Origin: Alloyangia mangrovi
GTDB taxonomy: Bacteria > Pseudomonadota > Alphaproteobacteria > Rhodobacterales > Rhodobacteraceae
Length of the DNA: 64,000 nucleotides
Reading direction: 5' to 3'
Assembly (NCBI RefSeq): GCF_002300555.2
Contig: NZ_NTHN02000006.1
Location: forward strand, 62,001-126,000
Shown: piece after piece, positions 1 to 64,000 of the stretch
Numbering within the stretch: the stretch's first letter is position 1
Layout: each line of letters starts with the position of its first letter
Made by a program: the position numbers and the translations under genes
Notes under the pieces: generated by a model
What the model was told of the DNA's origin: nothing
Database searches by the model: none
Seen by the model: only the letters and a program-made list of their open reading frames with translations

Positions 1-377
1 GCTCCACCGCCGATGCCTTCACCCTGCTCGAGCGGCTGGAGGGCAAGCTCGAGAAATCCCCCGGCCAGTTGCAGCGCGCCTGCGTCGATCTCGCCAAGGA
101 CTGGCGCACCGACAAGTACCTGCAGAAACTCGAGGCGATGCTGATCGTCACCGACGGCCGCGAGCTCTATGTCATCACCGGCGCCGGTGACGTGCTCGAG
201 CCCGAGCATGACATCGCCGCCATCGGCTCCGGCGGCAACTTCGCCCTCGCCGCCGCGCGCGGGCTCTACGACTACGAGGAAGACGCCGAGAAGATCGCCC
301 GCCGGGCCATGGCAATCGCCTCCGACATCTGCGTCTACACCAACGGCAAGCTGACCGTTGAGACCATTTCGGCTTGA
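1..377 (+). CDS. hslV: ATP-dependent protease peptidase subunit HslV, C-terminal part
   Basis: Threonine peptidase subunit of the HslVU (ClpQY) cytosolic protease, which degrades misfolded and regulatory proteins. Only the C-terminal part (about 124 residues) is in the window. The reading frame is open from base 3 and begins [13 protein letters not shown], the conserved stretch after the catalytic N-terminal half. The family motifs [14 protein letters not shown] and ASDICVYTN follow. The N-terminal catalytic Thr lies outside the window. hslU starts 22 bases after the stop, so the pair is the usual hslVU operon. Confidence 0.95.
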
Positions 378-399
378 AACAGAGCCTGAAAGGACGACC

Positions 400-1707
400 A
401 TGACTGACCTGACACCCCGGGAGATCGTCTCGGAACTCGACCGCTTCATCATCGGCCAGCAGGACGCCAAGCGCGCCGTGGCCGTGGCTCTGCGCAACCG
501 CTGGCGCCGCAAGCAGCTGAGCGCCGACCTGCGCGACGAGGTCTACCCCAAGAACATCCTGATGATCGGCCCGACCGGCGTCGGCAAGACCGAGATCTCG
601 CGCCGCCTTGCCAAGCTCGCTCGCGCGCCCTTCATCAAGGTCGAGGCGACCAAGTTCACCGAAGTGGGCTACGTCGGCCGCGACGTCGAGCAGATCATCC
701 GTGACCTCGTCGATGCCTCGATCGTGCAGACCCGCGAGTGGATGCGCGAGGACGTGAAGGCCGCCGCCCACAAGAACGCCGAGGAGCGTGTGGTCTCTGC
801 GATCGCCGGCGAGGACGCGCGCGAAGGCACCCGCGAGATGTTCCGCAAGAAGCTCAAGAGCGGCGAGCTCGACGACACGGTGATCGAGCTCGACGTGGCC
901 GAGACCGCCTCGCCCTTCCCGATGATGGAGATCCCCGGCCAGCCCGGCCAGAACATGGGGATGATGAACCTCGGCGACATCTTCGGCAAAGCCTTCGGCG
1001 GGCGCACCACGCGCAAGAAGATGACCGTGGCCGAAAGCTACGAGGTGCTGATCTCGGAAGAAGCCGACAAGCTGCTCGACGACGAGCAGGTCAAGCTCGC
1101 CGCCATCGAGGCGGTGGAGCAGAACGGCATCGTCTTCCTCGACGAGATCGACAAGGTCGCGGCGCGGCAGGAAGCCCGCGGCGGTGACGTGTCGCGTGAG
1201 GGCGTGCAGCGCGATCTGCTGCCGCTGATCGAGGGCACCACCGTCAGCACGAAGCATGGCGCGGTGAAGACCGACCACATCCTCTTCATCGCCTCGGGCG
1301 CCTTCCACATCGCCAAGCCCTCGGACCTGCTGCCGGAGCTGCAAGGGCGCCTGCCGATCCGGGTGAACCTGCGGGCGCTGACCGAAGAGGATTTCGTCCG
1401 CATCCTGACCGAGACCGACAACGCCCTCACCCGCCAGTACACGGCGCTGATGGCGACCGAGGAGGTCACCGTCAGCTTCACCGAGGAAGGCATCCACGCG
1501 CTGGCGAAGATTGCCGCCGAGGTCAACGAGAGCGTCGAGAACATCGGCGCGCGGCGGCTCTACACGGTGATGGAGCGGGTTTTCGAAGAGCTGAGCTTCA
1601 CGGCACCCGACCAGCCGGGCACCTCGATCACCGTCGACGAGGGTTTCGTCGAGAAGCACCTCGGCGAGCTCACCCGCTCGACGGACCTCAGCCGCTACGT
1701 GCTCTGA
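400..1707 (+). CDS. hslU: ATP-dependent protease ATPase subunit HslU
   Basis: AAA+ unfoldase that feeds substrates into the HslV peptidase; 435 aa, normal family length. Visible motifs are Walker [10 protein letters not shown] (residues 57-65), the pore loop GYVGRD (90-95), Walker [10 protein letters not shown] (about 244-252) and the C-terminal LSRYVL tail that docks into HslV. The ATG at 400 was chosen over an in-frame upstream codon because it follows an AAAGGA ribosome site and gives the canonical [11 protein letters not shown]-terminus. No heat-shock promoter is visible because the operon start is outside the window. Confidence 0.97.
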
Positions 1708-1716
1708 CACGCCGGA

Positions 1717-1857
1717 TGCGGGGGGTCCGGTCCCCCGCACCGAACATCCCTGCGGGGGGCCAGCCCCCCGCACCCCCCGGCGTATTTTCAAAGAGAAGAA
1801 GGGCGGCGCACCCGCGGCTTCTTCTCTTTCCAAATACGCCCGCCGGAGGCCTCCGGC
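1717..1857. repeat. Cluster of intergenic hairpins with a long palindromic element
   Basis: The 212-base gap after hslU is almost entirely inverted repeats. There are two G/C hairpins (1717-1739 and 1751-1772, stem TGCGGGGG). A 23-base imperfect inverted repeat follows, with arms 1779-1801 and 1818-1840 that read GGCGTATTT...AGAGAAGAAG on both strands. The 16-base palindrome GCCGGAGGCCTCCGGC lies at 1842-1857. The long repeat resembles elements at 27532-27587 and 29382-29408, so it is a dispersed family and not just a terminator. It may also end hslVU transcription, although no T tract follows. Confidence 0.7.
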
Positions 1858-1919
1858 CTCTACCGCCCCGCGCCTTCCCCGGATATGTTCGCGCCAACAT
1901 TCCAAGGAGGACGCCCCCG

Positions 1920-2597
1920 ATGAAACGCTCCCACGTCAACGAGATCCTGCGCGCCAGTGACGCGTTCATCCGCAGCCACGGCTACACCCTGCCGCCTTTC
2001 GCCTACCTCACACCCGAGGGGCTGAAGAAATCCGAGCACGGCGAGATCAAGCGCCGCCGCATGGGCTGGGACGTGACGGATTACGGCGGCGGGAACTTCG
2101 ATGAGCTGGGGCTCTTCCTCTTCACCACGCGCAACGGGCTCAATGCCGATCTCGGCCAGCGCAGCGCCATGCTCTACGCCGAGAAGATCATGATCTCGCG
2201 GCAGAACCAGCTCAGCCCGATGCACCGGCACGACCTCAAGGTCGAGGACATCATCAACCGCGGCGGCGGCACGCTGGTGCTCGAGCTCTTCACCGCCACC
2301 CCGGGCGGCGAGATCGACCGCGACGCCGAGGTCACCGTGCTCTGCGACGGCATGGAGCGCACCCTGCCCGCGGGCGGCCATCTGAAGCTGGACCCGGGCG
2401 AGTCGGTGACACTCTTCCCGACCACCTGGCACGCCTTCTGGGGCGAGGGCAGCGACGTGCTGATTGGCGAGGTCTCCACGGTGAACGACGATCTTACGGA
2501 CAATATCTTCGCCGAGCCGCTGGGGCGGTTCTCGCAGATCGAGGAAGACGAGGCGCCGCTGCACCTGCTGGTGTCGGATTACGACGACAGGCTCTGA
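1920..2597 (+). CDS. D-lyxose isomerase family (D-lyxose/D-mannose) sugar isomerase
   Basis: 225 aa cupin-fold enzyme of the D-lyxose ketol-isomerase family (formerly DUF1498), expected to interconvert D-lyxose and D-xylulose in the cytosol. Metal ligands typical of the family are visible: H102 and H104 in MHRHDLKVED, E109 in the same segment, and H171 in TTWHAFWGEG. The ATG at 1920 follows a strong AAGGAGG ribosome site. An upstream in-frame extension exists but would read through the hairpin repeats, so it was rejected. No sugar kinase or transporter is adjacent, and the neighbouring solute-binding gene is broken and of peptide type. Confidence 0.85.
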   Translation: MKRSHVNEILRASDAFIRSHGYTLPPFAYLTPEGLKKSEHGEIKRRRMGWDVTDYGGGNFDELGLFLFTTRNGLNADLGQRSAMLYAEKIMISRQNQLSPMHRHDLKVEDIINRGGGTLVLELFTATPGGEIDRDAEVTVLCDGMERTLPAGGHLKLDPGESVTLFPTTWHAFWGEGSDVLIGEVSTVNDDLTDNIFAEPLGRFSQIEEDEAPLHLLVSDYDDRL

Positions 2598-2615
2598 ACC
2601 GGGGCCAAGGCCACC

Positions 2616-4152
2616 TCAGGCCATCCACCACCGCTCGGCCATGCGCGAATCGTCCATCGCGCGCATGGCCCCCACGCGCTTCGGCGTGGAGATGCGCGCC
2701 GAATGCGCCTGCAGGTGGTTGGCGTACATCGGCAGGATCAGTCCGCCCTCGTCGCGGCTGATCTGCTGCATCTCGGCGTAGAGCTCGGCGCGACGGGCAG
2801 AGTCGAACTCGGCACGCGCCTCGCGCAGCAGCGCGCCGAAGCGGCCCGAGCCGCCACGGGTGGCATTCCACGGCGCCGCTTCGGTCAGAACGGTCGAGAA
2901 GGCCCAATCCTCGGTGGCCCGGCCGGACCAGCCACCGGGCCGGAATGCGGCGCTGTCACGCGGCCAGCTCGTCTCGGACGGCAGCTGGCGCAGCTCCAGC
3001 GTGATGCCTGCCTGCGCCGCGCTCTCGCGGTAGAGCACGGCGGCGCGGGTCGCGCCGTCGAAGGCCGCCTCGGAGACCAGCATCGGCAGGGCGATTCCCT
3101 CGTGGCCCGCCTGCGCGAGGTGCCAGCGGGCGCGGTCCGGATCGAAGCCCCGCGGCTCCAGCGCGGCGAAATAGGGGTTGGCGGGGCCGATCGGGCTGTC
3201 CTGCCCGATGCTGCCGTGACCATGGAGGATCTCCGCCACCATCGCCTCGCGGTCCACCGCGGCCTTCAGCGCCTGCCGCAGGTGCGGATCGGCGAAGGGC
3301 GCGAGGTCGGTGCGCAGCGCAAAGCCGTAGTGCTGGTTGCCGGCGAGGCTCTGCACCGTGAAGCGCGGCTCGGCCTGCAGTGCCGCGGCGTCAGCGGCGG
3401 GCAGGCGGTCGATGGCGTCGACGCGGCCCGAGCGCAGGGCCTCGAGCCGTTCGCGGGGGTCGTTCATGGCGAGGAAATCCACCCCGTCGAACCAGCCCGC
3501 GCGACCGTCCTTGTAGTGCTCGGCGACCCGGCGACCGATGAAGCGGCGGCCCGGCTCGAAGCGCTCGACCCGGTAGAGCCCGGTGCCGATGCCGCGCGCC
3601 ATGGCCTCGGCGATCTGCCGGCGGGGTAGATCAGCAGGTGGTAGTCGGCGAGCAGGTAGGGGAAGTCGGCGTTGCCGGTGGCGAGGGTGAACTGCACCTG
3701 ATGCGGCGCAGTGGCCCGCATCTCCTCGATCTCGGCGACGATGGGCCGGGCCGGAGAGGCCGCGTCCCGGTGCAGCGCCAGCGAGGCCAGGACATCCTCG
3801 GCGCCAAACGCCTTGCCATTGTGGAAGCGCACGCCGGGGCGCAGGTCGAAGGTCCAGACGCGCGCGTCGGGCGAGGCGCTCCAGCCGGTGGCCAGCTCGC
3901 CGCGCAGCGCGCCGCCCGCCGCCACCCTCGGTCAGCGTGTCGAAGACCGCGCCCTGCGCCGCGGCGCTCATGAAAAGCCCGGCGTGGCCGCGCGCATCCC
4001 AGCTGTCTGTGCCGCGCGCGCGCCAAGCGCGGCACGGAAGTAGCCGCGCGCGTGGCCCCTGCCACGGCCGCGGCCCCGGCCAGTCCCGACGCGCCGAGAA
4101 CGGCGGCGGCGAGGGCCGATTGCAGCACGCGGCGGCGGCGGATGACGGTCAT
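2616..4152 (-). pseudogene. ABC transporter substrate-binding protein (SBP family 5), frameshifted
   Basis: Periplasmic peptide/dipeptide-type solute-binding protein (family 5). The start at 4152 gives a signal sequence ([11 protein letters not shown] then an Ala-rich core). The mature protein is spread over three frames. [10 protein letters not shown] and QGAVFDTLTE lie in one frame, GELATGWSASPDARVWTFDLR in a second, and the long C-terminal part from QIAEAMARGIGTGLYR in the first again. Re-joining needs about four single-base indels: two within roughly 4010-4075, one extra base near 3925-3929, and one missing base near 3615-3621. No permease or ATPase gene is adjacent. It could be a decaying orphan gene or a poorly called GC-rich stretch. 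Confidence 0.8.
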
Positions 4153-4261
4153 GATGCGGGGCGCTCCCCTCTGCGGATGTCTCTTTCGGCACCCACTCTG
4201 CACGGTGGCCCGTCCGGGTGCAACAGCGGGCCGCTCAAACCTGCGCCATCTCGCGGCACGG

Positions 4262-5260
4262 TCAGTAGCCGTGACGGTTCGGCAGGCTTTCGAGCAGGGC
4301 GATCTGGTCCATCACCCGCACCAATTCGGCGCTGATGCCCGGCTCCGACAGGGCATGTCCGGCGTTGCGCACCATGCGAAGCTCGCCCTCGGGCCAGGCG
4401 CGCGACAGCTCCCAGGCACGGCGCGGCGGGCAGATCATGTCGTAGCGGCCCTGCACGATGACCCCGGGGATGCCGCGCAGCTTGTCGACGTTCTTCAGGA
4501 TCCAGCCGTCCTGCTCGAGGAAGCCCGCGTTGACGAAATAGTGGTTTTCCAGCCGGGCGAAGGCGCGGGCGTATTCCGCCGGGGCCTCGCCGCCATGACC
4601 GTTGGAATAGACCGAGGCCAGGGCGTTCTCCCAGCTCGACCAGGCGCGGGCGAAACGAATTTCCTCGCGCAGGTCGCCGGAGAACAGCCGCCGGTGATAG
4701 GCACCGACGAGATCGCCGCGCTCCTCCTCGGGAATCAGGCTCTCGAACCGCGCCCAGGTCTCGGGCCAGAACTGGCCGGCGCCACCGCCGTAGAACCAGT
4801 CAAGCTCGGCCTGGGTCATCATGAAGACGCCGCGCAGCACCAGCTGGCGCACCCGCTCGGGGTGGCTGATGCCGTAGACCAGCGAAAGCGTCGCGCCCCA
4901 GCTGCCGCCGAAGACGATGAATTTCTCGATCTCCAGCGTCTCGCGGATTTTCTCGATGTCGGCGACGAGGTGCCAGGTGGTGTTGTTCTCGACGCTGGCA
5001 TGGGGTGTGGAGCGCCCGCAGCCGCGCTGGTCGAAGAGCACCACGCGGTAGACATCCGGATCGAAATAACGCCGCATCGCCGGGCTGCAGCCGCCGCCGG
5101 GGCCACCGTGCAGCACGATGACCGGAATGCCGGAGGGGTTACCGCATTGTTCGATATAGAGCTTGTGCCCGTCGCCCACGTCGAGCATGCGCTGGTCGAA
5201 CGGGTCGATCGCGGGATAGAGATGTTGCACTGCGCTCTTTTGGCCCGGGTATTTGTCCAT
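4262..5260 (-). CDS. pip: Proline iminopeptidase
   Basis: Alpha/beta hydrolase (peptidase family S33) that removes N-terminal proline from peptides; 332 aa. The oxyanion motif HGGPGGG is at residues 51-57. The nucleophile elbow GGSWG is at 118-122 (Ser120). The Asp in GRYDMICPP and the His in NAGHALSEP complete the triad. The start at 5260 ([10 protein letters not shown]) was chosen because further upstream the frame runs antisense through ubiG. It is divergent from ubiG with a 51-base gap that must hold both promoters. Confidence 0.93.
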
Positions 5261-5311
5261 GGAACCTCTATATTGGCTAATGAGCCCAAAAGAAAACGGG
5301 ATACCTGCACT

Positions 5312-6052
5312 ATGACCCTGACCGTCGATCCGTCCGAAGTCGCCAAGTTCGAAGCCATGGCGGCAGAATGGTGGGACCCGAACGGAAAGTTCAAGCCTCT
5401 GCACATGATGAACCCCGTGCGTCTGGAGTATATCACGACGCAGATTGCCGGGGAGTTCGACCGCGACCTTGCGACGCCGCGTCCCTTCGAGGGGCTGCGC
5501 ATCCTCGACATCGGCTGCGGCGGCGGGCTGCTCTGCGAACCGATGGCGCGGCTCGGCGCCGAGATCGTCGGCGTCGATGCCGCCGAGCGCAACATTCCCG
5601 TGGCACAGACCCATGCCGAGCAGTCGGGGCTCGAGATCGACTACCGCTTCTCGACCGCCGAAGCTCTGGCCGAGGCGGGCGAGCAGTTCGACGTGGTGCT
5701 GAACATGGAGGTGGTCGAACACGTGGCCGACCCGCAGGTCTACCTGAACGCCTGCCACGACCTGCTGAAGCCTGGCGGGCTGCATCTCTGCTCGACGATC
5801 AACCGCAATGCCAAGAGCTTCGCCATGGCCATCGTCGGCGCCGAATGGGTGATGCGCTGGCTGCCCAAGGGCACCCACGACTGGGCCAAGTTCATCACCC
5901 CCGACGAGCTCTACGGGCTGATGCGCAAGGCCGGGCTCGAGCCGGTGGACCGCAAGGGCTACGTGTTCAACCCGGTGAGCTGGCGCTGGTCGATCTCGGA
6001 CCGGGACCTGTCGGTCAACTACGTGACGGCGGCGCTGAAGCCCAAGGGCTGA
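5312..6052 (+). CDS. ubiG: Ubiquinone biosynthesis O-methyltransferase UbiG
   Basis: SAM-dependent O-methyltransferase that performs both O-methylations in ubiquinone synthesis; 246 aa, normal length. SAM motif I is LDIGCGGG (residues 65-72). Further family segments are [12 protein letters not shown] at the N-terminus, NMEVVEHV and TINRNAKSF. The start at 5312 gives the canonical [18 protein letters not shown] much longer in-frame extension upstream is antisense to pip and not real. Confidence 0.96.
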
Positions 6053-6061
6053 GCCCGGGCG

Positions 6062-6502
6062 TCAGTCCGCCTCGAGCTTCAGCCGCAGCTCGCGCAGCAC
6101 CGGCAGCGCCGCGCGCACCTTGTCGACCCCGAGGTCCTTGACCATCTCCGAGATCACCGGCGCCATGGCGGCGAGCGCCGCCTCGCGGGCGCGCTTGCCG
6201 GCGGGGCTGATCGCCACCATCTTGCGCCGCGCGTCGTCCCAGTCGGGGCGGATGTGCACGTAGCCGGCAATCTCGAGCTTGGTGAGCGTGTTGGTCATCG
6301 CACCTCGGGTGACGTGAAAGCTGCGCGCCAACTGCGCCGGGCTGCGCTCGTTCTGCACCCGGGCAAGGTGGTTGAGAACAGAGAAATGCGAGATTTCCAT
6401 GCGGTCGGGCAGCACGCGGGTCAAGCGGTTGCGCAGCAGCTGGTCAGCAGTAAGCAGCTCGCTGAAGAGCGAGATGGCCAGCGCGTCGGCGGGGGAGCTC
6501 AT
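6062..6502 (-). CDS. MarR family transcriptional regulator
   Basis: 146 aa winged-helix regulator. The fold shows in the helix-turn-helix segment SPAQLARSFHVTRGAMTNTLTKLE (about residues 54-77) and the wing sequence IRPDWDDARRKMVAISPAG. The effector and targets are unknown. Its ATG overlaps the stop of the nitrilase-family gene by four bases (6499-6502), so the two are translationally coupled, and glutaredoxin lies ten bases further upstream. The three genes probably form one operon, which suggests a thiol or electrophile response, but that is inference from context. Confidence 0.9.
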   Translation of the reverse strand: MSSPADALAISLFSELLTADQLLRNRLTRVLPDRMEISHFSVLNHLARVQNERSPAQLARSFHVTRGAMTNTLTKLEIAGYVHIRPDWDDARRKMVAISPAGKRAREAALAAMAPVISEMVKDLGVDKVRAALPVLRELRLKLEAD

Positions 6503-7335
6503 GCCGGTCCCTCGAATTGGCGGTCGTGGGTCAGCACCGGGATCTGTGCCCGCGCCTTGTCGGATTGCGCGAGGTCGATCTCGGCATAGATGATGCCCGG
6601 CTCGGTGCCGCCGTCGGCGATGACCTCGCCCCAGGGCGAGACGACCAGCGAATGGCCGTGAGTTCGGCGCGGCTTGCCCTCGGAGATCTTGTGAGAGCCG
6701 CATTGCGCCGGGGCCAGCACCCACGATCCGGTCTCGATGGCGCGGGCGCGCAGCAGCGGCTCCCAGTGGCCGGGACCGGTGGCGGGCGAGAAGGCGGCGG
6801 GCACGGTCAGGATCTGCGCCCCGGCGTGGGCAAGCGCCCGGTGCAGGTAGGCAAAGCGCACGTCGTAGCAGATGGTCATGCCGATGGTGCCGAAGGGTGT
6901 CTCGACCGCCACGGCGCGGTCTCCGGGGGCAAAGCCGTCGGATTCGCGGTAGGTCTCGGTCTCGGTCACCTGCACGTCGAACATGTGGATCTTGTCGTAG
7001 CGCGCAGCGATCTCGCCCTCGGGTGTGATCAGGAAGCTGCGGTTGGCAAATCGCTGCTCCGGCGGCTCGGATTTCACGCCGAGCGAGCCGATCAGCAGCC
7101 AGACGCCAAGCGCCTTCGCCTCGGCGCGCAGCCCCGCAAGGGTCTGGTCCTCCGCCTCCGGCTGCAGCACCGCCCTCTGGTGGCTGCGGCTCGAGGAGAC
7201 GCAATTGGTCACTTCCGGCGTCAGGATGAATCCCGCGCCCTGCCCGGCCGCCTCGCGCATCATGGCGCGGACGGTCTCGAGATTCTCCGCCGGATCGTCC
7301 GACGAGCTGATCTGCAGCAGCGCGGCCTTCATCAC
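6499..7335 (-). CDS. Carbon-nitrogen hydrolase (Nit/deaminated glutathione amidase-like)
   Basis: 278 aa nitrilase-superfamily amidase. The catalytic triad is visible: Glu41 in GFILTPEVTN, Lys115 in YDKIHMFDV and Cys156 in TICYDVRF. Sequence style fits the Nit1/YbeM group, whose members hydrolyse deaminated glutathione. Placement directly downstream of a glutaredoxin supports a glutathione-linked role but does not prove the substrate. There are two adjacent Met codons at the N-terminus, so the start may be 7335 or 7332. It overlaps the marR start by four bases. Confidence 0.9.
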   Translation of the reverse strand: MMKAALLQISSSDDPAENLETVRAMMREAAGQGAGFILTPEVTNCVSSSRSHQRAVLQPEAEDQTLAGLRAEAKALGVWLLIGSLGVKSEPPEQRFANRSFLITPEGEIAARYDKIHMFDVQVTETETYRESDGFAPGDRAVAVETPFGTIGMTICYDVRFAYLHRALAHAGAQILTVPAAFSPATGPGHWEPLLRARAIETGSWVLAPAQCGSHKISEGKPRRTHGHSLVVSPWGEVIADGGTEPGIIYAEIDLAQSDKARAQIPVLTHDRQFEGPA

Positions 7336-7344
7336 CTTCCTCCG

Positions 7345-7602
7345 TCAGCTCGCAAGCAGCGGATCGAGCTTGCCGTCGCGCTCCATGGCATAGAGGTCGT
7401 CGCAACCGCCGACGTGGAAATCCCCCACGAAGATCTGCGGCACGGTGCGACCGCCGTTGGCACGCTGGGTCATCTCGGCGCGGCGCTCGGGCGCGGCGGC
7501 GACGTTGATCTCGGTGAACTCGGCACCCTTCTGGGTGAGCAGTCGCTTGGCGGCGACGCAGAAGCCGCAGGTGGGCGTGGTGTAGATCTCGATCGGTTTC
7601 AT
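7345..7602 (-). CDS. grxC: Glutaredoxin 3 (GrxC family)
   Basis: 85 aa dithiol glutaredoxin that uses glutathione to reduce protein and mixed disulfides in the cytosol. The redox site is C12-G-F-C15 in place of the common CPYC. The glutathione-binding TVP motif (GGRTVPQIFVGD) and the GGCDDL motif follow, as in GrxC. It is the first gene of the probable grxC-nit-marR operon and is separated from the nitrilase gene by nine bases. Confidence 0.93.
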   Translation of the reverse strand: MKPIEIYTTPTCGFCVAAKRLLTQKGAEFTEINVAAAPERRAEMTQRANGGRTVPQIFVGDFHVGGCDDLYAMERDGKLDPLLAS

Positions 7603-7647
7603 GCAGGTTTCCCTTTCCGGCGGGCTGGCAGCCCATCTTTCAGGGAT

Positions 7648-8379
7648 TTAGGTATCCTTTGCAACGCGCGCCAGTACCGAGACCCTCACCTGTGCCGCGC
7701 CGGCCCCCTTGCAGGCCAAGGACGCTGCGGAAAGCGTCGCACCAGAGGTCATCACGTCATCCACCAGCAGCAAACTGCGCCCCTTGAGGTCTACCCGTCC
7801 AGTAACGCTGATCGCGCCGTCGAGCGTCGCAAAGCGTTCCTCTGCCCCTTTTCCGTCAAGCGAAGGCGTGGCACGGGTTCGGCGCAGGGCATCGGGGGCA
7901 TGCCGCAGTCCCAGCTCGCGCGCCAGCGCCGCGCCCAGCAGCGCCGACTGGTTATACCGGCGGCGCAGGTGGCGGCGCAGGTGCAGCGGCACCGGCACCA
8001 CCAGCGTCTCGGCATCGAGCCCCCGCAGCCCGCGCGACATCCAATGCGCCGCGGGCCGCGCGATGTCGGTGCGATCGGCGTGTTTCAGCATCAGCACCAG
8101 CTTGCGCCCGTTGCCCTTGTAGAGCAGCGCCGCCCGCCCCTGCTCCCAAGGGCGCTCCTGCGTGCGGCAGTCGTCGCAGAGCTCGGCCAGCTCTGACTGG
8201 CCGGGCAAGGGCACCCCGCAGAGATCGCAGCAGAGGCCGTCAAGAAAGGAGGTGTCGCGCCAGCAGGGCCCGCAGAGCCCGTGATCGCTTTCGACCAGCC
8301 CGCCGCAGGTCAGGCAGCGCGGCGGGTAGACAAGCCGCAGCGCCCCGCGCAACAAGGTTTGCAACCGCTCCTGCCGCAT
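7648..8379 (-). CDS. comF: ComF family phosphoribosyltransferase-like protein
   Basis: 243 aa ComF/GntX-type protein. The N-terminal double zinc-finger region has cysteine pairs CLTC (about 22-25), CGPC, CDLC and CDDC. The C-terminal phosphoribosyltransferase fold carries the PRPP-binding motif LLLVDDVMTSGAT. In naturally competent bacteria ComF is needed for DNA uptake; its role in alphaproteobacteria is not established. It is divergent from the methyltransferase gene, with only 14 bases between the two start codons. Confidence 0.92.
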   Translation of the reverse strand: MRQERLQTLLRGALRLVYPPRCLTCGGLVESDHGLCGPCWRDTSFLDGLCCDLCGVPLPGQSELAELCDDCRTQERPWEQGRAALLYKGNGRKLVLMLKHADRTDIARPAAHWMSRGLRGLDAETLVVPVPLHLRRHLRRRYNQSALLGAALARELGLRHAPDALRRTRATPSLDGKGAEERFATLDGAISVTGRVDLKGRSLLLVDDVMTSGATLSAASLACKGAGAAQVRVSVLARVAKDT

Positions 8380-8393
8380 CTTATCTAGCCTCC

Positions 8394-9266
8394 ATGTCCA
8401 GCCAGAGTTCCGGCCCGCGTCCCGGCCAGCCAGCCCCCCAGAGCCCGCAGCTCATCGACCGCACCGCCCTCGCCCGGAACCGGGCCCGGGCGCGCCGCGC
8501 AGAGACTTTGCACAGGTCCCTCTTCCTGCACGAGGCCGCGCGGGACGAGGCACAGGATCGGCTGATAATGGTTAACAGGGAGTTCAAATCCCCGGTCATC
8601 GTCACCCCCTTCCCCGAGATCTGGGACGGCGCCCTGCCCGGCGCGAAGATCATCCACGACGACGAGGTCCTGGATCTCGAGGTCGGCGCGCATGACCTGG
8701 TGATCCACGCGCTTGCCCTGCACTGGGCGAACGACCCGGTGGGCCAGCTCATCCAGTGCCGCCGCGCCTTGAAGGCCGACGGGCTCTGCCTGACCATCGC
8801 CTTCGGCGGCGAGACGCTCTCCGAGCTGCGCGCGGCCCTCGGGCAGGCCGAGATCGACGTGACCGGCGGGCTGTCACCCCGCGTACTGCCGATGGGCGAA
8901 ATCCGCGACCTCGGCGCGCTGCTGCAACGCGCCGGGCTGGCGCTGCCGGTGGCGGATTCGCTGCCGCTCGACGTCAGCTACGAGAGCGCGCTGCACCTGA
9001 TGCGCGACCTGCGGGCCATGGGCGAGGCCAACGCGCTTTCGGCCCGGCTGCGCCGTCCCACCCGCCGCGCCGTCCTGCTGCGCGCCGCCGAGCTCTACGC
9101 CCAGAACTACGCACGCCCGGACGGCCGTCTCTCGGCCACCTTCGAGCTCGTCACCCTGACTGGCTGGGCCCCCGACGAGAGCCAGCAAAAGCCGCTGCGA
9201 CCGGGATCTGCGGCGCATCGTCTCGCCGACGCTCTGGGCGCCAAGGAAACCCGGCTCAAGGATTGA
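8394..9266 (+). CDS. NDUFAF5/BioC-like SAM-dependent methyltransferase family protein
   Basis: 290 aa protein of the methyltransferase group that includes mitochondrial NDUFAF5 (complex I assembly). The N-terminus has the family signature DRTALARNRARARR. The central HDLVIHALALHWANDPVGQL corresponds to the post-motif-I segment. SAM motif I itself is degenerate: FKSPVIVTPFPEIWDG occurs where a GxGxG loop is expected. NDUFAF5 acts as an arginine hydroxylase on a complex I subunit; whether this bacterial form does the same is inference. It is followed 51 bases later by hemH. Confidence 0.8.
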   Translation: MSSQSSGPRPGQPAPQSPQLIDRTALARNRARARRAETLHRSLFLHEAARDEAQDRLIMVNREFKSPVIVTPFPEIWDGALPGAKIIHDDEVLDLEVGAHDLVIHALALHWANDPVGQLIQCRRALKADGLCLTIAFGGETLSELRAALGQAEIDVTGGLSPRVLPMGEIRDLGALLQRAGLALPVADSLPLDVSYESALHLMRDLRAMGEANALSARLRRPTRRAVLLRAAELYAQNYARPDGRLSATFELVTLTGWAPDESQQKPLRPGSAAHRLADALGAKETRLKD

Positions 9267-9317
9267 ATCATTCTAAATTCGCGTTAACTAGCGCGTGACT
9301 TTGAGGGAACAGAACGC

Positions 9318-10382
9318 ATGAACGACATGACCACCGACCCGATCCGTCCCGCTCAGGCCCCCGCCGATCACCCGGCGCTCCCACGCGAAAAAGTCGGTAT
9401 CCTGCTCGCCAACCTCGGCACGCCCGATCACTACAGCTACTGGCCGATGCGCCGCTACCTCTCCGAGTTCCTCTCGGATCAGCGCGTGATCGACTACCCG
9501 AAGTGGAAATGGCAGCCGCTGCTGCAGCTGATCATCCTCAGCAAGCGGCCTTTCGCCTCTGGCAAGAACTACAAGTCGATCTGGAACGAGGCGCTCAACG
9601 AGAGCCCCCTCATGACCATCACCAAGGCGCAGACCGCCGCCCTCGCGGCGTCGATGAAAGAGCGTTACGGCGATCAGGTCATGGTCGACTTCTGCATGCG
9701 CTACGGCAACCCCTCGACCAAGTCCAAGGTCAAGGCGATGACCGAGGCAGGCTGCCGCAAGATCCTCTTCTTCCCGCTCTACCCGCAATACGCGGGGGCA
9801 ACCTCGGCCACCGCCAACGACGCGTTCTTCAAGGCACTGATGGACGAGCCATGGCAGCCCACCGCCCGCGTCGTCGATCCCTATTTCGAGAACCCGGCCT
9901 ATATCGAGGCGCTGGCCCAGTCGGTCGAGCGCGCCTATGCCGCCAAGGACGAAAAGCCCGAGATGCTGGTGGTCTCCTACCACGGCATGCCGAAGCGCTA
10001 TCTGATGCAGGGTGATCCCTATCATTGCCAGTGCCAGAAATCGACGCGACTGCTGCGCGAGCGGCTCGGCTGGGACAAGACGCAGATTTGCACGACCTTC
10101 CAGTCGGTCTTCGGTCCCGAGGAATGGCTCAAGCCCTATACCGTCGAGGAGGTGGCGCGATTGGCCAAGGAAGAGGGCAAGAAGCGCATCGCGGTGATCG
10201 CCCCGGCCTTCTCCGCCGATTGCATCGAGACGCTCGAGGAGATCAACGAAGAGATCAAGGAGAGCTTCGAGCACGCCGGCGGCGAGGATTTCACCTATAT
10301 TCCCTGCCTCAACGACGAGCCCGCGCATATCGCGGCACTGAGCGGCGTGATCGAGGAAAACCTCAGGGGCTGGCTGGACTGA
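9318..10382 (+). CDS. hemH: Ferrochelatase
   Basis: 354 aa enzyme that inserts ferrous iron into protoporphyrin IX, the last step of heme synthesis, probably at the inner membrane face. Family landmarks are GILLANLGTPD near residue 30, QRVIDYPKWKW, the catalytic His in VVSYHGMPKRY, and PAFSADCIETLEEI with the active-site Glu region. The ATG at 9318 is preceded by GAGGGAAC, a reasonable ribosome site. A strong hairpin terminator follows at 10411. Confidence 0.96.
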   Translation: MNDMTTDPIRPAQAPADHPALPREKVGILLANLGTPDHYSYWPMRRYLSEFLSDQRVIDYPKWKWQPLLQLIILSKRPFASGKNYKSIWNEALNESPLMTITKAQTAALAASMKERYGDQVMVDFCMRYGNPSTKSKVKAMTEAGCRKILFFPLYPQYAGATSATANDAFFKALMDEPWQPTARVVDPYFENPAYIEALAQSVERAYAAKDEKPEMLVVSYHGMPKRYLMQGDPYHCQCQKSTRLLRERLGWDKTQICTTFQSVFGPEEWLKPYTVEEVARLAKEEGKKRIAVIAPAFSADCIETLEEINEEIKESFEHAGGEDFTYIPCLNDEPAHIAALSGVIEENLRGWLD

Positions 10383-10410
10383 ACCCGGCGCTCCGGCGAT
10401 GTTCCAAAGG

Positions 10411-10438
10411 AAAAGGCGGTGCCGGGGCACCGCCTTTT
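10411..10438. terminator. Bidirectional rho-independent terminator between hemH and the small ORF
   Basis: Inverted repeat AAAAGGCGGTGCC / GGCACCGCCTTTT with a two-base loop. It has an A tract on one side and a T tract on the other, so it can serve both convergent genes. Confidence 0.9.
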
Positions 10439-10461
10439 GCATGTCTGGCTGAAGCGTCCGG

Positions 10462-10656
10462 TCAGTCGGTCGCAGAGGCTGCGGCCACGACGGCGATCAA
10501 CAGCAGCGGGATCAGGATGCCGCCATAGGAGGACGACGCTTCGGTGCCGTCAACCACGACGACCGGTTCGGAAACCGGTGTGGCGCTGTCGTAGGACCCG
10601 GCCATGACCGAGGTCGCGGATACTGCGAGCACGGCGGCGAGTGCAAATTTCTTCAT
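10462..10656 (-). CDS. Small exported protein with C-terminal hydrophobic segment
   Basis: 64 aa. The N-terminus MKKFALAAVLAVSATSVMAG is a clear signal peptide with an AxA-type cleavage site. The mature part is a short acidic/Ser linker (residues about 20-46) followed by one hydrophobic helix, GGILIPLLLIAVVAAAS, at the C-terminus. The start at 10656 has a GGAGAAC ribosome site; an in-frame upstream extension reads like untranslated DNA and lacks any signal. I do not recognise a function. It shares the hemH terminator from the opposite side. Confidence 0.75.
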   Translation of the reverse strand: MKKFALAAVLAVSATSVMAGSYDSATPVSEPVVVVDGTEASSSYGGILIPLLLIAVVAAASATD

Positions 10657-10816
10657 GCTGTTCTCCAGATCAACGCCTGCCGCGGCATGGTGAATTCCAA
10701 AGCTGAATTCCGCCCCGGCAAGCCCAGGACTTACCTCGTGTCTCTGGTCTAAGCAGCAAATTCCGAAGATTGCAAACTCTGGCTGACGCAACGTCCGCCG
10801 CGCCGCCCGGCCGCCG

Positions 10817-11416
10817 TCAAATGAGCAACACCTGCGTGCCGACCTGTGCCATCTCGTAAAGCGCTTCGATATGCTCGTTGTAGAGCCCGATGCAGCCGTT
10901 CGACGAGCGGCGCCCGATCTTCCGCGTGTCGTGTGTGCCGTGGATGCGGTAGTACTGCCAGCTCAGGTGCAGAGCGCGGGTGCCGAGCGGGTTGTCGGGG
11001 CCCGGCGGCACGTAGTCCGGCCACTCCGGGTTGCGCTGCTTCATCGAGGGTGTCGGACGCCAGTCGGGGCTCGGATCCTTCAGCACCACCTGCGTGCGGC
11101 CCTTGCGGGTCAGGTCGTCGGTCAGCGGCACCGAAGAGGGGTAGAGATGGTATGTGCCGTTCTGTTCCCAGAAGTGCAGCGCGCGCGAGGAAATATCCAC
11201 CAGCACCGCGCCCTTGTTCAGGTTGCTGAAGTAGGGCTGCCAGTCGAGCGTGCGGAAGCTCGAGATGTTGTGGCGGATGACCTTCGAGATATCATTCTCC
11301 ATCTCGACCGTGCCCGCGCCATTGTAGCTCTGCGCAAGGGCCGGGGTCGCCGCAGCGCCAGCCAGCGCGGCCGATCCGGCGAGGAAGGCGCGACGGGAGT
11401 AGGGGGATTTTGCCAT
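10817..11416 (-). CDS. L,D-transpeptidase (YkuD domain), Tat-like signal
   Basis: 199 aa exported protein. It starts at 11416 (MAKSPYSRRAFLAGSAALAG), with a twin-arginine-like RR and an AAAGGA ribosome site. The YkuD catalytic segment is at the C-terminus, with HGTHD followed by GRRSSNGCIGL. The usual SHGC nucleophile motif reads SNGC here. Such enzymes form 3-3 peptidoglycan cross-links or attach proteins to peptidoglycan. An in-frame GTG at 11440 is a less likely start. It is unlinked to other wall genes except the CAP-domain lipoprotein and the second YkuD gene nearby. Confidence 0.88.
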   Translation of the reverse strand: MAKSPYSRRAFLAGSAALAGAAATPALAQSYNGAGTVEMENDISKVIRHNISSFRTLDWQPYFSNLNKGAVLVDISSRALHFWEQNGTYHLYPSSVPLTDDLTRKGRTQVVLKDPSPDWRPTPSMKQRNPEWPDYVPPGPDNPLGTRALHLSWQYYRIHGTHDTRKIGRRSSNGCIGLYNEHIEALYEMAQVGTQVLLI

Positions 11417-11648
11417 GGCAGAGATGTCCTTTGGAGCCACGAAAAACGAAAAAGCCAGTACGAGGCGTCTGAGGCCTTACGCCCGACAACCGTTAAGAGT
11501 TCCCTAATCATATGGCGAGAGCGCCGCAGTCGCAAATCAAACGCAGGTGTACACGTACGATCACATGTATGTGGGTTTGATCAGTCCGCCTGCGCGAGCT
11601 ATGTGTGTGCCGCAATAGTGAACCAGCGGTACGCGAAGGCCAGCCAAC

Positions 11649-12206
11649 ATGAACAGACGCACGTTTCTCCTGCTCTCCTCCGGGCTTCTCGCGGCGGCTT
11701 GTGCCTCCACGGTGACCCCGCCGCAGATCGGGCCGGATGGAAAACCCCTGCCGCGCGTCTATCGGATCAACGAGGGTGACAGCGGCCGGATCGAGTACTC
11801 GATGCTCGATTCCGTGAACGCGCTGCGCCAGGCGCGCGGAGTGCCGGCCGTGACGCTCGACAGCAAGCTCAACGCCGCCGCTGCGACCCATTCGCGCGAC
11901 ATGTCGGTGCAAAACCGCCCCTGGCATTTCGGCTCGGACGGCTCCTCGCCGATCGACCGGGTGCAGCGCGTCGGCTACACCGGCCGCCTGCTCGGCGAGA
12001 ACATCTCGGAGACCTACGAGTCCGAGCTCGAGACCCTCGCCGCCTGGATGGAAGAAGCGCCGACCCGCGACGTCATCCTCGACCCGGGTGCGCGCCAGAT
12101 GGGCTTTTCCTGGTTCCAAGAGCCGGGCGGCAAGATCTGGTGGACCCTGGTCATGGGGGCGCCCGACCTCGCCCCGACACCGGGCACGCAGATGGCAGGT
12201 TTCTGA
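11649..12206 (+). CDS. CAP-domain (SCP/PR1) lipoprotein
   Basis: 185 aa. A lipoprotein signal with lipobox LAAAC (Cys18) is followed by a CAP/SCP domain. Visible family features are AAATHSRDM, RPWHFGSDGSSPIDRVQRVGY and LLGENI. Bacterial CAP proteins are secreted and mostly of unknown biochemical role; wall or metal-related functions have been proposed. The start at 11649 gives MNRRTFLLLSSGLLAAAC. It ends in a strong terminator and is divergent from the YkuD gene across a 232-base gap, which holds no other feature I can name. Confidence 0.88.
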   Translation: MNRRTFLLLSSGLLAAACASTVTPPQIGPDGKPLPRVYRINEGDSGRIEYSMLDSVNALRQARGVPAVTLDSKLNAAAATHSRDMSVQNRPWHFGSDGSSPIDRVQRVGYTGRLLGENISETYESELETLAAWMEEAPTRDVILDPGARQMGFSWFQEPGGKIWWTLVMGAPDLAPTPGTQMAGF

Positions 12207-12228
12207 AACTCGCTGCATCGGCCTGATG

Positions 12229-12255
12229 AAAAGACCGCCCCCGGGCGGTCTTTTT
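12229..12255 (+). terminator. Rho-independent terminator of the CAP-domain gene
   Basis: Stem AAAAGACCGCCC / GGGCGGTCTTTTT with a T tract, 22 bases after the stop codon. Confidence 0.92.
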
Positions 12256-12672
12256 CGTTTCGACAAGGGCGCGGAGCGGACCGTCTTGTTGGCATGACAC
12301 CCTTTTTGATCACGGTTCCCGAAGAGATTTTCGGGCGGCATGGTCTCTAGAAGTCGGCTTTGCGGACTGTGCCTCCATTCGACTCGGGCGCTCGGGAATT
12401 CCAGTTGATGCCGAACCAATTCGACAATACCTGAAACCTGCCGGTAATAGAGTTGCAGGGTGGTGTCTCCTGAGCCTGTCTTGCGACAGGTTCTTCTTCG
12501 CCACCGCGTCAAACCTGAATTGATCAGGGGGGCGCTTCGACGTGGTTCACGGCCTTTCCTGATCGTCACGAAATGACGGACCGTTGAACTTCGGCCGGGA
12601 AAGCGAGAGCGCAATGCATCCCTGCCTCACCTCCTATTTTGCCCTTGGCGGCACTCAACTGCGCCACGCCAT
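12256..12672. other. Non-coding stretch, nothing recognised
   Basis: About 415 bases between two terminators facing each other. Short open frames exist, for example a 64-codon GTG-initiated frame on the minus strand at 12310-12504, but none has a convincing ribosome site or a recognisable product. Base composition looks less GC-rich than the flanking genes. A short inverted repeat CCTGTC...GACAGG lies near 12475-12491. It may be a degraded gene or hold an untranslated RNA. Confidence 0.4.
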
Positions 12673-12698
12673 GCAAAAGGCCGCCCCGGGGGCGGCCT
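12673..12698 (-). terminator. Rho-independent terminator of the second YkuD gene
   Basis: On the minus strand the perfect stem AGGCCGCCCC / GGGGCGGCCT is followed by TTTT. It lies just downstream of the YkuD lipoprotein stop. Confidence 0.88.
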
Positions 12699-12736
12699 GT
12701 CGGTCGGCTCTCCACGACGGCCCTTGGGGGGCAGGA

Positions 12737-13258
12737 TCAGGGCATGATGAGAATCGGCGTCGGCTTGTCGGTGCGGATCATCGCGTAGATGTCCTCCATC
12801 TCGCGGTCGGTCACCGCGATGCAACCCCAGGTCCAGTCCCAGACCCCGTTCTGATATGGCGCCGGACGACCGTGAATGAAGATGTCGCCACCCGGGCTCT
12901 TGCCGAGATAGCGTGCCTCGGCGCGGTCGGCGGCATTGGGATAGTCGATCCCGAGACTCAGGTGGAACCGCGAGTTCGGGTTGCGCCGGTCGATCATGTA
13001 GAGACCCTCGGGCGTCTTGCCGTCGCCCTCGATCTTCTTGTCGCCGATGGGGTCGAAACCGAGCCCGACGTTGTAGATCTTCACGATCGAATCATGGTGA
13101 AGCAGGTACATCTTGCGAGCCTGCTTGTGGACCACGACATGGGTAACCGTCGGCCCGCTATAGGACCTGAATTTCATGCTCGGTTGCTCGCGCCCACCGC
13201 CGCAGGCGGCAAGCAGCAACACCGCTGCCAGCACGAAAACGTGCCTGCCAATAAACAT
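12737..13258 (-). CDS. YkuD-domain lipoprotein, YafK-like L,D-transpeptidase family
   Basis: 173 aa. The start at 13258 gives a lipoprotein signal MFIGRHVFVLAAVLLLAAC with the lipid-attachment Cys at 19. The domain has GDGKTPEGLYMIDRRNP, the conserved HGRPAP, and the catalytic Cys in DWTWGCIAVTD, which fits the YafK-like branch where W-GC replaces SHGC. An in-frame extension upstream would swallow the signal peptide, so it was rejected. YafK-type enzymes can hydrolyse peptidoglycan-lipoprotein links as well as transfer. It ends at the terminator at 12673. Confidence 0.87.
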   Translation of the reverse strand: MFIGRHVFVLAAVLLLAACGGGREQPSMKFRSYSGPTVTHVVVHKQARKMYLLHHDSIVKIYNVGLGFDPIGDKKIEGDGKTPEGLYMIDRRNPNSRFHLSLGIDYPNAADRAEARYLGKSPGGDIFIHGRPAPYQNGVWDWTWGCIAVTDREMEDIYAMIRTDKPTPILIMP

Positions 13259-13355
13259 CTTGCCTGTCTCACTCGTTCTTATTTTGCCACAGTTATACAT
13301 GACTGCGGGGCATCGCGATAGGAGGAGATGGCAGGAAGCTGTCGGAATCTCGGCA

Positions 13356-14573
13356 TTATTGCCTTTTGAATCCTGCAACGAGCTCGATGTGGGTCGACCA
13401 GCGGAACTGGTCCACCACGCGCAGCCCGTCCAGCACGTAACCGGCCCGCAGCAGCGCCGCAGCGTCGCGGGCAAAGGTCACCGGGTTGCAGGAGACAAAG
13501 GCAATGCGGGGGATCTTCGCCTCGCAGAGCTGCGCCACCTGCGCCTCGGCCCCGGCGCGCGGCGGGTCGATCACCGCGGCGTCGAAACGCGCAAGCTCGG
13601 CGGGCAACAGCGGGTTGCGGAAGAGATCGCGCGCCTCGGTGGTCACGTGGCGCAGACCCTGCGCATGGCGCCAGCCATGGTCGAGCGCCTGGGTCATCGC
13701 CCGGTCACCCTCGACCGCATGCACCCGCGCCGTCTCTGCGATCGGCAGCGCGAAGGTGCCGCAGCCGGCGAAAAGGTCGACCACTTGGCTCGCGCCTTCG
13801 ATGTGGTCCAGCACGTCGGCCAGCAGCGCCGCCTCGCCCTGCGGCGTCGCCTGCAGGAAGGCGCCCGGCGGCGGAGAAACCTCGGCCCGGCCCAGCTTCT
13901 GCATCGGCGGGCGTCGGGTCAGCACAACGTCTTCGCCCCAGGCGATACGCGCGCAATCATGCTGACGCGCCAGCTCGGAGAGCTGCTGCTGCATCTGCGC
14001 ATCGGCCTCCTTGCCACCCTTGGCGACAACGTCGAGCCCACCTTGGCTGGTGGTGAGCATGACCGAAAGCTCGGCCTTGCGGCTCGCCCCGAGCACGGCC
14101 AGCGCCTCGACCAGCGGCAGCGCGGCGGCCAGTTTCGGATCGATCACCCGGCAATCGGGGACTTCGACGATGACGTCCGAGCGCTTGCGGTGGAAGCCGA
14201 CCTGCGCGCCCTTCTTCGTGCGCTTGGCCGAGAAGCCGGCGCGGCGCCGGGTCTGCTCGGGCGACGTGGCAATCTCGCGGAACGCGGCCTCGATGCCATG
14301 GGCAGCAAGCGCGTGGCGCACCACCGTTTGCTTCCACTCGGCGACGAAATCCGCCCGCGCGTGCTGCAGCTGGCAGCCGCCGCAGGTCTTGGCGTGGCGG
14401 CAGGGCGGGCTGACCCGCATCTCCGAGGGCGTGAGGATGCGCGGCGCGTCCATGACGCCACCGGTGATCTCGCCCTCGACAACCTCGCCGGGCAGAGTGC
14501 CGGGCACGAAGACGGGACCGGCGGCGATGCCGTCCCCCTGGTGCCCGAGCCGTTCGATCGTGACCTGTTCCAT
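13356..14573 (-). CDS. 23S rRNA (uracil-5-)-methyltransferase, RlmD/RumA-like
   Basis: 405 aa TrmA-family RNA m5U methyltransferase. An N-terminal TRAM-like segment precedes a 4Fe-4S cysteine set in CRHAKTCGGCQLQH (about 72-85), plus CRVIDP later. SAM motif VVDLFAGCGTFALPIA follows. The catalytic region has IDPPRAGAEAQ and the nucleophile Cys in FVSCNPVTFARDAA. The start at 14573 (MEQVTIERLGHQGDG) was chosen; other Met codons 12 and 36 bases upstream are possible. Family assignment is firm, but the exact uridine is inferred. Confidence 0.9.
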   Translation of the reverse strand: MEQVTIERLGHQGDGIAAGPVFVPGTLPGEVVEGEITGGVMDAPRILTPSEMRVSPPCRHAKTCGGCQLQHARADFVAEWKQTVVRHALAAHGIEAAFREIATSPEQTRRRAGFSAKRTKKGAQVGFHRKRSDVIVEVPDCRVIDPKLAAALPLVEALAVLGASRKAELSVMLTTSQGGLDVVAKGGKEADAQMQQQLSELARQHDCARIAWGEDVVLTRRPPMQKLGRAEVSPPPGAFLQATPQGEAALLADVLDHIEGASQVVDLFAGCGTFALPIAETARVHAVEGDRAMTQALDHGWRHAQGLRHVTTEARDLFRNPLLPAELARFDAAVIDPPRAGAEAQVAQLCEAKIPRIAFVSCNPVTFARDAAALLRAGYVLDGLRVVDQFRWSTHIELVAGFKRQ

Positions 14574-14643
14574 GCGCCGCCTCATGCCCCCAACGGACCT
14601 TCCGCGCAAGCCTGTTAAACCGGGCGCATCGCCCCTGGAGAGC

Positions 14644-16476
14644 CTATTCCGCCGCTTCCCGCGGGTCGATCACCCCGCCGCTCTGGCGGTTCCAGTACCG
14701 CGCGTAGAGCCCGTCCTGCGCCAGCAGCGTCTCGTGGCTGCCCTGCTCGACGATGCGGCCCTGATCGAGGACGACGATCCGGTCCATGCTGGCAATGGTC
14801 GAGAGCCGGTGCGCGATGGCGAGTACCGTCTTGCCCTCCATCACCCTTTCGAGCGCGCGCTGGATCAGCGCCTCGACCTCGGAGTCGAGCGCCGAGGTCG
14901 CCTCGTCCATGACGAGGATCGGCGCATCCTTGAGGATCGCCCGCGCCAGCGCCACGCGCTGCCGCTGCCCGCCCGAGAGCTTCACCCCACGCTCGCCGAG
15001 ATGCGCATCATAGCCGGTGCGCCCCATGTGGTCGCGCAGGTGCAGGATGAACTCATGCGCTTCGGCCTTCTCGGCGGCGGCGATCACCTCCTCCATCGTG
15101 GCACCCGGGCGGCCGTAACGAATGTTGTCCAGCGCCGAGCGGTTGAACATCGCGGTCTCCTGCGTGACCATGCCGATCTGCCGCCGCAGGCTCTCCTGCG
15201 TGACGCCCGCGATGTTCTGCCCGTCGATGTAGATCCCGCCCTTTTCCGTGTCGTAGAGCCGCAGCAGCAGCGCTACGAGGGTCGACTTACCGGCGCCCGA
15301 GGCACCGACGATGCCCACCTTCTCGCCCGGCGCGATGTCGAGCGCGATATGCTCGACGCCGCCTTCCTTGCGGCCGTAGGCGAAGCCGGCGTCACGGAAT
15401 TCGACCCGCCCCTCGGGCACCTGCAGCGCCGGGGCTCCCGGTGCATCGAGCAGCGTATGATCGGGGGTCAGCGTGCGGATGCCATCCTCGATCTCGCCGA
15501 TATTGGCGTAGATTCCCATCAGCGTGAAACTGACCCAGCCGGTCATCTGGTTGAGCCGGATCGCCACCGTGCCCGCCGCGGCGATGTCGCCCGCGGTGAC
15601 ATAGCCGCGCGACCAGAAGACCAGCGCCCCGCCGATCAGCAGCACCGGCAGCGTGCCGGCCAGCGCCATCAGCCAGAAACGAAAGGCCGAGGCGATATGA
15701 CCGAAGGCGATGAACCGTTCCCGGTAGGTCGACATGGCGTCGAGCGCGGCCTGGTCCTCGAACTCGTCATGAGCGAAGAGCTTCACCGTCTTGATGTTGG
15801 TGACCGTGTCGACGAGCTGGCCGGTGACCATCGCCCGCGCCGCCGCCCGCGCCTTGGAGCGCGTCCGGATGCGCGGCATGAAATGCCGCAGCAGCAGCGC
15901 GTAGACCACAATCCAGGCCACCAGCCCCATCCCGATACGCCAGTCAATCGCGCCGACCAACCAGACTGAGCCGATCACCGAGGCCAGCGCGAAAAGTACC
16001 GCCTGGATGATTTCGGAAATAACGTCGTTGAGCGCCCGGGCGGTCTGCATCTCCTTCTGCGAGATGCGCCCGGCGAAATCATTGTCGAAGAAGGTGACCG
16101 AATGGCCCAGCGTGTAGCGGTGCACCCTGCTGAGGATCAGGTTGAACACGTTGGGCTGCATGATCACCGACTGCACGTAGGCCGAGAGCCCCGCCATCCC
16201 CGGCCGAAGCACCACGAAGAACAGCGCGCAGACCAGCAGGAACACCCAGTTCTCCGAGATCATCTCGCTGGCCGGGCTGTTCAGCGCCCGGTCGATCACA
16301 TCGCCGAGCAGCTTGGCCGACACCACCTCGAAGGCACCGCCGAGGATCGACAGGATCCCCGCCGGGATCACCACCGGCCAGGCCCCGCGCAGGGCCCAGA
16401 GCACGAAACGTGCCAGCGTCTGCGGTGGGGGCCGATCGGCGGGGGAAAACGGGTCTATCATGTCGGAAAGGCTCAT
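14644..16476 (-). CDS. ABC transporter, fused membrane and ATPase domains (exporter half 2)
   Basis: 610 aa type IV (exporter) half-transporter. The N-terminal membrane domain has about six helices over residues 30-325. The ATPase domain has Walker A GASGAGKST, the signature LSGGQRQRVALARAI, Walker B ILVMDEATSALDS and the switch His in AIAHRLSTI. It starts 27 bases after the stop of a homologous 614 aa gene, so the two probably form a heterodimer. Both keep Walker B Glu residues, so neither site is obviously degenerate. The substrate is unknown; lipid, peptide or drug export are the usual roles. Confidence 0.9.
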   Translation of the reverse strand: MSLSDMIDPFSPADRPPPQTLARFVLWALRGAWPVVIPAGILSILGGAFEVVSAKLLGDVIDRALNSPASEMISENWVFLLVCALFFVVLRPGMAGLSAYVQSVIMQPNVFNLILSRVHRYTLGHSVTFFDNDFAGRISQKEMQTARALNDVISEIIQAVLFALASVIGSVWLVGAIDWRIGMGLVAWIVVYALLLRHFMPRIRTRSKARAAARAMVTGQLVDTVTNIKTVKLFAHDEFEDQAALDAMSTYRERFIAFGHIASAFRFWLMALAGTLPVLLIGGALVFWSRGYVTAGDIAAAGTVAIRLNQMTGWVSFTLMGIYANIGEIEDGIRTLTPDHTLLDAPGAPALQVPEGRVEFRDAGFAYGRKEGGVEHIALDIAPGEKVGIVGASGAGKSTLVALLLRLYDTEKGGIYIDGQNIAGVTQESLRRQIGMVTQETAMFNRSALDNIRYGRPGATMEEVIAAAEKAEAHEFILHLRDHMGRTGYDAHLGERGVKLSGGQRQRVALARAILKDAPILVMDEATSALDSEVEALIQRALERVMEGKTVLAIAHRLSTIASMDRIVVLDQGRIVEQGSHETLLAQDGLYARYWNRQSGGVIDPREAAE

Positions 16477-16503
16477 GCCTCGTCCTCTCGCGTTCGGTCT
16501 AGA

Positions 16504-18348
<1,845 letters not shown>

Positions 18349-18390
18349 GGGTCAGGTCCTGAAATTAAGACACAAGTTCTTGGTCAGGCC

Positions 18391-18972
18391 TTACAGGAAC
18401 ACCATGACGGAAAAACTTGCCAGTGCGACGGCCATGGTCCGGTTGAACCAGCGCCAGGCCGCCGGGGTCGACAGCAGATAGGTTAGCAGCGCCCCCGCCG
18501 ACGTCCAGAACAGGCACACCACCAGGTTCAGACCTGAAAAGGCCGAGCCCAGCCGCAACGCCTCGCCCAGCGGGCCGAAAGCCGAGGGGTAGGCCGAGAC
18601 CGCCGCCAGCGCCACCGCCCAGACCTTGGGGTTGACCCATTGGAAGAGCACCGCCTCGATCAGCGTCATCGGGCGCGCCGCCTCGGCCTTCTTGCGGCGC
18701 TCGGAGTGCCAGAGTCCCCAGGCCATGTAGAGCATCCAGAGGCTCGCTGCGATGCGCAACACGAACTCCAGGCGCGGCATCTGTTGAAGCAATGCCGCGA
18801 TGCCGAGCCCGGTAAGCCCCGCGGTGATGCCGACGCCGATCACCACGCCGAAAAGATGCGGCAGGGTGCGCTTCACGCCGAAGCGGGCGCCCGAGGCAGT
18901 AAGGAGGATGACATTGGGACCCGGCGAGAAGAGCCCGAAGAAGACAAAGGCGTAGAGCGGGTCGAGAGTCAT
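18391..18972 (-). CDS. LysE family amino-acid exporter/translocator
   Basis: 193 aa inner-membrane protein of the LysE/RhtB family with about six hydrophobic helices. The family signature FSPGPNVILLTASGARFGVKR is at the N-terminus (about residues 14-34) and QWVNPKVWAVALAAVSAYP in the second half. It probably exports an amino acid or small metabolite; the substrate cannot be read from sequence. It follows the CCA-adding enzyme gene by nine bases and is likely in the hslO-nudix-cca operon. Confidence 0.9.
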   Translation of the reverse strand: MTLDPLYAFVFFGLFSPGPNVILLTASGARFGVKRTLPHLFGVVIGVGITAGLTGLGIAALLQQMPRLEFVLRIAASLWMLYMAWGLWHSERRKKAEAARPMTLIEAVLFQWVNPKVWAVALAAVSAYPSAFGPLGEALRLGSAFSGLNLVVCLFWTSAGALLTYLLSTPAAWRWFNRTMAVALASFSVMVFL

Positions 18973-18981
18973 GTAGTGCGC

Positions 18982-20145
18982 TTACTCGTCAGACAGAAGT
19001 TCCGCCTTGGTAAGCGTGAAACCCGATCCGATCCAGAGTTTCTCTGCCGCGCGCAGCGCCTCGCCCAGCTCGGGGCCTCTGAGCGCGGGCATGAAATCCT
19101 TTGCCGAGAGCGGAAAACTCACCTCGGTGCCCTTGGCCACCTGGAAGAGCGCCTCTTCCGTCACCGGCTGTTGGAAGCTTGCCGCACGCAGCAGGAGCAC
19201 GCTCTGCGCGATCTCGGCGCCGTGGCGATAGGAGAGCTCCGCCGGGCCCTGCGGCTCGCCGATCAGGCTCTGATAGGAGGAAAGCTGTCTCTGCTGCGCC
19301 TTCGACAGCCGCAGGTCGGGTTCTTCCACGCCGAGGCTGGCGAGCCTGCGCAGCGCGTCCGGGGCGACGGACAGTCTCTGTTCCTCGGCCACCAGTGGGC
19401 CCAGCGCGATCACCGAGGCCCCGGGCAGCACATGCGCCAGCACTCCGACCTGCGCCATGACCGAGACGGCGGGAACCGGGTCAGGCGCGGCCAGCAGGCG
19501 CAGCATCTCCTGCCCGACCCGTTCGCGCGACAGGGTGTCGAGCCCGTCCAGCGTCTCGGCGATCCCTGCCAGCGCCTCGGGATCGAAGCCCCGCTCGGGA
19601 TCGCCGTACCAGGCCGAGAAGCGGAAGTAGCGCAGCGTGCGCAGGTAATCCTCGCGGATACGGTCCGTCGCCTCGCCGATGAAGCGCACGTGGCGGGCCT
19701 TGAGGTCCGGCAGGCCGTTCAGCGGATCGAGGATCAGCCCCCGCGCATCGGCATAGAGCGCGTTCATGGTGAAGTCGCGCCGCGCCGCATCCTCGGCGAT
19801 GTCGTCCGAGAAGCGCACCACGGCGCGGCGGCCATCTGTCTCTGTATCGGCGCGGAAGGTGGTGATCTCGTGGCCGATGCCGCCCGCGACCACCGTCACC
19901 GTACCGTGCTCGATGCCGGTAGGCACCGGCTTCAGCCCCGCCGCCTGCGCCAGCTCGACCACCCGCTCGGGGCGGGCATCGCTGGCGATGTCGACGTCGC
20001 TCACCGCCACGCCCATCAGCGCGTTGCGCACGCAGCCGCCGACCACGTACCCCTGATGACCGCCGCCCTCGAGCATGGCGAGCACCTGCTGCGTCTCGGG
20101 TCGGGTCAGCCAGTCGCCGGTTACCGTGGTTTTTCCAAGGCTCAT
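18982..20145 (-). CDS. cca: CCA tRNA nucleotidyltransferase
   Basis: 387 aa poly(A) polymerase-type (class II) enzyme that adds or repairs the 3' CCA of tRNAs. Visible landmarks are YVVGGCVRNALMG (nucleotide-binding GG and R), the metal-binding SDVDIAS, and RRDFTMNALYAD followed by DLKARHVRFIGEATDRIREDYLRTLRYFRF. Its ATG overlaps the preceding NUDIX stop by four bases, indicating translational coupling. Confidence 0.95.
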   Translation of the reverse strand: MSLGKTTVTGDWLTRPETQQVLAMLEGGGHQGYVVGGCVRNALMGVAVSDVDIASDARPERVVELAQAAGLKPVPTGIEHGTVTVVAGGIGHEITTFRADTETDGRRAVVRFSDDIAEDAARRDFTMNALYADARGLILDPLNGLPDLKARHVRFIGEATDRIREDYLRTLRYFRFSAWYGDPERGFDPEALAGIAETLDGLDTLSRERVGQEMLRLLAAPDPVPAVSVMAQVGVLAHVLPGASVIALGPLVAEEQRLSVAPDALRRLASLGVEEPDLRLSKAQQRQLSSYQSLIGEPQGPAELSYRHGAEIAQSVLLLRAASFQQPVTEEALFQVAKGTEVSFPLSAKDFMPALRGPELGEALRAAEKLWIGSGFTLTKAELLSDE

Positions 20146-20744
20146 GCCATGCGCTCCGCCAGCCCGCGCAGCATCCGTGCCGTCGCGCCCCAGATGTAAT
20201 AGGGGCCGAAGGGCACCGTCCAGTAATGCCGCGTCGCGCCGCGCCAGCGCCGCCCCTGGATGCTGTAGCGGTCGAGGTCGGCAATATGCGCGAAGGGCAC
20301 GCGGAACACCTCGGCGACCTCGCCAGGCTCCGGAACAGGCTCGAAATCGTACATGACAAGACCAATGACCGGGGTCACCTGGAAGCCGGTGACTGTCTCG
20401 TGCGCGGCCAGCGTGCCCAGCACGTCCACCCGGCTTTCCGACAGGCCCACCTCCTCGCGCGCCTCGCGCAGGGCGGCGGCAACCTCGTCCTCGTCGCCGG
20501 GATCGACCTTGCCGCCGGGAAAGGCGATCTGGCCAGGGTGGTGCTTGAGCCGCGAGCTGCGCTTGGTCAGCACGAGCTCTAGCCCCTGCTCGCAGGCGAC
20601 GAACCCAGCGAGAACGCCGGCGGGACGCAGCTTGCGCCCCTCCGGCAGAACCGTGCCCGGGTTCAGATCGAAATCCGAGGATGCGCCGGAGGTCGACTCC
20701 AAGGCCCGTTTCAGCAGATCGATCTGTTCCCGGACCTGGCTCAC
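20142..20744 (-). CDS. NUDIX hydrolase, CoA pyrophosphatase type
   Basis: 200 aa. The NUDIX box is GKVDPGDEDEVAAALREAREEVGL, preceded by RSSRLKHHPGQIAFPGG, which is the UPF0035/NudL signature typical of coenzyme A pyrophosphatases. The C-terminal YYIWGATARMLRGLAE is also a family feature. The start is GTG at 20744, overlapping the hslO stop (GTGA), so it is coupled to Hsp33 upstream and to cca downstream. Confidence 0.9.
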   Translation of the reverse strand: MSQVREQIDLLKRALESTSGASSDFDLNPGTVLPEGRKLRPAGVLAGFVACEQGLELVLTKRSSRLKHHPGQIAFPGGKVDPGDEDEVAAALREAREEVGLSESRVDVLGTLAAHETVTGFQVTPVIGLVMYDFEPVPEPGEVAEVFRVPFAHIADLDRYSIQGRRWRGATRHYWTVPFGPYYIWGATARMLRGLAERMA

Positions 20745-21736
20745 TTCTTGGCCTCGAATCCGACCGTTTCCGGGTCGAGCTCGTAATGCGCGCCGCAGAA
20801 TTGGCAGTCCGCGGTGACCTTGCCGTCCTCGGTGGTCATCTTCTCGATGTCCCGGGCCGAGTAGATCGACAGCGACTGGCGCACGCGGTCTTCCGAGCAG
20901 GTGCAGCCGAAGCGCACCGGCTGGGCGTCGAACACCCGCGGATTTTCCTCGTGGTAGAGACGCACCAGCAGGTCGGTCGGCGCCAGATCCGGGCCGATCA
21001 GCTCCAGCTCGTCCACCGTATCGAGGTGGAAGTTCACGCGGCGCCAGTTCTCACCGTCGTCCGTGTCGCCGAGCAGATCCTCGGGGCGCAGAACGCCGTT
21101 CTCGCCGGTACCGCCCTCGCCGTCGACTTGCGGCTTGGCGAAGGGCGAGGCTTTCGGCATGTGCTGCAGCATCACGCCACCGGCGCGCCAGTGCGAGCTG
21201 CCATCCGCCTGTGGCACATTGCCGAAGTTGAGCATGAAACGGGTCGGGATCTGCTCGGACTGGGCGAAGTAGCTCTCGGCGCAGCGCGCCAGCTGGCCAC
21301 CCGCGAGCGGGGTGATGCCCTGATAGGGCGTGGTGCCTTTGCCCTGGTCAATGAGCACGGCGAAGTAGCCATCCTCGAGCTGATCGTAGGCCGGGGCGTC
21401 GGTGACCTGGTCGCGGTCGAAGCTGGCATAGGCGCGCAGGCGGGCCGGCTCGCCCTCCTTGGTGGGGGCGAAGTAGTCGGTCGCGATCATGCGCAGCGCG
21501 CCACGGGTCTGCACCTGCAGCGAGAGCTTCCAGCGCAGCTTCATGGTCTGGCCGATCAGCGCGGTCAGCAGGGTCATTTCCGCGATCAGCGCCTCGACCG
21601 GCTCCGGATAGTCGTGTTGACTGAGGACCCCGTTCAGCACCCCGTCGAGCCGCGCCACGCGGCCCCGGATGTCGGCGTGATCCAATTGAAATGGCAGGAC
21701 GGTATCGTCCCAGGCGAGTTTGCTGCCGATGGTCAT
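20741..21736 (-). CDS. hslO: Redox-regulated chaperone Hsp33
   Basis: 331 aa holdase chaperone activated by oxidation in the cytosol. The zinc switch cysteines are present at the C-terminus as CTC (in FGCTCSED) and CQFC (in TADCQFCGAHYELDP). The N-terminal half has ALIGQTMKLRWKLSLQVQ and the family core. It starts at 21736 (MTIGSKLAWDDTVLPF), is the first gene of the hslO-nudix-cca-lysE run, and is divergent from a NUDIX gene across 76 bases. Confidence 0.95.
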   Translation of the reverse strand: MTIGSKLAWDDTVLPFQLDHADIRGRVARLDGVLNGVLSQHDYPEPVEALIAEMTLLTALIGQTMKLRWKLSLQVQTRGALRMIATDYFAPTKEGEPARLRAYASFDRDQVTDAPAYDQLEDGYFAVLIDQGKGTTPYQGITPLAGGQLARCAESYFAQSEQIPTRFMLNFGNVPQADGSSHWRAGGVMLQHMPKASPFAKPQVDGEGGTGENGVLRPEDLLGDTDDGENWRRVNFHLDTVDELELIGPDLAPTDLLVRLYHEENPRVFDAQPVRFGCTCSEDRVRQSLSIYSARDIEKMTTEDGKVTADCQFCGAHYELDPETVGFEAKK

Positions 21737-21812
21737 GGGGTTTCCTTATCTGCCGGATCTTGGCATATCGGCCCCATATAAGCAGCAAGAACACGGGAAC
21801 CAAGGGGGACCG

Positions 21813-22250
21813 ATGACTGCAAGATACGGCGAGCCGCCCGAATCCGGGCGCAGGTACACCCTCCGTCCCGGCGCCTATGCCATCCTGCCGCGAAACGGGG
21901 CAGTGCTGGTCACGCATCAGGCAGATCCCTGGCCCGAGTACCAGCTGCCCGGCGGCGGCATCGACGCGGGCGAGTCGCCGATCGCGGCCCTGCACCGGGA
22001 AGTCTTCGAGGAAACCGGCTGGAAGATCGCGCAGCCGCGCCGGCTCGGGGCCTTCCGCCGCTTCACTTACATGCCCGAATACGACCTCTGGGCCGAGAAG
22101 CTCTGCATCATCTACGCTGCCCGCCCGGTGCGCCCGCTCGGCGCCCCCAGCGAGCCCGGCCACCAGGCGGTGTGGATGGACCCGGTGCTGGCCTCGGAGA
22201 TCCTCGGCAACCCGGGCGACCGCGACTTCCTGCGCCGAGCCTTGGCCTGA
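21813..22250 (+). CDS. NUDIX hydrolase
   Basis: 145 aa. The NUDIX box GGGIDAGESPIAALHREVFEETGW occupies about residues 48-71 with the REVFEETG core intact. The rest is the short fold, with no extra domain, so the substrate cannot be assigned. The start at 21813 (MTARYGEPPESGRRYTL) has an AAGGGGGA ribosome site; an in-frame upstream extension would cover the divergent promoter region and was rejected. It converges with the SpoIIE gene, six bases apart. Confidence 0.88.
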   Translation: MTARYGEPPESGRRYTLRPGAYAILPRNGAVLVTHQADPWPEYQLPGGGIDAGESPIAALHREVFEETGWKIAQPRRLGAFRRFTYMPEYDLWAEKLCIIYAARPVRPLGAPSEPGHQAVWMDPVLASEILGNPGDRDFLRRALA

Positions 22251-22256
22251 CAAGGG

Positions 22257-23498
22257 TCAAGTCCCGCCGAATTCCAGCAACGCGGCCGAGACGTCGTCCT
22301 CCAGCCGCACGCCGCTGCGCGTGCGCTGGGTAAACCTCCAGAAGAGATCGTCAAGATACTCGGTGCCCTGCCCCTGCACCTCGAGCGCCAGCGCCCGCAA
22401 CCCCGCGAAATCGAGCTGCGTGCCATCGGGCAGCAGCGCCTCGGTCAGCCCGTCTGAATAGAGCAGCAGCCGGTCGCCGGGCTGCATCTGCAGGCGTAGC
22501 CGCTCGTAGCGCGCGCCGGGGATCAGCCCGACCGGCAGGCCGCCCTGCCCGATGAACTCGGCCCCGCCGCCAGCGCGCAGCAGCAGCGGCGGAGGGTGCC
22601 CGGCCTGCACCAGCTCGACCTTGCCGGAATCGAGATCGGCCACGGCGTAGGCCATGGTCATATACTCCGCGACCCCCGGATCCGCCGCCAGCCGCTCGTT
22701 GAGGCGCCGCACCACCTCCTCGGGCGGGCGGAAGAGCGTGCCATGCACGATCCGCTCGAGCGCGATGTTCTGGTCAGGGAAATCCCCACCCAGCAGCCCG
22801 GCCACCCGCGCGGTCATCAGCGCCGAGGTGATGCCGTGGCCCGAGACGTCGATGCTGTAGACCCCGACGCTGCGCTCGCAATGCGAAAAGCTGCCCACCA
22901 GATCGCCGCCCACATGACCGCAGGGCTTGAGCAGCAGGCTCACCTGCGATGCGCCGATGCGCCGGCTGCGGCGAGGCACCAGCGCCTGCTGGATGGTGCG
23001 GGCCTGCTGCAGGTCCCGGTCCACCGCATCATAGGCCGCCTGCAGCCGTCCCAGCGTCGCCGAAAGCTGGCGCTGCATCTGCAGAATCCGCGCCCCGGCG
23101 TTGATCCGCGCGCGCAGCTCGCTCGCATTGACCGGCTTGGTCAGGAAATCATCCGCCCCGGCGTCGAGCCCGCGAGCGATCTCGGCCTTGTCGCTCTTGC
23201 TGGTGAGCAGGATGAAATAGCCGTAACGGTCGCCGCATTGGGCCCGGAACAGGCGACAGAACTCCAGCCCGTCCATGCCCGGCATCATCCAGTCCGAGAG
23301 CACCGCGTCGGGGCGCATCTGGTCGCAGAGCAGCAGTGCCTCGGCGCCGCTCTGGGCCTGAAAGACCTCGAGGCCCCAGCGCTGCAGCATCGACGAGAGG
23401 ATCTTCAGTTGCAGCGGGCTGTCGTCGACCACCAACACGCGCCGGATCGGGGCCTGCCCCCACCTTGGTTCGAAACTCTCGGCGGTGTTCGGGATCAC
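22257..23498 (-). CDS. Response regulator with SpoIIE-type PP2C phosphatase output
   Basis: 413 aa. The N-terminal receiver domain has the acidic pair D25/D26, phospho-acceptor D69 in LSDWMMPGMDG, and the conserved Lys in DFLTKPV. A linker (about 130-170) is predicted helical. The C-terminal SpoIIE phosphatase domain has PCGHVGGDLVGSF, IDVSGHGITSALMTARV and YSDGLTEALL. Such RsbU/RssB-like proteins usually dephosphorylate an anti-sigma antagonist in a general stress partner switch. No anti-sigma gene is visible nearby. It is divergent from an HPt gene that may supply its phosphate. Confidence 0.92.
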   Translation of the reverse strand: MIPNTAESFEPRWGQAPIRRVLVVDDSPLQLKILSSMLQRWGLEVFQAQSGAEALLLCDQMRPDAVLSDWMMPGMDGLEFCRLFRAQCGDRYGYFILLTSKSDKAEIARGLDAGADDFLTKPVNASELRARINAGARILQMQRQLSATLGRLQAAYDAVDRDLQQARTIQQALVPRRSRRIGASQVSLLLKPCGHVGGDLVGSFSHCERSVGVYSIDVSGHGITSALMTARVAGLLGGDFPDQNIALERIVHGTLFRPPEEVVRRLNERLAADPGVAEYMTMAYAVADLDSGKVELVQAGHPPPLLLRAGGGAEFIGQGGLPVGLIPGARYERLRLQMQPGDRLLLYSDGLTEALLPDGTQLDFAGLRALALEVQGQGTEYLDDLFWRFTQRTRSGVRLEDDVSAALLEFGGT

Positions 23499-23638
23499 CC
23501 TGCATCCTTTCTAGCTACGCCTGACCGGGATGCAGGCTAGAGCCCGCGCGTTAATGCATGCTTTCGTCCGAGTCGGGCCGGGACCGCGAAACACTTCGTT
23601 CAGCTTTCTCTGTCACGCTCTTCCGAGGAGGTACCAAG

Positions 23639-24034
23639 ATGACCGAAGCCCCGACATCTCCCGCCGCACTTTCCCCCGGATCAGAGCCGGGTGGCCCCCT
23701 CATCGACTGGCTCAGGGTTGCCGAGCTACGGGACGAAATCGGGGGCGAGGATTTCGATGAGGTGGTCGCGCTCTTCCTGACCGAGGTGCAGGCCACGCTC
23801 GATCGTTTGCCCGCGCATGCCGAGTCGCTGCAGGATCTCTCCGAGCAGCTGCATTTCCTGAAGGGCAGCACGCTGAACCTCGGCTTCGCGCGGCTCTCGA
23901 CCCTCTGCGAGGCGGGGGAACTCGCGATCACAGCCGGGCTCGGCGCGCCGCTCGATCCCGAGCTTCTCCGCCGCTGCTACGCCCGCTCACGCGAGGAGTT
24001 TCTCGCGCAGCTGCCCGAGCTTCGTGCCGCCTGA
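23639..24034 (+). CDS. Histidine phosphotransfer (HPt) domain protein
   Basis: 131 aa single HPt domain. The phospho-histidine is H72 in SEQLHFLKGSTLNLGF, matching the HxxKG motif. The start at 23639 (MTEAPTSPAALS) has a strong GAGGAGG ribosome site; an upstream in-frame Met would add a Ser/Arg-rich segment and is less likely. The 140-base gap to the divergent receiver-SpoIIE gene suggests a paired phosphorelay. The sensor kinase is not in the window. Confidence 0.88.
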   Translation: MTEAPTSPAALSPGSEPGGPLIDWLRVAELRDEIGGEDFDEVVALFLTEVQATLDRLPAHAESLQDLSEQLHFLKGSTLNLGFARLSTLCEAGELAITAGLGAPLDPELLRRCYARSREEFLAQLPELRAA

Positions 24035-24100
24035 AGCCACTGGACAAGGCTCTGCGCCGGGCAGATCGTGCCCAGCGCCCCAAGTGGCACCACGTCGCGA

Positions 24101-25328
24101 TCAGATCACGAATTGCGCCAGAACCTCGTCGTCGGTGATGTCGCGATAGGCGTAGCCATGGGCGTCGAGATCGCCGAAGAGCCGGTCGAAATTCGCCGGG
24201 TTCGCAGTCTCGATTCCGATCAGCACCGAGCCGAAGTTGCGCGCCGACTTTTTCAGGTACTCGAAGCGCGCGATATCATCTTCCGGGCCGAGGAAGTTCA
24301 GGAAATCCTTCAGTGCCCCGGGGCGCTGCGGCAGCCGCAGGATGAAGTACTTCTTCACCCCCGAGTAACGCTGCGCCCGCTCCTTCACCTCGGGCAGGCG
24401 TTCGAAGTCGAAGTTCCCCCCCCGAGGTGATGCAGACCACGGTCTTGCCGCGGATCGCCTGGCCAAGGTCCTTCAGCGCGTCGATCGACAGCGCCCCGGC
24501 GGGCTCCAGCACCACGCCCTCGACGTTCAGCATCTCGAGGATGGTGGTACAGAGCCGGTCCTCATTCACCGCCAGCGTGTTTGCCAGCCCGACGCCCTTG
24601 AGCACCTCGAAGGTTTTCGCCCCAATCCGCGCCACCGCCGCACCGTCCGCGAAAGTGTTCACCGACGGCAGGGTCACCGGCTTGCCCGCCTCGAGCGCGG
24701 CGCGCAGGCAGGCGCCGCCCAGCGGCTCGACAAAAGTGTAACTGGTGGCCGTGCCGAAATAACTCAGCAGCCCCGAGCCGAGCCCGCCGCCGCCCACCGG
24801 GATCACCAGGTGATCGGGCACGCGGCCCAGTTGCGCCTCGATCTCGACCGCCACGGTGGCCTGCCCCTCGATCACGTCCTCGTCGTCGAAGGGCGACAGG
24901 AAATGCCCGCCGATCTCGGCGCAATAGTCCTGCGCGGCGCTGAGGCATTCGTCGAAATAGTCTCCGACAAGGCGGATTTCGACATTCTCGCCACCGAACA
25001 TCCGGGTCTTCTGGATCTTCTGCTGCGGCGTGGTCACCGGCATGAAGATCACCCCGGTCTTGCCGAACTGGCGGCACATATAGGCCACACCCTGCGCGTG
25101 GTTGCCGGCACTGGCGGCGACAAAGGTCTCGACCTCGGGACGCTTGCGCATGGCGTTGAAGGCCCCACGCAGCTTGTAACTGCGCACCGGGCTCAGGTCC
25201 TCGCGCTTGAGCCAGATCTCGGCGCCGAAGATCGCCGAGAGGTGATCGTTGCGCAGAAGCGGCGTCTCGGGGAAGACCGAGCGCATCTCCTGCGTGGCGG
25301 CGCGGGCGTGAGCGAGAAAATCATCCAT
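24101..25328 (-). CDS. ilvA: Threonine dehydratase IlvA, frameshifted at a C run
   Basis: PLP enzyme that deaminates threonine to 2-oxobutanoate, first step of isoleucine synthesis. The catalytic domain (start 25328) has SYKLRGAFNAM with the PLP Lys, AASAGNHAQGVAY and the glycine loop VGGGGLGSGLL. The frame is lost at 24416-24423, eight C on the plus strand. Continuing with one base fewer gives TSGGNFDFERLPEV and an ACT-like C-terminal domain (RPGALKDFLNFLG) ending at 24101. The repaired length is about 408 aa, the short alphaproteobacterial form. A base-calling error is more likely than a real mutation. Confidence 0.88.
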
Positions 25329-25389
25329 GCCCTAGGCATGTGGCGCATCGGCGCGTTTTGCGCAAGGCCGCTGAGCGCCCGGGAGGCGC

Positions 25390-26127
25390 TCAGTCGATCG
25401 GGCGTTTCTCGATGAAATGGCCGTAGAGCGAGGTCAGCACCGAGATGCCGATCATCGTGGCAAACCAGTTGATCACCAGCCCGTAGACAAGGTTGACGAT
25501 CGAGCCCGCGCTGTCGTCGATCAACGCCGGAAGCTCGACCAGCAGCGAGCCGCCGATCACCAGCATGGCCAGGGTCACCACCGCGCCCTCGTCCTCGGCC
25601 GTGGCGCGCCAGGCCTGCTTCAGCGTCAGCTTCTCGCCCAGCGCCGAGGCCGGCAGGATCAGCCCGAGCCGGAAGAAGAGGTAGCCGCCCAGCCCGACCA
25701 GGCCGAAGACCAGGATCGGCGCCAGCCCCGGCACCGCCGCGCCGACCAGCGCCACGGGGATGGCCGAGACCATCATGCCGAGGAAGATCACCAGACCGAT
25801 CAGGATCGAGCGGCCGAAATAGCCGAGGATCTCGCCGCCGTGCCATTGCGGCAGCCAGCCGCGCGGCTCTTCTCCGGTCAGCACGAAACGGTGCCAGGCC
25901 ACGGCGATCCACAGGCTGGCGAGCACCGCCAACACCACCAGCGCCAGCGCCGGAAGGCCGATCACCGGCACGGGCAGCCCGCCCGGACCGCCATCATCTG
26001 CATGCAGGTAGGTGGCAATCTGGCTGGCGGCCTGCACGAGGTAGAGCACGAGTGACACGCGCAGCGCGGTGCCGATATTGTCGACCACCATCCGCAGCGA
26101 ATGCACGAAAATGCGCCAACCCTTCAT
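25390..26127 (-). CDS. Multi-pass membrane protein of unknown function
   Basis: 245 aa with about six hydrophobic segments: near residues 18-40, 53-78, 105-128, 130-156, 185-205 and 212-232. Style resembles the poorly characterised glycerophosphoryl diester phosphodiesterase membrane-domain or DUF4013-like proteins of Rhodobacterales. No catalytic motif is visible. It lies 61 bases beyond the ilvA start on the same strand and is divergent from argG. Confidence 0.7.
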   Translation of the reverse strand: MKGWRIFVHSLRMVVDNIGTALRVSLVLYLVQAASQIATYLHADDGGPGGLPVPVIGLPALALVVLAVLASLWIAVAWHRFVLTGEEPRGWLPQWHGGEILGYFGRSILIGLVIFLGMMVSAIPVALVGAAVPGLAPILVFGLVGLGGYLFFRLGLILPASALGEKLTLKQAWRATAEDEGAVVTLAMLVIGGSLLVELPALIDDSAGSIVNLVYGLVINWFATMIGISVLTSLYGHFIEKRPID

Positions 26128-26260
26128 GAGACCCTCGCCCCGTTTTCCTCAGACATCGCCGACGGCTAGCATATGAGCCCGGAAGGTCAACGGGCGATCC
26201 TTGATACCGGGAACAAAACCCAGTAATGCGCGAGGCCAGTTCATACGTGAGGGAAAGCCC

Positions 26261-27481
26261 ATGTCCGCGCCCAAGAAAGTCGTCCTGGCCTATTCCGGGG
26301 GCCTCGACACCTCGATCATCCTGAAGTGGCTCCAGACCGAATACGGCTGCGAGGTCGTCACCTTTACCGCCGATCTCGGCCAGGGTGAAGAGCTCGAGCC
26401 GGCCCGCGCCAAGGCAGAAATGCTGGGCGTGTCCAAGGTCTATATCGAGGATCTGCGCGAAGAATTCGTGCGCGATTTCGTCTTCCCCATGTTCCGCGCC
26501 AATGCCCTCTACGAGGGGCTCTACCTGCTCGGCACCTCGATCGCCCGTCCGCTGATCTCGAAGCGGCTGGTCGAGATCGCCGCGGCCGAGGGTGCCGACG
26601 CGGTCGCTCATGGCGCAACCGGCAAGGGCAACGACCAGGTGCGTTTCGAACTGGCCGCCTATGCGCTGAACCCCGACATCAAGGTGATCGCGCCCTGGCG
26701 CCTCTGGGACCTGACCTCGCGCACCCGCCTGCTGGAGTTCGCCGAGCAGAACCAGATCCCCGTCGCCAAGGACAAGCGCGGCGAGGCTCCCTTCTCGGTC
26801 GACGCCAACCTGCTGCACACCTCCTCCGAGGGCAAGGTTCTGGAAAACCCGGCCGAGGAAGCGCCCGAATACGTGCTGCAGCGCTCTGTTCCCGTCGAGC
26901 AGGCGCCGAACGAGCCGGAATACGTTGAGGTGACCTTCGAGAAGGGTGACGCCGTGGCGATCAACGGCGAGGCCATGTCGCCCGCGACGATCCTCACCAA
27001 GCTCAACGAACTCGGCGGCAAGCACGGTATCGGCGTGCTCGACCTTGTCGAGAACCGCTTCGTCGGCATGAAGTCGCGCGGCATCTACGAGACCCCGGGC
27101 GGCACCCTCCTTCTGGAAGCGCACCGCGGCATCGAGCAGATCACGCTCGACAGCGGCGCCGGCCACCTCAAGGACTCGATCATGCCGCGCTACGCCGAGC
27201 TGATCTACAACGGCTTCTGGTTCTCGCCCGAGCGCGAGATGCTGCAGGCGCTGATCGACAAGAGCCAGGAGCACGTCAGCGGCACCGTCCGCCTGAAGCT
27301 CTACAAGGGCTCCGCCCGTACCGTGGCGCGCTGGTCGGATCACTCGCTCTACTCCGAGGCCCATGTCACCTTCGAGGATGACGCCGGCGCCTACGATCAG
27401 CAGGACGCGGCGGGCTTCATCCAGCTCAACGCCCTGCGCCTCAAGCTGCTGGCCGCGCGGAACCGCCGCCTGAAGGGCTGA
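26261..27481 (+). CDS. argG: Argininosuccinate synthase
   Basis: 406 aa enzyme that joins citrulline and aspartate in arginine synthesis, using ATP. The N-terminal PP-loop [16 protein letters not shown], the segment [13 protein letters not shown] and [21 protein letters not shown] mark the family. The ATG at 26261 ([18 protein letters not shown]) follows GAGGGAAAG; an upstream Met in frame has no homologous sequence. A GC hairpin follows the gene at 27508-27537. Confidence 0.97.
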
Positions 27482-27507
27482 GCCCTTTCCCAGCGCTGCA
27501 CGTCATG

Positions 27508-27587
27508 ATCCCCGCCGGAGACGCCTCCGGCGGGGATATTTGTACCTAGAAGAAACCCCGCGCCCTTCTTCTCGGCACAAATATCCC
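27508..27587. repeat. argG-distal hairpin plus dispersed palindromic element
   Basis: A 13-base stem (27508-27520 and 27525-27537, ATCCCCGCCGGAG and its complement) may terminate argG. It overlaps a second inverted repeat with arms 27532-27554 and about 27566-27587 that read GGGATATTTGT and AGAAGAA on both strands. This is the same family as the element at 1779-1840. Confidence 0.7.
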
Positions 27588-27681
27588 GGGGAGTCCGCGC
27601 GCAAGCGCGGGCGGGACAGCGCCCGGCTTCGCCTCCGACCCGCCCCGCGCTAAACTGGCGTGCGAAACGGAGGGCGCTCTC

Positions 27682-28101
27682 ATGGCCGAACTTCAGGAAT
27701 TTCTCGACGCGCAGGCCCAGGTCTGGCCCCAGGTCGTGCGCGAATTGCAGGCCGGGCAAAAGGTGAGCCATTGGATCTGGTGGGTCTTTCCGCAGCTCGA
27801 GTCGCTTGGCCGCTCGCCGCGCGCGCGGCATTTCGGGATGCGCGATGCCGCCGAAGCCCGCGCCTATCTCGCGCATCCGGTGCTGGGGCCGAGGCTGGCC
27901 GAGGCCTCGGGCTGGCTGCTGGAGCATCCGGGGCGGAGCCCCGAGGCGATGCTCGGCCCGGTCGATGCGCTGAAGGTCCGCTCGAGCATGACGCTCTTCG
28001 AGGCGGTGCCAGGCGCGCCAGAGGTGTTTTCGCAGGTGCTTGAGCGTCTCTATGGCGGGGTGCGTTGCCCGGTGACACGCGCCGCGCTGGAGGCGCCCTG
28101 A
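27682..28101 (+). CDS. DUF1810 family protein
   Basis: 139 aa. The family signature KVSHWIWWVFPQLESLGRSPRARHFGM is at about residues 29-55, and KVRSSMTLFEAV in the second half. The function of DUF1810 proteins is unknown. Start: ATGGCCGAACTTCAGGAA preceded by GGAGGGCG. The stop codon lies inside a 22-base tandem duplication. No operon partner. Confidence 0.85.
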   Translation: MAELQEFLDAQAQVWPQVVRELQAGQKVSHWIWWVFPQLESLGRSPRARHFGMRDAAEARAYLAHPVLGPRLAEASGWLLEHPGRSPEAMLGPVDALKVRSSMTLFEAVPGAPEVFSQVLERLYGGVRCPVTRAALEAP

Positions 28102-28140
28102 GCTGCGGCTCGAAACGACCTGAGCTGCGGCTCGAAACGA
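28097..28140 (+). repeat. Perfect 22-base tandem duplication across a stop codon
   Basis: The unit CCTGAGCTGCGGCTCGAAAC plus GA occurs twice in a row (28097-28118 and 28119-28140). The first copy contains the TGA of the DUF1810 gene. Each unit can fold as a small GAGC/GCTC hairpin. Confidence 0.9.
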
Positions 28141-28700
28141 TCAGGCCCAAAATAATGAACGCCGCCTCCGGTCACGACACCGGAGGCGGCCCAGAGCGCG
28201 CCGAGGTGGGGATACGCAAGCACGCCCTAGCCTTGAAGCGCCCGCCGCCGTCCCTGTCGGGACTCGTTTCCTGCGGCTGGCGCCATGGCCCGTCGTTGTC
28301 GAGGCTCTTTTGGGCCCCCTTCGACAAGCCTCTGTTCAGTCCTTTTTGAGTGACCCTTCGTCCAAAAGATCCGCCTCTTCGGAGAGTGGCGGCAAATCGT
28401 TAAAAACACCTCTAGGCCGGACCAGGATCGAACATCATCCACTCGTTACCCTTCCCGCCGCGACACCGGAGGCAGGAGCGACAGCCTCCGAACACCGCGG
28501 TATTCCCTCAGTCACGCAACCACGCCGCGAAGAGTTTCACCCGCGTGCAACTTTTTTTTGCGTTTTCGGGCAGAGCATCTGCCTCCCGGTCTTCACAGCG
28601 CACGCGGGCGCCTCGCTCACCAACCGGTGAGACCGATGCAAAACCGTTGATCGGACGCCGCGAGGCGCGCAGGCTTGTCGGGAATGAGAAGGGAGGAGAG
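28141..28700. other. Long intergenic region, no gene recognised
   Basis: About 560 bases. A perfect 12-base stem (28161-28172 and 28179-28190, GCCGCCTCCGGT and complement, six-base loop) has no T tract and may be a terminator or RNA structure. A second, weaker inverted repeat TTGTCGA...TTCGACAA lies near 28295-28330. An eight-base T run is at about 28552-28559. No tRNA, 4.5S, 6S, tmRNA or RNase P core could be recognised by eye. The last part must carry the msrA promoter. An untranslated RNA is possible but unproven. Confidence 0.45.
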
Positions 28701-29345
28701 ATGAAACACCTTGTTTCGGGACTGTTCCTGGCCGCGCTGGTGGCGGTGAGCGCTGCCGGACCCGTTGCGTCAGAGACGCGCGAGATCATCGTCGCCGGTG
28801 GCTGCTTCTGGTGCGTCGAGGCGGATTTCGAGAAGGTCCCCGGCGTGCGCGAGGCGATCTCGGGCTACACAGGCGGCACGCTGGCGAACCCCAGCTACAA
28901 GCAGGTCAGCCGCGGCGGCACCGGCCATTACGAGGCGGTGCGCATCCTCTACGACGACAGCCGCGTTTCGGCCGAAGACCTCTATGCGCTGTTCTTCCGA
29001 TCCATCGACCCCACCGACGCAGGCGGGCAGTTTTGCGACCGCGGCGACAGCTACCGCACGGCGATTTTCGCCAATGGTCCGGCGCAGAAACGCGCGGCGA
29101 TGGCAGCCAAGGCGCAGGCACAGGCGGCGCTTGGGCAGACCATCGTCACCCGGGTTCTGCAGGCGAGCCGCTTTTGGCCCGCCGAGCCCGAGCATCAGGA
29201 CTATTACAAGGGCACGGGGCTCGTGCTGACCCGTTTCGGCCCGCTGAAGCAATCCTCGGCCTACAAGCGTTACCGCAAGGCCTGCGGGCGGGATGCGCGG
29301 GTGCGCGCGCTCTGGGGCAGCGCCGCAGCCTTTGCCGGAGGGTGA
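28701..29345 (+). CDS. msrA: Peptide-methionine (S)-S-oxide reductase MsrA, exported form
   Basis: 214 aa enzyme that repairs S-methionine sulfoxide. It has a signal peptide (MKHLVSGLFLAALVAVSAAG, cleavage near residue 24), so it probably acts in the periplasm. The catalytic motif GCFWC is at 34-38, followed by GYTGG, GTGHYEAV and AEPEHQDYYKG. The start at 28701 follows GGGAGGAGAG. A longer in-frame extension would remove the signal peptide and was rejected. No msrB or MsrPQ gene is adjacent. Confidence 0.92.
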   Translation: MKHLVSGLFLAALVAVSAAGPVASETREIIVAGGCFWCVEADFEKVPGVREAISGYTGGTLANPSYKQVSRGGTGHYEAVRILYDDSRVSAEDLYALFFRSIDPTDAGGQFCDRGDSYRTAIFANGPAQKRAAMAAKAQAQAALGQTIVTRVLQASRFWPAEPEHQDYYKGTGLVLTRFGPLKQSSAYKRYRKACGRDARVRALWGSAAAFAGG

Positions 29346-29381
29346 TGGGGGCGCTTCCCCCGCCCAGCCCAGGCGGGTGCG

Positions 29382-29408
29382 CCCGGGATATTTGACCCCG
29401 GAAGAAGC
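29382..29408. repeat. Single arm of the dispersed palindromic element
   Basis: CCCGGGATATTTG followed by GGAAGAAGCG matches one arm of the elements at 1779 and 27532. The opposite arm is missing; the rbsK stop follows at once. Confidence 0.5.
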
Positions 29409-29410
29409 GC

Positions 29411-30283
29411 TCAGAAGCGGTATTCGGTGACGTCCTTGAGGTCGGGGATGACGTCGGCCGTGCCCTGTCGGGTGACCATGATCGCGGCGGCGCGTTGCGC
29501 CATCTCGATCGAGGTGGCCATGGGAAGTCCCCGGTCGAGACCCGCGAGCAGGTAGCCGGTGAAGGTGTCGCCCGCGCCGGTGGTGTCCACCGGGGTCACC
29601 GGCAGCGCGGCGAAATCGCGGCTGTCGCCGGAATCCGTGTTGATCCAGCGGCAGCCACGCGCGCCGAGCGTCACCACCACGTCGCGCACCGGAATGCTGT
29701 CGATGCCCTGCCCGGTTGCCGCCTCGAGCTGGGCGGCCTCGATCTCGTTCAGCACCAGCAGGTCGAGCAGCGGCAACACCAGCGTCACCGCGTCGGCATC
29801 GAAGGGCGCGGCGGCGTAGGCCACGCGCAGCCCGCGGGCCGAGGCCAGCTCGGCCGCCTCGCGTTGCGCGTTGGTCTCGTTCTGGAAAACGAAGATATCC
29901 TCGGGCGAGGCCTCGGCCAGCCCTGCCTCGATGCGCTCGACCGAAAGCGCGCGGTTGGCGCCGGGGTAGATCAGGATGCAGTTCTCGGCATCGCTGTCGA
30001 GCATGATGATGGCATGGCCCGTGGCCTCGGAGAGCACGGCGATCTGCCGCGTGTCGACGCCATATTCGGTGAGCCGCTCGATCGCCCAGCGCCCGTCGTC
30101 ACCGACCGCCCCGAGGTGCCGCACCTGTGCCCCGGCCCTTGCGGCCGCGACCGACATGTTGGCGCCCTTGCCACCCAGCCCGCGGGTCAGCGAGCTCGTC
30201 GCGAGGGTCTCTCCCGGGGCCAGAAGATGCGGCACGCGGTAGGTCATGTCCGCGTTGATGGACCCGAGGTTGTAGATCGCCAT
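29411..30283 (-). CDS. rbsK: PfkB family sugar kinase, ribokinase-like
   Basis: 290 aa PfkB kinase. The N-terminal glycine motif GLGGKGANMSVAAARAGA is at about residues 36-53 (ribokinase signature), and the C-terminal TTGAGDTFTGYLLAGLD carries the catalytic Asp. Ribokinase (ATP plus ribose to ribose 5-phosphate) is the best guess; related pentose or nucleoside kinases are possible. The start at 30283 (MAIYNLGSINADMTYRV) was preferred to a Met five codons upstream. It follows maeB by 65 bases in the same direction, with no sugar transporter nearby. Confidence 0.88.
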   Translation of the reverse strand: MAIYNLGSINADMTYRVPHLLAPGETLATSSLTRGLGGKGANMSVAAARAGAQVRHLGAVGDDGRWAIERLTEYGVDTRQIAVLSEATGHAIIMLDSDAENCILIYPGANRALSVERIEAGLAEASPEDIFVFQNETNAQREAAELASARGLRVAYAAAPFDADAVTLVLPLLDLLVLNEIEAAQLEAATGQGIDSIPVRDVVVTLGARGCRWINTDSGDSRDFAALPVTPVDTTGAGDTFTGYLLAGLDRGLPMATSIEMAQRAAAIMVTRQGTADVIPDLKDVTEYRF

Positions 30284-30348
30284 GCGCGCGCCTTTCAATG
30301 TCTGGGCAGATGCGCCCGCCGGACCAGCCCGGCAGGCGCAAAATCGTG

Positions 30349-32604
30349 TCAGCCGACCTTGCAGGCCGCCAGCACCGCCATGTTCAGAATGTCATTGGCG
30401 GTCATCGTCGTCGAGCAGATCTGGATCGAGCTGTCGATGCCGGCGAGGATCGGGCCGATCACCGTGGCACCCGCCATCTCCTGCATCAGCTTGACCGAGA
30501 TCGAGGCCGAGTGCCGCGCCGGCACCACGAGAATGTTCGCCGGGCCGGTCAGGCGCTGGAAGGGGTAGCTCTCCTGTGCCTTGCGGTTCAGCGCGACGTC
30601 GACGGTCATCTCGCCCTCGTATTCGAAGTCGACGCCGCGCTGGTCGAGGATCACCGGCGCGCGGTGCATCTTCGAGGCGCGCTCCGACACCGGGTAGCCG
30701 AAGGTCGAGAAGGACACGAAGGCAACCCGCGGCTCGAGGCCGAGGTGCCGGGCAATGCCCGCGGCGCGCTCGGCGATATTGGCGAGGTCTTCTTCCTCGG
30801 GCCATTCATGCACCAGCGTGTCGGTGATCAGCACGATCCGGCCCTTGTGCATGAGCGCGGTGACCCCGGCGGCGCCGTGCTGCGTGTCGGCGTCGAAGAC
30901 GTGGTTGATCGCCTCGAGCACATGCGCCGACTTGCGCGTCGCGCCGGTGATCAGCCCGTCGCCATGGCCATGCGCCAGCATCAGCGCGGCAAAGACATGG
31001 CGGTCACGGGCGGCGAGACGGTGCACATCCTGCCGGTCGTAGCCCTTGCGTTGCAGGCGCTGGTAGAGGAACTCCTTGTAGGTCTCGAGATGCTCGGTGT
31101 TGGCGGCGTTCACCACCTTGATCTCGCGCACCGCGTCGGCGAGGCCGCTGGCCTCGAGCTTCTCTTTCACATCCGCCTCGCGGCCGACGACGATCGCCTT
31201 GCCGAAGCCGTTGCGCTGGTACATGACCGCGGCGCGCAGAACGCGCGGATCGTCGCCCTCGGCGAAGATCATCCGCGACTGCGCCGCGCGGGCGCGGTTG
31301 TTGATTCCGCGCAGCACCGAGGCGGTGGGATCCATGCGGCCGCGCAGACCGGCCTCATAGGCCTCCATGTCGATGATCGGACGGCGCGCCGCGCCGGTGT
31401 CCATGCCGGCACGCGCCACGGCGGGCGGGATACGGTGGATGAGGCGCGGATCGAAGGGCGTGGGGATGATGTAGTCGCGGCCGAAGGTCAGCGACTTGCC
31501 ATAAGCCAGCGCCACCTCGTCGGGCACGTCCTCGCGCGCCAGCTCGGCCAGCGCGTTGGCGCAAGCGATCTTCATCTCGTCGTTGATCGCACGGGCGTGG
31601 ATGTCGAGCGCGCCGCGGAAGAGATAGGGGAAGCCGAGGACGTTGTTCACCTGGTTGGGATAGTCGGAGCGACCGGTTGCGACAATGGCGTCGACGCGGA
31701 CCTCATGCGCCTCTTCCGGGGTGATCTCGGGATCGGGGTTGGCCATGGCGAAGATCACCGGGTTGTCGGCCATGCTCTTGACCATGTCCTGGGTGACCGC
31801 GCCCTTGGCCGAGACGCCGAGGAAGACGTCGGCACCGACCATCGCCTCTTCGAGGGTGCGCAGCTTGGTGTTGGCTGCATGGGCCGACTTCCACTGGTTC
31901 ATGCCCTCGGTGCGGCCCTGGTAGATCACACCCTTGGTGTCGCACATGATGCAGTTGTCATGCCGCGCGCCCATGGACTTCAGCAGCTCGAGGCAGGCGA
32001 TGCCCGCCGCCCCCGCGCCGTTGAGCACGATGCGCACATCCTCGATCTTCTTGCCCGAGAGATGCAGCGCGTTGATCAGGCCGGCGGCACAGATCACCGC
32101 CGTGCCATGCTGGTCGTCGTGGAAGACCGGGATGTCCATCTCTTCCTTCAGGCGCTGCTCGATGATGAAGCATTCGGGCGCCTTGATGTCCTCGAGGTTG
32201 ATGCCGCCGAAGGTCGGGCCCATCAGCTTGCAGGCCTTGATGAATTCTTCGGGGTCCTCGGTGTCGAGCTCGATGTCGATCGAGTTCACGTCGGCGAAGC
32301 GCTTGAAGAGCACCGACTTGCCCTCCATCACCGGCTTGCCGCCGAGCGCGCCGAGGTTGCCGAGGCCGAGGACCGCGGTGCCGTTCGAGATCACCGCGAC
32401 GAGGTTGCCCTTGTTGGTGTAATCGTAGGCCAGCTCGGGGTTGGCGGCGATCTCCTCGCAGGGCACCGCTACGCCCGGGGAATAAGCCAGCGACAGGTCG
32501 CGCTGCGTTGTCATCGGGACTGTCGCCTGGACCTCCCATTTGCCGGGGGTCGGGTCGAGGTGGAAGGCAAGCGCCTCTTCACGGGTGAATTTTGTTTTTG
32601 TCAT
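30349..32604 (-). CDS. maeB: NADP-dependent malic enzyme with C-terminal phosphotransacetylase-like domain
   Basis: 751 aa. The malic enzyme domain (about residues 1-430) has GDLSLAYSPGVAVPC-type sequence near residue 30, FHDDQHGTAVICAAGLINAL and the Rossmann motif VLNGAGAAGIACLELL. The C-terminal half (about 440-751) is a PTA-like domain (RMIFAEGDDPRVLRAA, NILVVPARHSASISVKL), usually regulatory and inactive in this fusion. It converts malate to pyruvate and CO2. It is divergent from mutS over 145 bases. Confidence 0.95.
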   Translation of the reverse strand: MTKTKFTREEALAFHLDPTPGKWEVQATVPMTTQRDLSLAYSPGVAVPCEEIAANPELAYDYTNKGNLVAVISNGTAVLGLGNLGALGGKPVMEGKSVLFKRFADVNSIDIELDTEDPEEFIKACKLMGPTFGGINLEDIKAPECFIIEQRLKEEMDIPVFHDDQHGTAVICAAGLINALHLSGKKIEDVRIVLNGAGAAGIACLELLKSMGARHDNCIMCDTKGVIYQGRTEGMNQWKSAHAANTKLRTLEEAMVGADVFLGVSAKGAVTQDMVKSMADNPVIFAMANPDPEITPEEAHEVRVDAIVATGRSDYPNQVNNVLGFPYLFRGALDIHARAINDEMKIACANALAELAREDVPDEVALAYGKSLTFGRDYIIPTPFDPRLIHRIPPAVARAGMDTGAARRPIIDMEAYEAGLRGRMDPTASVLRGINNRARAAQSRMIFAEGDDPRVLRAAVMYQRNGFGKAIVVGREADVKEKLEASGLADAVREIKVVNAANTEHLETYKEFLYQRLQRKGYDRQDVHRLAARDRHVFAALMLAHGHGDGLITGATRKSAHVLEAINHVFDADTQHGAAGVTALMHKGRIVLITDTLVHEWPEEEDLANIAERAAGIARHLGLEPRVAFVSFSTFGYPVSERASKMHRAPVILDQRGVDFEYEGEMTVDVALNRKAQESYPFQRLTGPANILVVPARHSASISVKLMQEMAGATVIGPILAGIDSSIQICSTTMTANDILNMAVLAACKVG

Positions 32605-32749
32605 TGGCTTGCGGTCCTCCGGTATGAGCGGCGTTTCTCTTAGCGCAGCGGAAGCCGCGGCTCAACTGCGCTCGACTGGGGGTGCATTTCGCCTTTCACC
32701 GCCCCTGCGCGCTTTGATATGTCTGCCCCAAGCAGCACTGGGGGACTAG

Positions 32750-35389
32750 ATGACGGCAGTCACGCCGATGATGGCGCAATATCTTGAGATCAAGGCGCAA
32801 TATCCGGACGCGCTCCTCTTCTACCGGATGGGCGACTTCTACGAGATGTTCTTCGACGACGCGGTGGCGGCGTCCGAGGCGCTGGACATTGCCCTGACCA
32901 AGCGCGGCAAACACGCAGGCGACGACATTCCCATGTGCGGCGTGCCCGTCCATGCGGCCGAGGGTTACCTGCTGACACTGATCCGCAAGGGATTCCGCGT
33001 TGCCGTTGGCGAGCAGCTGGAAAGCCCGGCCGAGGCGAAGAAGCGCGGCCACAAGTCGGTGGTGAAGCGCGACGTGGTGCGGCTGGTGACCCCCGGCACC
33101 CTCACCGAGGAGTCGCTGCTCGAAGCCCGCCGCCACAACTACCTCGCCGCTCTGGGCCGTATTCGGGACGATTGGGCGCTGGCCTGGACCGACATTTCCA
33201 CCGGCGCACTGCACGTCATGCCGCTGAGCCGCGCCCGGATCGGGGCCGAACTGGCGCGGCTGGCGCCCTCGGAGGTGCTGGTCTCCGACAGCACCGATGA
33301 CGAGCTGCGCCCGGTGCTGAGCGATCTCGGCATCTACCCCACCGTACTCGGCGGCGCCTCTTTCGACAGCGCCGGTGCGGAAGAGAGACTGAAACGGCTC
33401 TTCGGCGTGCAGACGCTCTCTGGCTTTGGCGCCTTCGAGCGGCCCGAGCTCTCCGCGCTCGGCGCGCTCGTCGACTATCTCGACATCACGCAGAAGGGCC
33501 GCCTGCCCCTGCTCCGCCCGCCGCAGCGCGACGCGGTGTCGAACCTGCTGCAGATCGACGCCGCCACCCGGCGCAATCTCGAGTTGACGCATTCGATGAA
33601 CGGTGGTCGCGCGGGTTCGCTGCTTTCGGTGATCGACCGCACGGTGACACCCGGTGGCGCGCGCCTGCTTGAAAGGCGCGTTTCCTCCCCTTCGCGCAAC
33701 CTTGGTATGATCGAGGCCCGGCTTCAGGCTCTGGACTGGGCGATGGAGAGCGGCGAGGCAAACACCCTGCGCGACAGCCTGCGCAAGGTCCCGGACCTCG
33801 ACCGTGCGCTCTCGCGGCTTGGCCTCGACCGGGGCGGTCCGCGCGATCTTGCCGCCGTGCGCAACGCGCTGGCGCAGGCCGAGGAGATCGCAGAGACCCT
33901 TGATAGGGCCGAATTGCCGCCGCTTCTGGCTGATGCACGTGAAACATTGACCGGGCATGACGAGCTCATCGCCCTGCTCGAGGCCGCGCTGGTCGCCGAG
34001 CCGCCGCTGATGGTGCGCGACGGCGGCTTCATCGCGCCGGGCTACGATGCGCAGCTCGACGAGGCGCGCACCCTGCGCGACCAGGGGCGCGGCGTGATCG
34101 CCTCTATGCAGGCGAAATACGTCGAGCTCGCCGGGGTGAATTCGCTGAAGATCAAGCACAACAACGTGCTCGGCTACTTCATCGAGACCACGGCGACCCA
34201 TGCCGAGAAGATGATGTCTCCGCCGCTGAACGAGACCTTCATCCACCGCCAGACCACCGCCAACCAGGTGCGCTTCACCACGGTCGAACTGACCGAGCTG
34301 GAGACCCGTATCCTGAACGCCGGCAACGAGGCGCTGGAGATCGAAAAGCGGCTCTACGAAAGCCTGAAGGGCGCGATCCTCGAGTGCGCGCCGCAGGTCT
34401 CCGAGACCGGCCAGTCGCTGGCCGAGGTCGACGTGGCGCTGGGGCTCGCCGATCTGGCGAAGGCGCAGAAATGGACCCGTCCGCAAGTGGATGGCAGCCG
34501 CGCCTTCGAGATCGAGGCGGGCCGCCACCCGGTGGTGGAACGCGCGCTGCAGCAACAGGGCGGCGCGCCCTTCATCGCGAATGATTGCGCCCTGAACGCC
34601 AATGGCGAGGGTGCCGCCGTGACCCTGCTCACCGGGCCGAACATGGCCGGTAAGTCGACGTACCTGCGGCAGAACGCGTTGATCGCCCTGCTGGCGCAGA
34701 TGGGGTCGTATGTCCCTGCCGACCGCGCGCATCTGGGTGTTGTCAGCCAGATCTTCAGCCGCGTCGGCGCCTCGGACGATCTGGCGCGCGGGCGCTCGAC
34801 CTTCATGGTCGAGATGGTCGAAACTGCCGCCATCCTCAACCAGGCCGACGACCGGGCGCTGGTGATCCTCGACGAGATCGGCCGCGGCACGGCCACCTAC
34901 GACGGACTTTCGATCGCCTGGGCGACGCTCGAGCACCTGCACGGGGTCAACCGCGTGCGCGGGCTCTTCGCCACCCACTACCACGAGCTGACCCAGCTCG
35001 CCGCCAAGCTGACCGGCGTCAGCAATGCCACTGTCGCGGTGAAGGAATGGGAAGGCGAGGTGATCTTCCTGCACGAGGTGCGCGAGGGCGCGGCAGACCG
35101 ATCCTACGGTGTGCAGGTGGCGCAGCTGGCGGGCCTGCCCGCCGCCGTCATCGCCCGCGCCCGCGACGTGCTGAGCGCTCTGGAAGAAGGTGAACGCGGC
35201 CGCACCTCACCGAAGGCCTTGATCGACGACCTGCCGCTCTTCTCGGCGGCAGCGAAACCAGAGCCTGTTGCGGTGAAAAAGGGCCCTTCGGTGATCGAGG
35301 AGCGGCTGGAGACCCTGCTGCCCGACGAGATGTCCCCGCGCGAGGCGCTGCAGGCGATCTACGATCTGAAGGCTCTGTTGAAGGGATAG
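32750..35389 (+). CDS. mutS: DNA mismatch repair protein MutS
   Basis: 879 aa mismatch sensor. The mismatch-binding motif DFYEMF is at about residues 27-32. The ATPase domain has Walker [15 protein letters not shown], the segment [17 protein letters not shown], Walker [17 protein letters not shown] and the helix-turn-helix dimer region to the C-terminus. The start at 32750 ([19 protein letters not shown]) is standard. No mutL is adjacent. The gene ends just before a pair of parS-like sites arranged as an inverted repeat. Confidence 0.97.
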
Positions 35390-35393
35390 CGGC

Positions 35394-35436
35394 GTTTCAC
35401 GTGAATCCATCCGCCGGGGTCGGATTCACGTGAAAC
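35394..35436. promoter_or_regulatory. Paired parS-like sites forming an inverted repeat after mutS
   Basis: GTTTCACGTGAATC (35394-35407) and GATTCACGTGAAAC (35423-35436) each differ from the 14-base parS core GTTTCACGTGAAAC by one base. They are exact reverse complements, giving 15-base arms (to 35408 and from 35422) around a 13-base spacer. They may be ParB sites, a mutS terminator, or both. Confidence 0.65.
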
Positions 35437-35498
35437 GGAAGCCGGATGGGTTCAGCGGAATCCCAGCCCCCGGCCGTGACACGAGAAAGGTAACGACC

Positions 35499-35912
35499 AT
35501 GGCATCAGAAGTCCTCGAGATCCCTGCAGGAAACCAAATGTTCGACGGCTACCGGGCCGCGTTCGAGACCTACGGCTTTTCGCCGGCGGTCAAGTCGCGG
35601 GGGTTCCTTTTCATTTCCGGCCAGGTTGGCGCACGCCCCGATGGCAGCGCCCCCGACAGCGTCGCAGAGCAGACCGAATGGGCGCTGAAACGCGTCGCCG
35701 AACTGCTGCGGATCGCCGGGCTGGACCTGACCGATCTGGTCGATGTCACCAGTTACCACGTCGATATCGAGACCACGCTTCCCGAGTTCATGGCGGTGAA
35801 AAAGAAGTTCATCCAGAGCCCCTATCCCGCCTGGTCGATCATCGGAACATCGGGACTGAGCCGCCCGGAGCTGAAAGTCGAAATCAGGGCGGTGGCCGCG
35901 TTGCGCGACTGA
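35499..35912 (+). CDS. RidA family (YjgF/YER057c) protein
   Basis: 137 aa protein of the Rid family. Visible features are FISGQVGARPDGS (substrate-pocket region) and VVEIRAVAAL-type C-terminus (here KVEIRAVAALRD), where the conserved Arg sits. Canonical RidA hydrolyses reactive enamine/imine intermediates from threonine dehydratase and other PLP enzymes; this member looks like one of the Rid subfamilies, and the exact substrate is unassigned. The start at 35499 (MASEVLEIPAGNQM) has a GAAAGG ribosome site. A terminator at 35936 follows. Confidence 0.85.
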   Translation: MASEVLEIPAGNQMFDGYRAAFETYGFSPAVKSRGFLFISGQVGARPDGSAPDSVAEQTEWALKRVAELLRIAGLDLTDLVDVTSYHVDIETTLPEFMAVKKKFIQSPYPAWSIIGTSGLSRPELKVEIRAVAALRD

Positions 35913-35935
35913 CGGGCGACCGGCAGACCGAACAA

Positions 35936-35965
35936 AAAACCCCCGGTCTCGCGACCGGGGGTTTT
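35936..35965. terminator. Bidirectional terminator between ridA-like gene and grpE
   Basis: Stem AAAACCCCCGGTC / GACCGGGGGTTTT with a four-base loop. The A and T tracts suit both convergent genes. Confidence 0.92.
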
Positions 35966-35985
35966 GCATTTCCGTCCTGACAGGG

Positions 35986-36540
35986 TCAGCCCACCATCGA
36001 GCTCACCCCGACCTGCGCCGGACGCAGCAGGCGGTCGTAGAGCATGAAGCCCTCTGCCGAGACCTGGATGATCTCGCCGGCCTTGGTGCCGGGCACCGGG
36101 GCCTCGAACATCGCCTCGTGCTGCTTGGGATCGAACTTGTCGCCGACCTCGGGCTTGATGGTGGTCATGCCGTGGCGCGCGAAGACGTTGGTCAGCTCGC
36201 GCAGGGTCAGTTCCACGCCCTCGATCAGCGCCTCGCCCGCCTCGGCCTCGCGCGCCGCGTTCAGCGCGCGGCTCAGGTTGTCATAGACCGGCAGCAGGTC
36301 ACGGGCGAGCTTCGAGCCGCCGTACTGCTGCGCCTCGCGGCGGTCCTTGTCGGCACGCTTGCGGGCGTTCTCGGCATCGGCCAGCGCCCGCATGAAGCGG
36401 TCCTTGTACTCGTCGCGCTCGGCGCGCAGCGAGTCGAGCTCGATCGCCTCGTTGTCGATCTCTTCCATCTCGTCGGCGAAAGCCTCTGCCTCTGCCGCCT
36501 CGATGTCGTCGAGGAATTCGTCTTTCTTCGCGTCTGCCAT
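35986..36540 (-). CDS. grpE: Nucleotide exchange factor GrpE
   Basis: 184 aa co-chaperone that releases ADP from DnaK. The long N-terminal coiled coil (about residues 25-85, LRAERDEYKDRFMRALADAENARKRADKD) and the C-terminal beta domain (QHEAMFEAPVPGTKAGEIIQVSAEGFMLYDRLLRPAQVGVS) match the family. It is nine bases after hrcA in the same direction, so this is an hrcA-grpE heat-shock operon; dnaK and dnaJ are not in the window. Confidence 0.95.
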   Translation of the reverse strand: MADAKKDEFLDDIEAAEAEAFADEMEEIDNEAIELDSLRAERDEYKDRFMRALADAENARKRADKDRREAQQYGGSKLARDLLPVYDNLSRALNAAREAEAGEALIEGVELTLRELTNVFARHGMTTIKPEVGDKFDPKQHEAMFEAPVPGTKAGEIIQVSAEGFMLYDRLLRPAQVGVSSMVG

Positions 36541-36549
36541 GTCTAACCT

Positions 36550-37614
36550 CTAGCTCCGCTCGGCAATCAGCCTGCCGACCAGCTGTGCCGTGTAGTCCAC
36601 GATGGGTACGATCCGCCCGTAGTTGAGCCGCGTGGGTCCGATGACCCCGACCGCACCGATTATCTTTCGATCCGCGTTCATATATGGAGAGACCACCAGA
36701 GAGGAACCCGAAAGTGAGAAAAGTTTGTTCTCGGAGCCGATAAAAATTCGCACCCCGTCGCCGCTTTCGGCAAGCTGCAGGAACTCGGCGATATCCCGCT
36801 TGCGCTCGAGGTCGTCAAACAGCGAGCGGATGCGGTCCAGCTCCTCTGCCTCGCCCTCCTGACCAAGCAGATTCGACGTCCCGCGCACGATCAGCCGGGC
36901 GGAATTGTCGGCGTCCTTTTCCCAGGCGGCCATGCCGGTCTCGATCAGCTCGGCAGCCAGCGTGTCGATCTCGCGCCGGCGGGTCGCGATCTGGCGGGAG
37001 ATCTCGCCACGCAGCTCCGAGAGGGTCTTGCCCTCGATCAGCGCATTGAGGAAATTCGCCGCCTCGCGCATCGAGCTGGGCGTCTGCCCCGCGGGCGGGC
37101 GGAACAGCCGGTTCTCGACGGTCCCATCGGCAAAGACCAGCACCACAAGCGCCCGGTCATGGCCGAGCGAGACGAACTCGATGTGCTTGACCGGGGCTTC
37201 GTGCTTGGGCGTCAGAACCAAGGAAGCGCCGTGGGTTACCCCCGAGAGCGCCGCACCGACCCGGTCGAGCAGACCGCCCATGTCGTCGCCGCCCTGCGCG
37301 GTGGTCGCCTCCAGCGCCAGCCGGTCGGAGGTATCGAGATCGCGCACCTCGAGCAACCCGTCGACGAACATCCGCAGACCCACCTGCGTCGGCACACGAC
37401 CGGCCGAGACATGCGGGCTGTCGAGCAGGCCGAGATACTCGAGATCCTGCATCACGTTGCGGATCGTCGCCGCCGAGACCTTCTCGGACAGGCTGCGCGT
37501 CAGGGTGCGCGAACCCACCGGCTCGCCCGTCTCGAGATAGGATTCAACCACGCGGCGGAACACCTCGCGCGAGCGATCGTTCATCTCTTCGAGAAGACGG
37601 CTACCCTCTTTCAT
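36550..37614 (-). CDS. hrcA: Heat-inducible transcription repressor HrcA
   Basis: 354 aa winged-helix repressor of chaperone genes that binds CIRCE operators. The N-terminal DNA-binding region has REVFRRVVESYLETGEPVGSRTL and VSAATIRNVMQDLEYLGLLDSPHVSAGRVPT, highly conserved. The start at 37614 (MKEGSRLLEEMNDRS) was chosen; the Met at 37584 (MNDRSREVF) is a good alternative. No CIRCE inverted repeat (TTAGCACTC) was seen in the 114-base gap to rph, so this operon may not be autoregulated through CIRCE. Confidence 0.94.
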   Translation of the reverse strand: MKEGSRLLEEMNDRSREVFRRVVESYLETGEPVGSRTLTRSLSEKVSAATIRNVMQDLEYLGLLDSPHVSAGRVPTQVGLRMFVDGLLEVRDLDTSDRLALEATTAQGGDDMGGLLDRVGAALSGVTHGASLVLTPKHEAPVKHIEFVSLGHDRALVVLVFADGTVENRLFRPPAGQTPSSMREAANFLNALIEGKTLSELRGEISRQIATRRREIDTLAAELIETGMAAWEKDADNSARLIVRGTSNLLGQEGEAEELDRIRSLFDDLERKRDIAEFLQLAESGDGVRIFIGSENKLFSLSGSSLVVSPYMNADRKIIGAVGVIGPTRLNYGRIVPIVDYTAQLVGRLIAERS

Positions 37615-37728
37615 GCACAAACTCCGACTGTTCAGGGTCATTAAAGGCCCCCTTCCGCAGCCGTCAATCGGGGTTGCGAGACAGCATCAGCCCCAGTATC
37701 CCGGCAGCAACCGAGAAGAGAGGCACTC

Positions 37729-38439
37729 ATGAGACCTTCTGGACGAAATCTAAGCGATATGCGCAGCGTTTCAATCGAAACGGGCGTCACGAAACATGCC
37801 GAAGGCTCCTGCCTGATCAAGATGGGCGACACCCACGTGCTGTGCACCGCCACGCTTGAGGACCGCGTGCCGCCCTTCGTGAAGGGCAGCGGCCTGGGCT
37901 GGGTCACCGCCGAATACGGCATGCTGCCGCGCTCCACCGGCTCGCGCATGCGCCGCGAGGCGACCGCCGGCAAGCAGGGTGGTCGCACCGTCGAGATCCA
38001 GCGGCTGATCGGCCGTTCGCTCCGCGCCGGGGTTGACCGCGTCGCGCTCGGCGAGCGCCAGATCACCATCGACTGTGACGTGATCCAGGCCGACGGCGGC
38101 ACTCGCTGCGCCTCGATCACCGGCGGCTGGGTCGCTCTGCGCCTCGCGGTGAACAAGCTGATGAAGACCGGCGCCATCACCACCGACCCGCTGACCCCGG
38201 TCGCGGCGGTGAGCTGCGGCATCTACGCCGGCCAGCCGGTGCTGGACCTCGACTACGCCGAGGACAGCGAGGCGGGCGTCGACGGCAACTTCATCCTCCG
38301 CGGCGACGGGCAGCTGATCGAAGTTCAGATGTCCGCCGAGGGCGCGACCTTCAGCCGGGACCAGATGAACAAGCTGATGGATCTGGCCGAGGCCGGTGTC
38401 TCGCAGCTTGTCGAAGCGCAGCTGGCGGCCTGCAAATGA
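37729..38439 (+). CDS. rph: Ribonuclease PH
   Basis: 236 aa phosphorolytic 3'-5' exoribonuclease that trims tRNA 3' ends. Landmarks are MRPSGR at the N-terminus, [33 protein letters not shown] and [15 protein letters not shown]. Its stop overlaps the rdgB start by four bases (ATGA), the usual rph-rdgB-hemW operon of alphaproteobacteria. Divergent from hrcA. Confidence 0.97.
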
Positions 38440-39059
38440 CCCGGGTGTTCAGCGACAAGAAGCTGCTGGTCGCGACCCACAACGCGGGCAAGCTCGAGGA
38501 GATTACCGAGCTGCTCGCGCCCTACGGGGTCGAGGTCGTGGGAGCGAAGGAGATGAACCTTCCCGAGCCCGAGGAAACCGGCACCACCTTCGTCGAGAAT
38601 GCCCGCATCAAGGCCCATGCCGCCGCCACGGCCACCGGCCTGCCGGCACTCGCCGACGACAGCGGCATCTCGGTGGATGCGCTGGACGGCGCCCCCGGTG
38701 TCTATACCGCCGATTGGGCCGAAACCCCCAACGGTCGGGACTTCGTCATGGCGATGGGCAAGACCCATGACGCCCTGCTGAAGACCGGCGCCGGACAGCC
38801 GTGGACCGCGCGCTTCAACTGCACGCTGGTCCTGGCCTGGCCCGACGGCAGCGACGCCGTCTTCCCCGGCGTGATGGAGGGCAAGGTGGTCTGGCCGATG
38901 CGCGGCGACAATGGCCACGGCTACGACCCGATTTTCCAGCCCGAAGGCTACGAGATCACCTTTGCCGAGATGACCAGCGACGAGAAGAACCGCATCAGCC
39001 ACCGCGCCGATGCCTTTGCAAAATTCGTGAAAGGCTGCTTTGCCCGCGATGACGCCTGA
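38436..39059 (+). CDS. rdgB: XTP/dITP diphosphatase (RdgB/HAM1)
   Basis: 207 aa house-cleaning pyrophosphatase that removes ITP/XTP from the nucleotide pool. Visible motifs are [14 protein letters not shown] near the N-terminus, [25 protein letters not shown] (substrate and metal residues), GHGYDPIF and the C-terminal [10 protein letters not shown]. Coupled to rph upstream and overlapping hemW by 11 bases downstream. Confidence 0.96.
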
Positions 39060-40221
39060 AGCCGGGTCCGGAACCTGGCGAGAAGGAGGTTTCGGCCTCT
39101 ACGTGCACTGGCCTTTCTGCGAGGCCAAATGCCCCTACTGCGACTTCAACAGCCATGTCGTCCGGTCGATCGACCAGACCCGCTGGGCAGACGCACTGAG
39201 CTCCGAGGTCCGCCGCTACGGCGAGATGACCTCGGGGCGCATCCTCAACTCGATCTACTTTGGCGGCGGCACGCCCTCGCTCATGGAACCGGCCACGGTT
39301 CAGGCGGTGCTCGACGCTGCAAAGGAACATTGGACCTGGGCCAACGACATCGAGATCACCCTCGAAGCCAACCCGCGTTCGGTCGAGGTCTCGAAGTTCG
39401 AAGGCTTCCACGAAGCCGGCGTAAACAGGGTCTCCATGGGCATTCAGAGCCTGAGGCCGGACGATCTGCGCCGCCTCGGGCGGCTGCATGACGTGGATGA
39501 GGCGATCGTTGCGCTCGAAACCGCCAAGTCGGTCTTCAAGCGGGTCAACTTCGACCTGATCTACGCGCGCGAGAACCAGACCCTGAAAGGCTGGGAAACC
39601 GAGCTGCGCGAGGCGCTCGACCTCGCCGCCGACCACCTGTCCCTATACCAGCTGACCATCGAGGAAGGCACGATGTTCTGGGAGCGCGCGCAGCGCGGCC
39701 AGATGAAGAAGCTGCCCGACGAGGATCTCGCCGCGGACATGTTCCTCGCGACGCAGGAGATCACCTCCAACGCGGGCTATGCGCCTTATGAAGTGTCGAA
39801 CCATGCCCTGCCCGGCGCGCAGTCGCGCCACAACCTCGTCTACTGGCGCGGGGGCGACTACGTTGGCGTCGGTCCCGGCGCCCATGGCCGCGTCACGGTG
39901 AACGGCATCCGCCATGCCACAGAGGCCTGGAAGATGCCCGGCGCCTGGATCGAGAAGGCCGAGGCCGGACGCGCGGACAGCGTCTTCGACCCGCTCGGCA
40001 GTGAGGACATCATGACAGAATTTGTCATGATGGGATTACGCCTGAGCGAGGGGATCTCGCTCTCTCGCCTAGCCGAGATTTCCCCGAAGCCACTGCCCGC
40101 CCATAAGCTCACCGAACTTCGGGATCTGGGTCTAATCTGGCGCAACCGGGATCTCATCGGCGCCACAACCGAGGGCCGGCTTGTGCTCAACGGCGTGATC
40201 TCCGAGCTTCTGACAAACTGA
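39049..40221 (+). CDS. hemW: Radical SAM heme chaperone HemW (HemN-like)
   Basis: 390 aa. The radical SAM cluster motif is CEAKCPYC (about residues 24-31) in HWPFCEAKCPYCDFNSH. GGGTPSLM and NPRSVEVSKFEGFHEAGVNRVSMGIQS follow. It lacks the extra N-terminal features of true oxygen-independent coproporphyrinogen oxidase, so HemW (heme insertion into proteins) is preferred. The ATG at 39049 was chosen over an in-frame TTG at 39040. The gene converges with parB across a 242-base region packed with palindromes. Confidence 0.93.
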   Translation: MTPEAGSGTWREGGFGLYVHWPFCEAKCPYCDFNSHVVRSIDQTRWADALSSEVRRYGEMTSGRILNSIYFGGGTPSLMEPATVQAVLDAAKEHWTWANDIEITLEANPRSVEVSKFEGFHEAGVNRVSMGIQSLRPDDLRRLGRLHDVDEAIVALETAKSVFKRVNFDLIYARENQTLKGWETELREALDLAADHLSLYQLTIEEGTMFWERAQRGQMKKLPDEDLAADMFLATQEITSNAGYAPYEVSNHALPGAQSRHNLVYWRGGDYVGVGPGAHGRVTVNGIRHATEAWKMPGAWIEKAEAGRADSVFDPLGSEDIMTEFVMMGLRLSEGISLSRLAEISPKPLPAHKLTELRDLGLIWRNRDLIGATTEGRLVLNGVISELLTN

Positions 40222-40230
40222 TCCCAGACA

Positions 40231-40275
40231 GTTTCATGTGAAACGTTACCCACAGGATCCGAGCGGATCCTGTGG
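40231..40275. promoter_or_regulatory. Composite module A: parS-like site plus GGATCC inverted repeat
   Basis: GTTTCATGTGAAAC (40231-40244, one mismatch to the parS core) is followed by TTACCCACA (40246-40254, one mismatch to the DnaA box). Then comes the inverted repeat CCACAGGATCC / GGATCCTGTGG (40250-40260, 40265-40275) around GAGC, and AGATCTCTCC after it. The same order of parts recurs in module B. Confidence 0.65.
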
Positions 40276-40304
40276 AGATCTCTCCCTCTCGCCAAACGCC
40301 AAAA

Positions 40305-40338
40305 ACAAGAAGGCCGAGCCACAGGGGCTCGGCCTTGT
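40305..40338. terminator. Bidirectional terminator between hemW and parB
   Basis: Stem AAGGCCGAGCC / GGCTCGGCCTT (40310-40320, 40326-40336) with a five-base loop, extended by partly complementary ACAAG/TTGTC flanks. It lies between modules A and B. Confidence 0.85.
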
Positions 40339-40410
40339 CAATTCGAACAAGATCTGCCGGATCTGGTCGGATCTGGTGAACAAACACCCCTCCCCGAACC
40401 TACGCCTTTT

Positions 40411-40465
40411 GCTTCATGTGAAACGGCGAGAGATCTCTCCACAGGATCCTGTGGAGAGATCTCTC
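40411..40465. promoter_or_regulatory. Composite module B: parS-like site plus perfect 38-base palindrome
   Basis: GCTTCATGTGAAAC (40411-40424, two mismatches to the parS core) precedes a perfect 38-base palindrome at 40428-40465. Its left half reads GAGAGATCTCTCCACAGGA, centred on GGATCC, with AGATCT on each side. The palindrome overlaps the first two bases of the parB stop codon. Each arm contains CTCTCCACA, two mismatches from the DnaA box. It could also terminate transcription, but has no T tract. Confidence 0.65.
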
Positions 40466-41372
40466 AGCGGGCGGCGCTCAGGATTGCACAGAGCTTATCC
40501 AATTCCTCGAAGCTCTCGTAGCTGATCACCAGCTTTCCGCTCTCGGCGCCCGGCGCATTCTGAATCGCGACCTTCATGCCGAGCGCTGCCGAGAGATCCC
40601 CCTCGAGCGCCCGCGTGTCGGCGTCTTTCTGCGCGCCGCCAAAGCCATTAAGACCCTGTTTCGGGGTCTTCTGTGTCTGTGGTTTCGCAAGCTGCTCGGC
40701 TTGGCGGACCGACAGCTTGCGCCTGACGATCTCTTTTGCCAGTTCCTCGGGGTTCTCCGAGGTGATCAGCGTGCGCGCATGGCCGGCGGTCAGCTCGCCC
40801 TCGACCACCATCGTCTGCACCGACTCCGGCAGGTTCAGCAGGCGCAGCAGGTTGGCGATATGACTACGGCTCTTGCCAAGCGCCTCGGCGATCTTTTCCT
40901 GCGTGTGGCCGAAGCGGTTCATCAACTGCTTGTAGCCCGCCGCCTCTTCGATGGCGTTCAGATCCGCGCGCTGGATGTTCTCGATGATCGCGACCTCGAG
41001 CACCTCGATGTCGTCGAACTCACGCACCAGCGCCGGCACTTCGTGCAGCTGCGCCATCTGCGCCGCACGCCAGCGGCGTTCACCCGCGACGATCTCGAAC
41101 TCACCCTCGGCCCCGGGCCGTGGCCGCACGATGATCGGCTGGATAATACCCTTGGTTCGGATCGATTCCGAAAGCTCGTTCAGCTGGTCAGGAGTGAAAG
41201 TCCGGCGCGGCTGATCCTTGTTCGGAAACAGCTTCTCGATCGGGATCATCCGGTCCGGCTGGCGCGGCGCCGCCTCTTCCTCAGCGACCACCGCGGGACG
41301 CACATCCACATCCGACATCAGAGCCGACAGACCCCGCCCGAGTCCCCGACGCATTTCGCGCTTCTCTGCCAT
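40464..41372 (-). CDS. parB: Chromosome partitioning protein ParB
   Basis: 302 aa CTP-dependent clamp that loads at parS. The N-terminal GRGLSALMSD motif, the CTP-binding GERRWRAAQMA (about 97-107), ENIQRADLNAIEEA and the helix-turn-helix QEKIAEALGKSRSHIANLLRLLNLP are all present. The C-terminal dimer domain is LVISYESFEELDKLCAIL. It follows parA by 27 bases. Two perfect parS sites lie within 4 kb upstream in the same gene block. Confidence 0.96.
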   Translation of the reverse strand: MAEKREMRRGLGRGLSALMSDVDVRPAVVAEEEAAPRQPDRMIPIEKLFPNKDQPRRTFTPDQLNELSESIRTKGIIQPIIVRPRPGAEGEFEIVAGERRWRAAQMAQLHEVPALVREFDDIEVLEVAIIENIQRADLNAIEEAAGYKQLMNRFGHTQEKIAEALGKSRSHIANLLRLLNLPESVQTMVVEGELTAGHARTLITSENPEELAKEIVRRKLSVRQAEQLAKPQTQKTPKQGLNGFGGAQKDADTRALEGDLSAALGMKVAIQNAPGAESGKLVISYESFEELDKLCAILSAAR

Positions 41373-41399
41373 AACTGCCCTCTCGTCTCGATTTCGGTC

Positions 41400-42210
41400 T
41401 TATGCCGCCATCTGCGCATTGTTGCGCAGCAGCTCGTCAGCCAGCGCGCGATAGGCCAGCGCGCCCTTGGAATTGGTGTCATAGGTCAGCACCGGGCAGG
41501 CATAGGACGGTGCCTCGCTGACCCGGACGTTGCGCGGGATCACCGTGTTGAACACCAGATCTCCGAGGTTGGCACGGGCGTCTTCCTCGACCATCCGCGA
41601 CAAGTTGTTGCGCGCGTCGAACATGGTCAGAACCACGCCTTCGATCCGCAGTTCGGGGTTGGCGCTCTGGCGCACTTCGCGGATCGTCAGCATGAGCTGC
41701 GACAGACCCTCCAGCGCAAAAAAACTCGCTCTGCAGCGGCACCAGGATCGAATGCGCCGCGACCATGGCGTTCACCGTCAGCAGGTTCAGAGACGGCGGG
41801 CAGTCGATCAGGATGAAATCAAACCCGAATTGCGCCATCTCTGCCTGGCGCAGCGCGTCATGCAGCAGGAAGCTGCGCTTCTCGTTCGCCACGAGCTCGA
41901 TGTCAGCCGACGCCAGATCCACCGTCGCCGGGATCAGTTTCAGGTTTTCGGTTTCCGTCTTGAGGATCATGTCCGACAGGGGCGCATCCTCGAGAAGCAG
42001 CTCGTAGGCCGTATATTCCCGCGCCTCAGGCTCGATTCCCAGCCCGGTCGAGGAGTTCCCCTGCGGATCGAGATCGACGATCAGCACCTTCAGACCGCGC
42101 TCTGCCAGCGCGGCACCGAGGTTTATCGTGGTCGTGGTCTTGCCCACCCCGCCCTTCTGGTTGGCAATGGCAACGATCTTGGCCGCGCCGGGCCGGATGG
42201 AATCAGACAT
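41400..42210 (-). CDS. parA: Chromosome partitioning ATPase ParA, frameshifted at an A run
   Basis: Soj/ParA family ATPase that positions ParB-origin complexes. From 42210 the frame has the deviant Walker [30 protein letters not shown] and [18 protein letters not shown]. It breaks in LVPLQSEFF at 41718-41724, seven A on the plus strand. With six, the sequence continues [37 protein letters not shown] and ends at 41400. The repaired protein is about 269 aa. A real frameshift in such a gene would be costly, so a base-calling error is likely. Confidence 0.9.
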
Positions 42211-42823
42211 GAGTCAGCGCTCCGATTTGCAAGACAACCGCGTGAGGATCCGTAAGACTTGTATGCCGTATCAGATCAAACTGCCACATCTTGCGTGCCT
42301 CTGCGATTTCTTTTTCGGCCTGCGCGCCCTTGGGAAAGAGCGCGACGCCATTGTCGCACAGGTGACGATCGGCAAAGCCCAAAAGTTTATCGAGCGACGC
42401 CAGCGCGCGAGCGCTCAACAGGCCCGCACCAAGCGGCGGGATTTCTTCAATTCGGCGCGCCTCGATCTTGGCCTCGACGCCCGTTTCGCGAAGCACAGTG
42501 CGCAGGAAGGCGCATTTGCGCTGGTCACTCTCGACCAGCGTCACCGCCATTTCAGGAGCAAATTCAGCCCGCAGGATGGCGACCACCACACCGGGAAAGC
42601 CTCCGCCGACGCCGAGGTCCGCCCAATGCTGGGGATATTCCTGTGGAATACCCCAGATCTGCGCGGAGTCCACGATGTGCCGCGTCCAGGCTTCTTCGAG
42701 CGTTGTAGGCGAAACAAGATTGATACGCGGATTCCACTTCTTAAGAAGATCCGTGTAGTGCTCGAGGCGGTCCCATGTTTCACGTGAAACACTGAGCCCG
42801 CCTCCAAGATCAAACTGACTCAT
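42203..42823 (-). CDS. rsmG: 16S rRNA (guanine527-N7)-methyltransferase RsmG
   Basis: 206 aa GidB-family methyltransferase. Features are [14 protein letters not shown], the SAM loop [29 protein letters not shown] and [11 protein letters not shown]. Its stop overlaps the parA start region by eight bases and its ATG overlaps the mnmG stop by four. A perfect parS site encodes VSRET at about residues 12-16. Confidence 0.95.
42776..42791. promoter_or_regulatory. parS site (perfect) inside rsmG
   Basis: TGTTTCACGTGAAACA, the exact 16-base consensus bound by ParB. It lies in the rsmG coding sequence, read as VSRET on the minus strand, about 1.4 kb from parB. Confidence 0.92.
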
Positions 42824-44697
42824 GCGCTGCGCGCCCTGTCGTTCCGGCGCAGCCGGATCAGCAGCAGAGAGAGGGCTGCCGGCGTCATTCCGTCGACTTT
42901 TGCGGCCTGCGCAAGCGTCGAGGGTTTCGCACGGGCGAGCTTCTGCTTCAATTCTGTCGAAAGGCCTTCGATGGTCGAGAAATCGAAATCAGCCGGGACT
43001 TGATAGGTCTCGTCGCGCTTCAGAGCTTCAACGTCGCGTTTTTGCCGGTCGATATAATTGGCGTAGAGAGCGTCCTTCTCCAACTGATCGCCGATTTCTG
43101 TCGCTATTGACGAGAGACCCGGCACATGATCACGCAGGAACTCCATTGAGATGTCGGGGAAGGACAGAAGCTGGAACAGGCTACGCCGGGCGCCATCCGC
43201 GTTCATCTTGCGGCCGAGATCGCCTAGTTCTCGAGGGGTCATTGTGATCTCGCTGAGGATCCCCCTGCCCTCTTCGAGCTTTTCCGATTTCTCAAGGAAG
43301 GCCGCCTTGCGCGCTTCGGAAACGCAGCCGAGCGTCATCGCCATGGGCGTCAGCCGCTGGTCCGCATTATCAGCGCGAAGCGAGAGCCGGAATTCGGCGC
43401 GCGAGGTGAACATCCGGTAAGGTTCGGTGACGCCGCGCGAGGTGAGATCGTCGATCATGACGCCGATGTAGCTCTCGGCACGGCTGAAGGTGACTTCTTC
43501 ACGGCCGAGGCTCTGCGCCGCGGCGTTCAGACCCGCGACCATGCCCTGGGCGGCGGCTTCTTCGTACCCCGTGGTGCCGTTGATCTGCCCTGCGAGGTAA
43601 AGCCCCGAGCAGGACTTGATCGAGAGACGAAGATCCAGCGCCCGCGGATCGACGAAATCATATTCGATTGCGTAGCCAGGCTGCAGGATCGTCGCCGCTT
43701 CTAGTCCCACAATGGAATGGACATAAGCCTCCTGCACGTCTTCGGGCAGCGAGGTAGATATCCCGTTCGGATAGACCGTGTGGTCGTCAAGTCCTTCTGG
43801 TTCAAGGAAAATCTGGTGAGATTCCTTGTCCGCAAAGCGCACGATCTTGTCTTCGATCGACGGGCAGTAGCGCGGGCCGATCCCCTCGATATGCCCGCCG
43901 TACATCGCGGATCGCGAGAGGTTATCCCGGATCACCTCGTGCGTGCGCGTGTTGGTATGTGTGATCCCGCAGGAAATCTGCCGGGCGAAGGGCGCCTTCG
44001 ACAGGAAGGAGAACATGGCGGGATCCTCGTCGCCAGGCTGGCTGTCGAGGATATCCCAGTTGATCGTCCGACCGTCGAGTCGCGGTGGCGTGCCGGTTTT
44101 CAGACGCCCCAGCGGCAGAGCCATTTCATCGAGGCGCTCAGCCAGCTTCACCGCCGGCTTGTCGCCCATGCGACCACCCGGGCGCTTCTGATCGCCAATG
44201 TGAATGACGCCGCGCAGGAACGTGCCGGTGGTGAGCACCACGGCACCGGATCTGAGCTCGGATCCGTCGGCAAGTATCACGCCTTGCACCAGGTCGCCGG
44301 TTTTCAAGAGATCCGTGACCTCCCCTTCCACGATGGAAAGGTTCGGCGCGGCTTCCATCTCGCGAAGCATGGCTTCGCGATAGAGTTTCCGGTCGGCCTG
44401 GGTGCGCGGGCCCTGAACCGCTGGGCCCTTGCGCCGGTTCAGAAGGCGGAACTGGATGCCCGCCTGATCCGCAACGCGGCCCATCACGCCGTCCATGGCG
44501 TCAATTTCGCGCACCAGATGGCCTTTTCCGAGCCCGCCGATGGCCGGATTGCACGACATGACCCCGATCCCGCCTCGGGTCAGGGTGACAAGCGCTGTTC
44601 TCGCGCCCATTCGCGCCGAAGCCGCGGCGGCCTCGGTGCCGGCATGTCCGCCGCCCACGACGACGACGTCTAAATCGAGTTGTTTCACGTGAAACAC
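42820..44697 (-). CDS. mnmG: tRNA uridine-5-carboxymethylaminomethyl modification enzyme MnmG
   Basis: 625 aa FAD protein (GidA) that acts with MnmE on wobble uridine 34. The FAD motif [20 protein letters not shown] is near the N-terminus, with [19 protein letters not shown] and the C-terminal four-helix region ([17 protein letters not shown]). The start codon is GTG at 44697, read as MFHVKQ, and overlaps a perfect parS site. The gene is three bases from mnmE. Confidence 0.96.
44681..44696. promoter_or_regulatory. parS site (perfect) at the mnmG start
   Basis: TGTTTCACGTGAAACA, exact consensus. It covers codons 1-6 of mnmG and the 3-base mnmE-mnmG junction is immediately beside it. Confidence 0.93.
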
Positions 44698-44700
44698 TCC

Positions 44701-45984
44701 TTACTTACCCAGGCAGAAGCTCGAGAAGATCTTGTCCAGTAGATTTTCCACATCGACGCGGCCGATCAGGGCTTCGAGGCGTCGAATCGCGACCCGGATT
44801 TCCTCTGCAGCGATATCGTACCGCTCGGGTCCGAAATCAAGCAATTCCAGTGCGGTTGTTAGAGCATCGGCACCTTCCTGAAAAGCGATCCTATGCCGTT
44901 CTCGCGTCGCGAGCCCGCTGGACTGCACACGTTCGGACAATGTACCACCGATTTCCGAAATCAGGCCCTCAATCCCCTGCCCGGTCGCGGCGGAGATCGC
45001 CTGCGCGTCGCCCGAGAGATCTCCCTTGGAGCGGCGGACGATATCGCCTTTGCGCGGAACGACCTCGAGCGTCTCGGCCGCCTCAAGCAGAAAAACGCGA
45101 AGGTCCGCCAGTTCAGCGCGGTTCCGGGCACGTTGGATGCCGATTCTCTCTACAGGATCCGCTGCCTCGCGCAGACCAGCCGTATCAAGAAGCGTGACCG
45201 GAAGACCCGCGATCTCCATGCGCACCTCGATGACATCCCGGGTCGTCCCCGCGTGTTCCGAGGTAATGGCCGCTTCGCGCCCGGCTAAAGCATTGAGAAG
45301 AGTTGATTTCCCAACGTTTGGGCGACCAATGATGGCGACTTCGAAGCCGGATCTGATACGTTCCGCTGCGTCAACGCCCGCGAGTTCGCGCTCCAGTTGT
45401 GCCTTCACCTTGATGAGGGCGGACCGCACATCGTCGCTGACGTCGACCGGAACCTCTTCATCGGCAAAATCGATGGTCACCTCGAGCAGAGAGGCGGCGA
45501 AAATTAGCTCTTCACGCCAGATCTCGACCTTTTCGCCGAGTGCGCCGGCGAAAACCGTCATCGCCTGGCTCCGCTGGCTTTCGGTTTCAGCCTCGATCAG
45601 GTCCGCAAGTGCTTCAACCTGGGTGAGATCCAGCCGGTCATGCTCGAGCGCGCGGCGCGTGAACTCGCCGGGTTCGGCTTGGCGCAGGCCTTCCATCGCC
45701 GCGAGTTCGCGAAGCACCGCGCGCAGGATGGCGATACTGCCGTGCAGGTGGAATTCGACAACCTGCTCGCCGGTGAAACTCTTGCCGTCCTCGAAGGTCA
45801 GAACCAGCGCTTCATCAAGCACCTGCCCTGCCCCGTCGGTCAGCTTGCGCAGCGCGGTCCGGCGCGGCGCGGGCACATCGCCGCAAAGACGAGAACAGGC
45901 GTCCCATGCGGAGGGTCCGGAGACCCTCACCACGGAAACGCCTGCTTTGCCGACCGCGCTGGCAAGTGCGAAGATCGTATCCAT
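44701..45984 (-). CDS. mnmE: tRNA modification GTPase MnmE
   Basis: 427 aa. The N-terminal formyl-tetrahydrofolate domain includes DTIFALASA and GEFTRRALEHDRLDLTQVEALADLI. The central G domain (about 215-360) has G1 GRPNVGKSTLLNAL, G2 SEHAGTTRDV and G3 DTAGLREA. The C-terminal catalytic Cys is in FSSFCLGK, with L in place of the usual I. It partners MnmG, encoded downstream. Confidence 0.96.
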   Translation of the reverse strand: MDTIFALASAVGKAGVSVVRVSGPSAWDACSRLCGDVPAPRRTALRKLTDGAGQVLDEALVLTFEDGKSFTGEQVVEFHLHGSIAILRAVLRELAAMEGLRQAEPGEFTRRALEHDRLDLTQVEALADLIEAETESQRSQAMTVFAGALGEKVEIWREELIFAASLLEVTIDFADEEVPVDVSDDVRSALIKVKAQLERELAGVDAAERIRSGFEVAIIGRPNVGKSTLLNALAGREAAITSEHAGTTRDVIEVRMEIAGLPVTLLDTAGLREAADPVERIGIQRARNRAELADLRVFLLEAAETLEVVPRKGDIVRRSKGDLSGDAQAISAATGQGIEGLISEIGGTLSERVQSSGLATRERHRIAFQEGADALTTALELLDFGPERYDIAAEEIRVAIRRLEALIGRVDVENLLDKIFSSFCLGK

Positions 45985-46008
45985 CCCCGCCTCCTTTGCG
46001 GATTATCC

Positions 46009-47292
46009 TTAGCTGTTCATCGAGTCGAAGAACTCGCCGTTCGTCTTTGTTTGTTTGAGCTTGGACAGCAGGAACTCGATCGCGTCGGTCGTGCCCATCG
46101 GGTTGAGGATGCGGCGCAGCACGAAGGTCTTCTGCAGGTCGACCTTATCGGTGAGCAGGTCCTCTTTCCGGGTGCCCGACTTGAGAATGTCGATCGCCGG
46201 GAAGACGCGCTTGTCGGCGACCTTGCGGTCGAGCACGATCTCCGAGTTGCCGGTGCCCTTGAATTCTTCGAAGATCACCTCGTCCATGCGCGAGCCGGTG
46301 TCGATCAGCGCGGTGGCGATGATGGTGAGCGAGCCACCCTCTTCGATATTGCGCGCGGCACCGAAGAAACGCTTCGGACGCTGCAGCGCGTTCGCATCGA
46401 CACCACCGGTCAGGACCTTGCCCGACGACGGCACTACGGTGTTGAACGCCCTACCAAGTCTTGTGATCGAGTCGAGAAGAATCACAACATCTCGTTTATG
46501 CTCAACGAGACGCTTGGCTTTCTCGATGACCATTTCCGAGACGGCCACGTGGCGGGTTGCCGGTTCGTCGAAGGTCGAGGAGATCACCTCGCCCTTCACC
46601 GAACGCTGCATGTCGGTGACTTCCTCGGGACGTTCGTCGATCAGCAGGACGATCAGATAGCACTCTGGGTGGTTCTTCTCTATCGAGCTGGCGATGTTCT
46701 GCAGCAGCACCGTCTTACCGGTGCGCGGCGGCGCCACGATGAGCGACCGCTGGCCCTTGCCGATCGGCGCGACCAGGTCAATGATCCGGGCCGACTTGTC
46801 CTTGATCGTCGAATCCTCGATTTCCATCTTCAGGCGCTCGTCGGGATAGAGCGGCGTCAGGTTGTCGAAGGCGATCTTGTGGCGGGCGCGGTCCGGATCC
46901 TCGAAGTTGATCGCCGAGACGTCGACCAGCGCGAAGTAGCGCTCTTCGTTGTCGGGCGCGCGGATCTCGCCTTCGATGGTGTCGCCGGTGCGCAGCGAGT
47001 ACTTCCGGATCATGTCGGGCGAGACATAGATGTCATCGGGGCCCGGCAGGTAGTTTGCCTCGGGCGAACGCAGGAAGCCGAAGCCGTCCTGCAGCACTTC
47101 GAGAACGCCGTCTCCGAAGATGGTCCAGCCTTCGTCCGCGCGCTCGCGCAGGATCTGGAACATCATCTCGCCCTTGCGCATCGTCGATGCGTTTTCGATC
47201 TCGAGCTCCTCGGCCATCGCCAGGAGATCCTTGGGGCTCTGCGCCTTGAGATCGGACAGGTTCAGACGCTCGACGATATCGGCATCAGTCAT
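46009..47292 (-). CDS. rho: Transcription termination factor Rho
   Basis: 427 aa hexameric RNA helicase. The N-terminal Rho domain ([25 protein letters not shown]) is followed by the cold-shock RNA-binding fold with [23 protein letters not shown]. The ATPase core has [16 protein letters not shown] (Walker A), [16 protein letters not shown] and [13 protein letters not shown]. The start at 47292 ([11 protein letters not shown]) follows a strong GGAGGAATTC. An in-frame extension to 47361 is unlikely. It reads leftward away from the putative origin. Confidence 0.96.
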
Positions 47293-47436
47293 GAATTCCT
47301 CCGGGCCGCGGTCGGCCGTCGTTTCGCAGGTCTCTGCGTGTGTCTTTTGGGAAGGTCCCACCAGAACAGGTGTTGAGAAGATGCCTATCCCCTCCCCCGG
47401 TCGAAGTCAATTCCCGGAGCCGTACCGAGCGGCCCG

Positions 47437-47831
47437 GCTTAGATTCCAAAAAATTAAATAAAGAAAAGAAGAGATGATTTTGATTTTAGGTAACCCGACT
47501 CCGGTGGATCAAATGTTTCACGGAGCTCTGTCCACGGCGGATCCCTCTGTGGATAGATCTGCGGAGATCCTTCGGATCCGCTTTGGGCGAATCCACGTTT
47601 GGATCATATAAATAAGCCTTTATATCGCACGGTACGCCATTGTGGACAGATCTTGGAGAGATCCGGTCGGATCCGCTTCTCCACAGCCGGGAGTTATCCA
47701 AACCCACAGACTCAGGAATCACCGCGACTCAACGTGAACCTTGAGAGATCTCCCCAGCCTTGAAACCGGAGGCGATTTTCCCCAGAAGCTTCCCCTGACA
47801 AAGGCCCAAGTCTGCGAACAGGTTTATCCCC
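47437..47831. other. Putative chromosomal replication origin (oriC)
   Basis: Intergenic region between divergent rho and maf, the expected place for an alphaproteobacterial origin. An AT-rich stretch (47440-47490) and a smaller one (47600-47632) could be unwinding elements. DnaA-box-like 9-mers with one mismatch to TTATCCACA lie at 47548-47556 (minus strand, CTATCCACA), 47677-47685 (TTCTCCACA), 47694-47702 (TTATCCAAA) and 47824-47832 (TTATCCCCA). Weaker ones lie near 47528, 47589 and 47641. Ten GATC sites lie at 47507-47750. A TGTTTCACG half parS is at 47514. The hemE gene often found here is absent. Confidence 0.75.
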
Positions 47832-48431
47832 ATGAGTCTTCCGCTCGTCCTCGCCTCCGGCTCCCAGATCCGCGCCGAACTGCTGCGCGCCGCGGGCGTT
47901 CCCTTCGGAATCGAGGTCGCGCGCGTCGATGAATGCTCGATTCGCGACTCGCTCCTTGCCGAGGGCGCGGCGCCGCGCGACGTGGCGGACGCGCTGGCCG
48001 AGTACAAGGCGCGCAAAGTCTCGGCGCGCAATCCCGGCGCGCTGGTGCTTGGCTGCGACCAGGTGCTGAGCTGCAACGGCAAGCTCTATTCCAAGCCCGA
48101 AAGCCCCGAGGAGTCCCGCGCTCAGCTCATGGAGCTGCGGGACCAGCGGCTGCACCTGCTGTCGGCGGCAGTTATCTATGAGTCTGGCGAGCCGGTCTGG
48201 CGTCACGTCGGAGTCGCGCGCCTGAAGATGCGCGCCTTCTCCGAAGCCTATCTTGATGACTATATAGAGCGAAACTGGGAGAGCCTGCGCACGTCCGTGG
48301 GCGGTTTCAAGCTGGAGGAGGAAGGCGTGCGGCTGTTTGCGAGCATCGAGGGGAGCCATTTCACAATTCTGGGGCTGCCCCTGCTGGAGCTTCTGGGGTT
48401 CCTGCAAGTGCGCGGGGTCATTGCCGGATGA
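47832..48431 (+). CDS. maf: Maf/YceF family nucleotide pyrophosphatase
   Basis: 199 aa Maf-like protein that hydrolyses non-canonical or modified nucleotides. LVLASGSQIRAELLRAAGV at the N-terminus replaces the usual ASxSPRR with SGSQIR. GALVLGCDQVLSCNGKLYSKP (catalytic Asp) and WESLRTSVGGFKLEEEG follow. First gene right of the putative origin, followed by aroE with a four-base overlap. Confidence 0.92.
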   Translation: MSLPLVLASGSQIRAELLRAAGVPFGIEVARVDECSIRDSLLAEGAAPRDVADALAEYKARKVSARNPGALVLGCDQVLSCNGKLYSKPESPEESRAQLMELRDQRLHLLSAAVIYESGEPVWRHVGVARLKMRAFSEAYLDDYIERNWESLRTSVGGFKLEEEGVRLFASIEGSHFTILGLPLLELLGFLQVRGVIAG

Positions 48432-49258
48432 GCGGCGATCGGATCCCTCTTGCGGGCGTCATCGGCTCGCCCGTCGCGCATTCCCGCTCTCCGCGGCTGC
48501 ACGGGCACTGGCTGAAGACCTACGACTTGCCCGGCCATTACATTCCGATGGACGTGCCGGCGGCCAAGCTGGCCGAGACGCTGCGCCTGCTGCCCGAGAT
48601 CGGCTTTGTCGGGGTGAACATCACCATTCCGCACAAGGAACGGGTGATGGAAATCGCAGACGTGGTCTCGGACCGGGCAACGCTGATCGGCGCGGCCAAC
48701 ACGCTGACCTTCCGCGAGGGCGGCAAGATCTATGCCGACAATACCGACGGCTACGGTTTTCTCGAGAACCTCAAGCAGGGCGCACCCGACTGGCGCGCCA
48801 ATGCGGGCCCGGCCGTGGTGCTGGGCGCGGGCGGTGCCTCGCGCGCGGTGATCACCTCGTTGCTCGAGGCGGGGGTGCCGAAGATCTACCTCAGCAACCG
48901 CACCCGTCTGCGGGCCGAGAAGCTGCGCGAGGATTTCGGCCAGCGCATCCATGTCATCGACTGGGTGCACGCGGGCAACGTGCTGGAAGAGGCCAATACC
49001 GTGGTCAACACCAGTTCGCTCGGCATGGTCGGCAAGCCCGAGCTGCGGGTGCCGCTGGACGGGCTGCGCCCGGGCGCGCTGGTGACCGACATCGTCTACA
49101 CGCCGCTGGAGACCCGCCTGCTGCGCATCGGGCGCGAGCTGGGCTGCACCTGCGTCGACGGGCTCGGGATGCTGCTGCACCAGGCGGTTCCGGGCTTCGA
49201 GCGCTGGTTCGGAAAGCGCCCGGTGGTGGATCAGGCGACCCGCGACGCGGTGCTCTGA
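48428..49258 (+). CDS. aroE: Shikimate dehydrogenase (NADP+)
   Basis: 276 aa enzyme of aromatic amino-acid synthesis that reduces 3-dehydroshikimate. The shikimate-binding SPVAHSRSPRLHGHWL is at about residues 14-29, the catalytic Lys in VNITIPHKE, NTDGYGFLENL, and the NADP loop VVLGAGGASRAVI. Overlaps maf upstream, and its TGA overlaps the coaE ATG by one base. Confidence 0.96.
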   Translation: MSGDRIPLAGVIGSPVAHSRSPRLHGHWLKTYDLPGHYIPMDVPAAKLAETLRLLPEIGFVGVNITIPHKERVMEIADVVSDRATLIGAANTLTFREGGKIYADNTDGYGFLENLKQGAPDWRANAGPAVVLGAGGASRAVITSLLEAGVPKIYLSNRTRLRAEKLREDFGQRIHVIDWVHAGNVLEEANTVVNTSSLGMVGKPELRVPLDGLRPGALVTDIVYTPLETRLLRIGRELGCTCVDGLGMLLHQAVPGFERWFGKRPVVDQATRDAVL

Positions 49259-49848
49259 TGCGCTTCAAGCTCGGTCTCACCGGATCCATCGGCATGGGCA
49301 AGTCGCAGACCGCGGCTTTCTTCGCCGAGGCGGGCTGTCCTGTCTGGGACGCAGATGCGGCGGTGCATCGTCTCTATGGTGCGGGCGGCGCCGCGGTGGC
49401 CGCCATCGGCGCGATGTTCCCGCAGGCCATCGTAGACGGCGCGGTTTCACGTGAGGCACTGCGCGCGGTCATCGCTGCCGATGCCACCGCTCTGAGCCGC
49501 ATCGAGGCTATCGTGCACCCTCTGGTGCAGGCGGACCGCGCCGAGTTCGCCAAGACCCATCCCGAGGCCATCGGCGTCTTCGATATCCCTCTGCTCTACG
49601 AGACCGGATCAGAGGGCGAGTTTGACGCCGTGGCCTGCGTCACCATTCCCGAAGAGATCCAGCGCGAGCGGGTGCTGGCGCGGGGCACGATGAGCGCGGC
49701 GGATCTGGATCGCATCCTTGCCCGCCAGCTGCCCGCTGCCGAGAAACGCGCCCGCGCGGATTTTGTCATCACGACGGACACGCTGGACCACGCCCGTGCG
49801 CAGGTTCAGGATGTGCTGAAGAAAATCGAAAGGCGGATCGATGCGTGA
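49258..49848 (+). CDS. coaE: Dephospho-CoA kinase
   Basis: 196 aa kinase for the last step of coenzyme A synthesis. The P-loop LTGSIGMGKSQTAAFF is at about residues 7-22, with CPVWDADAAVHRLY, the lid region HPLVQADRAEF and DIPLLYETG. The ATG at 49258 shares a base with the aroE stop; dnaQ begins eight bases before its end. A parS-like sequence encodes AVSREAL at 49444-49457. Confidence 0.95.
   Translation: MRFKLGLTGSIGMGKSQTAAFFAEAGCPVWDADAAVHRLYGAGGAAVAAIGAMFPQAIVDGAVSREALRAVIAADATALSRIEAIVHPLVQADRAEFAKTHPEAIGVFDIPLLYETGSEGEFDAVACVTIPEEIQRERVLARGTMSAADLDRILARQLPAAEKRARADFVITTDTLDHARAQVQDVLKKIERRIDA
49444..49457. promoter_or_regulatory. parS-like site inside coaE (two mismatches)
   Basis: GTTTCACGTGAGGC differs from the parS core at two positions. 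It encodes VSREA, the same reading frame as the VSRET of the rsmG site. It may be a weak or decayed site. Confidence 0.4.
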
Positions 49849-50533
49849 GATCGTTCTCGACACCGAAACCACCGGCTTTGAGCCGGAACAGGGCGACCGT
49901 ATCGTCGAGATCGGTGCGGTCGAGCTCTACAACCACGTGCCGACGGGCAAGGTCTACCACCAGTACATCAACCCCGAGCGGTCGATGCCGCAGGAGGCCT
50001 TCGAGGTGCACGGGCTGGGCGACGACTTCCTGCGCGACAAGCCGGTCTTCGCGAAAATCGTCGACGAGTTCATCGCCTTCATCGGGACGGACGCCAAGCT
50101 GGTGATCCACAACGCCAGCTTCGACGTGAAATTCCTCAATGCAGAGTTGAAGTGGGCTAATCGTCCGCAACTTCCGAAAGATTGCGCCATCGATACGCTG
50201 ATGATCGCGCGCAAGAAGTTTCCCGGCTCTCCCGCCTCGCTGGACGCGCTCTGCCGCCGCTTCGGTATCGACAATTCCAGCCGGACGCTGCACGGAGCAT
50301 TGCTCGACAGCGAGATCCTGGCAGAGGTCTACCTCGAGCTGATCGGCGGCAAGCAGCCCGACCTGGTGCTGGCGCCGGTCTCCGCGGGGCGCAACAGCAG
50401 CGGCGGAGAAGAGGAATGGCGTCCGTCTCGGCGGCCCGTGGCCCTGCCGTCCCGGATCACCGAAGAAGAAAAGGCGGCTCACGCCGCCTTTGTCGAGAAA
50501 CTCGGAGAGAAGGCGCTTTGGTCGCGGGGCTGA
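49841..50533 (+). CDS. dnaQ: DNA polymerase III epsilon subunit (proofreading exonuclease)
   Basis: 230 aa 3'-5' DEDDh exonuclease. Motif Exo I is DTETTG (residues 7-12), Exo II is in VIHNASFDVKFLNAEL, and Exo III is in LHGALLDSEILAEVYLEL. A C-terminal extension (about 185-230) would contact the polymerase alpha subunit. Last gene of the maf-aroE-coaE-dnaQ overlap chain, convergent with secB. Confidence 0.95.
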   Translation: MREIVLDTETTGFEPEQGDRIVEIGAVELYNHVPTGKVYHQYINPERSMPQEAFEVHGLGDDFLRDKPVFAKIVDEFIAFIGTDAKLVIHNASFDVKFLNAELKWANRPQLPKDCAIDTLMIARKKFPGSPASLDALCRRFGIDNSSRTLHGALLDSEILAEVYLELIGGKQPDLVLAPVSAGRNSSGGEEEWRPSRRPVALPSRITEEEKAAHAAFVEKLGEKALWSRG

Positions 50534-50555
50534 GGCCCCGCCACCTCGCAAGCGC

Positions 50556-51074
50556 TTACGCGTCGAGCTTGCGCTCTTCGCCTGCCGGGGCGGTTGCCTG
50601 CTGACGGCGCGCGATCTCGTTGCGGTACAGCGCGACGAAATCGATGGTCTCGAGGTTCAGCGGCGGGAAGCCACCGTCGCGGGTCACGTCCGACACGATG
50701 CGGCGCACGAAGGGGAAGAGCATCCGCGGGCATTCGATCAGCAGGAAGGGGTGCAGCTGCTCTGCGGGCACGCCCTCGATGTTGAACACGCCGGCGTAGT
50801 CCAGTTCCAGCAGGAACAGCATGTCGCCGGTTGCCTTCGACTTCGACTCGACCTTCAGCTTCAGCACGACTTCGTACTGGTTCTCTGCCGAACGCTTCTT
50901 GGCGTCGAGGTTCACCTGCACCTGGACGTCGGGCTGGACTTCGCCGGTCACGCCCTTCTGCGCGAGGATGTTCTCGAAGCTCATGTCGCGCACGAACTGC
51001 GCGAGCACGTTCATCTTTACCGCTGCCGGGGACTGCTGCGCGTCTGCCGCGCCGTTTTCGCTGATTTCAGCCAT
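50556..51074 (-). CDS. secB: Protein-export chaperone SecB
   Basis: 172 aa tetrameric chaperone that delivers preproteins to SecA. Family features are LAQFVRDMSFENI, YEVVLKLKVESKS, FLLELDYAGVFNIE, HPFLLIECPRMLFPFVRRIVSDVTRDGGFPPL and NLETIDFVALY. It starts at 51074 (MAEISENGAADAQQSP) with an AGGAGC ribosome site. Confidence 0.96.
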   Translation of the reverse strand: MAEISENGAADAQQSPAAVKMNVLAQFVRDMSFENILAQKGVTGEVQPDVQVQVNLDAKKRSAENQYEVVLKLKVESKSKATGDMLFLLELDYAGVFNIEGVPAEQLHPFLLIECPRMLFPFVRRIVSDVTRDGGFPPLNLETIDFVALYRNEIARRQQATAPAGEERKLDA

Positions 51075-51125
51075 GGAAAGCTCCTGTTGGATTTTGTTTC
51101 CGAATAGCAGCCCCGGGGAAACGGC

Positions 51126-51638
51126 TCAATGCTTAGTCCAACCTGACCCTGGGTGATTGGGGCGCTTGGAGCCGGGAATCTCGGTAAATTCCCCCTCGAT
51201 CACGTCATCTTGTGCCTGCGGGCCTGGCCGGTACGGCTCGGTCTGGGCGCGCGGGCCGGTCTGGCTGCGCCCGCCCATCTCGAAGCGCTGCACCTTGATG
51301 CGGCTCGAGACAAAGCGCATGGCCGCGTCGCGCACCGCCGGGATCAGCAGCGCGAAGCCGCAGGCGTCGGTGAAGAAGCCGGGGGTCAGCAGCAGCGCGC
51401 CGGAAAACAGGATCATCGCGCCATGCGCCAGCGGTCGGGTCGGATCCTGAAGCTGCGAGAAGGAGCTCTGCAGATCCGACAGCGCCCGCAGACCCTCGCG
51501 CCGCACCAGCGCCGTGCCGAGGATGGCGGTCATCACCACGATCAGCAGCGTCGGCCAGAGCCCGATCAGCCCCCCGACCTGGATGAACAACGTGATCTCG
51601 ATCAGCGGCACCGCGACGAATGCCAGAAATAGCCACAT
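51126..51638 (-). CDS. fxsA: FxsA family membrane protein
   Basis: 170 aa. Two or three hydrophobic helices at the N-terminus (WLFLAFVAVPLIEITLFIQVG, then LWPTLLIVVMTAILGTAL) and HGAMILFSGALLLTPGFFTDACGFALLIP match FxsA, a membrane protein known for phage exclusion when overexpressed in E. coli. The C-terminal 50 residues are hydrophilic and low in complexity. It lies upstream of secB on the same strand and is divergent from the Tim44-like gene. Confidence 0.88.
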   Translation of the reverse strand: MWLFLAFVAVPLIEITLFIQVGGLIGLWPTLLIVVMTAILGTALVRREGLRALSDLQSSFSQLQDPTRPLAHGAMILFSGALLLTPGFFTDACGFALLIPAVRDAAMRFVSSRIKVQRFEMGGRSQTGPRAQTEPYRPGPQAQDDVIEGEFTEIPGSKRPNHPGSGWTKH

Positions 51639-51743
51639 GGCCTCACTCCTTTTCCGTGGCTGCGCACCGGTAGACTTGGCGCTGCCCAGTGCCTACATAG
51701 GAATGCAACATCAGATTTTCCATGTTTTGCCCAAGAGGTGCCG

Positions 51744-52403
51744 ATGAATATGCCGATCGTCCAGCTGCTGGTACTTGCCGCGATCGCGATCTTCCTGATC
51801 CTGCGTCTGCGGAGCGTGCTGGGCACACGCGACGGGTTCGAGAAGCCGCCGGTGCAGGCGCCGAGCCGTCGTGACGACAGCCGACGTGACTTCGAGGTGA
51901 TCGAAGGCGGACCGGATCACGACATCATCGACCATGCGCCCGAGGGCAGCCCCTCGGCCAAGGCGCTGGCCAAGATGAAGGCGGTCGAGCCGAGCTTCAA
52001 CGTCGGCGAGTTTCTCGGCGGGGCGCGCGGCGCCTACGAGATGATCCTCATGGGCTTCGAGCGCGGAGACGTGGAAGAGCTAAAGCCCTTCCTCGCCGAG
52101 GATGTCTATGAAAGCTTTGCCGAAGTGGTTGAAAACCGCCGCCAGCAGGGGCTAACCATCGAGGCCGAGTTCGTCGGCGTGCGCGAGATGTCCCTGGTCG
52201 AGGCGACCTTCGACGAGGTCTCCAAGTTGGCCGAGATCACCGTGCGCTACACTGGCGAGCTGACCTCGGTGGTGAAGGATGCCTCTGGCACCGTGATCGA
52301 GGGCAGCCCGACCTCGGTGAAACGTCAGAAGGACGTCTGGACCTATGCCCGCAACATGGGTAGCGACGATCCCAACTGGCAGCTGGTCGCGACCGACGAA
52401 TGA
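51744..52403 (+). CDS. Tim44/TimA domain membrane-anchored protein
   Basis: 219 aa. One N-terminal transmembrane helix (residues about 4-22, IVQLLVLAAIAIFLILRLRS) precedes a charged linker and a Tim44-like domain (about 75-219, FLGGARGAYEMILMGFERGDVEELKPFLAEDVYESF). The bacterial homologues are called TimA; mitochondrial Tim44 tethers the import motor. The start at 51744 (MNMPIVQLL) was chosen over GTG at 51738. The position next to secB and fxsA fits an envelope role. It overlaps mltA by four bases. Confidence 0.88.
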   Translation: MNMPIVQLLVLAAIAIFLILRLRSVLGTRDGFEKPPVQAPSRRDDSRRDFEVIEGGPDHDIIDHAPEGSPSAKALAKMKAVEPSFNVGEFLGGARGAYEMILMGFERGDVEELKPFLAEDVYESFAEVVENRRQQGLTIEAEFVGVREMSLVEATFDEVSKLAEITVRYTGELTSVVKDASGTVIEGSPTSVKRQKDVWTYARNMGSDDPNWQLVATDE

Positions 52404-53467
52404 GGCGCGCGATCCGGGCGGCCATACTGACAGGAGCAATACTGGCAGGGACCATGGCCGCTGCGGAAAGCGACACCAGCTACGAGATCCTGAGCTTCGG
52501 CGATCTCGACGGATGGGCGACGGATGATCATTCCGCCGCCCTTTCGGTTTTTCTCAATACCTGCGGCGATTTGACCGACCCAGACTGGCGGTCGCTCTGC
52601 GCGCTGGCGCGGGACGCCGGGGATGCCCGCGAATTCTTCGAGCTGTTCTTCCGCCCGGTGCTTGTCACCGGCGCGCCGGAGGATGCCGAGGAAGGCATCG
52701 GCGGGCTCTTCACCGGCTATTTCGAGCCAGAGATCGACGGCGCCCTGCATCGCGACCCGCTTCATACCCACCCGATCTACCGCCTGCCGCCCGAGATCGC
52801 CGAGACCGAGGGTCCGTGGCTGACCCGCCGCGACATCCTAACCGGCGACGTCATGCAGGGCCGTGGGCTCGAGATCGCCTGGATCGCCGATCCGGTGGAG
52901 CTCTTCTTCCTGCAGGTGCAGGGTTCGGGCCGCATCCGCCTGCCCGACGGGCACCACCTGCGGGTCGGCTACGGCGGCGCCAATGGCCACCCCTACCGCT
53001 CGATCGGCAAGGAGCTGGTGGCGCGCGGCACCTTCACCCCGCACGAGGTCTCGGCGCAGGTCATCAAGTCATGGGTGCGCGACAACCCCGAGGACGGGGC
53101 CGAGCTTTTGATGCACAACCCCTCCTATGTCTTTTTCCGCGAGGTGAACGAGGTTCCCGCCGAGCTCGGCCCGCTTGGGGCGATGAACCGCTCGATCACG
53201 CCGCTGCGCTCGATCGCTGTGGATCCGGCCTACGTGCCGCTTGGCGCGCCCGTGTGGATCGAGAAGGAGGGTGCCGAGCCCCTGCACCGCCTGATGATCG
53301 CGCAGGACACCGGCTCTGCGATCAAGGGTCCGCAGCGCGCCGATGTCTTCATGGGCACAGGTGACGCGGCCGGGCGCAAGGCCGGCACGATGAAGGATCC
53401 GGGCCGCCTGGTGGTGCTGCTGCCGATCCAGCGCGCCTATGCGCTTCTTCCGGAGTCGGTGCTGTGA
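52400..53467 (+). CDS. mltA: Membrane-bound lytic murein transglycosylase A
   Basis: 355 aa peptidoglycan lytic enzyme. A signal peptide (MRRAIRAAILTGAILAGTMA) is followed by the MltA domain (GLFTGYFEPEIDGAL, WIADPVELFFLQVQGSGRI, GYGGANGHPYRSIG) and a C-terminal 3D domain with AQDTGSAIKGPQRADVFMGTG containing the catalytic Asp. No lipobox Cys is seen, so it may be periplasmic, not lipid-anchored. It is sandwiched by overlap between the Tim44-like gene and the Smr gene. Confidence 0.94.
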   Translation: MRRAIRAAILTGAILAGTMAAAESDTSYEILSFGDLDGWATDDHSAALSVFLNTCGDLTDPDWRSLCALARDAGDAREFFELFFRPVLVTGAPEDAEEGIGGLFTGYFEPEIDGALHRDPLHTHPIYRLPPEIAETEGPWLTRRDILTGDVMQGRGLEIAWIADPVELFFLQVQGSGRIRLPDGHHLRVGYGGANGHPYRSIGKELVARGTFTPHEVSAQVIKSWVRDNPEDGAELLMHNPSYVFFREVNEVPAELGPLGAMNRSITPLRSIAVDPAYVPLGAPVWIEKEGAEPLHRLMIAQDTGSAIKGPQRADVFMGTGDAAGRKAGTMKDPGRLVVLLPIQRAYALLPESVL

Positions 53468-54054
53468 GCCGCCGCAAGCTGCGCCCGGACGAAGTCGAGC
53501 TCTGGGAGCTCGTCGCGCGCAGCGCCGAGAAGCTGCCGGGCCGCAAGGTGGCCCCCGAAGCCCCTACCCCCAAACCCGCCAAGCTGCGCAAGCCGATCCA
53601 GCCTCGTGAGCCGGTGCAGAACCTTGCCCTCGGAATTCGCGCCCCGACGCCGCAGGAACGGCACGACTTCTATGCCTCGACTTCGGACCGTCTGGCGCAG
53701 GATCCGGTGCGGATGGACGCCAAGGCGTTTGGCCGGCTCAAGCGCGGCAAGCTGCAGCCCGAGGCGCGGATCGACCTGCACGGCATGACGCTCGACCAGG
53801 CGCATCGCGAGCTGGCGGGATTCATCCTTGGCACGCATATGCGCGGCTTCCGCCTGGTGCTGGTGATCACCGGCAAGGGCATGCGCGAGGACCCGCACGA
53901 CCCGATGCCGCGCCGACGCGGCGTGCTGAAGACCCAGGTGCCGCAATGGCTGCGCATGCCGCCGCTCTCCGCCTGCGTGCTGCAGGTCTCGGAGGCGCAT
54001 ATCAAGCATGGCGGCGGCGGGGCCTACTACGTTTATCTCAAGAAACGGCGCTGA
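53464..54054 (+). CDS. Smr (MutS2 C-terminal) domain protein
   Basis: 196 aa. A basic N-terminal region (about 1-85) precedes an Smr domain with RIDLHGMTLDQAHRELAGF and VLVITGKGM, the DxH and GKG motifs of Smr nucleases or nucleic-acid binders. It starts with GTG at 53464, overlapping the mltA stop. It ends four bases before the stop of the convergent idi gene. Confidence 0.9.
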   Translation: MSRRKLRPDEVELWELVARSAEKLPGRKVAPEAPTPKPAKLRKPIQPREPVQNLALGIRAPTPQERHDFYASTSDRLAQDPVRMDAKAFGRLKRGKLQPEARIDLHGMTLDQAHRELAGFILGTHMRGFRLVLVITGKGMREDPHDPMPRRRGVLKTQVPQWLRMPPLSACVLQVSEAHIKHGGGGAYYVYLKKRR

Positions 54055-54058
54055 CGCG

Positions 54059-54574
54059 TCAGCCCAGGATCATCTCGCCATGTTCGGCGAGGTAGATGCG
54101 CAGCCACGGGGTGAACATCCCGGGCTGGTCCGCGATGCGGGCGCGCAGCTCGGGCAGCGTCAGCCATTCGGTGTCCATCACCTCGGCGGGGTTCGGCGCG
54201 GGCTCGACCCCTGCCCCGGCCTCGGCGACGAAGATGTCGACCAACTCGTGCTCGGTCATGCCGCCGCCGACTTCGGCGCGATATTCCACCTGCCCGCGAT
54301 ACTGCGGATCGAGGCCACGCAGCCCCAGTTCCTCGTCGAGACGGCGCAGCGCGCAGTCACGCGGGTCCTCGTCCCAATGCGGATGGGTGCAGCAGGTGTT
54401 CGCCCAGAAACCCGGCGTGTGGTATTTCTCCAGCGCGCGGCGCTGCAGCAGCGTCCGTCCCTCGCGCATGACAAAGACAGAGACCGCCTTGTGGCGCAGC
54501 CCCTTGAGGTGCACTTCGAGCTTGTCCACCGGAACGAGGGTGTCGCCCACCCACGCGGGAATGTCCTGGGCCAT
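54059..54574 (-). CDS. idi: Isopentenyl-diphosphate delta-isomerase, type 1
   Basis: 171 aa NUDIX-fold isomerase interconverting IPP and DMAPP for isoprenoids (carotenoids, quinones). The catalytic Cys is in WANTCCTHPHWDED, metal ligands in HPHWDE and RRLDEELGL, and the catalytic Glu in MTEHELVDIFVAE. It starts at 54574 with GGAGGCG before it and is divergent from the cytochrome gene. No carotenoid genes are adjacent in the window. Confidence 0.95.
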   Translation of the reverse strand: MAQDIPAWVGDTLVPVDKLEVHLKGLRHKAVSVFVMREGRTLLQRRALEKYHTPGFWANTCCTHPHWDEDPRDCALRRLDEELGLRGLDPQYRGQVEYRAEVGGGMTEHELVDIFVAEAGAGVEPAPNPAEVMDTEWLTLPELRARIADQPGMFTPWLRIYLAEHGEMILG

Positions 54575-54723
54575 GCGGCGCCTCCTTCTGAAGCGTCTGT
54601 TTCACCGCTGCCCGCGACAAGGTCAAGTCGCGGCAATTTTCCCGCGCCGGGCATTCCGTCGCAGCGCATCGTGCCGCAGACTGTCCTAGAAGCGTAACCG
54701 GAGACGCGAAACTGGAGAATGGT

Positions 54724-55137
54724 ATGTATAGCAAGATGATACTGGGGATCGCGGCCGTCTTCGTGGCGGGCTCCGCCCAGGCCGGGGACGCCGAGGCGGG
54801 CAAGAAGCTCTTCGAGCAGCGCTGCCGCGCCTGCCACATGATCCAGGCCGATGACGGTACGCCGATCCAGAAAGGCGGCCGGACCGGGCCGAACCTTTAC
54901 AAGGTGGTCGGCCGTGTCGCCGGCAGCGAGGACGGCTATCGCTACAAGGCCTCCATCGTCGAGGCCGGGCAGAAGGGTCTTATCTGGGACGAGGCCAGCC
55001 TCGAGGCTTACGTGCAGGATCCCTCGGGCTTCCTGCAGGAATATCTCGGTGACAGCGGCGCGCGCTCGGGCATGACCTTCAAGCTGAAGAAGGGCATGGA
55101 GGACGTCTACGCCTATCTCGCTTCGGTCGCGAACTGA
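54724..55137 (+). CDS. Class I cytochrome c (c2/c550-like)
   Basis: 137 aa periplasmic electron carrier. The signal peptide MYSKMILGIAAVFVAGSAQA is cleaved before GDAEAGKKLF. The heme site is CRACH (about residues 34-38), followed by GRTGPNLYKVVGR, and the axial Met ligand is in ARSGMTFKLKKG. Length and layout fit the Rhodobacterales cytochrome c550/c2 group that donates electrons to terminal oxidases or denitrification enzymes. A terminator follows. Confidence 0.92.
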   Translation: MYSKMILGIAAVFVAGSAQAGDAEAGKKLFEQRCRACHMIQADDGTPIQKGGRTGPNLYKVVGRVAGSEDGYRYKASIVEAGQKGLIWDEASLEAYVQDPSGFLQEYLGDSGARSGMTFKLKKGMEDVYAYLASVAN

Positions 55138-55173
55138 GCCCGGCTCACCGCCCGCAACCGGCTCTGAAACGGC

Positions 55174-55205
55174 AAAGGGCGCTCCTGCGGGAGCGCCCTT
55201 CTGTT
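55174..55205. terminator. Terminator between the cytochrome gene and the Wza-like gene
   Basis: Stem AAGGGCGCTC / GAGCGCCCTT with a six-base loop, then CTGTTTG. Confidence 0.88.
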
Positions 55206-55230
55206 TGCCTAGGTACGGGATCAGCCGACG

Positions 55231-56353
55231 TCAGTTGACCAGAGCGGTCGTGCGCTGCGTGGTGGTCACGCCGCTGTTGATGATGCTGAGCAGGGTCTGC
55301 AGGCCGGCCAGCGGGCTTTCGGTCGCCAGCACCACGTCGTCGGGGTAGATCGGGAACTTGCGCGCCGCGAAGAGTCCGTCGGCGGTGGTCATGTCGAAGG
55401 TGAAGACCACCTGCTGCATGTTCGGCTTGGCGCCGCCCGACCCAAGCTGCTTGGGCGTGTACTCGCGCAGCACCATCACCCCGGTGGGATCGGCACGCAC
55501 ATCGTAGAGGCCGCCGATCAGCGACAGCGCCTCGAGCGCGTTGATCTCGTCCTTGGGGAAGGTCACTAGCGTCTGCCGCGATGAGGCGCCCATGCCGGTG
55601 AAAGTGCGGTAGTCCTCTTCGATGACCACCGTGTCGCCGGGCAGCAGCAGCGAGTTGTAGGCGCCACTTTCCATTAGGGTACGGGCCGAGATCTCGTAGG
55701 TGGCGCCCTGCCTGATGAGCCGCACAAGCGGGTTCTTCAGGCCCGGGTTGATGCCGCCCGCATCGGCGATGGCGCCGAGGATCTTGTAGTTGCGCGACGG
55801 CAGCGGGAAGCTGCCGGGCTTCACCACACCGCTGACCATCTCGATGGCATTGCCTCTGCCCTCGGTGAGGCTCACCTGCACCTGCGCCGTGGGCACGATG
55901 GCCTCGAGTTTTTCCTGGATGCGACCGCGCGCCGAGGCCGGGCTGAGGCCGCGCACGAAAACCTCGTCGACGTACGGCAGGAAGACCGCGCCATTGGCGC
56001 CGACCTCGACCGCGGGAAGCACGGTCGATTTCTCGGCGGGGTTGGTCAGCAGCGAGTTTTCCTGACTGTCCCAGATGCGGATGTCGATGTGGTCGCCGGT
56101 CTGGATGACGCTCTGGTTGGTCCCGGACGAGGTGCGTGGCCAGCTTCCGTCCAGGGTCGGGCCGGTCTGCGGCCAGGAGGCGATGAGCGGCATGTTGGCG
56201 CGGGTCACCTCGACCACCTGGAAAGTCGGGTTCTGCTTGTCGGCCTGGGCCAGTATCTCGGATTGCATCGCCGCGCCGCGCGGCAGCGCGCAGCCCCCCC
56301 AGAAGAGCAAGGCTCGCAGCGACGGCAAAAAGACTACGCGAGAGTTTGAACAC
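55231..56353 (-). CDS. Polysaccharide export lipoprotein, Wza/GfcE-like, frameshifted at a C run
   Basis: Outer-membrane polysaccharide export channel family. From a GTG at 56353 the frame gives a lipoprotein signal (VFKLSRSLFAVAASLALLGG). The frame then breaks at 56294-56300, seven C on the plus strand. With six it continues into the lipobox GGC (Cys about 23) and ALPRGAAMQSEILAQAD. The rest is intact: poly-export domain (IQTGDHIDIRIWDSQEN, VFLPYVDEVFVRG) and SLBB-like repeats (GVVKPGSFPLPSRNYKILGAIADAGG). Repaired length about 373 aa. Wzc-like kinase and Wzb phosphatase genes are not in the window. Confidence 0.86.
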
Positions 56354-56507
56354 GGGGGTCTCCGGGACGTTCCGAGGGTTTCTAAAGGTTTGCTCGAAGT
56401 GATAGACAGTTTCGAGGCTCGGGAAAAGTCGCTTGCGCCGCAGCGGCAGCCGGGCTTGGCATTTCTTCGCGCCGCGTTGCGCGATTGCTTGCAGGAGACG
56501 GACGGGA

Positions 56508-57119
56508 ATGACGGTTTCGAAGCGGGCGCTCGACATTTGCCTTGCCGCGCTGCTGCTTGTCCTGCTGTCGCCGGTGATCCTCGGCATCTGCCTTGTCCTC
56601 CTGCTGCGCGACGGTCGGCCTGTTTTCTACCTCTCCGAGCGGATGCGGAGCCCAGACCGGGGCTTTCGCCTCTGGAAATTCCGCACCATGCGGCCCGATG
56701 CCGGCGATCGCGGCGTCTCCGGTGGAGACAAGACCGACCGGATCTCGGAAACGGGAAAATTTCTCAGGCGTCACCGGCTCGACGAGCTGCCGCAGCTCTG
56801 GAACATCCTGCGCGGTGACATCAGCTTCGTGGGCCCGCGTCCGCCGCTGCGCCGCTACACCGAGATGTTCCCCGAGCTCTACGCCGAGGTGCTGCGCGCC
56901 CGGCCCGGGGTGACGGGTCTGGCCACCCTCGCCTTTCACCGCACCGAGGAGCGCCTTCTGGCGCCCTGCCGAGATGCCGACGAAACCGAGGCGGTCTATT
57001 GCCGCCGCTGCGTGCCGCGCAAGGCCCGGCTTGACCTGATCTACGCGCGCCGACGGAGCCTGTGCTACGATCTGCGCCTGATGGCGGCGACCGTGGTCAG
57101 GCGTGTCGGGTTGCATTGA
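56508..57119 (+). CDS. Undecaprenyl-phosphate sugar phosphotransferase (bacterial sugar transferase)
   Basis: 203 aa initiating glycosyltransferase of the WbaP/ExoY catalytic-domain type. One N-terminal membrane helix (about residues 8-30, ICLAALLLVLLSPVILGICLVLL) is followed by LWKFRTMRPDAG, the catalytic RHRLDELPQLWNILRGDISFVGPRP and RPGVTGLATL. It would load the first sugar phosphate on undecaprenyl phosphate. The start at 56508 (MTVSKRALD) has CAGGAGACG. Divergent from the Wza-like gene, convergent with yjbF. Confidence 0.92.
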   Translation: MTVSKRALDICLAALLLVLLSPVILGICLVLLLRDGRPVFYLSERMRSPDRGFRLWKFRTMRPDAGDRGVSGGDKTDRISETGKFLRRHRLDELPQLWNILRGDISFVGPRPPLRRYTEMFPELYAEVLRARPGVTGLATLAFHRTEERLLAPCRDADETEAVYCRRCVPRKARLDLIYARRRSLCYDLRLMAATVVRRVGLH

Positions 57120-57786
57120 TCAGCGCCGCAGCTGCTGCAGCGTGACGTAGCCGGTGGTCTCGCCCAGCCATTGCCGCGCGCCGAGGATCTCGCCCCCCCG
57201 CATCGACGATGTAGACATCGGCGAAGTCCGGCTCCGTCTCGCTGCTGCAGGCGGCGCGGACAGCCATGCCGGAGACACCGGGGGTGACCTCGACCTGCTG
57301 CTGCGGGGTCACGGTGCAGCTGTAGGCCAGCACCTCGGTGACATCCTCGGGCGTCAGGAAGCGCTGCACGAAGCGGGCCTGCCCGGCGCTGCGGGCGCGC
57401 ACGAGGCGCAGCAGCGCGTCTTCCTCGACCGACATCAGGTCGCCGCCGAGACCGCGCGTGGCGGTGATCATCCCGTGACGCAGGACGATGGCCTGGCGGC
57501 TGGCGGTGCCATAGGTCCGGTGCTCGCCGTTGCGCTCGATCTCAAACGCCACGGCTTCGGACTTGCGCTCCTCGATCCGCAGCCGGATCACCGGCAGGTC
57601 GGTGGCGGCCAAGGTCGCGGCGATCTCCTGGTCGGAAATCGGCTTGTTGTCCTCGTCTCCGCCGCCGAACAGGCTGGCGTAGGCAGCGTCGTAGATCGGA
57701 TCGCGGCGATCATCGTTGCCGCAGCCGGCAAGCGCGGCGATCAGCCCGGCCATAAGCGCGGCGCGGCAAGTGGTCTTAAGTTTCAT
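57120..57786 (-). CDS. YjbF/GfcB family lipoprotein, frameshifted at a C run
   Basis: Lipoprotein of the YjbF/GfcB family (exopolysaccharide, group 4 capsule). The start at 57786 gives MKLKTTCRAALMAGLIAALAGC with the lipid Cys at 22. The body includes RIEERKSEAVAFEIERNGEHRTYGT and RLVRARSAGQARFVQRFLTPEDV. The frame is lost in IVDAGG at 57192-57198, seven C on the plus strand. With six it reads GGEILGARQWLGETTGYV and stops at 57120. The repaired protein is about 221 aa. It is coupled to yjbH, whose region begins four bases inside its start. Confidence 0.85.
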
Positions 57787-59909
57787 CGCCAGAACCTTCC
57801 CCAGGAGGCGGCCACGTCGGGCTCGTGATTTTCGCGGATGCGCTCGTAGAGCCGGTCGTCGATGGCCAGCTTGGCGCCGCCGTCGCGCTGCACCGAGCGG
57901 ATGGTGAGCGTGCTGTCGTTGCGCGAGGGCTGTCCGGTGCCGATGGAGACCGGGATGGTAAAGATCAGCCCCTTGTCGAAGGAGCCCTCACCGAAGTCCT
58001 TGGCGGAGATGTCGGTCTTGGTAGCAAAGGCGCCGATCCGCCAGCCGTTGGCGAATTCGCGGGTGAGCGTCACCGTGGCGCCGGTGTCCCCGGCGATGTA
58101 GCGGCCGACGTCGAGCTGCGCATTATAGCCGTTGCCGATGTCGTAATAGGCCGAGACGTGGCCGTTCACATGCGGGAAGCTGCGGGTGATGCCGGTGACC
58201 GGGTCGGTGGTCTCGTTGCCCTGCAGGCCGAAGAGCATGTCGAAGTCGCGGCGCTCGACGTAGTTGATCTCGGCCCCCAGCGCGAAGCGGCTGTCGACCG
58301 GTTTCCACAGGAGTTCGGCCGAGGCGCCGGCGTACATCGGCTCGAGATAGCCCAGCGTCAGGCGGCTGTAGAGCTGCGGAGCGGGCTTGCCGTAGAGGCC
58401 CAGCGTCAACCGCGGAATTTTCGGATCGGCTTCGCGGGCGTATTCGGCGTAATCGGTGCGCACGCGCGGAAGCTTGGATTCGGATTCGCGGGTGACATCG
58501 TCGAGGTTGCCGACGATCTTCTTGTTCAGCGAGCCGCTCAGGACGATGTTCGGAGTGAACTCGATCGTGCCGCGCAGCGAAACGCCGAGATCGAGCCGAA
58601 GCGGCCCGTCGGGATCGAAGGTGGCGTAGCCGTAGTAGGGTGCGAGCGACCACAGGAATTTCGGATAGTCTTCCAGATCCATCTTCGGCGTGTCCGCCGG
58701 CGCCTCGTCGAAGCGGGTGCGCACCAGCATTTCGGTCGCGGCCTCGTTCTCGAGCGCCTCGAGATCCGAGCGGCGCAGGGTGATCGCCGAGGCGGGGACA
58801 CCGTTTTCCGACGGGATGATCACGAATTCCTCGACCGAGCCGGGCATGATCCGGCTCATCGAGCGCGCGGCGCGACCCACTGCCTGAGACGTCGCACCGT
58901 AGGTCTCGTTGCGCAGACGCAGCGTGGCGCGATGCGGCTCCAGACGGAAGCCTTCCAGCTCCAGCTTCTCGCGTTTGAGGCTGCGCGCCAGACGGGTCTG
59001 CGTCGTGGCCTCGGTCGCGGCGAGCTCGCTGATCCAGCCAAGATCGCGGGCCTCGGCGCCGGTGCGCGGCTTGATCGGCAGCGGCGCGGTCTCGACACCG
59101 CCGGGAACGCCAAGCGTCTTGGGGTTCATCGTGTAGGTGTACTGGGCGCCGATCGTGCTGCCGTAGGCATAGTAGAGCGACAGCTGGCTGCCGCCCTTGA
59201 AGCGGTAGTCCATACCGACGTTGATCGGCGAATTGTGCTCGAAGGTCGAGTTCTCGCGTTCGAGATCGTATTGGTCCGAGGAATATTCGAGCTTGAAGGT
59301 CAGCCGGTCGTCCGGCGACCAGGCGACGCCGCCGAAGGGCGCGATATCGCCGCGGAACCAACGGTCGGTGGTGGGCTTGCCGCCTTCGTCGAGGATCTCC
59401 TCGGAGCGGGTGCCGAAGCCGCCGAAGCCGTTGTAGCTTGCCATCCGGCCCCAGCCGAGGCCGCCGGTGACCTGCAACCCGGGGGTGATCGTCTTCGTCG
59501 CGACGATGTATTCCGCGCTGTAGATGCCGGTGCCGATGAAATCCTGCAGGCCAACGACCACCGAGGGGCGCCAGGTGCCTTCAGTCAGCAGTTGGAAGCG
59601 CAGATCGAAGCTGCGGTCGTAATAGACCCCATCCACCGAGGCGCGGTGATCGAAGCTGCCGATGCCGGTATAGCGGAAGGTGCCGACGAGGCGCGGCGCG
59701 ATCTGGAAGCTGACGGAGCCGCGGTTGGCTGTGCCCATGCGCCCGTAGGTCAGACCCAGCGTCGCATCGGGCGACATGTTGGCGTCGGGCATGTCCACGA
59801 GCCCGGGGAGGCCGTAGAGATTGTAGCTTGGCACCGTCTCCGGATAGGCCGCTCCCGCCAGCGCCGTTGCCCCGGCCAGAAGTGCCGCGATACCTGCCCG
59901 TCGTGCCAT
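57783..59909 (-). CDS. YjbH domain outer-membrane protein
   Basis: 708 aa. The signal peptide MARRAGIAALLAGATALAGAA is followed by a YjbH beta-rich protein: PSYNLYGLPGLVDMPDANMSPD near the mature N-terminus, then alternating strands such as FKLEYSSDQYDLERENS and GGSQLSLYYAYGSTIG, typical of outer-membrane barrels. YjbH and YjbF work together in exopolysaccharide production in E. coli (yjbEFGH). The start at 59909 was chosen for the signal peptide; an in-frame extension upstream lacks sense. Its stop overlaps the yjbF start by four bases. Confidence 0.9.
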   Translation of the reverse strand: MARRAGIAALLAGATALAGAAYPETVPSYNLYGLPGLVDMPDANMSPDATLGLTYGRMGTANRGSVSFQIAPRLVGTFRYTGIGSFDHRASVDGVYYDRSFDLRFQLLTEGTWRPSVVVGLQDFIGTGIYSAEYIVATKTITPGLQVTGGLGWGRMASYNGFGGFGTRSEEILDEGGKPTTDRWFRGDIAPFGGVAWSPDDRLTFKLEYSSDQYDLERENSTFEHNSPINVGMDYRFKGGSQLSLYYAYGSTIGAQYTYTMNPKTLGVPGGVETAPLPIKPRTGAEARDLGWISELAATEATTQTRLARSLKREKLELEGFRLEPHRATLRLRNETYGATSQAVGRAARSMSRIMPGSVEEFVIIPSENGVPASAITLRRSDLEALENEAATEMLVRTRFDEAPADTPKMDLEDYPKFLWSLAPYYGYATFDPDGPLRLDLGVSLRGTIEFTPNIVLSGSLNKKIVGNLDDVTRESESKLPRVRTDYAEYAREADPKIPRLTLGLYGKPAPQLYSRLTLGYLEPMYAGASAELLWKPVDSRFALGAEINYVERRDFDMLFGLQGNETTDPVTGITRSFPHVNGHVSAYYDIGNGYNAQLDVGRYIAGDTGATVTLTREFANGWRIGAFATKTDISAKDFGEGSFDKGLIFTIPVSIGTGQPSRNDSTLTIRSVQRDGGAKLAIDDRLYERIRENHEPDVAASWGRFWR

Positions 59910-60088
59910 CACGTCCTCGTTTCGCTTTCGTGTTTTCCCCAGAGCTAGAGCCAAACCGTGGTCCTGTCCATGGATCCCCTGCCGCAGGGTCGTCCCTGTG
60001 GGTTCTGCGGCACGGTTGCGGCGCGGTTCCGCCGCCAAAGGTCCCGTGGTCGCGGGGAGCGAGGCGGATTTTCAGGAGATTTCTATTT

Positions 60089-60103
60089 TTTAAGCCAGGG
60101 GTA
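60089..60103. promoter_or_regulatory. CtrA-box-like site upstream of motB
   Basis: TTAA-N7-GTAA, one mismatch from the CtrA consensus TTAA-N7-TTAA, 49 bases before the motB ATG. CtrA controls flagellar genes in many alphaproteobacteria. Confidence 0.4.
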
Positions 60104-60151
60104 ACCGCGCGCGGGCTATCCCCGCTGCGGGGTGTTTGGAAGGTGGTGGAA

Positions 60152-60985
60152 ATGGCCGTCGACAGCAATGTCGCGCCAGTCATCATCAAGCGGAAGAAAA
60201 AGGGCGGCGGCCATGCTCATCATGGCGGCGCCTGGAAGGTCGCCTACGCGGATTTCGTGACGGCGATGATGGCCTTCTTCATGCTGATGTGGCTGCTGAA
60301 CGCGACGACCGAGAAACAGCGCAAGGGGCTTGCCGATTACTTCAACCCGACCATCGCCGTGGCCCGGATCTCGGGCGGCGGGGACGGGCTGATGGGCGGC
60401 GAGAGCACCTTTTCCGAGAATGTTTTGCCGCGTATGGGCACCGGCTCGACCGCGCTCCAGGCGACCGAGAAGAACGCCGCTCGGGGCAGCGAGACCATGG
60501 GCGAGTCCGATCCCGATGCTGCCGAGACAGCCGAGCTCGAAGAGCTGCGTGACCGGCTCACAGCGCGCCATGGCGAGAGCATGGTGGACGACGGGCTGAT
60601 GCGCCACGTCGTGACCCGGGTCACCGACGAGGGGCTGGTGGTGGAGCTTTTCGAAACCCCCGAGGCGCGGCTCTTCGAGGCGGACGGCAGCCCAACCTTC
60701 CTGCTGCGGCGGCTGGCGCAGATCATCGCCGGGGCGAGCCGGGCGGTGCGCAACCCGCTCGCGGTCGAGGGCCATGTGCCCGCCTCGCCGATCGTGCTGG
60801 CGCAGGACCGCTCGTGGGAAGTCTCGGCGGAGCGGGCGTCCTGGATGCGCAGGCTGCTGCAGGACGAGGGTGTGCCCAAGGCGCGTATCGCCCGCAGCAC
60901 CGCCCATGCCGACCGAGAGCCTTCTCGCGCCAACCCGATGGACACCCGGAACGGCCGTGTCGAGGTGATCTTCCTGCGCAAATGA
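60152..60985 (+). CDS. motB: Flagellar motor stator protein MotB
   Basis: 277 aa inner-membrane protein that anchors the stator to peptidoglycan. The plug/TM region is GGAWKVAYADFVTAMMAFFMLMWLLNATT (about residues 25-53) with the proton-carrying Asp in YADFVTAMM. The C-terminal OmpA-like domain (about 165-277) includes VEGHVPASP, SAERASWMRRLLQDEG and NGRVEVIFLR. The start at 60152 (MAVDSNVAPVIIKRKKK) follows AAGGTGGTGGA. motA is not adjacent in the window. Confidence 0.93.
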   Translation: MAVDSNVAPVIIKRKKKGGGHAHHGGAWKVAYADFVTAMMAFFMLMWLLNATTEKQRKGLADYFNPTIAVARISGGGDGLMGGESTFSENVLPRMGTGSTALQATEKNAARGSETMGESDPDAAETAELEELRDRLTARHGESMVDDGLMRHVVTRVTDEGLVVELFETPEARLFEADGSPTFLLRRLAQIIAGASRAVRNPLAVEGHVPASPIVLAQDRSWEVSAERASWMRRLLQDEGVPKARIARSTAHADREPSRANPMDTRNGRVEVIFLRK

Positions 60986-61026
60986 CGCCAAGAGACCGGC
61001 GGCGGAAATGGCCGGGATTTTACCTG

Positions 61027-61041
61027 TTAGCCCGCCGTTAA
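61027..61041. promoter_or_regulatory. CtrA-box-like site upstream of flgE
   Basis: TTAG-N7-TTAA at 57 bases before the flgE ATG; one mismatch from TTAA-N7-TTAA. Confidence 0.45.
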
Positions 61042-61097
61042 GTTGCCGCCCCTAGTCTCCGGGGGACGGGAACAGGTGACAGCAGAAAGGCGCGCCC

Positions 61098-62357
61098 ATG
61101 ACCATCTCTTCGTCTCTGAACGCCGGTGTCTCGGGGCTGACGGCCAATGCCAGCAGGCTGGCGGCGATCTCCGACAATATCGCCAATTCCTCGACCTACG
61201 GCTATCGCCGGGCCGAGACGGAGTTCAACGCGCTGGTGATGACCGACGGCGGGCGGTCCTACACGGCGGGCGGCGTCATGTCCTCGAACATGCGGGTAAT
61301 CGACCAGAAGGGCTCGCTGGTGACCACGGGCAATGCCACCGATCTTGCCGTGCGGGGCAGGGGGATGCTGCCCGTCGTCGGCGGCCCGCAATACCAGGCG
61401 AACCCGACCGAGCCCGAGCTTCTGCTCACGTCCACCGGCTCCTTCCGCATCAACGAGGAAGGCTATCTCGCCAATGAACTCGGCTATTTCCTCATGGGTT
61501 GGCCGGCGGACATCGACGGCACCATCCCGAATTTTCCGCGCGATACGGTCGACGGGCTCGAGCCGGTGCGCTTCAGCCTCAACCTGCAGGGCGACCCGAC
61601 CACAGCGGTGGAAATGAGCCTGAACCTGCCTGCCACAGCCACCATGTCCGATTCCGAAGGGTCGTCCGAGACGCTTTCGGTGGAATATTTCGACAATCTC
61701 GGCGTGTCGCAAAATATCGCGATGACCTTCACGCCTACGGTGCCGGCCACCGGCATGTCGAACGAATGGACCATCGTGATGACCGATTCCGCCTCCGCTG
61801 GCGCGGTGATTGGCGAATATGTGGTCACCTTCGACGACACCCGCGCGGCCGGCGGCAAGATCAGCGCGGTGACCACCGTTTCCGGCGGCGCCTATGACGC
61901 CACGACGGGCAAGATGACGGTCACCGTCGACGGCGGGCCGATCGAGGTCGACATCGGCGCGGTCGGCGACAGCATCGGCCTGTCGCAGCTCTCCAACAGC
62001 TTTGCCCCGATCTCCATCGCCAAGGACGGCTCGCCGGTGGGCAACATGGTCTCGGTCGAGGTGGATGAGAATGGCTTCGTCAACGCGCTCTACGACAGTG
62101 GGGTGAGCAAGACGCTCTACCAGATCCCGCTCGCCGACCTGCCGAATCCGAACGGCATGATCCCGATGGACAACCAGACCTTCAAGCCCTCGCCGGAAAG
62201 CGGCTCCTACTTCCTCTGGGACGCGGGCGATGGGCCGACCGGCGATATCAAGTCCTACGCGCGCGAGGAATCCACCACCGACGTGGCGCATGAGCTGACC
62301 GACATGATCCAGACGCAGCGTGCCTATTCCTCCAACGCCAAGGTGATCCAGACGGTC
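61098..62357 (+). CDS. flgE: Flagellar hook protein FlgE, 3' end replaced by inverted fliC sequence
   Basis: Hook subunit secreted through the flagellar type III system. About 420 codons are flgE: N-terminal rod motif SLNAGVSGLTANASRLAAISDNIANSSTYGYRRAETEF, the D1/D2 hook body, GSYFLWDAGDGPTGDIKSYAREESTTDVAHELTDM and IQTQRAYSSNAKVIQT. The expected last 15 or so residues (a D0 coiled-coil end) are missing. From about 62348-62358 the DNA is the reverse complement of a flagellin gene 5' end, and the open frame runs on as nonsense to 62744. As written it cannot make normal FlgE. Confidence 0.88.
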
Positions 62358-62488
62358 GCATTGTCCTTGGCGCTCGCGACGCTCTTGCCTGTCGAGATTT
62401 CTCCCTGCGTGTTGGCGAGGTTCATATTGATGGTCTTGAGGGTCTGCAGCGCGACCATCGCGCCATTGTTCGTCAGGATGCTAGACAT
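62348..62488 (-). CDS. fliC: Flagellin, N-terminal fragment only
   Basis: From 62488 the minus strand encodes about 47 residues of flagellin: MSSILTNNGAMVALQTLKTIN, then NLANTQGEISTGKSVASAKDNATVW, the conserved D0 segment. An AAGGACG ribosome site precedes the ATG. After codon 47 the sequence becomes antisense flgE, so domains D1-D3 and the C-terminus are absent. Residue composition matches Rhodobacterales flagellins. Confidence 0.88.
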
Positions 62489-62697
62489 GTTTTTTTCGTC
62501 CTTGAATGTGGCGCTTTGCGCCATTCCTGTCTCCGGTCTCGACCCCTTGTCCGGCAGGACATTATCCGGCGGCGCTGATCTGTGCCGCGCGGAGAGGGGC
62601 GAAACCTCTCGGGACGTCGTTCTGACGAAGCAGCCAGGAGCCCTGCCCCCCTGCGCCATCCAGCCCTGGATGCCAGCTCACCCTAGAGAGGGAGGTC

Positions 62698-62712
62698 TTA
62701 AGCCAAGCCTAA
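62698..62712. promoter_or_regulatory. CtrA-box-like site between fliC and flgN
   Basis: TTAA-N7-CTAA on the plus strand (TTAG-N7-TTAA on the minus strand), 210 bases upstream of the fliC ATG. The intervening 210 bases hold no gene. Confidence 0.4.
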
Positions 62713-62750
62713 GTCAGCCGCGAATTTGCCCGGGTGTGGGGTGACAGTGT

Positions 62751-63127
62751 CTAAAGTTTCTTTTGAATGCGTCCCGTCGGCCCCGGGCCGATGCGCGTCT
62801 TGCGTCCGTTCGGATCATAGGTGTCCATCTGCCGGATCAGCCGCTGCCAGGTACCGAGCCTGCCCTGCGCCGCGGTGAGCCCCTGCAGCGCCATCCCCAG
62901 CAGCCTCTGGTTGCGGCGCAGGGCGGCAAGAAGCCTTGGCGCGTGCTGCTGCAGGCGCGACGGTTGCGCTGCATAGAGGTCAAGGTAGGTTTGCTTCTTG
63001 CGCGCAAGCTCGGGAAGCTCCCCGAGCTCTCCGGCGAGCAGGGCGCGCCTTTCGGCTTCGAGCAGGGCAAGAAGCCCGGTTTCCGCCGGCTCGCCGGGGG
63101 GGGGGGGCGACGGGATCCGGCGGTCAT
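62751..63127 (-). CDS. flgN: Flagellar chaperone FlgN family, frameshifted at a G12 run
   Basis: Export chaperone for FlgK/FlgL hook-associated proteins. The intact frame gives LLALLEAERRALLAGELGEL, PELARKKQTYLDLYAAQ, ALRRNQRLLGMALQGLTAAQG and the tail YDPNGRKTRIGPGPTGRIQKKL, the alphaproteobacterial FlgN style. A start ATG at 63127 lies in a different frame; 12 consecutive G on the plus strand (63096-63107) separate the two, and one extra base would join them. Repaired length about 125 aa. Its ATG overlaps the stop of the upstream small gene. Confidence 0.75.
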
Positions 63128-63354
63128 GGTGCCCGTGTCGTCCGGCTGGGCGGGGTCGGCAGGAGGACCACCGTGTCCGCGAGCCGGTTGGCGTATTCGT
63201 CGCGCAAGAAGGACGCGAATTGCGCCTCTCCCGCGCCGCCGCCGAAGAGGCCGCGCGTTTCGAAGGCCCTCGAGAACTGCAGCATCTGGGAGATGAACAA
63301 TCGGTTCAGCTGGGCGTTCGCTGCCGCTGCCGCCCGGCCCGTTGGATTTGTCAT
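63124..63354 (-). CDS. Rod-binding protein, FlgJ N-terminal-like
   Basis: 76 aa. It carries the rod-binding signature FISQMLQFSRAFETRGLFGGGAGEAQFASFLRDEYAN (about residues 20-56), as in the N-terminal half of FlgJ; the muramidase half is absent, normal for alphaproteobacteria. The last 15 or so residues (PTPPSRTTRAP) do not look conserved, so the frame may be off near the end. A CCGGAG ribosome site precedes the ATG at 63354. Coupled to flgN by a four-base overlap. Confidence 0.65.
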   Translation of the reverse strand: MTNPTGRAAAAANAQLNRLFISQMLQFSRAFETRGLFGGGAGEAQFASFLRDEYANRLADTVVLLPTPPSRTTRAP

Positions 63355-63476
63355 GCAATCGCTCCGGTCGAATCTACTGAAGGCTCTCGACGATGCTTAA
63401 AATGGTTTCGGTAAAGGTATTCTTAGCGGGTGGCCGGATATCGTCGTCGAGGATCGGATGACCAGGGGTCGACAGA

Positions 63477-64000
63477 ATGTTCCCGATGCAGGCGATGTTT
63501 CCAACTCCGCAGGGTCCTCGATCCGCTGGCGCCATCACGCCACAGGTGGAGTTGCCGCTGCGCGAGAGGCCTCCATCTGGCGATGTCCCGGCCGACTTCC
63601 TGACAGCCTTTCGCGGCTTTGGGACGACCGGGCGACCGAATGCCCCTGCGGTCGAATCGCCGGAGGTGGAGGAGGGGGAAGACCCGGTCGCGTCCGAAGG
63701 TCCTGAGGAGTCCTCTGAAGAAACGGAACCGGACGGGATGGTGCTCGCGCATCGCGATACGGGACGGGATGTCTTGCCTGCTATAGATCATGCGTTCGGG
63801 GTGACGGGTGTCGCGGTTGCAAGGGCGCGGCAGGACCCCGAGACCGGGGGACCGCAGGAAGCAAGGCGCGGCTGGACAGCACAGTCCCAGACCGCGGACC
63901 CAGCGGTGGAGGCACTGTTCAGCGACGGCGGGACCAGACCTCGCGCGCGCTTTGCGGAGCGTGGTCACGCAGGGGGCTTGGGGGTGACCCAACTTGAAAT
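63477..64000 (+). CDS. Probable flagellar hook-length control protein FliK, N-terminal part
   Basis: Open frame from ATG 63477 (MFPMQAMFPTPQGPRS) to the window edge, at least 174 codons with no stop. It is rich in Pro, Gly, Glu and Arg (EVEEGEDPVASEGPEESSEE) with no globular motif, as expected for the disordered N-terminal half of FliK. Position beside flgN and the rod-binding gene, divergent from them over 122 bases, supports a flagellar role. No conserved C-terminal FliK domain is in view, so the name is inference. Confidence 0.45.
   Translation, partial: MFPMQAMFPTPQGPRSAGAITPQVELPLRERPPSGDVPADFLTAFRGFGTTGRPNAPAVESPEVEEGEDPVASEGPEESSEETEPDGMVLAHRDTGRDVLPAIDHAFGVTGVAVARARQDPETGGPQEARRGWTAQSQTADPAVEALFSDGGTRPRARFAERGHAGGLGVTQLE

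Follow-up and report, generated by a model that had tools for sequence, protein, structure and literature searches.

The rho–maf intergenic region as the almost certain chromosomal replication origin of Alloyangia mangrovi

Where does chromosome replication start in Alloyangia mangrovi, and can a gap between rho and maf that lacks the neighbor hemE be the origin? We examined this in a 64,000-nucleotide stretch, here called the window (G000:C136:62001-126000), which belongs to a contig of 142,525 bases in a 5.53 Mb assembly of 169 contigs. A first-pass annotation of the same DNA had proposed a putative oriC between two divergent genes and let it start at 47437. The divergent genes are indeed rho and maf, and the intergenic region in fact begins at 47362 (Table 1). 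Because the GC-skew minimum, the lowest duplex stability, a cluster of DnaA boxes and a near-fixed conserved element converge on the same few hundred bases, with parS and parAB nearby, we conclude from sequence comparison that the chromosomal oriC is almost certainly this rho–maf region (probability about 0.95), which supports the putative reading. The neighbors are mnmE, mnmG, rsmG, parA and parB to the left and aroE, dnaQ and secB to the right. As an origin the locus is well supported but ordinary, lying at the usual place among its relatives.

Table 1. Positions, in window coordinates, of the origin region and associated features.
Feature	Position	Strand	Remark
parB	40464..41372	-	
parA	41479..42210	-	
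parS, perfect	42776..42791	.	
parS, perfect	44681..44696	.	
rho	46009..47361	-	left flank of oriC
oriC (almost certain), rho–maf intergenic region	47362..47831	.	470 bp, GC 0.52 vs window GC 0.66
AT-rich duplex-unwinding tract (predicted)	47438..47488	.	GC 0.20
Conserved opening element GATGATTTTGATTTTAGG	47473..47490	+	top-ranked matrix match on contig
DnaA box TGATCCACC, 2 mismatches	47503..47511	-	beside opening element, 30 bp from element start
DnaA box CTATCCACA, 1 mismatch	47548..47556	-	block CTGTGGATA kept in same-genus genome
GATC-rich duplication, copy 1	47548..47584	+	inside origin
Second AT-rich tract	47598..47627	.	GC 0.27
GATC-rich duplication, copy 2	47641..47679	+	inside origin
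Weak DnaA box CTGTCCACA, 2 mismatches	47641..47649	-	
DnaA box TTCTCCACA, 1 mismatch	47677..47685	+	
DnaA box TTATCCAAA, 1 mismatch	47694..47702	+	within longest block common to same-genus genome
DnaA box TTATCCCCA, 1 mismatch	47824..47832	+	overlaps maf's first base
maf	47832..48431	+	right flank of oriC

DnaA boxes were scored as 9-mers by their number of mismatches to the consensus TTATCCACA. The whole contig holds no perfect box and 10 one-mismatch boxes, four of which lie in the rho–maf gap, as the first-pass annotation had claimed; outside these four, no 400-bp stretch of the contig has more than one. Simulation of 200 first-order Markov contigs gave a mean of 5.2 boxes and never more than two within 300 bp. 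The cluster is beyond chance, as is looked for in a bacterial chromosomal oriC. Four further sites with two mismatches are present in the gap, including TGATCCACC at 47503.

An oriC is also expected to have an AT-rich, easily unwound tract adjoining its boxes, and this is what we found. Both AT-rich tracts described earlier were recovered in DNA of otherwise high GC content (Table 1), and nearest-neighbor energies put the start of the contig's weakest duplex at 47438-47439 for each of the lengths 30, 50 and 80 bp. The minimum for 50 bp is -52.6 kcal/mol vs a contig mean of -79.5 (s.d. 4.6) and -59.8 at the next site, and the 30-bp minimum is nearly tied with that of a second contig site (-30.5 vs -30.4).

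The cumulative GC-skew minimum of the contig falls at window position 47906 and the skew rises afterwards. The first-pass annotation had named a minimum located elsewhere as what would speak against the origin; as far as the assembly allows, with a scan that spans 142.5 kb of the 5.53 Mb in 169 contigs, the minimum is 75 bp beyond the end of the region. The purine/pyrimidine minimum of the contig is at 47959, and the measures are not in full agreement: keto/amino reaches its minimum at 45993, T-A at 40397. Among relatives, we sampled four of the seven single-contig genomes matched in the family search, using 20 stretches of 20 kb per genome (16 evenly spread and 4 beside rho). After removal of the mean skew, the minimum lay within 20 kb of rho in three of these four: at the rho boundary in G123 (2455674 vs rho 2455045) and G141 (4218510 vs rho 4217878), and 20 kb away in G055 (103783 vs rho 123784). 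It lay approximately 166 kb away (2900540 vs rho 2734817) in G101, a genome with weak skew. Without detrending, the minima of G101 and G141 are 20 kb from rho, that of G123 is at 2744376, approximately 289 kb from rho, and that of G055 is at the contig end, approximately 124 kb from rho counting around the circular chromosome. Given the sparse sampling, the skew minima of the relatives are support, not proof, for an origin between rho and maf.

Segregation genes lie close by, as is characteristic of alphaproteobacterial origin loci: two perfect parS sites and parAB are within a few kb, in agreement with the earlier claim of parS-parAB within 8 kb. The half parS site TGTTTCACG that had also been reported is present at 47514; it is not kept in the same-genus genome and is probably there by chance. 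One study proposes parAB as a reference point for curating alphaproteobacterial origins by hand and finds dnaA conserved near ori in three of the five orders studied (PMC8116508). In Rhodobacter sphaeroides, oriC1 was located by cumulative GC skew and tracked with ParB1 (PMC6315104). The origins predicted for Rhodobacteraceae by Kopejtka et al. 2019 (PMC6699656) come from the same wider group as our window, and they and the oriC of Paracoccus yeei (PMC6209633) share with it a skew minimum, DnaA boxes and an AT-rich intergenic region near parAB. The P. yeei oriC is a 406-bp AT-rich intergenic region near parAB with dnaA 965 kb away (PMC6209633), vs 24 kb in our genome. Neither rho nor maf is named as a flank of these origins in the accessible parts of the two papers (PMC6699656, PMC6209633).

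The region was then compared across relatives. From 80 named loci we took the 25 (L014-L038) that form a Rhodobacterales-type set by a Rho identity of at least 85%, and added the best 30 loci of a family search with rho matches in 138 of 149 genomes; these are the closest loci by Rho, not an even sample. Removal of L018 (which ends before maf), the own-genome locus and the duplicate L110 left 53 regions including the window. In their last 390 bp before maf they contain 107 one-mismatch DnaA boxes vs a shuffled mean of 5.7 (maximum 12), with at least one box in 49 of 53, and at least 33 of the 53 end in a TCCAC or TCCCC 9-mer. The AT-rich zone of the mid-origin, approximately 240-210 bp before maf, recurs in the mean of the 53 regions. 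The same-genus genome conserves the opening element, the region of the 47503 box, CTGTGGATA and a 35-bp block at 47689-47723, the longest shared block, in which 33 of 35 columns are identical (2 differences). Two GANTC sites, at 47709 and 47716, lie inside this block, which we note only as an observation.

In the opening element a purine-rich tract precedes GATGATG, and a short run rich in T separates GATGATG from TAGG. Scored with a matrix derived from these same 53-region rows, the element (score >10) was found on the expected strand in 51 of 53 regions and on the other strand in none; L029 and L038 are the only regions without it. It starts at a median of 353 bp before maf (interquartile range 350-364.5, range 299-382), and its place is unchanged whether the other neighbor is hemJ or rho. 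In 46 of the 51 element-bearing regions the next 50 bp contain a DnaA box with no more than two mismatches, and 37 of these 46 boxes, the window's included, are 29-31 bp from the element start. When the matrix was rebuilt from 49 relatives, with neither the window nor its same-genus relative included, position 47473 still ranked first of 284,968 contig placements, a ranking to be read with the caveat that the window had taken part in the iteration that fixed the row positions and that the AT-rich tract alone would favor this place. The remaining seven of the top eight matches are shifts of the same site, all eight lying at 47465-47476. Outside the Rhodobacterales, the element scores >10 in 10 of 37 ppsR-hemE gaps on the expected strand and in none on the opposite one (shuffled gaps: mean 0.45, maximum 3), so by this matrix conservation beyond the order is partial. 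A search by title and abstract start, with most subscription journals outside its reach, returned no earlier description of the element; we do not claim that it is absent from print.

Other regulatory motifs gave a mixed picture. GANTC, the CcrM site, is not enriched in the 53 regions (87 vs 89.7 expected), and no exact IHF consensus occurs in the window origin, with eight across all regions. The CtrA site TTAA-N7-TTAA occurs five times in the 53 regions, in five of them (shuffled 0.7, maximum 3), and not at all in the window region; control of the window origin by CtrA through this motif was rejected on that absence. The hexamer CCGGTT is over-represented in the last 390 bp of the 53 regions (35 vs a shuffled 14.0, maximum 24), occurring in 26 of them and once in the window.

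The element invites comparison with the basal unwinding system (BUS), and in the window the box and tract are presumably oriented as in B. subtilis. Both systems have a DnaA box adjoining an AT-rich tract with sequence of a 3-base period. Under the published BUS rule, a DnaA box (two mismatches or fewer) is separated by a spacer of 0-16 bp from three or more NAN DnaA-trios (PMC8287927). The window does not fit this rule, nor do most of the element-bearing regions (10 of 51 fit). A full-letter shuffle gives 3.7 fits (maximum 8) and a shuffle of the tract only gives 20.7 (maximum 26), meaning that a BUS fit is commoner here than in random letters and rarer than tract composition alone would give. 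We therefore rejected BUS membership of the window origin, the rule being unmatched in the window and the 10 of 51 falling below the tract-only 20.7. Relaxing the spacer to 34 bp raises the fit to 46 of 51 vs 32.5 (maximum 38) in the tract-only shuffle, an excess that is suggestive only. Opening may nonetheless work in a BUS-like manner. We tentatively propose, as a possibility that we hold at less than even odds, that Rhodobacterales origins have in common an opening module specific to their lineage, ordered as purine-rich tract, GATGATG..TAGG, approximately 10 bp and a reversed DnaA box, approximately 353 bp from maf, which DnaA may open by a longer reach or by off-register trios. The near-fixed element and its poor BUS fit are the only points here that deserve follow-up; the poor BUS fit is modestly new, as is the GATC-rich duplication described below.

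The absence of hemE beside the origin, reported earlier, holds: the hemE of this genome is on contig C92. PF03618 (Kinase-PPPase) has no match in the assembly, which is 99.35% complete, and the best TIGR00701 match falls below the cut-off, on C141. Neither hemE nor ppsR, the name that we take for the Kinase-PPPase gene, was found at any of the 25 named Rhodobacterales-type loci (one of which stops short of maf) or at the 29 further family loci, and hemJ stays at 20 of the 25 and 17 of the 29. Judged by gene order, the absence of hemE is a trait of the lineage, not a peculiarity of this genome. A ppsR-hemE gap of 60-2000 bp occurs in 37 of the remaining 55 named loci; within the reach of each contig, these loci nearly always show the order maf-ppsR-[gap]-hemE-hemJ-rho. 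In a Brevundimonas locus (L068), for instance, the Pfam order is Maf, Kinase-PPPase, URO-D, a frame with ferrochelatase and UPF0093 matches, and Rho. The 37 gaps hold 57 boxes vs 3.0 (maximum 9) after letter shuffling, with boxes in 25 of them. One MAG locus labeled Rhodobacteraceae (L047) has a Rho identity of 77% and the ppsR-hemE layout; it is probably mislabeled and was left out of the Rhodobacterales-type set.

By this synteny the rho–maf locus appears to be the counterpart of the site between ppsR and hemE that serves as origin in the Caulobacter type. Since hemE and ppsR are gone from the flanks while the place in the gene order is kept, the origin would have stayed put and its neighbors left. 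The Caulobacter-type origin, Cori, lies between hemE and the Kinase-PPPase gene, at hemE/RP001. The window origin is like Cori in its corresponding place in conserved synteny, its DnaA boxes and its AT-rich tract, and unlike it in having neither the hemE and Kinase-PPPase flanks nor the TTAA-N7-TTAA CtrA site. The Caulobacter G-box TGATCCACA (PMC4285127) resembles the window's TGATCCACC at 47503.

The gene dnaA shares its contig with oriC and is 24 kb further to the right (contig 133678-135051), and in many bacteria oriC adjoins dnaA. The true origin might on that account be at or just upstream of dnaA, leaving the rho–maf gap as only a DnaA-regulated divergent promoter. Against this, the 0.68 kb before dnaA contain no one-mismatch DnaA box, and the eight best matrix matches all fall elsewhere, on which grounds we rejected an origin there; the contig skew is already rising well ahead of dnaA, and it is the boxes and element between rho and maf that are conserved in the relatives examined. 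We regard a dnaA-site origin as extremely improbable. Two matches to the DnaA family besides dnaA, both below the cut-off (G000 C78:10402-10707 and C84:48384-48677), could, as a guess, be Hda-like proteins. The boxes might alternatively serve DnaA-dependent transcription of rho and/or maf without any origin: the gene order suggests that divergent promoters must sit in the gap, and one box overlaps the maf start. Such regulation leaves unexplained the skew minimum and the contig-wide stability minimum, as well as an element and boxes that sit approximately 350 bp from maf whether the neighbor is hemJ or rho, and we give it hardly any credence.

How the origin is controlled is a separate matter, raised by the GATC-rich duplication. 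Its imperfect copies of 37 and 39 bp (32 of 39 aligned columns identical) contain DnaA-box-like and GGATCC/AGATCT sequence, and the rho–maf region as a whole holds 10 GATC, 3 AGATCT and 3 GGATCC. The sequence (T/G)GGATCA(A/T) is the I-site consensus. Compared with shuffles, the window region is enriched in GATC (10 vs 3.5), AGATCT (3 vs 0.2) and (T/G)GGATCA(A/T) (2 vs 0.2), which counts for Dam/SeqA-like sequestration, or E. coli-type ATP-DnaA sites, acting through the duplication. The same can be said of GGATC (88 vs 56.4, shuffled maximum 76) and (T/G)GGATCA(A/T) (14 vs 4.8, shuffled maximum 11), both raised across the 53 regions, yet these probably reflect overlap with DnaA-box variants such as TGATCCACA. 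In E. coli oriC, SeqA binds GATC and AGATCT is a single-strand DnaA site (PMC4285127); the same source, however, describes AGATCT as so far exclusive to E. coli and sequestration as exclusive to a few Dam-bearing proteobacteria. In a Dam/SeqA origin GATC would be both over-represented and conserved, and here it is enriched in the window and not conserved: the 53 regions have scarcely more GATC than their shuffles (110 vs 92.7 +/- 8.8) and no clear excess of AGATCT (7 vs 4.4), and the same span of the same-genus genome has a single GATC and no GATC-rich blocks. On these grounds we rejected the GATC/AGATCT blocks as a family-wide feature and consider such control of the origin very unlikely. The duplication is treated as species-specific. 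The window origin is like E. coli oriC in its DnaA boxes, unwinding tract and GATC-rich stretches, and unlike it in lacking a perfect box and in that its GATC-rich blocks are not found in the same-genus genome. In Tranquillimonas alkanivorans (L022), the last 390 bp before maf hold 11 CGGATCC/GGATCCG, the highest number of the 53 regions.

At the rho–maf oriC, initiation could proceed as follows. DnaA would occupy the boxes at 47503-47832, and a filament would nucleate at the minus-strand box at 47503 and spread leftward over the GATGAT/TAGG element and the purine-rich tract, melting 47438-47490. Helicases would load at the melted tract and two forks would depart in opposite directions, passing rho, mnmEG and parAB on one side and maf, aroE and dnaQ on the other, and the sister origins would then be drawn apart by ParB bound at the two parS sites (42776 and 44681). 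In this order hemE and ppsR, and here hemJ too, would have been lost or moved, leaving rho and maf as the flanks.

These results place the oriC of this genome at the resolution of a single gene gap despite a fragmented assembly. For the relatives examined they provide a rule: seek the GATGATG/TAGG element approximately 353 bp before maf, between maf and hemJ or rho. The indicator genes of Ori-Finder include hemE, maf and gidA (mnmG) (PMC3794950); here hemE, on another contig, would mislead, and maf and gidA point correctly. These bacteria appear to have kept the alphaproteobacterial origin site though its usual neighbors, hemE and ppsR, were lost.
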